Shown here one piece after another: positions 1-64,000 of a stretch of 64,000 nucleotides of DNA. The stretch spans positions 1,054,001 to 1,118,000 of the forward strand of contig NW_026570235.1 in the NCBI RefSeq assembly GCF_019649055.1, in the 5' to 3' direction. The notes under the pieces were generated by a model. That model was not told the DNA's origin, searched no databases, and saw nothing but the letters and a program-made list of their open reading frames with translations. A program made the position numbers and the translations under genes. Source of the stretch: Paramacrobiotus metropolitanus. Taxonomy: Eukaryota; Tardigrada; Eutardigrada; Parachela; Macrobiotidae. Positions within the stretch are counted from its first letter, which is position 1; each line of letters begins with the position of its first letter.

Positions 1-26
1 ATGGTTCCTTAAATGGACTAGGCGGC

Positions 27-5412
<5,386 letters not shown>

Positions 5413-6073
5413 GATCGATCCGTAATAGACCGTAAAGCTAAAATTGTTCCTATATGACTTAATGGTATTTCCCCTGATGTACGTACAATACTCAAAAACA
5501 ATATTGAAATATGGATTGTACACTCTGTAAACTAACGGACTCCAAATGGACAGTGACATGAGCTAGATGGCACGGTAGCATTTGAGTTCGTGAACTGATT
5601 ACAAACATAATAATGTCAAGTTCAATCTATCCGTGTGCTAATATGGCAGTATAGCGGCATGAATGAATCCCTTTTTGCTCTTCTTATCCTGGTCTCGCAT
5701 TCTACAAACTGGAAATAAATTCGCACTCTGACTCCGATGCCTTTAATAACTCATACTCAATAAATTCTTTAATACGATCTTAAATACTCGCATCCTTTGC
5801 AGTAATACCAATAACATCAAACCATAACAATTAACTGAAAGGTACCATAATAGGTGTATCCTCAAAGGAAATCTAGGACCAGTTATGCTCACGGGATACT
5901 GACTGAATACTACAGATCTGCACTATCCACCACCAGATTCCAATTAATTACTACGAGGCGAACTGAAAATCGTCATCGCACATTTTGCAACGAAATGTAG
6001 GCACAAATGCCAGCATCCATTTTCATAACGAAACACAATATATATACACGAAGCCAAATTGCCAATCACTGTT
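5413..6073. other. Otx 3' UTR and convergent intergenic DNA
   Basis: The Otx stop is at 5410-5412. An AATAAA hexamer at 5714-5719 and a second near 5759 are candidate polyadenylation signals for Otx. The convergent GTPBP gene ends at 6074, so the two 3' ends share about 660 bp. No other coding signal seen. Confidence 0.5.
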
Positions 6074-9000
6074 TTATGACAAGGGCACAACAACTTCAAC
6101 GATCCCGAACGCCTTCAACTTCCCATCACGAAAGATGAACTGATCACCCGGCCGCAGACATTCCGGTTGTTTGATGAACTTCAATCCCACACTGGTCGGG
6201 TTAGCAGCCACTCCGCCATTCTACGGAAGCAGAAAATTACCATCAAATACATCTACACTGTGTTTCATTCATCTTCCCATCCGGGAATTTATATTACTAT
6301 GCGCAGGAAGACCTTTATGTTCTCTCTTGTACCTGACTATCGACATGTGCAATCACAGCTGTCTGTCGAATATAACCGCAATGCACCGTTCCCTGGAGGC
6401 CAGCTGAGACCAGTTTCGTGTGCGTGAGAATCCTTAGGACTGCGCTGAATACGTAGCACGGCACCAGCGCCGAGGTAGGATCAGTCAGTACCATGCCCTG
6501 GAAAGAAACAACCGCAGCTGACTCTGGGGAAAAATTGGATCACGCGAATCCAGGTAGCACTTACTCGTCGGATAGGAAACCTTTCGTCTTCCACTACCAA
6601 ACCAACTGCGGCAAACTGGCCGGTTCGTATACTGCAATTACAATACATTTCTGCTAACCTCCGAAAAACTATAGAAAACAAATTCCCCAAAGCAAAAGAC
6701 ACCCCAGGAAACGGATTGTTGTTCCTTTCTTACATTTTGCAGGGAGCATGACTGCGTTGAATGCTTTTTATCCGAGCTTTGGTGTACTGGCCATCGGCTG
6801 TAGGGCCAATAACTAGAAGATCATCAGCAGAGATCGAGCCCCTGCGAAAACCCAGTATCGTGGTAAAGTCAATGCAAAATCACAATGCAACAAAGAAAAA
6901 ATAATGAGGCGTTATGCATACTGAAGATAAATAAGCCAGGCAAACAAATTAATAAAACTTGATCAATCTTAATGTGACAAACACAGGGATACAGAAAGCC
7001 GTATCGATACACGGATGCCATCAAATTGATACATTATGCTGATTTCCATTTTAAAGCGATGGCGAACTCAGGAAAATGCATACAGACATGATAGGGTAAC
7101 GCAAGGCCATTACCTCATTAATATTCCCGTAATAACAATGCCAACACCATCCATTTTATAAGACTTATGTATCTGCCAAAAAATACGGTTAGATACACAA
7201 CAGCGCTTTAGCATAAAATGTAGTAACAGGTGAATGAATGTTAATTACCTGAAATTCTGCGGGCTCCTGCGTCGACAAATCTCTCGATTTGGCGGCCACC
7301 GTGCATGGAAGCATACTGAGAAACTTTGTCAATAAATTCAAATTTTGCCCAGTAACATTTGAGATACTGAATACGGGGATAACGGATTCGCAGGCCAATC
7401 GCAATGCCGCGCCGATACAATCATCTTCCGTTCCAACCGGCAGTAGTGTATTCAGTCCCAAGGCTGACACTTCCAAAGCACTTCGAAGGGATTTCATAAC
7501 CACTGCCAGTCGCGCAGCTTCGCAACAATCTGCTTTCGTTATCACCACGAACACCGGCAGTCGAAGAGCTGCTACCAATGCCAAATATTCCGCGGTGTTC
7601 TGATTGCAATCGCTGAGACCACTGATCACTAACATCACAAAATCTGGCTTCGAAGCCATCAGGCCGGAAATAGTCGAGCGAAAATATTTCTGATGACCGG
7701 CAAGATCCGTAAATCTGCATACCAAAACGAAATTGTCAACATATAAGGTGTTGCATATGCGCAATGCACGCTCTCATTGTTAAAAATGCGTGCCAAAACT
7801 TACGTAATGAGCTTGAACGACTGCTGAAAAATCTGTTCGGGCGTGTCCGAAATACTGTAGTTAACCACCTGAAGAAAATTAGTCGACAATCAAAATCAGT
7901 TTTAGAAAAACAGTAAATGAGTTTTCTTATGAGCAAAAATCCTTACAATACTTATTAAGCAGGAAATCGTGGTAAACATGTTGTTACAATATTCCTTCAC
8001 ACGGCTTTTACCGTGGAAAAGTGGGATAGAATTGCAGACTACGTGCTCACTGCCCAGCTATCGCGCTGTGAAACTGTCCAACGTAATGTTCATGTTTTAA
8101 CTTCTTAGTAAATACTAAAACTTTTTAGTAAATAGTATAAATAGTAATAATAGAGTTAACGAAAAATCCGCAGAACTCGACAAACTTTCTCTACTGTTCC
8201 TGTTTCAGAATATCGAACAAAATTGATAATTCATAACCTATGCAAAAAATCCAGCATTACCAAGAAAAAACTAACTATGCAAAGGAGTCCAGTATTACCT
8301 GACCGTTTGTTGAAAACCCGATCATTTCCCGACACACGCTTGACGTCCGCCCGGTCTGAATTTCATGAGGATGTTGAAAAAGATTCAACCTTGCTTTTCC
8401 GCGACCGTTATCCAGTTCTCCAGACGAAAGAACACCGATTGTTGTACTTTTCCCACTGTCAACCGCTCCCAGAACGGAGATTCGAAAGTCCACAAACTGG
8501 ATTACAGCAGCGTTATATATTTTCTTTTTCCATACATGTCATCTGTACACTGTTACCTCATCTGGATCATCTGGAGTCTGACGAAGCATTACTTCGGCAA
8601 TTCGCTTTCCATTATGAATGAACTCTTGTATCAACAGAATCTCTGCCCCCAAACTGTAACATATACAAACCATAATTACACACATGAAATATACGCAACC
8701 AAACAACAAAAAGACTGAAACTGCTGCGATATAGATTGCTAATTAGGCAACATACTCTTGTTGTCTTGCAGTAATCACTTACAGTAATGAGTAATCATAC
8801 TAATTTCAATCAAATGCAAGCAAGTTAACGCCACCAGAATAAAATGTAATAAAATGTGCAAAACTGGGAAGCTTTGCCAAATGCAATCCAATTTAACCAA
8901 ATATTATCCCGATGCACAGAAATTTGAAATCACACGATGCATAAAAATCAAATCACTGTTTATCTGAAAATTTGCAATAGAAGTGAAATACTTTTTTGCC

Positions 9001-9532
9001 ATCTGACTGATGGTCGACAATGATGCCTCCATCTCTTCGTCGCTCAACCCCACCAGCTTCCCATCGTCGCCCACACCGATTTCGTAGATGGCTTCTCCCA
9101 GACCCTCTCGTAATCGCCATTTCAGCTGCGAAGTCAGGTGTTGCAGGCGGGTATCATTAGCGGGAACGAGCTTGAGCTGTCACGAACAAAACCACATTAT
9201 ACTAACCAACCACAAAATGCACGAACATTACTCACCTTATATTCGATGTTGCCCAGAGGAGGCTACAAAATAATCATAAAAAATTGAAAATAAATGCAAC
9301 CACGAAGCGACGTGAATATGACGGTACCTCAGGCGGCAATTGTCCATTTACGACGGGAAAATGGAACCCCAACTGGGCCACTTCAGGCACATCGAGGGTC
9401 TGCAATCGACAACAACCGCTCACTTAACATATCAACAAACACATTTAGAATGCAGAAAACCACAAATATACGAAATACAGCTGCATTCCGCTCAATCCAC
9501 TTCACCTGCACACGTTCCTCTTTCATAACCAT
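6074..9532 (-). CDS. GTPBP2: GTPBP1/GTPBP2-family translational GTPase
   Basis: Thirteen exons join in frame to about 560 residues: 9532-9506, 9399-9328, 9262-9236, 9176-8992, 8653-8557, 8496-8299, 7868-7804, 7714-7249, 7172-7114, 6841-6734, 6631-6565, 6497-6333 and 6220-6074. Family landmarks in order: MKWRLREGLGEAIYEIG-like stretch (here LKWRLREGLGEAIYEIG), P-loop GAVDSGKST, ELDNGRGKARLNLF, HEIQTGRTSS, G3 DLAGH, G4 TKAD, ISNVTG, then the C-terminal beta-barrels including GTVHCGYIRQTA. ARLNLF and HEIQ-GRTSS resemble GTPBP2 more than GTPBP1, so the paralogue name is tentative; a single ancestral-type gene is possible. GTPBP1/2 are cytoplasmic GTPases linked to ribosome rescue and mRNA surveillance. 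Several introns are under 100 nt. The start (ATG 9532, or 9526) lies in a 27-nt exon and is the least certain part. Confidence 0.9.
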
Positions 9533-10539
9533 TACGGATCAGGTTTAACAAAACGAAACAAATCTAACCTTATTACAATTGTGTACTACAAAGCGAAAAA
9601 TGCTAAATGTTTAAAAAATGCTACAACAATGAAACCCAGTCAGAAACAGCGGAGCGGAAAAGATATGACGACATCGTGTCTCATTTTAACGCAGATCTTT
9701 TTCGCTGTGCGATAAGATCAAAAGTGCGTATTTAGTGAGTTGTGACACATCCTATTTTATAAAGGGAAAAGCAAATTAGTCAACATTACTGATTACTTCG
9801 TCAAACGCTCATTTTCTGGTTATGATTAATTTTCATTAATGTAAAAACCATCAAGAACACAAAACACCAACACATCCCAGTTATATATTTCCAGATTTTA
9901 TTAGAAATAACTACACACTGGTGACACTGGATATAAACAACTAACGCTAAAATGCTTGTGCCATATCTCATGATGTCATTTTCGTGCAAGAACTTATTGT
10001 TAGAAAGAGTTTAAGAAGGATAAAAAGGGAAGGATAAAAACTACTGTAAGACTGTAACTCAAACTAACCAGTAAAATACGAGCAACTTACCATTTATGAA
10101 TTATTGTTCTCTCGTTTTGGTGTGATCGTCGCGACAATACTTAATGGAACTCCCAACGAAAATCAAGAAAATTCGAATCCCAGGCCTCGGCCCAACTAGT
10201 TCAGTTTTCTCGTTCCAATGCTGTTCTCATTAAGACACTTTCCACAACCACAACAAACGCTCAGTTTGAATGACTTTCAAATCGCCCTTTTCCAGCTGAC
10301 TGCGGTTAACGAATGTTGGTGCTATTTTCGGATCCAGTCAGCCAGAATCCAGATCCGCCCAGAATACTGTTGGAAACGTGCAGCACCAACAACCGCAGGC
10401 TTGGTTCAAAAATATTCTACAACGAGAAACTTAATTGATAACAAAATACAAATAATTAATCCGCTTCGAAAATGGAACACCAAATGAACAGCATTCGCAA
10501 TTTTATAGTGCAGAAAAGCACAACGTATGTACGAGGTTA
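9533..10539. other. Intergenic/upstream of GTPBP gene
   Basis: No coding signal recognised. This is the presumed 5' region of the GTPBP gene and may contain untranslated exons. The open frames here are short and show no family features. Confidence 0.4.
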
Positions 10540-10773
10540 GGGGGCATCCATAAATTACGTACGCAGAAAACCACGCTTTTTTCACCCCTTCCCCCCCCCC
10601 CCTTGGTAGCGGTTCGTCACGTTTGCTTGACCCCTCCCCCCAGGTTCGCTCAATCGTAATACATGGAGCTGACCACCCCCTCCCCCTGGGTTCGCCGGGG
10701 CCGTCACAGCTTGTCACATTTTTTGGACCCGTCCCTCCCTGGTTCGCTGCGCACGTAATTTATGGATCCCCCC
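10540..10773. mobile_element. 234-bp MITE, PIF/Harbinger-like
   Basis: The left end begins GGGGGCATCCATAAATTACG and the right end is its inverted copy (CGTAATTTATGGATCCCCCC), giving about 24 bp of terminal inverted repeat with one or two mismatches. TTA flanks both ends (10537-10539 and 10774-10776), a 3-bp target duplication typical of PIF/Harbinger elements. The interior is C-rich, with repeated CC(T)CCC...GGTTCGC subunits, and encodes nothing. Superfamily assignment rests only on the TTA duplication and G-run termini. Confidence 0.7.
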
Positions 10774-13506
10774 TTAAAGACTTGTATCGTAGTTTGTATC
10801 GTATCGTAGTCGTAGGTATTGTATCGTAGTTTTTGTTCTGCTATGGAGTATGGACGTGTGTACAGTACCAGTACGTTCAAAAGTCTCACCAGTCAGTACG
10901 GTTCAAAAATACGGTCGTACGCGCTTCACGTAACAAGCGCCCGGGAACCTTTTCATATTATCGGAACAACAATCCAGTGCCTGAAAACTTGTTTTTATAG
11001 TGCGTGGGCTCTCGTAAGTATATGATGTGTTTAATTTTATTCGTGTGATGCAATCTTGTTTTTACAATTACTTGTACAATTATATCTACACATATAGTGC
11101 TGTAATCGGCCAACGTTTCAAGAATATGTAATTGTACCACATTGCTATTATTTTATTTGTTTTAATTTAACCACATAAAGCAGCTACAGAGTAGAAGTTT
11201 TTGGTATCGCCAGCTGAGCTGTCTAATATAATGACGTCAGCGCGCGTCACCTAAAGGGTTCAGCAAAAGGAATTCGACTTTTAGGTATTTAAATAAGTAC
11301 ACTAGTTATCGTTATCACAGATTCACAGTACATTTTTTCGAAATTTACACGTAAATACATACACCACCACGCTGCGTCGAAGTCTCGAAGACGGTTCTGA
11401 CCGTTCTCGACGTCGTAAAGGTACAGTACTTATGGTTAGTACTAGCCGTTTTCGAAACAACCAGCCGAATAAAGCAATTGCAAAGTACGGCTGTGTTTTT
11501 TCACATGTGATAAGTATTGCCGGCCTAATTCTGTTATGAATCATATCGTAGAAGTCTAGAATGATGCAATAAAAAGGGAAGCTGATGCAATCTCACCAGA
11601 GCAAAATTATTTTCGCTGCGGGTTAGTAAACGTTACTGCCCAACTGGATAAATTACAACAGGAAAAACCACAACGAATCATCTTTTTCAAGACCAGTTAT
11701 TTGTGGATACTGATTTTTTCGCTCGTCATGAATTAGTAAACCGCAGAAGGACTGTTTAAAAAGATAAGAACAAATCGAGGCAAGCACATGCTGCCTACTA
11801 TCTATCACATTCGCAAACTTAATCATCAGGTTCATAACCTTGAATTTTATTTATGACGTTATGGGTCGAAGTCCAATGACTTCATCCAAAATACCATACA
11901 TCTCTTCAGCCTGTAGTCAAAATTTCAAAAATACTAGAACTACGAGCATTAAAATTAATGAGCTAAAGGGATATGTACGAGTACATCTCGTGACCTGCTA
12001 CATTCACTTCTTTTCAATTGCAGAAACTGGGGATTTGATGAAAACAGTAGCTAATTAAAAAAATGTCTGTCTGGTTTAACTATCAGAACTAACTCACCTA
12101 ATTTCTAAGGATTCATCCCTCGAAGCATCCGGTGAAATCAGAAATTGACAACAAATAATAAGTGACATCGCCGGTAGTACACGTTGTATCGCAAAGTGGG
12201 GTAAAGGGTAAACTCGAGCAGTATGTAGTCTGGACCCACGGTCAGCAAAACGCGGCACTTTTTATTATTTTCGCTGGTCGCATATCAAATACTGTTATCC
12301 AATTAAATTAATAACAGATTTCTGGAATGAGTAAGAGTTTTGTTTAATCCTCACAATCCCGAAATGTACATATACGTTTTCCATCAGGCAATTAAATTAC
12401 TGTACGAGTGGTACAAATTAAAGGGAAGCAGCAAAAATCACGTTTCAACTTTTCAAGCTGGCACGCGAAATGCCCATTAAATGTTTGGCGTATTAATCGT
12501 AATTTCGTTAGTGAATTTTAACGCAAGTCAATCCAGTTTGATTTGATAGCGGTGAAAAAAATGATACTGATATGATCAACATTCGACACTGAATCTGGTT
12601 GAAAGTTTTTTCCGAATATGACAGAGCTATACATAATACAAGTAATTTCAGGAAATTTGCTGAATGCTGCCGGCAGCGGTCGAAGCAGCCATAGACCGAA
12701 CTTTCGAAGCCGGAAGTAGTAGCAGACGGTGTCCCTCTTGAAGTTGCAACTGAGTGTTTTAAAAACGCTTGTTCAGGTGCCATGTCAGATTTCTGTACCG
12801 CTTGCATATATCTACCATGTCAACCGACTATCACTCACGTACGTTCTGAAATCAATTTGTAAATGATTCGCCTTCGAACCTTCTAGCTCCCTTAATTTTA
12901 ACTTAATCACGTTGCAGACCTGTCGCAAATACTGTTGCGTGTACACTGCCACGCTGGGTCTGACTGCCTAATCTACTTTTTATTCACGGCAGATTGTTCA
13001 GGTACCTGGAGGCTGGAAGTACAGTAATTTAAATTTCATCCACTGGAACTACAGAGCCATTCAGAACAGCTCGCTTGAATCGAAAAAGATGACATTGAGA
13101 TTGGGGCTTACAATCGAAAGTATTTATTTTTACGGAAACAGAAAACGGTATCCGGCCACCTTCAAACCAATATTTTATTACGGTCGCAATGCCTAAAAAT
13201 AAAGCAATGGGGCACGAAAGCGTCGGTAAACCAAAGCCACACTCAATGGGCAAAAAGGAATCGCTGGAAAACCATGGAGAGCATATAGCAAAATAATTAC
13301 AAAGCAGGTTGCTATTATATTAAAATATTGACAATTCCGTAAGAAATAATGAACAATTGTCCTGTTCAGACAGCCGATGTCATTATTCCTCTATCAGATG
13401 AAAGTATTAAAAAGGCGCAAAACAATCGTCGAAGACTCGGTCATATGAAGAGCCGTGGTGACGATGTTAGTCGGATATGGAAGATCGAACAGCTGTGACA
13501 CATTCG
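10774..13506. other. Intergenic region between MITE and PP1 gene
   Basis: AT-rich with a short TCGTAG/TTGTATCG-type simple repeat around 10785-10835. No exon with family similarity was found on either strand. It includes the PP1 3' UTR region below 13507. Confidence 0.4.
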
Positions 13507-17908
<4,402 letters not shown>

Positions 17909-19566
17909 TCCTGCAGATGACGGCTAAAAGCCCGTAAAAATTCTAATAATAATTACGCTGAAGCGATAATTGTGAGAAACAGTAGAGAAAAGAGATGGAT
18001 CACAGATAAACGTGAAGAGAAGGTGTCAATTGGCGAACCTACGACCGAAACCCCAAAATTGCGGAAATTTCACAAACTGAAATACTCAAGTGGCGTCGAG
18101 TTAAAAAACGCTAGAGATCTGCTCGCTTCAAAACACAGTTTAGAGGGCGACACTGTCGCTCACTCGTCCTCTGATAACTAAGCTCTGAATCGTAAGGGCA
18201 TCGTATGGACTACAGACTGCATGGCTTGGTGCAAGCTCTCTCCTCAGGCTTTTGTCAACCGGAAGTTCTGAGCCCGGGTTGACCGATCAGTGCACCGTGG
18301 AGGCTGGATTTTTGCCAGGAAATTTTGGAATGCCGTACCGTACTTGAATTCCCCAAAGCCAAAGGCGCATTCTTTTCACAAGTTGCAACTACACTTTATG
18401 GAGTGCCGCAATGCAGCGGAACTTTCTGCGCATGTATTTATGATACCGTATGGCGTATTGTACAGTACTACGAATACCGCTAACAGCATACTAGCCACCG
18501 AAAGGTCCGTATTATTTAAATTGTAAGTAAGTACTGCTGTTTCTTTTCGGAACAGCGAAATAGGAGCTGCAAGTCGTTGGAATACGTTGAAATCTGGGAT
18601 ATTCTAGAGTGCGAGTCCTGTTCTCCCCCAGAAGACAGCGATCACTGCTAATAAATTAAAGATTCCTTCTACTTTAATTCTATTATTACAGTAATAATTA
18701 TCACTTATTAATTTAAGTTATTATTGTACGCATATCAGATTTATTCAACGCACTTAACGTACTTACTACTTAGTAAGTACTAAGTAGTACTTAGTACTTA
18801 CTCCGGTTATTCAATTATTTACTTAACTGAATATTAAAGGTTAATTGAATATTAAAGGTTTGATTACTGCACTTACTTTTATTTATTACATTACAGTATT
18901 TACAGCCGTAAATTTGTTGCACTGTATACTGCAGGCCTGCCGGTGGTGCAGAATATTTTCTCTTTGAAGTACGTAGTTTAGTACAGTAGTTTAGCTGACC
19001 GATGATAGTTGCAGGCTGCAGGGTATCTTCACTTAACTGCAGGGGTTAAGTGAAGATACCCTGCAGGCTGCAACTTGCAGCCATCAGTTCCCTCGCAAGT
19101 TATGTTACACACATTCCCTCGTACTTGGAATAATATTGTCACATTTCAGAAATGTGACCAGTAGCGCACCTGGCTACCCTTTTCGTAACTACTCGTACCG
19201 CCGGTACCATTAAACTGGGCAGGGCATCGTGGCGGGACGTGGCCAAGCATTTTATCGCCACTGCAAAATTTTTCAAAAACTTATAAGCTGCGTTTGAATC
19301 TTACTTATAACCGAAAGCTACTGCAATTTAGTCAGTAGATTGTTCCCCAGAACAACGTCTGAAGTTCGCTGAATTTCGGCATCAGAATTTATACAATATT
19401 TTTGTATATGGAAAAACATACGAGAAACAAATCCCCTTCAAGTTCACAGGTCATTTGTACATCCCACAGAAAACGATCGATCTCTAGAACTCATGCATCG
19501 TTTGTTAATCCATCGAGTCGTATTCAATTTACAACTAAGTAAAACTACAAAATATACGTAGGTATT
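17909..19566. other. Intergenic between PP1 5' end and TTC8 3' end
   Basis: No coding exon recognised. Holds a TACT/AGTA-rich palindromic simple repeat around 18765-18805 and the strong inverted repeat listed at 19008-19074. The PP1 promoter should lie near 17909-18100. Confidence 0.4.
19008..19074. repeat. 30-bp near-perfect inverted repeat (hairpin)
   Basis: The left arm 19008-19037 (GTTGCAGGCTGCAGGGTATC...) and right arm 19045-19074 are reverse complements at 29 of 30 positions with a 7-nt loop. It lies about 490 bp beyond the TTC8 stop. It could be a remnant of a foldback element or a structured RNA; no precursor-RNA evidence is available. Confidence 0.7.
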
Positions 19567-22500
19567 TCATAAAGCGTTGACTTCTGCCTGCAAGCGAAAA
19601 AGTACATCTTTAATATCCTTGTCCCACTGGCCCAGACCGCTTGGATTATCGTGAGCCAGGATAGCGTTTTTCAACGCGTTGTCGAAATCGCCCAGATCTT
19701 CGTAGCAGATACTGAGGTTGTAAAATATTTCATGCGATGCATCTTCTTTGGTTGAAGCTGTAATGCTGGCGTTGAACAAGGTAACTGCCTTTTGACGGTC
19801 TCCCTCATTATAGGCTAGTTGACCTAATGCCGCCAAAGCCTCCGCATTGCTGGGACTGCAGGATACAGCAAGCCGGAAGCATCGCTTGGCGTATTCCATT
19901 TCGCCACTGCATATGCAGATATATCCCAGATTGTAATACAAATCGCCCAGCTGATCTTTATTGGCCATGGCGAAAGTGCTTTCGAAAGCTTGCCACATCT
20001 ATCAGTTATGGTTAATACAGTTACTGCGAGATCGTAATATTTCTACAAACTGCAAGCCGAAGCATGAAAAAGAATTTATAATTCCAAAACAGCAGGTGCT
20101 GTACCATGGCCAGTACTGATATCAAAGCTTTATGAGCGTTTACAAACTTACGGTAAAATTGTACGTAAACAATTGCAAATACTCAAAATCTTAATAATTA
20201 ATCACATGAAATAGCTGAGAACAATTACATATTTAAAAATAAAAAAAACAAAACGGCTATCGTTATAAGTTTGCACAAACGCATTAGTGACTGCGAAAAT
20301 ACAGTACTTTGTAGTTTTCTCCGGAGCGGACTGACACCAGTTGGCAGTCGGTTAAACTAGAATAATTACAAAGACTAGTCTTTGAAGACTAGTCTTTGTA
20401 CACTATTTAGTTTTTAGTTTACGGCTTGTTTTCGTCCGGTCTATGGAAAAAGTCTGTAACCAAAATGTTACACGATTCTGATTCGCACATTTTAGGGGGA
20501 TGGTTTAGCACAGCACAAGCATCAAGTTACACAAAGGAAGATACTGTAAGGGACTATCTAAAAACTACGTTCCCGAAAATTCGTTCTGTACGTAGTTTGT
20601 GTATGGTCCCTAACTGTACCGTTAATTACAAATTTATAGTACACGAATAATACGTAATTTGCACAGCGAGTCCGCGACGGAATGTTTTCGCTGTCTGCGA
20701 AGCAGACAAGAAAACGCCACTTCGTGTTTTTCAGTAGTATATTTTGTGTACTCGTACTCCTACCAAGTCCATCTGGTGACTGACAAAGCAGCACATTCCA
20801 ACGTTGATGAAAACCTCCGGGCTGTGGGCACCCATTTGCAAGATTCTCCTGTGAAAATATAAACACCAGTTTTTTTTCTTTTTTACAGCGGAGGTTCTCT
20901 GTAAACGGTTACAAAGTAAGAACAGGCCCCTTAGCTTCTCGACCTTTGCGAATAATTTTGCTTCTTTCGTTAAAGTCTGCGTTGTGGACCCCAGAGCAAA
21001 AATGGCAAGTAGTAAGTCTTATTAACACTATGCCCAAGACAAGCCGATAAACAGCACCCCGACTCTACAAAGTCTGACGGCAGCAAAAAGTTTCTTGCAT
21101 AGAAGTGGCACTAAAAAACCAACAATATAATTTGTGATGTCATGAATGTTTTGTGATTGGAAAATTGGTGGTATAGTGTAACTCTAAGTGCGCGTGATAT
21201 CCTAGCGCAGACTTTGCGGAACAGTCTTGACCTTTCATCATACTGGGAACAGATTTGGACAGCGGAATAGCCCTCGTTCATATCTATATAAATTTATATA
21301 CATGTACGGTGTACCGATTTTTATGCACTGGATTGAAATTAAACTTGCATCAATATGCCTCTCGAGTATAAACAGGACATACCTACGTTTGCAGGGTAAA
21401 CATATTTATTGCTATACGAAAAACCGTTACAACTGCGCAAATACTTTTATATTGAGGGCGTAGGAATTACGCTTCAGTTTGGGGCAGCTGTCAAACAAAA
21501 CCAGTATCGTTTCGTATTTACGCAGAAACCGGTGTTGCAGTAAAACGTACTCGTATGCAAATTAAAGATGGTGCAGCATGTCTGCTGTACATACCTGTAA
21601 TAACGCAGAGCGAGCTCTGGCTGATCCGCATAGTAATTCTCCATCCCGACGCATGCCAGCGCCTCAAAATTCATTGCATCGATTTTCAGGGCATCGCGGT
21701 AGTAGAGACTGGAATTGGTTAAGTCATCCATATCTTCCAGTATCCTGGCGGCACCGATTAGCATGGCTGGTTCCATGGGAAATGTCAGCCGACCCTGAAA
21801 AGCACATCATGACCGGCGCGCGCATAATATGCAAATTCTACTTGAAACCAGGAAGCACATCGCATAGATGGAGAATCAAACAACACCAAGGCACCAACAC
21901 TCTTATAGGTTTCGATAGCCTGTATGGGCAGATCAATCTTCGCATAAATCTTTGCCAGATATAGGAAGTGTTCAGGATGTGCTTGGAGTTTCATGGCTTC
22001 TCGAATGTCCTTTTCCGCTTCTCGATACAGGGCCAGTCGATAATGACAGAGCGCACTGAATAAAAGAGTGCAGGAAGTCACATTAGCCCGTCGAAGTGTG
22101 CCAGTTCAAGGACGGGAAATTACCGTGCTCGATGCCACCACCAGTCTTTATCATCCACTTGAACACCCTCATTAGCCATCTGCAGACCCATCGATGTTTC
22201 ATGATCGTGATAGAAAATATACTCAAACAGCGCCTTCGCGAGGTACTTCTTCTGTGAGTATTTAGTGAGGTTCAGTCGGGAAAGATTTATAAATGGACCG
22301 TTAGGCGATGTAATCATGGATGCCGTACCTAATTCGACGCAAGAAATTTACTTGACTGCGTAAGAAACTGGGAAACCACATACCAATGGTAGTGCCTGCC
22401 ACTGCCTAGTATTCTAACTTGTAACAGATGTACAAGTAATTCAGTTTTTCACATGCCTTGTCTGAGCATCCGGCCAATTTTCGCACTCAACGGCTGACCA

Positions 22501-22880
22501 CTCACCGCCCTGCCGGTGGTCACTTTACCCAGCCCTGTTACCGTGCGACTGGACGGTCGCAGCATTCCGCTGACAGGTCGACCCGTGCGTCGCGACATCG
22601 GTCGGGCTCCGGCTCCCGGTCCAGGCTTGGCTGTCTGGCGCAGCGAAGTGCCTGGTTTGGGATTGGCGGCCATGGCGCTTTCATCCATCAGCTGATCCAC
22701 AGCGCCATCGTACTCCATTTCGTACTCGTCAATGTACACTTGCTGGGTAAGGGCACGCATCTTCAGGGTCCAGGCTGCTTCGTCCTGGGGGTTCCTCTCC
22801 AGGAGAGCTGTGGTGATTTTGTTGACGTCATCGTACTTGCGCATATCAAACAGCCGAAGACACACGAAAAGAGGATCCAT
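19567..22880 (-). CDS. TTC8: Tetratricopeptide repeat protein 8 (BBS8), BBSome subunit
   Basis: Six exons give 500 residues: 22880-22457, 22328-22124, 22055-21899, 21794-21595, 20848-20764 and 19998-19567. TTC8 landmarks: NPQDEAAWTLKMRALTQQVY, the low-complexity PGTSLR / GRPVSG / RPSSRT block, TASMITSPNGPFINLSRLNL, KALFEYIF, DWWWHRA, YREAEKD, then TPR repeats with SDQPELALRYYRR-like and YYNLGY. Length matches the family (about 515). The BBSome carries membrane cargo at the cilium base. Start at 22880 chosen because MDPLF aligns with the family start, although the frame is open further upstream. Intron 1 uses a GC donor (AAG|GCATGT); every in-frame GT alternative gives a stop. The intron 3 donor (AGT|GTTGGT) is weak. 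Confidence 0.93.
20368..20398. repeat. Short perfect palindrome in TTC8 intron 5
   Basis: ACAAAGACTAGTC and its reverse complement are separated by 6 nt. It is intronic, in the gap between the 20764 and 19998 exon edges. Confidence 0.6.
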
Positions 22881-24090
22881 GGCTGTTTTTTTAAAACATC
22901 CAGGAATCACAACGAGTCCTGCACGGAAAAGTGTGCGCCTGCAGTAGAATGAATTAACGATGCCACTACTATTATAGGTCAAAGTGTCACTGCAACACCT
23001 GCAAAATTTTGCACTGTTTTGATTTTGCCTGTCTGCACTGCCGTTGCAGCTCTGTGCAACTGTGCATGGCATGGGATGATGGGATAACCAACCATCAATA
23101 TCTGAAAGGAATCAGGTATTCAGGCTGTGTACGCCCGATGTCTGCTGTCACACTTACCGGTATACTGCACTATAACGGGTTTGCGGGAATAGTGATGCTG
23201 GTCTGGGCATCACACCTAGCATGCTCCAGGTGTAAAAAATTATAATAAATTACTTATTATTAAGTCTATGAGCCAGTATTTAGAATTGTTACGACACATA
23301 CTTACATACGTACCATGACTTCTATAACAACTACGATAATTTATATGTTATACGACACTATAAACCATGTAATCGTAAAACGTTCTGCGGGAGCGGTTAT
23401 CTTATGGTCGAACACACTAATAAGCTTCAACCAGTGTTTCTTTTTCGGGAAAAAAAGATAAATTTGATTAATGTAGAAATGTGTATCGCCAATCTTAAAG
23501 TTCTTTAATATAACATCAAAATAAAGTAAATAAACTGGTGCAGCTCTGTACGTACAGTTATGTCAAATGACTGATTCAGTATCGGTGTGGCACTGTGGCG
23601 TGCAAAATTATATATAGATAACTGACATTATATAATTATATACTTACGTACAATACTTAATATTAATTTTTGCATTTATTGCACGATTTGCTGTACGGCA
23701 TGATAACTTCTTCTGGAGCGCGGATATCCTGCATTATGTAAAATTTGTCTCAAAAGGATGGATCCTGTAGTTCATTTGGCTAATGAATAATGCATACAGT
23801 CAATTCTATTTTCACTATTTATTGTTATCCTAATTAAGTACCGTCCATTTAGGTTGTGTCCAAATAGTACCGTGCAGCGCTTGCATATATTATGTAAGAA
23901 AAATCGTGCACAGTTAATTAGTGGTAGAATCAGCTTTTATAGCGCAGGCATGATATACAACCATCATCTGCAGAAACTGAAGTAGTACGAAGGATGAAGA
24001 CAGATTTTCGACTAACGCAAATGCCAGCATGGGCATAATTTAGAATATAAACATATATTTTAAGTCTCGTGCTTTGGGAATTGAAAAGAA
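22881..24090. other. TTC8 upstream region and intergenic DNA
   Basis: No supported exon. The TTC8 promoter and 5' UTR should lie just above 22880. Confidence 0.4.
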
Positions 24091-27000
24091 TCACACTCCG
24101 CAGTGGCCATGTTCGGTGTCTTCTTCGGTTAATTCCAAAGGAATTTCGGCACATCTGAACTCGGTGCTTTCGTAACCGACATGAACGCCGCAACTGTCTG
24201 AGTACTCGGGATCATGCTCGTCGTAAATGTACATCACGTCGTCGCCATTAACGAGCACGTTTTCGTTATCCTGAGATTCCTGACCATTCTGAAAAATAAA
24301 ACCATAAAGATTGTTAAATGTTTCACTTTGCATACATTGTTTCATAACTATAGACATATATCGTATTGTTCGATATCCTACGTCGGTTCTTACGAGTCAC
24401 GACCAGCTATGACCAAGGTAAAATGAGTGCCAGACGCGGACTGCTTTATGTTAATGACCATTAACGCTCTGCACGTCAAACCGGAAATGGCTCACTGTAG
24501 TTTGGTGCTATAAATTTTACGCGCAATGTTTCTTGTTCTTATTAGTTTCTGTTAACCCATTTTCACAAGTTTCTTTGTTAACTTTAACGCTGGTCACTAA
24601 ACATTCAACAAGACAATGCGGTATCTGTGTTCGGGAATCGGGATCATGGAGGATCAGGAGATCAATGAGATTTGTCTGCTGTAATAAGCAGTATGAGCCC
24701 ATTTTGTCCTTGTTTAGTGCTATGTCGCTATATTGCTTGTGTATTTGTATTACATGAACGCTTATTGTTGATGCAAGTGGGTTCGTCTGAATGCAGCTGA
24801 AGCCGCTTGCCGACTTCTTTCACTGACACTCTAACATCTTAATAAATTATTAAGATGAATAATTATAATGAAGAATAAGTATAAAATATGAATGAATAAT
24901 TATAATGAATAATAATGAATAATATGTTGAATAATTATATGAATAATTATAAATTATTATAATTATTAAGATGAATTTGTAATTCTATTTCTTCATACGA
25001 TGAAAGAGAGTGAGGCCAGAAATTATTCAACCAACTGCATATAAAATAAATTTATAATATGAATGGGTACTCATGATTTAGGTGTTTTCATACGTCGACC
25101 CCGTAGTAGCAAACTTATTAGCTTTGGTGTGAACATACAAGTTATGAGTTAGAATTTTTATCGAGTCAGAACTACCTGGAGTTTAAGCAATGTCTAGAAA
25201 TTTAGAAGCAGTACGAGTAGGAGTTTCGACCGCAGCAGCAGCAGCAGTTTTGAATATTAGCAGCTATAAAGAAAATACTGATCGAGCAGTGATACCGGCG
25301 CCAAATGAACCGTATAAGCTTTAAACTTACTTCACTGCATATAGGGAATAGTAACACACGTACAGATACAGTACACATTTTGTGCATTCATTGTAATTAG
25401 GACAAAACTTATTAGTGATTAAACTCTCAACAGATGAAACTGATGTGAGCACAATTTTGTGCTCCGGAAAAGCAAGCGCGTAGTACAAGCATATCCTTAT
25501 TTGCTTACAATGAATTCGAGTCGTAAGCCGCCGATAAGGCATATTTACAAATTTGGATGTGAAATTTACATAATACGAACTATACTCGTCCCATAGGCTG
25601 TCCGTAGCTGACAATTGTCAAATTATACCTGCTTTCAAAAAATCGAAGCTTGCGTTGCCGATTTGCTGTTTGCTCATTAACAAAAATTATGGATTCTTTA
25701 AAGCCGAATGACTTTTTGATGGTTACGAAACGTTATGCATTTTGACGAGTGCCGTAAGAAAAGTCCAGAAGCATGTAATCGTGCGTAAAAGATTAGTTTA
25801 TCAGTCCCCGGAGCTGTAACAGCTGTGGAAAGACTAGAGGGGATTATTAGAGATTTTACCAGCTCCTGCTGAGCGTCGTACACTACACACTTCAATCCAC
25901 AATTATCGATCTGAAAACCAAAAGATGTTTCGCATTCATGCATTAATGAAAAACTTGCACTGTTTGAAGAATATGTTCGTTAAAGGTTACACATGGAAAT
26001 TTTGGCAATTGGACACAATAAGTGCACTGTATACATAAATTGACGATCAAGATAAACTTATAAGTGCCACTGAAAGTAAATGTAAGCCGGCTTATATAAA
26101 TTTGGTGCTAGCTTACAGGATACACTATGAATACCGCATCTACAGCTACAGTAGCTGACGTTATTCTTATGGTCATTCGTTATGCAGAAATTCCCTCGAG
26201 ACTAGTTACAGTCGTTTCGTACTTAGACGAAGGACTAGCTGGAATAAGTTGTCGATGTAATCCTCGAGAACTATGTCGGAATTAATGAAAGCGATTCTGG
26301 ATTAGTTCTGCATGCACTACTTCTATACGTGGGAACAGCAAAAGCAAGTTATTTACTGTAACACATCACATAATATTACTGTACGAAAGTCCAGTACGAT
26401 TTTTTGGTAAGCGAGCTTTGATCCGAGTGATAAGCTAATGATTCAACCGCTTTCCTTCCTTAAGCAGTGCTGAACTTGCTAGTTCAGGCGGTTTTTCGTA
26501 ATCTTGTCGAAATATATATTTAAGTATGTAAGTAAAAACTTCACAGTTTAGGAGATCAAACGCCAAAAACTAATTATTCTTACAGAGAGAAAAAACATTT
26601 TGGCATCCTGTGCGTTTACTATACGTCAGGCCTTAAATAGATGACGATTTGAATATCTATGTACAAAAAACTGTAATAACTGATCAATTGCATACTACTC
26701 TGTGCATAGTTTGTACTCGTACCGTGATACTTAGTGTGACGATTTCAATACTTACACAAAATTTTTTACATGAAATTAACGACATTTTAATCTAATATAG
26801 AGCTTAATCATTTTAATCTAATATATCTTTTAATCTTTTAACGACATTTTAATCTAATATATCTTTTAATCTTTAATCTAATATATATATAATTAAAACT
26901 TGTAAATTATTGTTAAATAGGTTTGACATTAGTAAACTTCGGTCGGCATTTTGAGTCACAGACCTACTGTTACAGAAAAGTACGTCGCCTTCCGATGTAC

Positions 27001-28775
27001 TTTAACGTTTGAATAAATCTCTTATATCTTTGTGATGTCTTTTGATTATTTAAATCGTTAACTCACTGTTACTGCACGTGTTTTGAGTTTCTGACATCGC
27101 CCATTACACCGATAAAAATTAATTGCACAACTGCGTAAATTTTGCAGGTACAGTATAGGGGTGTGTTATCGTTGCAAATGAAGTAGCTATGATAAAATTA
27201 ATGTTACCAAGTTATTGTCAAAGATCATACTCGTATATCGGTAAGACACACAGATTATTAGTTTTATTATTACACAGTAGTAGTATAGACAGTAGTAGTT
27301 AGTATTATTATTACACAGTACTTAGTATTATTGCACACAGATTGCATAAGGCGCGGTAGAACAAACTTAGATACTTACTTATAAAAGCAACAGACTATCT
27401 ATTCCAATAAATCATATTACGCTGAGAAAATGTTCTGTCCGCTTTTACAAGCGGATGGGGCGTTAGTCAAAGAAATAGGAAAACTACATCTCTGCCGAAT
27501 AATAATACGATTACAACACATAATATAACGCCGCAAGGCTGCGTTAAAGTGTTAATTTTATGGGAAAGTGGTTTGTAGTTCTCGGATCGTTATTGATGGA
27601 TTTTAAAACAAACGACAGCAGATTAGGCGGCGCGTTGATGGCAAACCATTGTACTTTGCCTCATAATGGAATATTTACGAGTTTTAAAGTAACCACCACT
27701 GCTGGATCCGCTACTGTTTAATTACATTTCAGTTGTACAAAGCAATCAATAGTTTCTTTTAAATTCCCATCGCTGTCGTAATCCTAATAAGACACTGATG
27801 ATCGCCTTCTCACTTTTCACATGATGCTTGCATCACTTACATCTTGATAGTATGCTTCGGATTTAATGTCCATGTGCAGTGCTTTCCTCACGAAAAGTAT
27901 CACTCCGAATATAAAGGTGGCAATCGCCGCACAGAATACCGGCACTTTCAGGCGCTCCAGACCGTCGTGTTCGGTGTTATACTAATAAAATGCTGGAATT
28001 ATCAGTGGATAAATTACACAGTAAACGTTCTGAAAAGTGTTGTACCTCGTCAATACTAAATTATAAGTGCTGTCTGTATATGAGAGAAAATGTTTGCTAA
28101 TGACAAAATAAATGCAAATACTGCTCGTGAAGCACAGAATTTGGACTTCACAAATAAACATGCAATAAGCAATAACCAAAGTCCGAAATTAGCAGTAGCA
28201 CAATGAATGTCAAGGGAACCTGTCGGAATAACGCTGCTATCTCTACTCCTTCAGTATACATAGTACGTACATCCACAATAAAAAATATTGCCGGAAAAGT
28301 GTACAAAATATTTATTATAATTTATCATATCTCTTTGAGATGTCAGGCAATCGGCGCTTATTCTTCGTTTTAAAAAAAAAACACGAAATTTATTCCTGTC
28401 GATATTTGCGCTAACCTTTGTGTTCCCTTCCGGTGTCTTCATTTCTACAAGATCTGGAAAACGCAAATAAAATACGATAGCTTTGTGTGCAGTCAGTATA
28501 ATATGTTGGAAGACGAGTCTCCGAAGGGGACTTCTTTGTGTTCAGAGGACGTTATTCAATTAGAGTAAATTTATTTTGACGTTTCTAAGAGAGTCCGTAT
28601 TATTTAAACATACTTTGGTCACTTCGCAAATTCGCGTGGGAAAAGGGAGGATGGATAGCCACAACAACATTTTGATTGTGTTTGACTTCCTCCGGTGATC
28701 GGCTTCCGTTGGTCTGTATAGACGTGTAATATGTTTGGTTGACAGGCATTCTCCCATCATTCCCATCTGCTGCCG
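24091..28775 (-). CDS. Putative single-pass membrane protein, unknown function (5' end not found)
   Basis: Five candidate exons keep one frame: 28775-28614 (phase 2 in, 1 out), 28453-28416, 27981-27841, 25910-25860 and 24288-24091 (stop). Splice sites are GT-AG throughout. The exon at 27981 encodes LERLKVPVFCAAIATFIFGV followed by ILFVRKALHMD, a clear hydrophobic transmembrane segment with positive flanks. The tail is acidic (MYIYDEHDPEYSD, ELTEEDTEHGHCGV) and the exon before it is Cys-containing (IDNCGLKCVVYDAQQEL). I do not recognise the family. The first exon was not found, and the joining of the last two exons (introns of 1.9 and 1.6 kb) rests only on matching phase 0, so the model could merge two genes. 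Confidence 0.4.
24837..24972. repeat. AT-rich degenerate tandem repeat
   Basis: Repeated ATGAATAATTATAATGAATAA-type units fill about 130 bp inside the last intron of the putative membrane protein gene. Confidence 0.6.
26782..26892. repeat. Tandem repeat of TTTTAATCTAATATA units
   Basis: Four to five imperfect copies of TTTTAATCTAATAT with interspersed TTAACGACA segments. Intronic within the putative membrane protein gene. Confidence 0.7.
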
Positions 28776-30765
28776 CTATACAGGAATGAGACAAAAACAC
28801 AGTGTTATGTAAAATCCTAAGCAAGAAAAGTAGTTGGCTCTAGCCGGCGCATTTATATTGGCACATTGCATAAGTCGCATTAGGCGTATTTTTCCCCATA
28901 GAACCACTAGTCGTTTTGCCGTATATAATCAAATTTCCGTACGATTTGCAGGAGATGATGACACGACAGACAGAAATAATCCCATTTCCACTCCCATTGT
29001 CATAATAATTACTTCTCTGCAGTCCGGAAATCTCATGGTGCACTTTAAATGAGATCGTCAAGAAATGGAATTCGTTCACGTTGGCGGTAGTATCGATAAG
29101 ATCAGCACAACAGTCCGAAGCCACTCATAAAACATCTTCATGCAGATAAATTAAAAATATTACTTCTTCATTACTTTGCGACAATGTGTACGCGAAGTAA
29201 TCATATTCTGTTTTTATACGAAGCATGGTACCATCCAGTAATAGCGTATGAAACATTTATCCCTTTTCAGAATACAATGTACATGGCAAAAAAATTTCCA
29301 AATTAAATATCCCAAAAAAACATCCGGCAGCTTGGGATGGTTCAGCAGTGTGTCGGCATTTTACTGCAAACGCAGTTGATCGTGATTAATAACAGTTATA
29401 TGACCATTGAAATGCCACTGAGGATACTCCTATTAAACTTCAGAGGGAAAATGGATTGGCCAAACCAAAACAGATGCGGTAAATCATAAATGCTGATTTC
29501 GCTGCAAGGATTGCAAAAATTAGCATATGAAGTTTATATTTGGAATCCCAGATTCTTGGGTCGAACAACTCTGCATGAACCTGTAAACTTACAGCTTGCC
29601 GACATCCCTGTTATCCTTGTTTTCGACTTATTAAAATAATTATTTGTGGTAGTTCCTCTGTTACAATTATCTAGCTGAATTAAGCAACCTTATTTAAGTG
29701 CGACTATAACGCTTTATAGTTCTATTTTCTGCGTCGTGCACTTCTCTTCTAAATAAAAAATGCACCATTTGGCACAGATCGACACCGCAATAAAATGTTT
29801 ATGACTACCATACGTCAAAAGTAAACATATCGAAAGGTCAAAGCTATTCTGGCATAATTAATTAGTAAACAGCTATTATGGACTAGTGCAGTAAATCTAT
29901 AAATCTACAGTACCTACGGTACGTACCGGTTGCTTATTTTTAATATTTTATCTGACCAGATTCTTTAGAAGTACTAGTACAGATATACCGGCGTGCAAAC
30001 AACGAGAAGGCCGTTCATATTGTGTATACAGACCCTAATCGAGGACGGACATCCAGTCGGGTCCCTTTCCCGCACATCCACGCATTATAATATTCTTGTT
30101 TTAATAAAGCAGATTGGTTCCTCAGTAAAAGTCAGAAGGAGAAGATTATTAAGATATCCTTGATCCAGAGTACTTTCAGTGCAGTATATAACAAACAGCT
30201 CAGCAGCCTCACGGTCAACCAATGCAATAATAAGTACGAAGGGAAACCGCATCCGTAAATGCCCCACTTCCTGGAGCTCATATGTACCTAAGATTATGCA
30301 TAAAAACTGATAGACTTAAAACACTTCCATGGCTGAACAAATTAAGGACTGTAGTTTCCGTAAACAAAAAACGCGAACTGAATTAACAGCGTTTTTATAG
30401 ATGCTTTCCTGCTTTAAAGTCTGTTCCTTGAAAATTTATGTGTACATCCGCGTACTTAGTTTTTCTGAGGTACCGATTCATCCTGTTCCTGGGCGTGTTT
30501 TGTGATGTGGGTGGAGCTATGGACGAATCGACGAAGTGGCCGCGCCACGTGCACAATGCACATCCGTTTCCGCTTTCACTTGCAACGTTCCCGCCTTATA
30601 CCGTACGGCGGGTAGAACCGATGGAACGTGCTCTGCTCGTTTGCTACTAACCAGCCGTTTGTTGCAGACGTGCAACGTTGTCCGCGGTGCAGACGTGCAG
30701 TGCAAACGGATCAGTGCAACACGTTCAGACGCGTTATAAGAAAGTACACTTTTGCCAGCTGAGCG
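28776..30765. other. Intergenic region with possible 5' exon of the membrane protein gene
   Basis: No exon could be supported. A 94-codon open frame around 29124-28840 begins with an ATG but shows no convincing link. Around 30660-30740 there are repeated CAGACGTGCA motifs just upstream of the next promoter. Confidence 0.35.
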
Positions 30766-30772
30766 TATAAAA
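30766..30772 (+). promoter_or_regulatory. TATA box of the Tyr/Asn-rich protein gene
   Basis: TATAAAA lies about 225 bp upstream of the ATG at 30996, with GC-richer sequence around it, which suggests transcription starts near 30797. The upstream 100 bp carries repeated CAGACGTGCA-type motifs. Confidence 0.55.
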
Positions 30773-30995
30773 GCCAAACAAAGCGACCAAAACAGCGCAT
30801 TTTTAGTTTTGCCATTTTTGGCGCAGTTGCTGCTGGAGATAGTGACAGTCGATACTGCACTTTGACAGTTTGACTTGAGTTTGTTGGTATCCTTCTGCGG
30901 TTCTGGTCCGGTCAGACTACCTACTGAGTTCTCGCCTTGTAAGGTCACTAAAGCTTCTCCACTAGAACTTCTTTGAGCTTTGCGGAGCAGCAGAC

Positions 30996-31559
30996 ATGTC
31001 GAGCCAGAACAGCGGAAACAACAGCCAGCAGAGCGGACAGCCGCAGGGAAACGGATCTTCCTACGGCCCACCTTCCCATCCCGACTACCGTGTCACTAGA
31101 CATGGCACGAATCAGCAGGTTAGATTAAGCGTTTTTTTGTGGCGTGATACTCAGAAATTTTAAGAACGTATGCTTTTGGCATCTGTGGACTGTGAAAACG
31201 TTGTGATGTTTTTCCAGGGGAATCACTACTGCACCCGAGATTATGGCGGGAATGCCCCTAACTCGTACCATTACTCCAACTCCAATGGATCTTACTATTA
31301 CCAGAATCCAAACGGTAAGTACTTACGTGATTTGGTTGTGCCCGTAGTAACTGAGTAGTTATCTAATAAATAATGATCAAAAGTAATACGACAGTGTTTT
31401 CGCTGGATCAATTTGCTTATCATTTCCTTGACTGCGTTCGACATAATTATTGGGCATTAATCGAGACAATTCATTTCGATCAGTCGTGACGGATTTCTTG
31501 TCTTTGTAGGAAGCCAGTACTATAACAATGGCCAAGGAGAGGCCTGGTACCGCCGCTAA
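30996..31559 (+). CDS. Small Tyr/Asn/Gly-rich protein, 89 aa
   Basis: Three exons (30996-31118, 31218-31314 and 31510-31559) join in frame to 89 residues. The N-terminus is Ser/Asn/Gln-rich (SSQNSGNNSQQSGQPQGNGS). Then comes GNHYCTRDYGGN and a repeated aromatic block (SNSNGSYYYQNPNG, QYYNNGQGEAWYRR). There is no signal peptide or membrane segment. Similar short Tyr/Asn/Gly proteins occur in arthropods as far as I recall, but I do not know a function. The composition suggests a low-complexity, possibly RNP-associated or condensate-prone protein; that is inference. Confidence 0.75.
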
Positions 31560-32814
31560 GACCGAACGATCCGTGCAGTCGTGAATGGATAACTCCTGTA
31601 CGAGTGGCGTTTGATATTTTTTCTTGCCATAGTTCCAGTTCTTTCTTCTTAGCTATTTGTTTCCAGCTTAAAAATGTGGACCTATTGCTTTGTACGTGGT
31701 TGCAGAAATTTTCTTTTTTGACATGAGTTTATATTTTGCTGTTTTCGGTGAGGTAGCAATGCAAATTTTTCTCGGTAGTTTCATTTGATTGGTAATTTTA
31801 CATGCGACGTCTTTTTATGGTTTGTACTTTTTGGAATACAGGAATGAAAGAAAAGCTAGCAGATTCTGATTGTAAGCGTCGTCATAGTGTTATCACCTTC
31901 ATCGCTTTAGGATGTGCACGAGATCTCCTGACTCCTGTTATCAATGACAATATCATCGATAATTTTTTTAAATCAATTTGAGCTTATCGGGACTTCGGAA
32001 GCCTGTTAGGGCTTGGAAGTTGGAATCATAGTTTGCTATGCTATGTATGGCGTTTTTTTGCGCTGTGGAGGATGTTTTGTTTATTCACGTCTGTTGACCT
32101 TTCATGCACCCACATGCAATGCAGGTTTCAAATATAGTATTTATATTTCGATAAAAGCGATTTCAGTTTTCGCCTCACATAATGGACAAATGACTAAATA
32201 AGTAGGTATTGATGACGAAACAAAAAGCGTAATCCAGTGCCGCAAAACTGCTTTTAGGGTTCGACGTTCTAATTTTACTAGAAATTAACAAATACGTAAT
32301 TATGTAGATTTCCAGAGATGCCCCCATCTTACGAGCAGATACGTAGTTGAAAATACTCAAAATTTAAAATACCTTACAAACTTATGTCATAACAAATACT
32401 TCCAAACTCGCAGTGCTTAATGATTTACAATTTTACTGGCATCGTTTGCAGCTTGCAGAAGTAACGTTAAGTATTTAGAAGGGTCAATTAATGCAATATA
32501 TATTTAATGAAATCAATGATAATATGCAAAAGAAAATATTTAGAAGTGTTTAGTATTATTAATTTTTTGAATAATAACTAATAAGAAAGATTTGCTTATG
32601 GTGCACCACTTCCGGCTCGGACTGCAGTTTCCCTGTAGTGATACTAATGCTTCAGTCGATCATCTACCCTCCCCGAAAACAAAACTATATTTTCCGTGAA
32701 CTGCGAAGTGGCTTTTTCATGGTCTTTGGCAAAAAGTGAGTTTTTTAGCGCAACACCTGTTTCAGAACCTTTACATCGGACAGTTTATCTCATTTAAACC
32801 ACCAAAGCTTTCAA
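31560..32814. other. Intergenic between small Tyr/Asn-rich gene and SNX3
   Basis: Presumed 3' UTR of the upstream gene (T-rich) followed by the SNX3 promoter region. No coding exon recognised. Confidence 0.4.
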
Positions 32815-33908
32815 ATGGCCGAAAATAACTCGGAAGCCACGCGCAGACTGAATGTGAAGCGACAGACCTTGGACGACGCTTACGCGGCCCCTGCTAATTT
32901 TCTCGAGATAGACGTTATTAATCCCGTTACCCACGGACTGGGAAAGAAACGCTATACCGACTACGAAGTTCGAATGCGGGTAACACAGCCGATAATGCAC
33001 AAGTTCGCCGAAGAAAAATGTGTTGGTAAGCCATTCGTGACGAGTGTTTCGTATCTTTGAACAGACAAATCTTCCCGTGTTCAAGCAGAAGGAATCCAAT
33101 GTCCGCCGTCGTTACAGCGATTTTGAGTGGCTCAGAAATGAACTGGAGCGCGATAGCAAGGTGGGAAATTGTTTATTGCTCTTGAAACGGTTTAGGTAGA
33201 TTCAAGGGATGGTTTTCGCAGATCGTAGTGCCTCCGTTGCCTTCCAAAGCGTTCAAACGACAGCTGCCTTTCCGACAGGACGATGGCATCTACGAGGAAG
33301 AGTTCATCGAGGAAAGACGGAAAGGACTGGAGGTCTTTATCAACAAGTGAGTGAATTTTCTTTGTGCAGAGATTTCTCTTCTGTACGGTTTTTCATCAAT
33401 GGCCGATGTAGTACTTGCTATATGTAAGTTTTCATGAGTGCGTTAGAACTTGAAACGAATGACTTTTAATGTTTCGCCTGTAATCTTGGGATTCCTTGCT
33501 GTTTGTATCGTATTCGTAACTGAATTCACTGAAATCGATATCATACGGTATAGCTAGGCACCAAAGTAAAGTGTTAAAATTATAAAAACGATTTAGAATT
33601 GATGACCTAGCTGCATTTTCGCGTAGTTTAATGCTGTTTTAGGAATATTGGTACAGTTTTTGATATGTCCATAAGCAGGAAATGTGTGTGATTACTGTTA
33701 AAGCAGCTTATTGAATATGCTCTATTTGTGTTTGTGTAAATTGGCAATTTTACACTGATTAGCAACTGTTTATTTTGTGACTTCTTTGAATGCTTGTTAT
33801 AGGATCGCTGGACATCCGCTTGCGCAGAACGAACGCTGTCTGCATATGTTCTTACAGGACCCGAATATCGATAAGAACTACGTGCCCGGGAAAATTCGCA
33901 ATACGTAA
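32815..33908 (+). CDS. SNX3: Sorting nexin-3 (PX-domain protein)
   Basis: Four exons (32815-32979, 33065-33160, 33222-33346 and 33803-33908) give 163 residues against about 162 in other animals. The PX domain is complete: TNLPVFKQKESNVRRRYSDF, EWLRNELERDSK, VVPPLPSKAFKRQLPF, FIEERRKGLEVFIN and AGHPLAQNERCLHMFLQD. The RRYSDF arginine and the later FIEERRKGLE arginine are the usual PtdIns3P-binding residues. SNX3 acts on early endosomes with retromer, for example in Wntless recycling. The open frame runs through intron 1, but the spliced form matches the family and the unspliced one does not. Confidence 0.96.
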
Positions 33909-35272
33909 TTGAGTTATTCCGGAGCTTTTGAGGATTATACGGACCCGCCTGGAGTAGATTAATAAGAATTCACCGAGCTTCGTTGTCCGCCAACCATGGA
34001 TGTTTATTAATGACGTTGTACCTGTTCATTCCTTACCCGTTCTGAAAATGGATTTATTGACAAGCTGATTTTCTCGATTTAAACCGTTTTATGCTGCTTT
34101 ACTCGTACTTGCACACTCGGTGGTTTTGTATGCACTTCCCTTTACTTATTTTTATGTATTTACAATCTAATCTTTGTATTTATTGGTTTTCTTATTTGTG
34201 ATTGCACATTTGAGTGAATTACGCGAGTATAAAAAGGTGACTTTGAAGAAAAACGGCTAAATTATCGAGCATATTGTATGTGTTTGCTATACTTGAATGA
34301 AAATCTACTGATTAATGTTTTTGATGAATTGGTTAACAGCCATACATCTTGCAAAATTCGACTAATTATGATGTTAGACCGGTCAGCGGTTTATCCTCTG
34401 TTCCCGACAATTTTATGCGAAAGAATCGTCCGATGTCGAGAACTGCACGTGTGAAATATTATCAGTAAGCTCTTATTAGTACGTATATGATATGTCTGCA
34501 ATTACGAAATTACTATGCGAAAGTTGATGTCATTTAGAAACTATCGGCGTTAATCCGGTGCGGTAATAAAAAACCCCGCTTATTCGAAGAAAACATCATG
34601 CACAACTGGAGTAATTATTTTTCATCTGTCGTTAGAAAGTATCCAGAGTTCAATTCCAAATACGTTAATAACTTTACCGATAATGTTTGACCGAAAAGGC
34701 AAAAACTTACTACAAATAGTATTAATGTGTTATTGTGAAAGGAGAAAGAGGGATATTTTCATGACAGCTATAACTTTTGACGGGCATTAGAGTATGATAA
34801 TCCTCGCACTTTTACTCTGTATTTCTAGTTTCCTGTAGGCATTATTTGTTACGATCAGGCAAATATCAGTACAATCTTCGAGAGCTGAATTTGAAAGATG
34901 TAAATAATTCCCACATTTCAGCACCTTTGTGGACAGGTAGAAGTGCCAATGTTTTATGCATTATTACGGTTTCGAATGGAAAACTGAACGAATGCTTGAT
35001 ACTCAGCAGAACGATACACCATCAGTATCAATAAAGTGATAAGTAATAAAATAGCGCTGATGCTACAGGTTAACCGCATTTCACCATTGGACAGATAACA
35101 TAAAAAGTAAACGACTGAAGCTGCTGGGAAATTATGGTTATCATAGTAGAAGGCTCCGTTACGCATTTAACGTTCTCCGTACAAATATGACAAGCGGTTT
35201 CGCCACAATTCGACAGTTTTTTTTGCATATTCCCAAAAAATACACAGCGCGCTGTCGCAAAAAGCGGATGAT
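33909..35272. other. Convergent intergenic DNA between SNX3 and troponin I
   Basis: AT-rich with no supported exon. It should contain both 3' UTRs. Confidence 0.4.
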
Positions 35273-36535
35273 CTAAGCTTCCACAGCTTCCTCCTCCTTC
35301 TTGGCAGCCCATTCCGGTTTGGTTTTATCCTGTGAGAAAAAAATTTTGACCTTTTCGTGTGTCTTTGTTAGACTGTATTTGACTATTTGTGAACTATTAA
35401 ACATATGCGTACTTTAGTTTCCTCCTCCAGTGCAAACTTGTTGATACCCGTAGATTTGAGATTGCTTCTGAAATCCACTGCGCCGGCTTCGCCTTTCTTT
35501 TCCATTTTGGAAAACCTAACAGAACATTAAAATGCCGACAAAATTTATATTAATAATTTGCATAATGTTTTCATACTTGGTTTCGTATTTGGCCACTTTC
35601 TTCAGCGTGGGTTTAACGAATTTGCCTCGTAAATCGTTGACTTGGATAGTCAACTCGTTCAGCTGTGAAAACGAAAACCATTGCAGCTAACGTTCAGCAA
35701 AATACGTACATTCTCAAGATACACTTATTACGTTTACGTGATGCATACTTCGTAATCCTTAGCGCGAACTTTGACTTCCAGGTCATATCGTGTCTCCTCC
35801 AGTTCGCGAATGCGATCGTGATATTTCTTGCATACTTCTTTGAGGTGTGACTCCGAATCCACACCGTTATGCTGATCGGCACCGATGCGCTCTTCGAGAA
35901 TACGACGACGTTCCTGTGCTTTGCGCTCTTGTTCGGCTTTCATATCATCAGCGGCTTTTTTCATCAAAAGAGTCTGGACAAAAGTGCAACATATCACATA
36001 AACAAACTGCACATGAAAACATGCATTTATGCAGTAACTGCGCAATTAATAAACAGGGTTGCTGCTGTGCATGCGTACTCTGAGCTTGCGCTTGCGTTCG
36101 GGATTCAAGAAGCCTTTCTTGACGCCCTTCTTGGCCTTCGACGCCTCCTCCAAACGCTTCCGCACTTCGGCTTTCTTACGCTCCTTCTCTTCGCGTTTGG
36201 CACGGGCTTCCTAAAATAAACCGCAACGGTTAGACCAGAGAAACACTATAAGACAAGTCCAAACAACGGAAAGGTCACGAAGTAAATAACTGCGTGAAAC
36301 GACATTCTTCACATGTATAATACACTTGAGAGAGGTGAGTTGAATTAACGCAAATGTCAGACGTAGTTATCGAGACAATTTCCTTACATCTTCGGTCTCC
36401 TCTTGGGACGCTTGGCCTCGGCGACTGCAAATCGAGAAATGTCTTGAATAACTTCTCTTTATGCTGGGAAACAGCAAGGTGCACGTGCACTTACGCGTCC
36501 CGAGCCGACCTCCGGGCATCGCGGTCGTCCGACAT
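35273..36535 (-). CDS. TnI: Troponin I, muscle thin-filament inhibitory subunit
   Basis: Seven exons give 226 residues: 36535-36495, 36424-36388, 36210-36079, 35973-35749, 35662-35577, 35515-35413 and 35329-35273. All phases agree. Landmarks: a basic charged N-terminal helix ([20 protein letters not shown]), [32 protein letters not shown], the inhibitory region [28 protein letters not shown], and an acidic Ala/Glu tail ([11 protein letters not shown]) as in arthropod TnI. It inhibits actomyosin ATPase until troponin C binds calcium. The short N-terminal exons 1 and 2 encode an unusual [19 protein letters not shown] segment and are the least certain; in other ecdysozoans this end is alternatively spliced. 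Confidence 0.93.
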
Positions 36536-39500
36536 CTTGATAGCTGAAAATTAACGCAAATATCCAAGTGTTTGAATGTAAATCGGTAAATTAGATTGTG
36601 CGTATATTTGGTTGCTTATTTTTTAATTACGCATACTCGCGAACAGGAATCGGCTTTGCCGAACCTTAACTTGGCAGCACTACGTCAGTACGAGCACCTT
36701 AATTATGTTTGCTCGATACGTCTACAGTAATTAAGAACTTGTTTCGCAAAACTGTTATCGCAGTTTTAAACTTCTTCTTACAACACCGCAATAAATTATA
36801 GCGTATCGCTCCTAGATTTTGGGGTAAGCAAAAACTTTTACGTGCAATAATGTCTTACAGTTTGTCATAAATTACGAAGTAAATATATCCGACAATGATG
36901 CCGCGAAAGCAAAAATCGCCTGTCAATAAATTGCCTGTACGGTTCGCATTCTGCCCAATTCGAATAGCAAGTTTTTTTTCAGTTTAATAGATAACAAATT
37001 CTTATTACCGAAGAACAAATCAGAATATTAAATATAATTATGATCATAGATATAGATAAGTCGAAAATCTAAAATTACTTGAACTGAATTAATCCTTGGC
37101 TGTACCGAGTGGTTTGTAATATTATAAAATACATATGTAACACCTATAGAAGTATGGAATAACAGCGCAAGGAAAGGAGGGGAGTGTTTAATAATTTGAT
37201 ACAAAGTGTCATCCTACTGCATTAGCGGTCAGTCGATGGACACAAACTTAGTGAACACAGGTACACAAACTCAGTGAACACGAAACCATGTTATTGTCAC
37301 GATTTAATTTAGAAATCATACCAAAATTTTATCGCTCTTGAAATTGTATGACCTGTGCGCAATTCAGCTTGTCAAAATCATTGATGCCGCCTGCCAGAAA
37401 TTATCAGCTTACGTAAGTAATACACCTTTGAAATGCAAGCTGGCTAAGGCTATTGCAGAGTTTACTACCGGACGACGTTCTGCATCAACTTTTTATAAAG
37501 ATTTTTTATATAATTTTGTTTTTGTCTATACAATAAGAAGGCCATTTCAAATCAATGCATTAAATAATTACAGTGACATGTTTGTAGTACGCTGGATTTT
37601 CTTAATGCAACTTATAAATCATGCATCCCTCAAAAAATATCTGAGCAACTGAAACCAGCTACCAGTTGTTAAGTACGTGTTTTTTTTTCAAAATATAAAT
37701 AAAAAATAAAACCTGGAATAAAGATTTTGATTATTTTACACGCAGACTACCAGCCGTTATTAGCCGTGCTTTAATTCGGAGCATATTTGACTGGTAAAGT
37801 TAGCTCGGCAGTCGGCGGAACCGGCACATTCAGTCAAATTTTCATTCAGATTTTCTGCTAACCAATAAGGTGGGCTGGTAAATTGTATGCCGCAAAAAAA
37901 AATTAATCTAGCCAGGGTTATAATAAATGTTGTTTTAGCTCATATACAGATTCTAGACACTTTGGGCACATTGTTAATTTTAATGATCATATTGACTGAT
38001 TCTTACCTGGTAGGCCTACCGAATAAACAGCAAATACAACTGGAAAGGCGGATCTACGTGGTTATTCCCAAGTATATCCTTGTAATGAACAATACGTTGC
38101 GCTGTTATGCTGTGGATCCTCCAGCCGCCCAAATTAGCCAAGATGTCCGTTTAAAGCGGAAGCACACTGCACACACGACACGAAGTGGGCGAGGATGTTT
38201 CGGATGATGGTGGTGACCACTTTTGCTCCCTATCTGCGCTGTGTTTGCGATCTGATTACGCAGAATCTTGATGATGCTGCACAGCACCAACAGCGGCCTA
38301 TAAACTCTGTAAACGCGCCTACAAGAAAAAAACCGCTTATAGCAAGCGGAGATGCAGACGCCATATACAACCGCTACCCAGCCGGACGTGTATAGTGCGG
38401 CACACAGGGCCGGGTAGAGCTCTGAAAAATATCATGGCGTAATGCTCCGGGAATCTAAATTTATCCTTGGCAGATTTCTGTCTCAGCTCTTCATCGAGAG
38501 ACTTCGGAAACAGCATGTCTGTGAAGGCCCTTCTTTATATGGAAAGAGTGTGCAAAGTATGCGCGGGGCCGTTCAATTCTTCGCCGTGTGCGTAGTATCG
38601 CTCCGGTATGAGTTATGACCAGTTGAAATGGTTGTACAGTTCGAGAGCGTGGCATACTGGGATACTTCCGACCATATTGCTGTACATTTGCTAAATGCCG
38701 GCTGTTAGGTGAAAGTAAGGTTCAGCGCGAAAAACTTTGGTGACGTGCTTTTAAGAAGAAGGTAGCCAATAATTCATGCACTGCAGTCATTAGTTTTTAT
38801 TGCTGCAGTTTTTTGATATGGGAAGCGAGCAGAACAATCATGGGCGGCGCTTATTAATTCTAACGTCACATTACATGTCGAAGATGTCCTATATCCGTAG
38901 ACTGTAGGTTAAAACACCATACTGATAACAGATTTATAGATTATGCTGTAGAGAATACTGAATACATGAGAATTGTATGTTTTAGAATGTTTAAATTTAT
39001 ACGCGGTTTTCACGTATTTCTTTCGAGAAAATCTGATTGTGCATGCACTTTGTTTGCGGTGACGCACATCTTGCAGTTCGGATTCAGTGACTTTCAGTCC
39101 TCATGAAAAAGACACCAGCAGCGATATTACAGACTCAAACATCAAAATGCGGCGGAGCAGAAGTCAAAGGCGATCCAGAATTACAGCGAAATTTTTCTCA
39201 TAGTTAAATAGCTATTATTTTCCACAGAACATATCTTTTCATGATAAAGAGTTCAGTTCAGCGTATTAAAAAGTGCGTCAGATTTTGGTTATGGTACCAT
39301 TTATGAAGCACAGTTTGGCAAAACCGGCACTAATAGTGTTTGTATTAATAAGTTCACTTTGTCGTTTTTGTTAATTGGTATTAGCGGGCGTATGTGCTAC
39401 CAGTTTCTACGTCGGAAACACAAGTCGGCAGTAAATAACATCGAATCTTCTAAAGTTTTATATTCATCGCACAATACTGTCAAACTATTGGACGGATTAT

Positions 39501-39843
39501 TACAAATAATCCACATAACCAGTTAGTTCTAACTTCTAACAACAATTTCTCCGGATTCCAGGCAGAACCCAAAAATAAATACATTTTCAAACGATAAATT
39601 TTCACTTCCCGGTGCAAAACATCAAAATGGTTCAGGGACGGTGCGTTAAAAATCCATAATAATATCACTGAAAACTGCGAGACCGGCGGCAAATCCATCT
39701 GGCGCACGACTATTCGCACAATGATTGCCAAAAACAATTGTCAAAAATTGAACGAAAAATACAGTTTTGTTAATCAGTTTCCCCTACACAAATAGCAAAC
39801 TCTATACAGAAAGACAAATTTAAAAAACCTCACTATTCCTCTT
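36536..39843. other. Intergenic, with an unassigned coding-like stretch at 38,060-38,560
   Basis: Most of this 3.3 kb is AT-rich and featureless. Around 38525-38395 the minus strand reads FPKSLDEELRQKSAKDKFRF after an AG acceptor, then a hydrophobic stretch (GWVAVVYGVCISACYKR), and about 70 further open codons follow. No splice model gives a recognisable family, so it may be a decayed gene or a fast-evolving membrane protein. Confidence 0.3.
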
Positions 39844-42800
39844 TCATTTATAATTATTTTCATCCACTTTCCATTGCTCATCTTTATCCAGCACTATTGG
39901 TGCGATACATTTCTTATGCAGTTCATTAAGAGCGGTCAATTTGGGCATCAAAACATTCACGTTGGCCATCATCTCATCCGCTATTAAGGCAGTACCACGC
40001 CGTTTGAACACCTGATACAGCGTGTGCTGATACAGATTTCGAAGGGAATGTACGTTTTTGGCATCACCTAAACCTTCCCGATCTGCAAAGCAAAAGCAGC
40101 AAACTGAGTCAAAAACAACAAAAGTTAAAGCTAGCTGTTACTTACATGGACAGGCAATTACAATGGCTTTCAGAATGTTCAATTCCAAAAATGTGAACTG
40201 ACACGGATTAATTTCATCAGCAAATTTCATAATACTGTCGATCATCCTCTCCGGTAGAAACTGTGACATCCAGTACCGATTGTACTGTATCGTACGTTCC
40301 GGTGAGCGGAGCATAATATAGCTTTCGTTGTTGACAAGAAATGCAGCATACTGAATCTACAACCAGCAAAAAAATATTACGAATCAAGTAACTCGCAGTT
40401 AAGTAGCAGCTTTTGGCATTAAACATCGTCAGTTTCCATCGACAACATGGGAATTATTATTCTCATCTATAATAATCACACACCAAAGAAGTTGACACCG
40501 AGTAACTATTACACGAAATCTCACCATCCAAATTTCGAAGACACACTGCTCCAATAAACGCTGGAAATCCGTCTCAGGGAGATCTGTTGTACCGGGTAAT
40601 CCAGATGCAAACTGCATAATGGAGCTGACAATCCGATCCAAGCTTATTTTAATATGATCCCGAATCACCAGAACAGTTATATCGGGATCATTAATCCGTT
40701 CCTGAAAGAACTGCGCATCAAGTCAACAAAATTTCCAGCCGTAATTGGAAGAGGAACAGATGACAATTCAAAAGCTGTTATACACCACTGAATATCTATT
40801 CGGTTGTTCAAATTATGACAAGCAGGTTAATGACAGAAACAGCATATTAAGTAAACCTTTTTAACAAAATAATAAGCAAGTGATTTGCGGAATATTTCAT
40901 CAGATTCTCATGATTGCCATAAACCTAAAATCTGACTTGAGCAGTTTACAAATTGTAAATAACAAAGGTAGAAAGATACAACAACATAACTGCAATCAAC
41001 ATTCAATACGTACCAAAAACCGGAAAAGAAATTTTATTGTATCTGCTGCTATTATGCCGAGTGATTTATTATATCTATTTAAGGAAAAATGGTGAATCTT
41101 TAGAGAATATTGTGAAGAAAAAGATTTCATAGTTTTCGCTGATTCATTACTTTGATTTGATTTCATTCATATCTATGCATGTTAGATCTCTGCCAAACTA
41201 TAATGAAGGTCACACGCAATCAAAGAAAACGACTGAAATTAAAATGCAGTTTTATTGTGCACCTGACAATAACGACAACCGCAATTACTCTACTATATAT
41301 ATTCCATATAGAAAGGCAGTACGTATTTATTCCTCACAACATTGTGCGGCATTCAAATGAAGCTTACCGTTCCATTCAACCGGCCTTCCTGCCACATTTT
41401 CACCATGAATTCCACACTGTCACTGGTATCCTGTTGGTAGACATCATTCCCAACCCTATCGATCTTGACTACCACATCATCCAGCAAAGCCGCCCGGTCC
41501 TTATCCGCGACATTAGCAAATACTGACAGTAATGTACCATTGAGGTGCCGTGAGGAGGAAAGGCTGTCGTGTGGTGATGGTGCCGGCTGTTGGCCCACAG
41601 GGTCGCATTTCATCCATGAATGATTAAATGAATCTATTCCCTGATTAAAATGATCAGGACCGGAAGCAGCAGATGCTACAGCAGCGGTCGAATTCAAATC
41701 TGGAAAGCTTTGGTCGTCGGTAAGATCGATATCAAAATTACAGCTAGTAAAGGTGCTCTCTGGACGCGAGCCAAATCCCGAATCGGTTATGCTCATACAA
41801 GACGAAGACGCACCACCACCACACGCTTGATTACCTGAGTGAGTCAGGGGAGTTAGCGGGAGAGATAACGATGAAGGCGCCGGTGAGCACTGTCCAAACA
41901 GATCGCGCTCCGTATCATTCTGACTGATACACAGACGCATTAAGTCCGGCTGGGAATATGTTGCACCGGATGTTGGCAGGTGTAGAGTATCCAGAGGTGA
42001 ATGCACAGAACGAAATGTATTTTGTACAACGCTGGATACCGTCCGCGGACCATCGGACAGTGAGCGAGCAATTTCTCTCCGTTTGACAGCTTCTGAACGA
42101 CTAATATTCACAGCCTCTCCTCCGGAAAAGGAGGATGTTGGCACGGGATGCGAACGATACGGTACGAGCTTCGGGTGGCCGCTGGGTATTTCCGCATGAC
42201 TTGTCATGGGTTTCTGACCGGTCATAGTGTTATCCGCATACCAGCTGCCGCCGTAACACTCCACAGACTCCCTCTTCACGGGAGAATGCAAACTGCTCGT
42301 CGACGGTAGAGAGGCTAGCCAATGGTTGATTTCCTGCCCGTAATCACCATTCCGGACATCGTCCGTCGCTTTGGCACTTTGTTGCAGTCGTAGCACAGAT
42401 GGTACGTCAGTCGCCGAGGAAAATGCAGGATGAGTGATAGATGGTGCACTAGGAGGATTCGAAGGCGGAAATACTTTTGCAATTGAGGTGCCCATAATAG
42501 GCGCGGATGAGATAGGACTGGACAAGGGTAGTAATGTCGATAACGGTATCGAGCTGGCGGTGGTGGCGGCTGGTGCTAGCGTCTTTAAGGCACTTGGTAG
42601 GTCGTTCTTCGGACGAGATCCCTGCCTCCGATGCTTCGAGGAGGCGCATAGCGCGCTCTTTTTCGCCTTTGGGAATTCGGCCCATCTTGACCGCTAAAGT
42701 GAAGTGAATAATTTCTGCCACATTTAACGTTACCATTGCACATCCAGTATGAACCTCTAGTGCCGTCTGACGAGAATTCGAGGATGAAAAACGATTATGA

Positions 42801-45345
42801 ATAATATGCATTTTAATCATATCGTATACGGTCTAAGACCAGTTTGCATAGAAAATGCAGACAAAGTCTGCGACAGCAGTTGGTAAAACTCTGACTAGCT
42901 ACCACTCTTGCCAGGAATCGATGGTAATCTTCCTATCAGACATCGCTTCAACTTTACTCGATCTTCAGCACACACAATAGGTAAGACGTTTTCTTAAGAG
43001 CTTTGCAAAATTAAAATCAATCACTTCCGCATTGAACCTCAACAGCTGCGAAAATGAGTATTACGATGCATTTTGCTTAATTTTTCCATAACCAGAAAAA
43101 TTGGATCCTCAGAAAAAGTTCGCACACTTGTACGCAAAAAAGTCCCAAAGGAATACAGAAATTCAAAACTACACTTCAAGTGCTGTTTGTGCAGTATCTG
43201 AATATTTAAAATACAGACTGGTTGCGGCGTGCAATATCTATACAGTATAATTATAATTCCATTTTTCTATTATGTTAAGAATGGTTGCAGCGTGCGTACA
43301 TCAGAAAACCTCAGTATAGTACCCGTGAAGTCGTGTGAGATGATTATCATTGCCCTTTGTGATTTATGGCGTACCGAAAAATTTCAGTTAACTGAACGAA
43401 CTACCCACAAATGTTTACGATCACTATAAACATTTGCCAGGTACAGATAGGTGTTATGTTCAGAGCTGTATGCCGTTAAAGAATTATAGCTGCCGAACAC
43501 AAATTGTATACAGATCTCATCGATTATCAGGCGTGAGCTCGCAGAAACGGGCTTGCACTGAAAAGACCGGCTTCGCGAAACATTCTGACGTCAAAATATG
43601 CTGACAAAATAAATATGCAGGGAAAAGTTATTGTTAGTAAGTATTTCTCACTGGGCGACTCCGAAAGATTTAGTGCAGTCCTTCGCTAGCATGTAACTTC
43701 CTATCCTAACCACGAAATCTCGATTTATTTAAGAGGAAAATGGTGAAATAATCCGAAACACACGCCCATATAACTAGTACACATGGTACTAATAGCCTGC
43801 AGCGTTCCTAACGATGACGGAACGCTGCAATGCGGTGAAACCAGCGAAGAAATCCCGGAATCTGCCAAAATAGTTTAATGCTACGGCGCATATCGAGACT
43901 TTTACTCTACGCAGAAGACTTCAAGATTAACAGGTGTGGTATAAAATACATTTTAAATTGCAAAGTGACCAAAGGCTAGTTCAGCTATGAAAAATTTCAC
44001 TGATTTCCCATTATCATTCGCGTATAGGTCCGACAGAATCCAAATACGGTCAAATCAAAATGGTAGCATCAAAAACCATCCTATATACCATAACAAGCAA
44101 TAAAAAATTCAACTAAAATATGTCGCAACAATTGTTAAAAGCAGCAGTAAATATTTAAAGCAACACTTAAACACCTTTTGCGTTCTTCATTTTTCTTTGA
44201 TACATCTAGTGGCAGATGCCTACAGGCTGATAAATTTCAAGACTGTCTTCATACTGCAACGCCTTACGGCAAAAAAACCATGCCGCCGTAAAACGGTGTA
44301 GTCATCATAGAACATAACTTGATATGCCGAAAGCCAGCAAAAATTATTCCGTATCAACCACAGTCAATGGAAAGTTTGCAGATCAAAAGCAAGAACATGC
44401 CGCTGAATGAATGAACAACTTAAATTCTACCTTCCTCTAAAACCATGCGATACAATTCTACATTATGCATGGCACATTTTTTCATCGAGATGGTCTACGA
44501 TATTGATGGTTTACTCTGATCAGACGATAGTGATACTAACTATGTTAGTTCGAATCGCAAAAACACAATCAAAGAAATTACAACAAATCTGCGTAAATAA
44601 TCGTAGTTCAGGCTGCAGACTTACCTTCCAGTGCCATACCCACTTGGACGCACCTCTGGAATCTGCATGCCTTGCAGCGATTACGGGTTTCCCTATAGAA
44701 AAGAAATCAAGTTTCTACCGGCCACTTCACTTCCAGATTTCCAGTTTTACTCCAGCCAACCTATTGATTTCGCAATCTCCACCTAAACATAAGCAGCCAG
44801 ATTAGATTTATTTTATTTATAATTTATTTATTCATGGTTCTATACATTCATAGACTATTATTTCAAAATGCCAAATCAACATATCACTCACCAAAATAGC
44901 ATTTATAATGTTGGCTCTTCGGAATGCTTCGTTTGAAAAAGCCCTAATTAAAGAGTCCGAATGAAACACCACTCCAGCTGATATGAATTTCGTAGCTTAC
45001 CTTGCAACCTATAAAGCGATGCAGGAAAGCAAAAAACCCGTGTTTAACCCAGTATTCGGCAATCAGCAGTGAAATGCAATTGTGCAAGTGTCAATACGCA
45101 CCTTCACCTGAAAAAATCACAACGTTATGAATACTGCATTTTGAAAAAAAAAGAAACACTACGGACGTACACGTCGCCACGCCATAGTGGACGCCGGTGG
45201 AGGGGGATTTACAGACGCGACAGGCGCTATCCAGAAAGGGGAATGCATTGGGTGCCTCATGACGCTGAACAGCTGACGTAGCCGCCGCAGCTTTCGCCGC
45301 TGTTTTATCTGCCTGAGCGCTGTTCTTGCTGGGCTGCGAATTCAT
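39844..45345 (-). CDS. NR1-like nuclear hormone receptor with microexon-split DNA-binding domain
   Basis: Eleven exons give 735 residues: 45345-45171, 45107-45102 (6 nt), 45008-45001 (8 nt), 44943-44892, 44782-44761 (22 nt), 44692-44625, 42693-42594, 42517-41368, 40701-40525, 40356-40146 and 40082-39844. The joined DNA-binding domain has two perfect C4 fingers: CRVC...C-EGC-K, P-box EGCKG, then KCYFGGDCEIN and RNRCKACRFQRC. The hinge has GRIPKGEKERAM, as in the E75/E78/Rev-erb branch of NR1. A long Ser/Pro-rich linker (about 380 residues) precedes the ligand-binding domain (IVSSIMQFASGLPG, FQRLLEQCVFEIWM, LFNxx-type helices, HSLRNLYQHTLYQVFKRRG). No canonical AF-2 helix is visible at the C-terminus. 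KSPST replaces the usual GDxxS after the second Cys. It is probably a DNA-binding transcription factor; the ligand is unknown. The true 5' end may include earlier exons. Confidence 0.88.
42694..44624 (-). other. Nuclear receptor intron 6 (1.9 kb)
   Basis: Separates the DNA-binding domain (…GMALEG) from the hinge (AVKMGRIPKG). No gene recognised inside. Confidence 0.6.
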
Positions 45346-47961
45346 AACCGCCGTGTTGTACTGATTATGCTGTCAGGCCCCGGCCGAATCCTCGGGATAT
45401 ATCCTTTTTTACATATATGTCCGCTAACACAATTACGACACAGGACAGATCATAATGGGCGCTGCGCATCCCGCGTCATCGACTAATTTTCGAAGGTGAA
45501 AGTTCCGGAACGACCAGCTGTTAAGCACACTCACTGACATAAAACGCGCCGAGCTGCTGCTGCGCGCTGCAGGTTTTCGTGATGTTGCCAGCGTTGATGG
45601 TTAACTTGTATATTATGGCTGTAAGGTTTATCGATTGAATTCCGCACATGGAACCCACTGTGCATACCACAAGGACGGGGGATAAAAACACTAAAACACA
45701 CGGTTAATTCTTAGATGATGCATCCAGGAATCAATAAGATTATTAAACGCAAGTCACAAACTGTAGGTAGCATCACAATATGAATGGAACTGGAAATGTA
45801 GCTGCATTTACAGCCGATCGACCATGTGTACACACACGTCACATGTTCAGAATAAACGTTCTGTATCGTACTTGTAGGGTTCCGACTTCCGAAGTAAGCA
45901 CGAGTACTAATTCAGAAGCGGCGACTTGTTAGTACAATCGATATTCATAAGTATTTCGATTCAAAAATATTCTGAACCATTTTGTGAAGTAAAACCGTTG
46001 AGTGCTCTGTGCTTTTAATCCTAGGAATGCATAAAAAAGGGATGTACATGTATCTTATATGAACATTTTATATTAAGTATACTATATATCTATAGATGTT
46101 CATAATTTAACTACTCCAGTATTACTCTAGTAATTAAGCCCAATTTCTATACAACATCTATGCATTTACATTTATATGTTTACATTATTTTCGTTATAAT
46201 TCCGGTGCAAAAACATAACAGTCCGAATTATGTGAGTTCAGTGATCATTAGTACGTTAATAAGTTGTCTAAAAACATTCCTTTGACTTGCTGGTTGCGAC
46301 ACTTCTTACAATATTCTTACAGTAAGTAGATCTTACTCTATAACTCTAGTATACGAAGCAGTGCCTTTGATTTTGACTTTAAAAACATTAATTTTTGTAT
46401 TATGAAATCAGCGCTGCAGCGTGCGTACCAGGCTACCAGCTATCATTAATAGTACTCGTATATAGATATCATAAAATTCTTGGCTCCAGCCGTACGTTTA
46501 ATTTGCCGGGTTGAAATGCAAGAAATCTGTAAGGAGCGTGGTAATGTTGTGCCGCAATTGGATCGAAAGCGAAAGATTATACGATACTGTTACTGTACGA
46601 TTACTCGCGTATCTGCAAACCTGTTGACAACACCCATAGAATTAAATATGTTTTAAAAAAAGAACTAAAAATTCAGATACCAAAAAAACAAAATGCGACT
46701 GGTTCATATGGATAATCAGGAATGTTTGTGATGATACATGTAACCGATTCTGGATGACAGTGGATTCGCACTACATGCGCATTAAATTAATTTGCTGATT
46801 GACATTTCTGGACTTGCCTCGTAAACTGATCTTGTTTTATGACCACAGATTTTCTTCACTGTTCTGTTGCAATCGTGAAATTTGGATTACTTACTACATT
46901 TTTAATACAGCGCAAAAGCCTATATAGATATTTGAAAATTTTAACATTCATATAACCCAACTTTCGAAACTATCCGGGTAGTGCTTTCTTACACAATAAC
47001 TAATTAATTATAATATCGATGAATGATTAAAGATACGTAGTATTACCAAGGCAATATTGCTATGGCAGTACTGTACTATTTCGCTAGTATTTTAACAGAT
47101 TTACGTATTTTAACAGATTACGGATTAGTATTTTAACAGATTGCTGCATTACGTTACAGCAAGTACATTTTTTTGAGTGGGACATGTGCCTCCACCTTAT
47201 GTAAGTAAGTAAGTTCAATCAGTTATAAAAGTAAAACCTACGGTCGGCAGAAATGTTTCTCACACAGACACAACAGTACAATAATGCATAAAAATTATCT
47301 GTGTCATTTTCCGGTGGTAGCTCGGTGATCAATATTTGAGTTTCCACCGGTTCTGTTAATGTAAAACGACTAATGTCAGCACATAACCTTAAGGTACAAC
47401 CTTTGCTAAACTATACCGTCACCGCTGTAATCGGACCGATTCGGGCCGAATTCAAGTTGCTAACAGTAACCGCTGATATTGCAGTATGTAGTTGTACGCA
47501 ATTAAATGTAGATCAATAGGTGAAAACAGTGGTTCTTTTATGCTTTTGTCGATGTACCCGTCGCACCGCTAACTGAAGTGCAAACGCACCACCTCGCTTC
47601 GGCCAATAAGCAGTCGCTCCGACTTACATGATCATCAGATAATTATTGATATGGGCCTTAGATGTGTGCTATATTATGAACAATAATCGTATTATTGATT
47701 AAAAACCAGTGCATTCCGTGCAATTCCGAGGAGCGTGGATATTTTCTTGGGAGCAATGGCATTTTTGACATGAACGTTATTATAATAATCGTTTACTGAC
47801 ATATAGCGCACTGATAAGATGCGATAGCTGTGCTATGCTCACGCGATATTTAAGCAAACCGCGTTCGGAATAATCCCATTCTGTGTGAACTGTGAAAAAC
47901 AGGTTTCGATTGTTTTGCATTTGCTGCACACTGGGCGGCAAATTAAGCAGATCGTTAAAAA
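45346..47961. other. Intergenic, divergent promoters of nuclear receptor and DHCR7-like gene
   Basis: No exon supported. Contains a three-copy TAGTATTTTAACAGAT tandem repeat at about 47085-47143. Undetected 5' UTR exons of either gene could lie here. Confidence 0.4.
47085..47143. repeat. Three-copy TATTTTAACAGAT tandem repeat
   Basis: The unit GTATTTTAACAGATT is repeated three times with short spacers. Confidence 0.7.
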
Positions 47962-49867
47962 ATGTATTCCCAAGTGAATTTGTTTTTAACCGGTAAGAAT
48001 GCATTCACCCGCGTCATCGTCCCGTTGTTCCTGATCCTGATCTGTCCGCCGTTCACCATGCTGATCTATCATACCAATGTCCACCTCGACGGCTCTTTTG
48101 CACGTTTGGGACAAGAGATACAGGAAAAGGGCATTCTTAGAGAAATTGCTGACGTATGGTCGCCACGCTTCTATGGCTCGGTGACCGCATGGAAAATTAT
48201 CGGAATTTTTGCGGCACTGCAAATTTTTTTAATGCGCGCATTACCGGGAAGGCGATATTATGGGACCATAACGCCCATGGGAAACCTACCGGAGTACACT
48301 GATAACGGTCTGTCATCGTACATTGTCACCTTTGCGCTGTTTTTCACGGGATCTCTCGGATTCGGTTTATTCAGACCGTCTCTCATCTATGACAATCTTG
48401 GCGATATTCTCGGCGCCTTGAATCTGACGGCATTGGCATTTTGTTTGTTTCTCTATTTTAAAGGCATTTATTTTCCCTCGAGCACGGATAATAGTTCAAC
48501 GGGAAATTTTATTTTTGATTATTACTGGGGAACGGAACTGTATCCCAGGATTTTAGGATGTGATGTGAAAAAGTTTACCAACTGCCGGTTTGGAATGACC
48601 GGTTGGGCCGTTTCTGTGACTTCCTTTGCTTTCGCACAGAAAGAGATTTATGGGAAAGCCGACTGGTCAATTATTGTTTCGGCGTCGCTAATTGTTATTT
48701 ATCTGTTGAAATTTTTCTTGTGGGAATCGGGATACATGCGATCCATGGATATTATCGTGGATCGAGGAGGTTTTATGTTGTGCTGGGGGTATGTGACGAT
48801 GAACTCGACCAATAAGAAAACTTCAATAATGCAGGCGTTCACTTGATCAAATAAATTATTCATAATAAACAATTCACATTTACATCACTCACCGGGGTTT
48901 CGTAAAACATGTTATTTTATTCAACAAGTACCGGCCATGAAAATTACACTCATAAATACACGGGTGCTGCAGACGGGCAGACGAGCAACATGCTTCTTAT
49001 ACATGCATATGTGTACGTACATATAGTAAATACCTAAAGTTATTCAACGGTTATTGGTTAAATCACGAATGATAAATATTTTATAATACGTAGTACAGAT
49101 GTCGTGCGAAACATAAAATGCAGCAGAATTTTAACGTTTACCTTTACAGTGATTACTAAGTTATTTTTCGATTTTTAAACATTTATCTGTAGCTATACGA
49201 ATATTCGATCAAAACACTGACGATACATTTACTTCGGTTACAGAATCTTCTTGAAAATTTACGCATGGTTATACTGTAGTTTTCTGATTTTAATTTAGTT
49301 TGTTTGCAGTTTAGAACTTCAAATGTTTTGATTTACAGCACATCTTTAATTTTCGTGTTGTGCAGGTGTATGATGTGGGTGCCGGCAGTGTATACATCGC
49401 CGGTCATGTTCATGGTGCGACATCCCGTTGGACTGTCTTTTGCAGCCGCTACCGCTATTTTCGTCCTGGGATTGGCCGCCATTCTGGTCAACTACTGGGC
49501 TGATCACCAGCGCCAAATTGTACGGGCCACACATGGCAACACGAAGATCTGGGGAAAAAAGCCCGTCTTAATTGAGGCGGATTATTTGACCGAAACCGGA
49601 GAGAAAAAGAGTAATTTGTTGTTAGCATCGGGTTTCTGGGGCATATCCAGCCATTTTCATTATCTTCCGGAAATCTCCGCGGCATTCCTATGGAGCTGTG
49701 CTACCGGTTTGGATTACTTTTCACCCTTTTTCTATACAATTTTTCTCACCGTACTGCTTACGCATCGCGCCTTTCGGGATGAACTGAAATGCAGTAAGAA
49801 ATATGGAGTATTCTGGCAGCAATACCGTCAACTGGTGCCCTACAAAATAATCCCGGGAGTCATTTAA
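47962..49867 (+). CDS. DHCR7: 7-dehydrocholesterol reductase (sterol C7-reductase) homologue
   Basis: Two exons, 47962-48788 and 49366-49867, join through GG|GTATGT and TTGTGCAG|G to 442 residues (human about 475). The ERG4/ERG24/DHCR7 family is shown by TPMGNLPEYTDNGLSSY, FIFDYYWGTELYPRI, the C-terminal LLASGFWGISSHFHYLPEI and HRAFRDELKCSKKYG. Several hydrophobic helices fit a polytopic ER membrane enzyme. The family reduces the C7-C8 (or C14-C15) double bond of sterols with NADPH. The DHCR7 assignment over lamin B receptor/TM7SF2 rests on FDYYWGTELYPRI, the W-G…WVP stretch and the RxxG-free N-terminus; substrate is inferred. The exon 1 frame runs 19 codons past the splice site, giving no family match, which supports the intron. 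Confidence 0.88.
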
Positions 49868-51088
49868 GTTAATATTTCCTTGGCTTGTGGATGCCTCTAC
49901 GGATTTCGTTCCAAGCGTGGATTGCTGTATTAAATGATCTGCAGCCTTTGTTGCAGAAAAAATATACTAATAGAAAAGAAAATATTCGTGTGAACGTTTT
50001 CCGGACTATAGTCAAAGTGCTAAACAGCACTACGTGGCATGTTGAGATTAACGAATTGATGTAGTACCAGCACTGCAAATGCATTTATAAATTATAACTG
50101 ACTGCCTAGTATTGACCTTTTGTCCACCTGTGTAGCAGAAGCGGCGAAAACACTGGTGCGATTTTTTTTGTTACACTGATTTTAAACAAATTACGTACAG
50201 TATCATCGGAGAATGCAAACTGATAATGGGTTGCAACTGGGTGATAATTCACACCCACTCTTTGCAAAAGCTGCAAAAGTTGACAAAAGCGCCGGTTGTT
50301 AGCAAAACAAATGCTACATTCTTCACCTGGACAAATAAGACTGAAAGTAGGAAACATAATATTATAATTATGCAAAATCTGAATGCACAACACAGGCGTT
50401 ACATACCACCCTACCTAACAACGTATATTATATTAATTTCAATAAAGGTCACAGATTACGCTATGCCAACTGAACTGATTATAATAGCGCATGGTTAATC
50501 TAAAAATAATTACAGTAAAATAGTACAATTTCATTATCCATCAGTCAGGTCCGGTGGTGACTTTGCCATTCTTGCTGACTAATTTACTGCAGTATGACTG
50601 TTCCGATCCTAACGGTTTTAGCAAAACCTTATTTCTTTCCACTTCTGTTATTACAGATTTTATTCGTGTAGTATAAATGTATTTCTGAAGAACCGAATAC
50701 GCAACACTTTATTCCTTACGCCAACGAAACTGCAAGTTTGCATAACAAAATTGATCAGGAGTATAAGCAAATTTCACAGCACCACTGGGATTATTATGTA
50801 CCTCTGCTGAATTAGCCTTATAATTATTAGCAAATACACGATGTGCGGCCCTTCGCGGTATTAAATTGTGTACCACAACTGACACTTATTGCTTTCACAA
50901 AACATCCACAGCATTATATCACTGCACAGGAAAAATTATTACTTCAAACAGTATGGTTGAAAAAATGTATTAAGAATTTATGGTACGCATACTGCAATTA
51001 CTTTCATAACAAATTTGTAGGTACAAAGTAGTAGAAAACCAGCATCAGAAGGCTTTTCTTCCATCGTGAAGTGCAGGCTTGTGCGGTA
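49868..51088. other. Convergent intergenic DNA
   Basis: AT-rich; holds the 3' UTRs of the DHCR7-like gene and the secreted-protein gene. No coding exon recognised. Confidence 0.4.
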
Positions 51089-54000
51089 TTATTCATTTAT
51101 TCGGTCTTCCACCAGCGCGTGCTTTACACTAATAATATATCCCGGATAAACAAAGGTATTCATCAGGGATTCGAAGCACGCTTCTACTGTGACCAACTGC
51201 AAAAACAAAAATAGACAATAGAAGTACACATTTAAGTAAGTACCCATCTAATTTTTCAACCAGCACCACACCTAAAAGCTTCAACTGAATGCTTATACAA
51301 AATATATATTATGCAATTGCGTTATTAGTATTTACACGTCTAATAAAGCAAATTTAATAAAGAGAAACAAAGTATTGGTGAGTCTACGTATAAAGAGTAA
51401 CGTATATTCCGTACAGTACCTAATTTAACCATTGTACAAAGATATACAAATTTATGAAAGTTTTTCGTATACATAGCCATCCCATACTGTAATAACTAAG
51501 AGTACAATGTTGTGCAGTTTTGCAAAATTATTAAATGTTTTAACCTATGCTCGTAATTTACCGACGCGATGCAGACGTGAGGACTTTTACATTAAAAATC
51601 ATAAGCATGCATACAATGACGCATAATTAATTATGGTTAATTTTCTGCGGCCTTCCTATCATGAAGTACTGTACATACTGCAAGAATTATCAGTTTTCTG
51701 TTACTGCTAGTTTTCTACTTTTGCGCTTAATAATTTCCGTTTCAGCTTAGAGATCATAAATAAATCTGTACATTACGGTAGTTGGTGCGAACTTACACGG
51801 CCTTTGCTATCCTTGACGACAACGTTCCACACTCCATCCGGTGATTTGGGCCACGGGCCAACTTGCACAATTTCACCGCAGTCTTCGCTCCTGTCATCGG
51901 GACTGTTAATACTTATCAAAAAGGGATTGATCTTTGATTTAGGATGCTTGTCACGGAACATGGCCGATGCCTGGTACAGAGCATCGGAAATCGACATCTG
52001 CGGACGTAACGACACCGTAACACTGTACTCTTCCCCTTCCTTGTCGTAGACTTTCACGAACACCTGCAGCTGAAAACCACCGTACAGCACAGTGCTACTT
52101 GTAAGGGCGCCCTGTACGCAAACTGATGTAACAAATAAAACATATATTGAATAAAAATTAAAAAATTACTGTTTTCACAAAATAAATTATCATGCTACTG
52201 CTACAAGAGCGGAGCAGTTTGCTAAGGCTACCTAAAATCAGTATGTTAGCTGTAACGGTAGCTCAACCGATTCCAGGTATACGGTACATACAGCACGAGT
52301 AGGTGTTATTACAGCATTGTAACTACATCCGAATTATGATTTTTACCGGACGCAAAGCCAGTCGTGTTCCCGGTATTTTGTTGGTGAATCCTCCTGGTCC
52401 GCGGCGAACAGCAAAGGTCGTGTCAAACGGTTTCGTATTCCAGGGCAGTCCATACGATGCGAAGGGTCCGGTCGGCAGTTGACCGGTGTCCCAGCCGGCA
52501 ATACTCAGCGACGGCAGCATCAGCTCGGGACCAATGCGTGCAATGGATCGCCGGCCGCGGAACAGCCGGAAGAGCGACGACCCCGAATGTGCCGGCCACA
52601 TGCACTGCGCATCGGGAGCGCATGTTGATGAAACACGCAAATGGCTTAAACGATTCCATCCCTGTGAACAAAACACACCTTGCTCACCACTCCCGGTCAT
52701 TCATAAAGCTGGTGTTGATACCAATCTACTGACAGCCAAAATTCGCAAAAACTTAGTTCATTTTTCAGATAAGTAATTTATGACCTTGCATTTCTCATGT
52801 AAAATTATTCATTTTTAAAATTATTCCAATCAATGAAGTGGATTCTTCAGCATCTGCAGTGCTATCTGCCTAATTGCAGTGTTTCATCCCACAGCCCAAA
52901 TATTTACCTTTGCAACCGGAAGTAAATTAGCTATCATAACAAGACTACTGAGGAAGGTAGTACTCTGCTCCGTATCGATTGGCTGTCGCCCTGGTCTGTT
53001 AGTTGGTGGGTTGGGTGTTTATACAGATTTTCACCTTTGGGAAGTTTTTATAAAAATACACCCGACCGGAACAAACACATGTCTCCGGGCGCCTGTTATC
53101 AGATACGCTTGGGAGCCATCCATCCTTGTTAGTGATACCTTTTTTAGCAGCACTTAATCAACTGATACAGCATGTAAACTAATTTGTAATTATCCGTAAT
53201 ACTGTCCCGGATGTGTACTTTGTCGATGAGTGACCGGACGAAGTAAGGCACCCTGACGAAAATTGTGTTAAAACAACTGGCCTGCTGCGACACATGTAGT
53301 GAGTTTCGAAATCATCCACTATCTAAAATAATGTTTCCAGTTCTTCCATAACTCGTGCCCCTTAAGTTTTTGTATACTTATTAGCGGTGCCGTATGATGT
53401 TTTAGACAGTGCTAACTGGTTCATTGCCGACTCCAAAAGTGATCGAAAGCTTAAAGCTTGCGATACTTTCTCACTATGCACCGCGTTTTTGTTTTCCTTG
53501 ATTGTGCAAATCTGGTAATATTTTGCATTGAATCAGTTTACACTGTTCATGTTGAGATATAAGTAAAACACATAAGATGCAGTAGAAAGTGGTTCACACT
53601 GGTCAGTTCTCACGAAGATTGCAGCTTCTGGTAGGCCTGCAGTCCTACATATACCTAGCTGCTCATAAAATCCAGAATTAAAATTAATTAATTGTACTGG
53701 ACATGACAGCTTATGTTTATTTATTTTATAACGAATCAGGAAACAGGAATGCACATATTACTGTTCCGAAGGCGCTAACATATCAAGACTTGCAATAACC
53801 ATCTTAATGGAAAAGCATTATTGCACTACAAAATGCAGCCCAAAAGTGACAAAATATCATTAAGGGGATCCCTATGAGATGAAAGTGGGTCTGGCAAAAC
53901 ATGAATAGGTTAAAAACAACTGGAAGATCATTGTTTCCATTGTTCTGACTGCATGCGCAAAGGGTTTGGCTACACAATGGTGTATTGCGATCTTGTCTAC

Positions 54001-55023
54001 ACTCTCTCTGGACAGAGCTATTCAAGAAACAAAGGAAAAACTTTGAATTCAAAAGTCGAATGAGAAAGTTTTTTCAAATTACAAAGTAGATGTGATACAC
54101 ATCATTGGATGTGTTTTAGCCTAGAAAGCTTATATTCTCCAACATGCTAATAAAAAATGCTGTTAGTTTACAAAATCGAGAAAACACTTTTGAAAAGTGT
54201 TTTTTGAGTTTATTCAAACATGCCTTATTGGACTATGGCAGTGTCTCGGTATATAAGCTTTCTAGAAAATAACACATTATCTGATGCCCATTTGGAAAGT
54301 GTAGCAAGTTTTACAATGGAGTTATCGATTTTTAAAGCCATTTCACAAGTTTTGGAAAACGGCAGCTGAATGAAAGGCTTGCTGATTGACCGGCAGCAAT
54401 GTGTGGCAGAGCCGGCTACCCAAGCCCGCGTTTTGCAGGATAGAGATCAGACAGAGCATAGCTAGAGAGGGAAGAATCAGCTTGGCTCCGGCCACAGGAC
54501 AGCATGAGGCGTTCTGTTCTGCTGTCCAGGTCTATCTGCCATGCGGCTGGCCATGGCTAGCCGATAACATCATTGCACTTACTTCGCCTATGCTGACCCG
54601 GTCTTGTTTTTTTACTAATAACTTATGATCGCAATACAATATATCCCATCGAGACATACTATTTGAAAGCCCGAAAAATTTCCTACAAGCTGATGTTAAT
54701 ACCGATAACCCATTTATATGAAAGTTATCTCATAGTGATCCCCTTAAATCTTCAAGTGACAATGTCAAAGGTCATGAATATGCAGAAAGCATTGAGCTGC
54801 TTCCCAATAATATTCCGCAGAAATAACTGAAATTTTAAACAATAAACTAAACTGTTAAATCTTGACCAGTAGAGCAAACTGAGCGCACTAAATCAAAGTA
54901 CATTCTTACCAAAGCGTTCCCATCGTCTGTAGTACGAATATGAAATGCCGGGCGAAACGGTAGACCAGAAGTCAGCGTGGAAGCCTGCAGTGCGAAGACA
55001 ACAAACGATGGAATTAATAGCAT
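51089..55023 (-). CDS. Putative secreted protein, unknown family
   Basis: Candidate exons 55023-54910, 52661-52347, 52111-51797 and 51196-51089 all begin and end in phase 0 and join to about 283 residues. The start MLLIPSFVVFALQASTLTSG is a good signal peptide. The third exon encodes a globular-looking domain: QLQVFVKVYDKEGEEYSVTV, SISDALYQASAMFRDKHP, NPFLISINSPDD, GVWNVVVKDSKGR. The pattern (beta strand, helix, strands, Trp) loosely recalls the DUF4430/transcobalamin C-terminal domain, but I could not establish this. Exons 2-4 are well supported by splice sites and frame. The link of exon 1 across the 2.2-kb intron, which contains a transposon, is inferred, and a further exon near 53,050-53,150 is possible. 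Confidence 0.5.
53864..54743. mobile_element. 880-bp piggyBac-like non-autonomous element
   Basis: TTAA occurs immediately outside both ends (53860-53863 and 54744-54747), the piggyBac target duplication. The inverted termini read GGGGATCCCTATGAGAT and GGGGATCACTATGAGAT, one mismatch in 17. Inside there is a second, imperfect inverted repeat (CTAGAAAGCTTATAT near 54122-54136 and its complement near 54250-54265) around an AACACTTTTGAAAAGTGTT palindrome. No transposase frame is present, so the element depends on a transposase elsewhere. It sits in an intron of the putative secreted-protein gene. Confidence 0.72.
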
Positions 55024-56182
55024 TGTCGCTTTTCTGGATAAAGTCGGTATGTTTTGTTTAACCCTACATGTTGTTCGAGGCAGAACAACAACTTTAACAA
55101 AGCGATGTAACAGAGAGCGTTTCACACAGTATTTACATGGATGCGGATAAGAAGCCGTTTCCTGCACAGTGACGGCTTTATACGATTTACATCACGTCTG
55201 TACTTATGTACGTATGTGGGTGCTGTATGATAGCGCCGGTTAGCTGTTCCAGACCGAAACCCAGCTAATGCCCCCGGCCCAGACCGGAAGTACAAGTTTG
55301 TTTGCGGTATCCCAATCCATTAATCTTCTGTGTATTCGCGTTAAAAAGTGAGAGAGGGAGCCCATTACGTCGCAAATTTCTCCCCAAACTGTAGCACATC
55401 GCATGCTGCCAACTAGTGCGCACAAAGTTTGACGTTGGTCACTTGAGTCCTGTCAATCGCAACTACGCCCGTAAGTCAGTGACGCTGACAACACCGCCCG
55501 GAAATTTATTTATGAGAAGGGCGTTGTTTGGTCTATTCTTTTAGCACAAATACAAAACACGCATTCGACAGCCCCGTGTTAAACTCGTACGGCAGCCTTC
55601 AGGATCGTTTCCGGTCAATCACAATTTCCCCAATGCGAAAAATTATCGCACCAAAAATAGCACAAACATGCGTGCTATTTGCCGCTTTGGGATTTTCTCA
55701 CGGCAATGCCGTATCTCCAGTAATTATCATTATCACCGTGGTCACTACCACTCTTTTTTTTAGCGAAATCTGGTTTAATATAATTTTCTGACGGGAAAAA
55801 CTGGGAAAAACAGTACTTGCCAGGAGACGCCCTTACGCATTGCTTACCCTTTCAGAACTGTTTAATGTGTACGAGTACTGATTATCAATGCCGATCCCAA
55901 CAAACATTATTATACAACAAAGTAATTCTTTTTCTGCATAATAGTCCTCATATGAAGAAAGTGATAGCATAGGAAACAGGCTATTAATAAGAATACATTT
56001 ACAGTGAACAGCATCAGAGGCGTATCAAAAGGAAACTTCTGTACAGTAAAAGGCAACCATGTGGATACAAAATAGAGAATCCATTCCAACTATACAATCA
56101 AAGACAAAAACTCACTCCAGTTCCAATCAGCAAAATCACTCACAAAATCATAATGGCCAACCAACGAGATCGCTGCCTTCGC
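55024..56182. other. Intergenic upstream of secreted-protein gene
   Basis: No exon supported. Contains the presumed promoter of the gene starting at 55023 and the 3' UTR of the array gene ending at 56183. Confidence 0.4.
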
Positions 56183-59100
56183 TCACTTGGATTGTTTTGA
56201 AGTCTCGGACATGCGCTTGATGACGTCGAGAATAGGTGTGCTGTTAAGATCCACCACATTCGATGCCGGCTGCTTCCTACTGCGTGTGGCATAACGCGCT
56301 CCTTCAGGTGGCGGCACTAATTCTACACTGACCTTGAAAGCTTTCTTCGTATTACCCGACGAGTCCGGAGCCTTGCGTTTGGATCCCGACGTTTTGCCGG
56401 TGGACGAGTCAGCCGGTGACTGCGTGGTCCTGACCGGTTGATCCGGCTTGAACAAATCATTCACAGCCGATTCAAAGACCTTCACACTGTTGTCAAAGCT
56501 AACCGATTTACGCTTTCGTCCAGCCGTCGCCGATGTGGGCTTGTACTCCTCGTCGTCCTCGTCGGACGGCGGTGAATTGGGTTCAGAGAATTCAGGCGAT
56601 TCATCTTTCGACTTGCCACCGCGATGTGTTGCTGAACGAACAACGCCGGTACCGCTGTTCGCAGCCGGTATACGCTTACGCGTTCGCGCCGTGGGTGTTT
56701 TGTAATCGTTCTCGTCCTCGGGCGAGAGAGATCGTTTCCGGAAAGTCACGACACCGCCCATAAATGCCTCCGCGTCCGCCATGATTTGTTCTGTCGGTCA
56801 AAATCAGAATCAACTTAATTACTTGAAATGACAAGAACAAAATTCATAACTAATATATTAACAATACACCATGAACATTCCCAAGCATGTTATAACAAAA
56901 ACAAACAAACACTTGGCAACAACATGCCCATACAACCATACCGTTCACAAAATTTTAACTGACCTTTTGAGCGTTCTCCAGAGAACAACAGATGCTCCCG
57001 ATCAAGATATCTGGGTCTTTTGCTCATGCCGTACTCTCTAGCTGCTTTCTCACGCTCTTCCGCGCTAAACAAATCGGGATACATTTCACTTTTTCGCAAA
57101 GACTTCGGCGCTGGCGGAAGCTACAAAACCGCTGTTGTATCATCACGTCCAAAAGGATATACATACATACACCGGCACATTCACCGTATGGGCAATTAAT
57201 TAACAGTAAGTACTTTTGGTGCAGAGTTTTTGATTCGTTCCATCTGGATAGCCTGGATTACCCTTTCCCGTTTTAGCTTTTCCATTTCAACTCTTTCCTG
57301 ACGAATCTCTTCCAGTATACGTGCTTTTTCCTCCATGTTCTTCTGCTTTTTCATCAACAGAAATTCTTGCAGCCCAGACATCTCCGCGTCCAGGGAGTTT
57401 TCATTTGATTTCGACTTAGCTAAAAATATAGCACAACATCGGTGAAACGCTCAGTAATAAATACATTCCACCATAAAGAGAAAACCCACAATCGCAGTGT
57501 TACAATGAATGATACTTTTTGCAATACTTACCCCAATCGTTGGTAGATTTAGATGGTGACGTCGCATTATTCCATCCACTGTCACCACTAGCTGCAACCG
57601 GAACGTACATAAATAAATTATTATAAAAAATTAAAATTCAGCAATCAAATTCGCCATACGGGCAGAGTCATCCCAGCCGCCACCAGAACCCGCAGCAGCA
57701 GATTTATTGTCAGAATTCTCCCAACCGGACGATGCGGCAGTTGAAACAGCAGTACCACCAGCGGATTCACCCCAACCCGACGCATCATTATCAGTAGAGG
57801 GCTTGGGAGCAGAATCCCAACCAGAATCATCCTGTAATATACCATATCCCGTCAAGAGGATGACTGGCTTATACAATCAATTACCATTTTACTCCGTTAT
57901 CAGATCATCAAAAATCTCACCGGCTTGAACATAGCAGAAGGCGTAGAAGAAGCAGCCCCATTACCAGGGCAGTTATTAGCCCGATGTCCAGGCTGGTGGC
58001 ATTTGAAGCAATTCGATCCCCCACCTCTCGCTCCAGCTCCAGGAGTACTGTTTGCGCCACCTGCACGCGGTCGTGCCCAACTAATCCGCAAGCGCGAACC
58101 ATCAATATCCCTAACGAGAACATAATCAATGAACACCCCTCAAACTTCCAAGTAAATATAAACTGCAAAAACGACATACTTTCCCCCTAGTTCAGTCGCC
58201 GCTTTCTCACATTCGGCTACCGTTTCCATTGTGACGAAAGCGAACTTTCCCTTCTCGCCGTCTTTGACAAATGTGTCTTTCACGGTTCCGCATGATCCAA
58301 ATACAGATTTCAAGCGCTCGGCATCAACAGACGGAGCTACAAAAACATACAGTTTACCGTTGACAAAATCCAGCCAGGCTGGGACAAAAACACAGAAATA
58401 CGTACCGACACAAAAGACGCTTAATTTAAAGCCACCGTGTCTGTCATCCGGACAGGGTTCGCCAGTAAGTCTGAAAAGATCTACCAGTTGAGCAAGACGA
58501 GTAAATTCATGTCCAAAAATCATTGTTCAACAATTACCCCATGCTTCGATTGCGCCCAGCAATGTCCGAGCTATTAACACTGCTCTCCCCCGCAGTGGAT
58601 GTGTGTGAGTCTGATCCCCAGCTCTGACCGACACTGCCACCTAAAACATAGAAAATTTCAAATAATAAAAATCAATCCATCACCCGGCGAAATACGACAT
58701 ACCCGTAGGCTCGCCCCAGCCACCATCAGAACTAACGGCAGCAGATTGATCGCCAGACGGAGGAGCACCCCATCCAGACGACATGCTATCGGTAGACGGT
58801 GCAGCGGTAGCATTTGCCGACTCGCCCCAGCCAGATGAATTTTCAGTAGGTGCAGACGTCGGAGCGGAATCCCAGCCAGCATCATCCTGCACCAATCGAC
58901 ATCAAGTAACGAATAATTTAGCACCAATCATTATTCAATGTACCGTTTTGGCCGAAGGCGAGGAAGAATCAGCCGCACCAGGACAGTTGTTTGCCCGATG
59001 TCCAGGCTGGTTGCATTTAAAGCAGTTGGATCCACCTCCTCTCGCGCCCGGAGCGCCGTTGCCGCCGCCAGGACGCGGTCGTGCCCAACTAATTCTCAAT

Positions 59101-62100
59101 CGCGAACCGTCGATATCTCTAACGAGAATACAACTGTTAAAAAAATGCAATTTAAGTTTAATATAAATACCACATACTTTCCACTCAACTCCGAAGCTGC
59201 TTTTTCGCATTCCGCTACTGCTTCCATTGTGACGAATCCGAACTTGCCTTTCTCTCCGTCTTTAACAAAAGCGTCTTTCACGGTTCCGTATGCTCCAAAA
59301 ACAGTCCTAAGGCGGTCGGCATCGACAGACGCAGCTACAATAGATTGGTAATAACTGCAAATGCCAGCCTGAGCGAAACAAAAGGCAAACATACCGATAC
59401 AAAAGACGCTTAACTTAAAACCACCGTGCCTATCATCTGGGCAAGGTTCGCCAACAAGCCTGAAATCTTGAGCATTTAAAAGAAGAGAACAATTCATAAA
59501 ACACGTCATAAAACATCGTTTAAAGACTTACCCCATGTTTCGATTGCGGCCAGCATTGTCTGACCTATAAACAGAACCTGCCGAAACAGACGCGTTGGAG
59601 TCCGATCCCCAGCTCTGACCGGCACTACCACCTGGAAAAAATTAATATTATATTGAATTTCCGCAACTCGGCAATGCTAAATATATGACATACCCGCAGA
59701 GTCTCCCCAGCCACCAGAACTATCGGCAGTAGCTTGATCGCCAGACGGTGGAGCACCCCATCCAGACGCCGTGCTATTATCAGTTGACGGAAGAGCAGCG
59801 GTAGTACTTGCAGAGTCGCCCCAGCCAGATGAATCTTCAGCAGGCACCGGATTGGGTTTGGGTACGGAATCCCAGCCAGAATCATCCTGCAACATCCCAT
59901 ATATCGTCAAGAGAATGACAGTCTCATAATCAATTACCATTTTAATTATTTATAAAATTGCCAGAGCATCTCACCGATGTGGAGCTAGCAGAAAGCGTCG
60001 AAAAAGCTGTGCCTGAACCAGGGCAGTTATTGGCCCGATGCCCAGGCTGCTGACATTTGAAACAATTCGACCCCCCACCCCTCGCTCCAGGAGTGCCGTT
60101 TGAGCCACCTGGACGCGGTCGCGCCCAACTAATCCGCAATCGAGAGCCATCGATATCTCTAAAGAGAACTTTATCAATAAAAACAATTTCAAAGTAAACA
60201 TCAACTGCAAAACGACATACTTTCCATTCAATTCCGAAGCCGCTTTTTCACATTCTGCTACTGTTTCCATTGTGACGAATCCGAACTTTCCCTTCTCGCC
60301 GTCTTTGACAAAAGCGTCTTTCACGGTTCCGCATGATCCAAAAACGGTTTTCAAGCGTTCGGCATCAACAGACGGCGCTATAAAAGTTTAATAACAAAAC
60401 ATTAACAATAAAACTCACAGGCGGGAATAAAAAGAAAATACACACCGATACAAAAGACGCTTAATTTGAAGCCACCGTGTCTATCATCAGGACAGGGTTC
60501 GCCAGTAAGTCTGAAATAATTTACCAAGACGAATAAATTCAATAAATTCACGCTCCAAAAATACTGTTTAACAGTTACCCCATGCTTCGATTGCGTCCAG
60601 CATTGTCTGACCTATTAACACCGCTATCCGAAGTGGACATGCTTGCGTTAGATCCCCAGCTCTGAACGGCACTGCCACCTAAAACATCGAAATTCTTTCA
60701 AAAAAATAAATTCAACAGCCGGCAATGTATGACATGCCCGTAGAGTCGCCCCAGCCACCATCAGAACTAACGGCAGAAGATTGATCGCCAGACGGAGGAT
60801 CACCCCATCCAGACGACATGCTTTCAGTAGACGGTGTAGCGGTAGTACTTGCGGAGTCGCCCCAGCCAGATGAGTTTTCAGTAGGTGCAGACTTCGAGCG
60901 GAATCCCAGCCAGCATCATCCTGCAACGTTCGAGGATCTCGTAAAAAATGTTTACCAGCATCAATCATTATTTAAGTATTCAAATGTTACCGCTTTGACT
61001 GAAGCCGAGGAAGCATCAGCCGCACCAGGGCAGTTGTTCGCCCGATGTCCAGGCTGGTTGCACTTAAAGCAGTTCGATCCACCTCCTCTAGCTCCCGGGG
61101 CGCCGTTACCGCCGCCAGGACGCGGTCTCGCCCAACTAATTCTTAATCGTGAACCGTCGATATCTCTATCCAGATCACAACGGTTAAGAAATGCAATTTA
61201 AATTTATCATAATATCACATACTTTCCACCCAACTCCGAAGCTGCTTTTTCGCATTCCACTACGGTTTCCATTGTGACGAATCCGAACTTGCCTTTCTCT
61301 CCGTCTTTAACAAAACCGTCTTTCAATGACTCCAGCATTTCCGATACTGCGCTCAGCATTTGAGACGGCAGCCAGAATGCTCTGATCGATACTGCCGAAG
61401 ATTTCGCCAACCACACAGCGCCAGGAGCTCAGCAGAGCAGCGTATCAGTCGCATCGAATCCAGCATTCATTGCTCCCTCAGCACGCAAGAAGCCGTGCGA
61501 GATGCCCTGTAGATACTACTGCAGAGTCATGAAGCGCTCGCTAGCAGAATTCAACCAGAATTGTAACCCCAGCCATTCGATTTTCATCGTACTCAGGAAT
61601 TCCAGAGGTAAGATTCGATAACCAGTTAGGAATGAATAACTGACTGCGGCCGTAGAAACAGCGCTTGGTCCAGGACAGTTATTCGCTCGATGTCCAGGCT
61701 GGTTGCATTTGAAACAACACGATCCACCGCTACCCGCTCCAGGAGTGCTGTTACTGCCACCAGGACGCGGTCGTGCCCACCCAATTCGCAACCGCGAACC
61801 ATCGATATCCCTAATGAGATTTTTATCAGGGAAGACCTTTCAAATCGATTGAACGAAACATTAACATCAAAACTGACATACTTTCCCCCCAGCTCAGCCG
61901 CTGCTTTTTCGCATTCGGCTACCGTTTCCATTGTGACGAAAGCGAACTTTCCCTTCTCGCCTTCTTTAACAAATGCGTCTTTTACGGTTCCGCATGATCC
62001 AAAAACAGATTTCAAGCGCTCGGCATCAACAGACGGCGCTATAAAAGTTAAATAATGAAAATTCCCAGTTACCACTCGCAAGCTGGAATAAAGAGGAAAA

Positions 62101-64000
62101 ACCTACGTACCGACAGAAAAGACACTTAATTTAAAGCCACCATGTCTGTCATCTGGGCAGGGTTCGCCCACAAGCCTGAAATATTTACCAATTAATAAAG
62201 ATGGTCTTAGGAGAGTTAATTTACATTAAAAACGCATTGTTTAACAATTACCCGATGCTTCCACTGCGTCCAGCATTGTCTCGCCCATTAACAGAGCTAG
62301 CCGGAGTAGAAGTGTCCGAGTTCGATCCCCAGCTCTGACCGGCGCTGCCACCTACAAAATTAAAATCAATTACAAAAATAACTGAACACCCGGCAATGCA
62401 CGACACACCTGCAGAGTCTCCCCAACCGCCCCCACTAGAACTATCGGCAGCAGCTTGCTCACCAGACGGAGCAGCACCCCATCCAGACGTCGTGCTATCG
62501 GTTGATGGAGCAGAGGTAGTACTTGCAGAGTCGCCCCAGCCAGATGAATCTTCAGCAGGTGCAGACTTCGGAGCGGAATCCCAGCCAGCATCACCCTGCA
62601 ACATCCCATATCTCGTCAAGAGAAAGACAATCTCATAATCAATTACTGTCTTCAATATTCCCCAAATTGTCAGAATGTCTCACCGGCGTGAAGCTTGTAG
62701 AAGGCGTCGAAAATGCTGTACCAGGGCAGTTGTTGGCCCGGTGCCCAGGCTGGTGGCATTTGAAGCAATTCGATCCCCCACCCCTCGCTCCAGCTCCAGG
62801 AGTGCCGTTCGAGTCAGCTGGACGAGGTCGTGCCCAACTAATCCGCAAGCGCGAACCATCGATATCTCTAATTAGAAACTTGATCAATAATAACCCTGAA
62901 CGAAACATGAACTGCGAAAGCGACATACTTTCCCCCAAGCTCAGCCGCCGCTTTTTCGCATTCGGCTACCGTTTCCATTGTGACGAAAGCGAACTTTCCC
63001 TTCTCGCCGTCTTTAACAAATGCGTCTTTAACGCTTCCACATGATTCAAAAACCGTTTTCAGGCGCTCGGCATCAACAGACGGCGCTATAAAAGTTAAAT
63101 AATAAAAATTCCCAGTTACTGCTTGCAAGCTCGAATACAGAAGAAAAACCTACGTACCGACAGAAAAGACGCTTAATTTAAAGCCACCATGCCTGTCATC
63201 TGGGCAGGGTTCGCCAACAAGCCTGAAATGCTTAACCAGTAAATAAAGATGGTCTGAGAGTAAATTTACATTACAACGTATTGGTTAACAATTACCCGAT
63301 GCTTCGACTTCGTCCGGCATTGTCTCGACCATTAACAGAGCTTGCCGGAGTAGAAGTGTCTGAGTTCGATTCCCAGCTCTGACCGGCACTGCCACCTAAA
63401 AAATTATAATGCAGTTACAAAAGTAATTCAACGGCAATATACGACAAACCTGCAGAGGCGCCCCAGCCACCATCAGAACTAACAGCAGTCTGATCGCCTG
63501 ATGGAAGAGCACCCCATCCAGACGACGCGCTATCCGTAGAAGGAGGAGCGGTTGTGCTTACCGACTCGCCCCAGCCAGATGAATCTTCAGCAGGTGCAGA
63601 CTTTGGAGCGGAATTCCAGCCAGCATCATCCTGCAACAATCGAACATCACCTAACAAATGTTTAATTTAGCTCCAACCATTATTCAATGTTACCGCTTTG
63701 GCAGAAGCCGAGGAAGCATCAGCGGCACCAGGACAGTTGTTCGCCCGATGTCCAGGCTGGTTGCATTTAAAGCAGTTGGATCCACTTCTAGCTCCCGGAG
63801 CGCCGTTGCCGCCGCCAGGGCGCGGTCTTGCCCAACCAATCCGCAAGCGCGAACCATCGACATCCCTAATAAGAACTTGATAAAAAAAAACGCTAAAGGC
63901 TAAACTACATCAACTACAAAAGCGACATACCTTCCCCCTAGCTCGGCAGCCGCTTTTTCACATTCGGCTACTGTTTCCATGGTGACGAAAGCAAACTTTC
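56183..64000 (-). CDS. Multi-cassette RRM / CCHC zinc-knuckle / WG-repeat protein (5' end beyond window)
   Basis: One long gene read leftwards, entering the window inside an RRM exon. Each ~1-kb cassette has five exons: RRM-1 (LVGEPCPDDRHGGFKLSVF, RNP2-like KLSVFCVG), RRM-2 (APSVDAERLKSVF… GKFAFVTM as RNP1), Zn (DIDGSRLRISWARPR, then CFKCxQPGHRANNC, a C-x2-C-x4-H-x4-C knuckle), WG (four GW motifs: GWD, SGWG, SGWG, GGWG) and a short SWG exon (GQSWGS, NGRDNAGRS). Seven copies, listed separately, are followed by terminal exons 57419-57214 (coiled coil, EFLLMKKQKNMEEKARILEE), 57120-56964 and 56790-56183 (basic, Ser/Pro-rich, FRKRSLSPEDENDYKTP, TRSRKQPASNVVDLN). Phases match at every junction except in copies 3/4. 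RRM plus knuckle implies RNA binding; repeated GW/WG motifs can bind Argonaute (as in GW182), so an RNA-silencing or mRNP role is possible but unproven. I know no named family with this build. Confidence 0.82.
57532..58470 (-). repeat. Array cassette 7 (type B, last copy)
   Basis: Exons: RRM-1 58470-58406, RRM-2 58336-58180, Zn 58110-57921, WG 57831-57660, and a divergent, shortened SWG-position exon 57591-57532 (SGDSGWNNATSPSK) with phases 1 to 1, which connects the array to the unique C-terminal exons. RNP1 GKFAFVTM, knuckle CFKCHQPGHRANNC. Confidence 0.86.
58538..59459 (-). repeat. Array cassette 6 (type A)
   Basis: Exons: RRM-1 59459-59395, RRM-2 59334-59178, Zn 59118-58944, WG 58886-58703, SWG 58640-58538. 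All intact. Knuckle CFKCNQPGHRANNC after NGAPGARGGGSN; RNP1 GKFGFVTM. Confidence 0.88.
59532..60510 (-). repeat. Array cassette 5 (type B)
   Basis: Exons: RRM-1 60510-60446, RRM-2 60377-60221, Zn 60158-59975, WG 59886-59694, SWG 59631-59532. The five exons total 699 nt (233 codons), all phases intact. Knuckle reads CFKCQQPGHRANNC; RNP1 is GKFGFVTM. Confidence 0.88.
60579..61327 (-). repeat. Array cassette 4 (type A, damaged)
   Basis: Exons: RRM-2 remnant about 61327-61223 (no RNP2 or first helix), Zn 61165-60991, WG 60920-60738, SWG 60678-60579. The WG exon is 183 nt instead of the 184 of cassette 6: a single G is missing near 60896 (CTTCGAGCGG versus CTTCGGAGCGG elsewhere), shifting frame. 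Its donor is GC (ACGG|GCATGT) where others have GT. The copy may be skipped, non-functional, or affected by an assembly error. Confidence 0.8.
61328..61644. other. Non-repeat segment at the cassette 3/4 junction
   Basis: About 317 bp with no similarity to any cassette part, bounded by the end of the cassette-3 Zn exon and by a sharp break inside the cassette-4 RRM-2 exon (after GGFVKDGEKG-type coding). It replaces the WG, SWG and RRM-1 exons and half an RRM-2 exon. It is open on the + strand for about 85 codons (including KKPCEMPCRYYCRVMKR), but no start or family is evident. Confidence 0.7.
61645..62175 (-). repeat. Array cassette 3 (truncated after zinc knuckle)
   Basis: Exons: RRM-1 62175-62111, RRM-2 62038-61882, Zn 61810-61645. 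The RRM is full and RNP1 reads GKFAFVTM. The Zn exon ends PSAVSTAA with a GTCAGT donor in the normal phase. The WG and SWG exons expected next are missing and replaced by unrelated sequence. Confidence 0.8.
62252..63222 (-). repeat. Array cassette 2 (type B)
   Basis: Exons: RRM-1 63222-63158, RRM-2 63085-62929, Zn 62867-62684, WG 62595-62409, SWG 62351-62252. All phases intact (65, 157, 184, 187 and 100 nt; total 693). Knuckle CFKCHQPGHRANNC, followed by an AFSTPSTSFTPV tail typical of type B. Confidence 0.88.
63296..64000 (-). repeat. Array cassette 1 (partial, type A)
   Basis: Exons: RRM-2 from beyond 64000 to 63931, Zn 63865-63694, WG 63630-63450, SWG 63395-63296. RRM-2 ends AG|G, giving RDVDGSRLRIGWARPR. 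Knuckle CFKCNQPGHRANNC follows a shortened GARSGSN linker. The copy is intact where visible; its RRM-1 lies outside the window. Confidence 0.85.

Follow-up and report, generated by a model that had tools for sequence, protein, structure and literature searches.

The minus strand at the far end of the window (the whole stretch of tardigrade DNA that was analysed, 64,000 nucleotides, C15:1054001-1118000 in a 170-Mb genome of 533 contigs) holds a real, constrained, multi-cassette protein-coding gene. Eight cassettes stand in tandem in this gene, seven of which reach into the window, and a full one encodes an RNA recognition motif (RRM), a CCHC zinc knuckle and a linker with GW/WG tryptophans. Our leading interpretation, put forward tentatively and from sequence alone, is that the product would be a repeat-expanded RNA-binding scaffold that recruits Argonaute; a scaffold with no role for Argonaute follows closely in probability.

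The start of the gene is located 1,563 bases past the window end (at 65563 on the window scale), and the first exon with the ATG (65563-65367), cassette 1 and exon A of cassette 2 all lie outside the window. A full cassette consists of five exons, of 65 (A), 157 (B), 166-190 (C), 172-193 (D) and 100-103 nt (E). The RRM is distributed over the end of A, the whole of B and the start of C, the knuckle (CX2CX4HX4C) is located in C, four GW/WG tryptophans are found in D and usually one SWG in E. Exons A to E start in phases 2, 1, 2, 0 and 1, respectively, and the cassette ends in phase 2. Since it begins and ends in the same phase, the reading frame could survive the gain, loss or skipping of a whole cassette. 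The splice sites of the repeating exon model have AG acceptors and GT donors, with a single GC exception (exon D of copy 5). This regularity is partly a matter of construction, because the patterns used to search for exon ends contained the splice letters; the lengths and frames are independent of the patterns.

All five exons are present in copies 1, 2, 3, 6 and 7. Within the window, and always on the minus strand, cassette 2 contributes B (64087-63931, crossing the window end) and C (63865-63694), together covering 63694-64000, followed by D (63630-63450) and E (63395-63296) at 63296-63630. Cassette 3 (62252-63222) is complete, with A at 63222-63158, B at 63085-62929, C at 62867-62684, D at 62595-62409 and E at 62351-62252. 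The same is true of cassette 6 (59532-60510; A 60510-60446, B 60377-60221, C 60158-59975, D 59886-59694, E 59631-59532) and cassette 7 (58538-59459; A 59459-59395, B 59334-59178, C 59118-58944, D 58886-58703, E 58640-58538). Cassette 8 (57660-58470; A 58470-58406, B 58336-58180, C 58110-57921, D 57831-57660) is devoid of E and continues into a short exon at 57532-57591 with one more GW (SGDSGWNN...TNDW), and then into a helical exon (see below). The knuckle exons (CFKC...NNCPG) appear seven times in the window, at 63774, 62767, 61716, 61071, 60064, 59024 and 58010, and are 998-1057 bases apart from copy to copy, save for one step of 645. An earlier note on this DNA had described seven copies of about 1 kb, each with the complete trio of RRM, knuckle and GW/WG motifs. 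The seven knuckle exons agree with that count; the gene itself has eight cassettes, incomplete in the window and with one short step. The trio holds for most copies and breaks down in copy 4 (no D or E), copy 5 (no A, a partial B and a frame-breaking D) and copy 8 (no E).

The irregularities are concentrated in cassettes 4 and 5. The former (61645-62175, minus strand) has A (62175-62111), B (62038-61882) and C (61810-61645, with a possible GTCAGT donor), after which it ends and is followed by 306 bases of unmatched DNA (61335-61640), for which a search of the genome (E up to 0.01) returned only the stretch itself. Cassette 5 (60579-61325, minus strand) starts within B, of which the 3' part is left (the DNA repeat runs from 61325 and the donor comes after 61223), and goes on with C (61165-60991), D (60920-60738, 183 nt, with the GC donor) and E (60678-60579). 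A weak protein-level match to the cassette spans 61207 to 61368, into the junction DNA, so that the exact edge of homology is uncertain here. When all the exons found are translated in order, stops appear from this lesion onward. With both cassettes damaged, either something has to be skipped in splicing or the assembly is at fault here. Two skip models, one omitting cassettes 4 and 5 and the other joining C of copy 4 to D of copy 6, read through the helical exon without a stop, for products of 1,497 and 1,491 residues, respectively. Exons C and E of copy 5 have dN/dS values of 0.09-0.28 against the other copies, which argues that the damage is recent or not real. The lesion (60738-61640) is thus possibly a recent decay or a fault of the assembly.

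Constraint is apparent along the array. Not counting the incomplete B of copy 5, the cassettes have 35 exons, 34 of which keep the length class modulo 3 of their type, and all three classes occur in each of the five intron types. Pooled over all pairs of copies, and excluding D of copy 5, dN/dS amounts to 0.112 in A, 0.133 in B, 0.173 in C, 0.416 in D and 0.533 in E, while for the 28 pairs of copies it ranges from 0.09 to 0.40. Divergence is faster in the GW exons (dN 0.20-0.23) than in the domains (0.07-0.13). At the DNA level the copies share a mean identity of 0.82-0.86 in their exons, against 0.78-0.83 for introns, a contrast so small that it is the codons that carry the coding evidence. 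Which copy is closest to a given one varies by segment: copy 2, for example, pairs in A with copy 8 (and equally with 6), in B with 4 and in C with 7, by rounded identity. Such switching of partners suggests recombination between copies. Exon frame conservation, dN/dS and the invariance of the tryptophans (described below) exceed chance, and the first two are strong evidence that the cassettes are coding.

Regarding the domains, both the RRM and the knuckle score above the Pfam cut-offs in the two of the eight copies that were submitted, as had been anticipated: RRM_1 (PF00076) gave 40.0 bits in copy 1 and 37.8 in copy 3 (gathering score 20.7) and zf-CCHC (PF00098) 27.0 and 21.2 bits (cut-off 20.8), with E-values in copy 3 of 1.7e-9 and 2.9e-4, respectively. 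A profile search of the same genome placed RRM_1 above the cut-off at further copies too, and CX2CX4HX4C is present in all eight C exons. The best PDB match of the cassette RRM was nucleolin (2.7e-11), others being SRSF1, PABP and TIAR. The motif rule for RRMs is an aromatic platform in RNP1 and RNP2. Here all seven complete B exons have GKF[AG]FV as their RNP1 and the aromatic position of RNP2 is occupied by Ser in all seven A exons, so that the affinity for RNA may be low. A multi-unit, putatively RNA-binding protein is well supported by the exon anatomy and by the selection between copies.

The linkers are more divergent than the domains, and within them the tryptophans stand out. In the six readable D exons (copy 5, with its frameshift, being left out) the four W columns are all invariant, that is 24 tryptophans, as compared with 11 of the 57 other columns (hypergeometric P=0.0026); the copies share their origin through duplication, perhaps with conversion, and do not count as six independent cases. 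The same test on the single W column of E gives P=0.375, no support by itself, and a P value at the codon level was discarded because Trp has one codon. The E exons have SWG in five of six cases, with SWE in copy 2, which together with the four in each readable D exon confirms for these copies the four to five GW/WG motifs reported before. Some of the G, S and D neighbours of W are also kept while most of the linker drifts. D exons are rich in S (22.5 percent), A (17.9), G (15.4) and D (11.3), and the linkers look disordered. Successive tryptophans are 15-21 residues apart within D and 11-12 from the next near GW/WG past it, the minimum spacing of GW/WG tryptophans being 11 residues in both protein models. 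Each model contains 38 W, and a G stands next to 30 of them in one model and 31 in the other, where shuffling gives about 10 on average and 20 at most. Of these, one and two, respectively, belong to RRMs in which a W happens to come after a G (copies 2 and 4), leaving 29 linker GW/WG per model; the excess largely repeats one cassette, so these 29 are not independent observations.

Reiterated GW/WG motifs in a low-complexity segment, with the tryptophans at least ten residues apart, are the sequence features expected of an Argonaute-hook platform, and all of them are found here. In an excerpt of PMC9262622, the Argonaute-binding sites of TNRC6 (GW182) are described as having two or more Trp at a spacing of no less than ten residues, a likeness to our gene. 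The differences are the CCHC knuckles and the repeated cassettes. An RRM is common to both, since GW182/TNRC6 has one as well. A Pfam scan of four stretches (copies 1 and 3, the helical exon and the basic C-terminal ORF described below) at E up to 1 returned RRM and zinc-knuckle models only; a family uniting the three elements was absent, as were Ago_hook, M_domain and TNRC6-PABC, and the last two stretches gave no Pfam match. The motif by itself is no proof of Argonaute binding.

A possible partner was sought in the same genome, where 42 Piwi-domain matches were counted exon by exon, some with internal stops. Seven Argonaute-like loci were retrieved, and the comparison with human AGO2 covers one of them, on contig C61, where two joined exon pieces match residues 615-724 (4.7e-54). 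This Argonaute keeps A620, F653, Y654, F659, K660, C691, L694, E695, Y698 and P700 (numbering counted along the alignment). With the exception of C691 and P700, we take these residues to line the Trp pockets. The other two are pocket-3 residues according to the excerpt of PMC9262622. By these residues, a candidate docking partner is present, and the invariant, spaced W in an S/A/G/D-rich segment together with the C61 pocket are compatible with Argonaute recruitment. On C30, a TNRC6-PABC match (E 1.5e-8) adjoins a GW-rich ORF, which points to a conventional GW182 gene at that locus. The identification of the cassette gene as GW182 itself was rejected for this reason. Searches of the genome for Ago_hook and M_domain gave no match, as did the control genomes, and are uninformative.

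Other proteins share parts of the architecture. The plant proteins NRPE1 and SPT5L have short disordered repeats, with neither RRM nor knuckle per unit. They are reportedly reiterated WG/GW Argonaute-binding platforms, to judge from titles by El-Shami in 2007 and Trujillo in 2016, and would resemble the cassette gene in being built of repeats. The ciliate protein CnjB carries CCHC fingers and, to our knowledge, neither CnjB nor Wag1 has an RRM. By description, both can be set beside the cassette gene as GW-repeat proteins, tied to the Argonaute Twi1 in Tetrahymena in an excerpt of PMC5666084. The open-access PMC literature yielded neither an RRM/zinc-knuckle/GW-repeat architecture with Argonaute (a looser search being judged by titles and the starts of abstracts) nor anything on tardigrade GW182. 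An RRM followed by a CCHC knuckle occurs in single copy in RZ-1, SRSF7 and RBM4/Lark, and we know of no tandem cassettes or GW linkers in these proteins.

The single-copy layout is also seen in the closest relatives within the genome, located on C27 and C391; by eye, these two loci have no tandem cassettes and no GW linkers. The best match outside the locus (C27:215876-216187, 36% identity, E 1.2e-15, cassette residues 3-105) belongs to a glycine-rich RRM gene (GTPTRDEKSGGFRLHV...WAKPR) that has a knuckle-like exon and linkers rich in glycine and tyrosine; the next, C391 (33% identity, E 4.5e-9), encodes two knuckles. The RRM of C27 lies within one open frame versus three exons in the cassette, which argues against a simple recent copy. 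A C27-like gene may have been the parent type. C391:20501-29000 and C27:211001-220000 are near-identical by eye and differ in knuckle number; the C391 contig is short and may represent a second haplotype of C27. A weak match (E 0.012) was found at a C238 locus.

At the C terminus, the helical exon (57196-57419, minus strand) either ends in a TAA (57198-57196) or is spliced out of after 57214. Folded without an alignment, it is predicted as one helix, from residue 3 to 64 of 72 (mean pLDDT 89.5), in keeping with the coiled coil proposed previously. It joins in frame, via introns of 93 and 173 nt, with a 157-nt open frame at 56964-57120 that has a weak acceptor (a possible further exon, or the first exon of a neighbour) and with a basic, charged ORF at 56183-56790 of uncertain attribution, both on the minus strand. 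The first C-terminal donor scores 4.5 (the gene's own donors 4.2-11.5, median 8.9) and 8% of nearby GT score as high. The acceptor, at 3.3 (own range 2.4-14.7, median 10.6), is under the 90th percentile (4.3) of nearby AG. For the unspliced ending, only a weak AATATA, at 338, is located within 400 bases downstream, and an ATTAAA appears at 316 downstream of the basic ORF. The unique basic C terminus that the earlier note attributed to the gene thus fits by frame and poorly by splice sites, and it may belong to the cassette gene or to the neighbour.

If the leading reading is correct, one gene would give one spliced mRNA and a protein of about 1,500 residues, longer with the basic C terminus. 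About six RRM-plus-knuckle units would hold it on RNA, each followed by a linker whose four to five tryptophans, 11-21 residues apart, would dock in the tandem Trp pockets of Argonaute, and a single molecule could bring multiple Argonaute complexes together, along one RNA or within one RNP granule; the C-terminal helix may oligomerise the protein. The joining of the cassettes in a single mRNA, the binding of RNA, the docking on Argonaute, oligomerisation and the formation of granules are all inferred. The usual animal GW platform reaches RNA via Argonaute. If true, a protein whose repeated cassette pairs RNA binding with a tryptophan hook could itself select the RNA and set the Argonaute valency by copy number, and the GY-rich linkers of the nearest relative in the genome next to the GW linkers here would be a case for the origin of GW platforms. 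It is more doubtful that the gene represents a second animal GW class apart from TNRC6, with its own RNA clamp and its own Argonaute hook in each unit, in which the number of cassettes, changeable in frame by recombination or splicing, sets the Argonautes per RNA.

Several of these observations can be read differently. A possible explanation is a repeat-expanded RRM and knuckle protein whose W-rich linkers associate with themselves or with other granule partners and have nothing to do with Argonaute. The linkers are relaxed relative to the domains, and in C27 (and the similar C391) they are GY-rich rather than GW-rich, so that W might simply replace another aromatic sticker. The persistence of W and some of its G, S and D neighbours amid this drift, at a spacing of at least 11, speaks against it, as does the absence of both Y and F from all 24 W positions of the D exons, since simple stickers might accept them. 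The tryptophans of the TNRC6 silencing domain dock on CCR4-NOT or PAN2-PAN3. A direct docking of the cassette motifs on either deadenylase complex, making an RNA-tethered repressor that bypasses Argonaute, would fit the same exon anatomy, with RRM and knuckle choosing the targets directly; we know of nothing specific against it and rate it as improbable. Least credible by far is the view that the array consists of gene fragments that have decayed or are not expressed. Copies 4 and 5, with their absent exons, the unmatched DNA at their junction, a frameshift and a GC donor, are what one would expect of it, but the dN/dS values of the 28 pairs, length changes that keep the frame in exons and not in introns, and a single start codon with six RRM/knuckle units in frame and free of stops in both skip models indicate that decay does not extend to most copies. 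This explanation, named beforehand as one that would undo the multi-cassette gene, was rejected for the whole gene on dN/dS and frame.

As for the surroundings, interspersed short repeats with GATCA and ACATCAA words are seen by eye slightly upstream of the first exon (L001, about 2400-2850). Within the window, the stretches 4540-5412, 7192-7773 and 47959-49864 are neighbouring coding regions, which encode a partial homeodomain (17.6 bits, under the 22.9 cut-off), a GTPase of the GTP_EFTU type and, in two exons, a protein resembling the ERG4/ERG24 sterol reductases.
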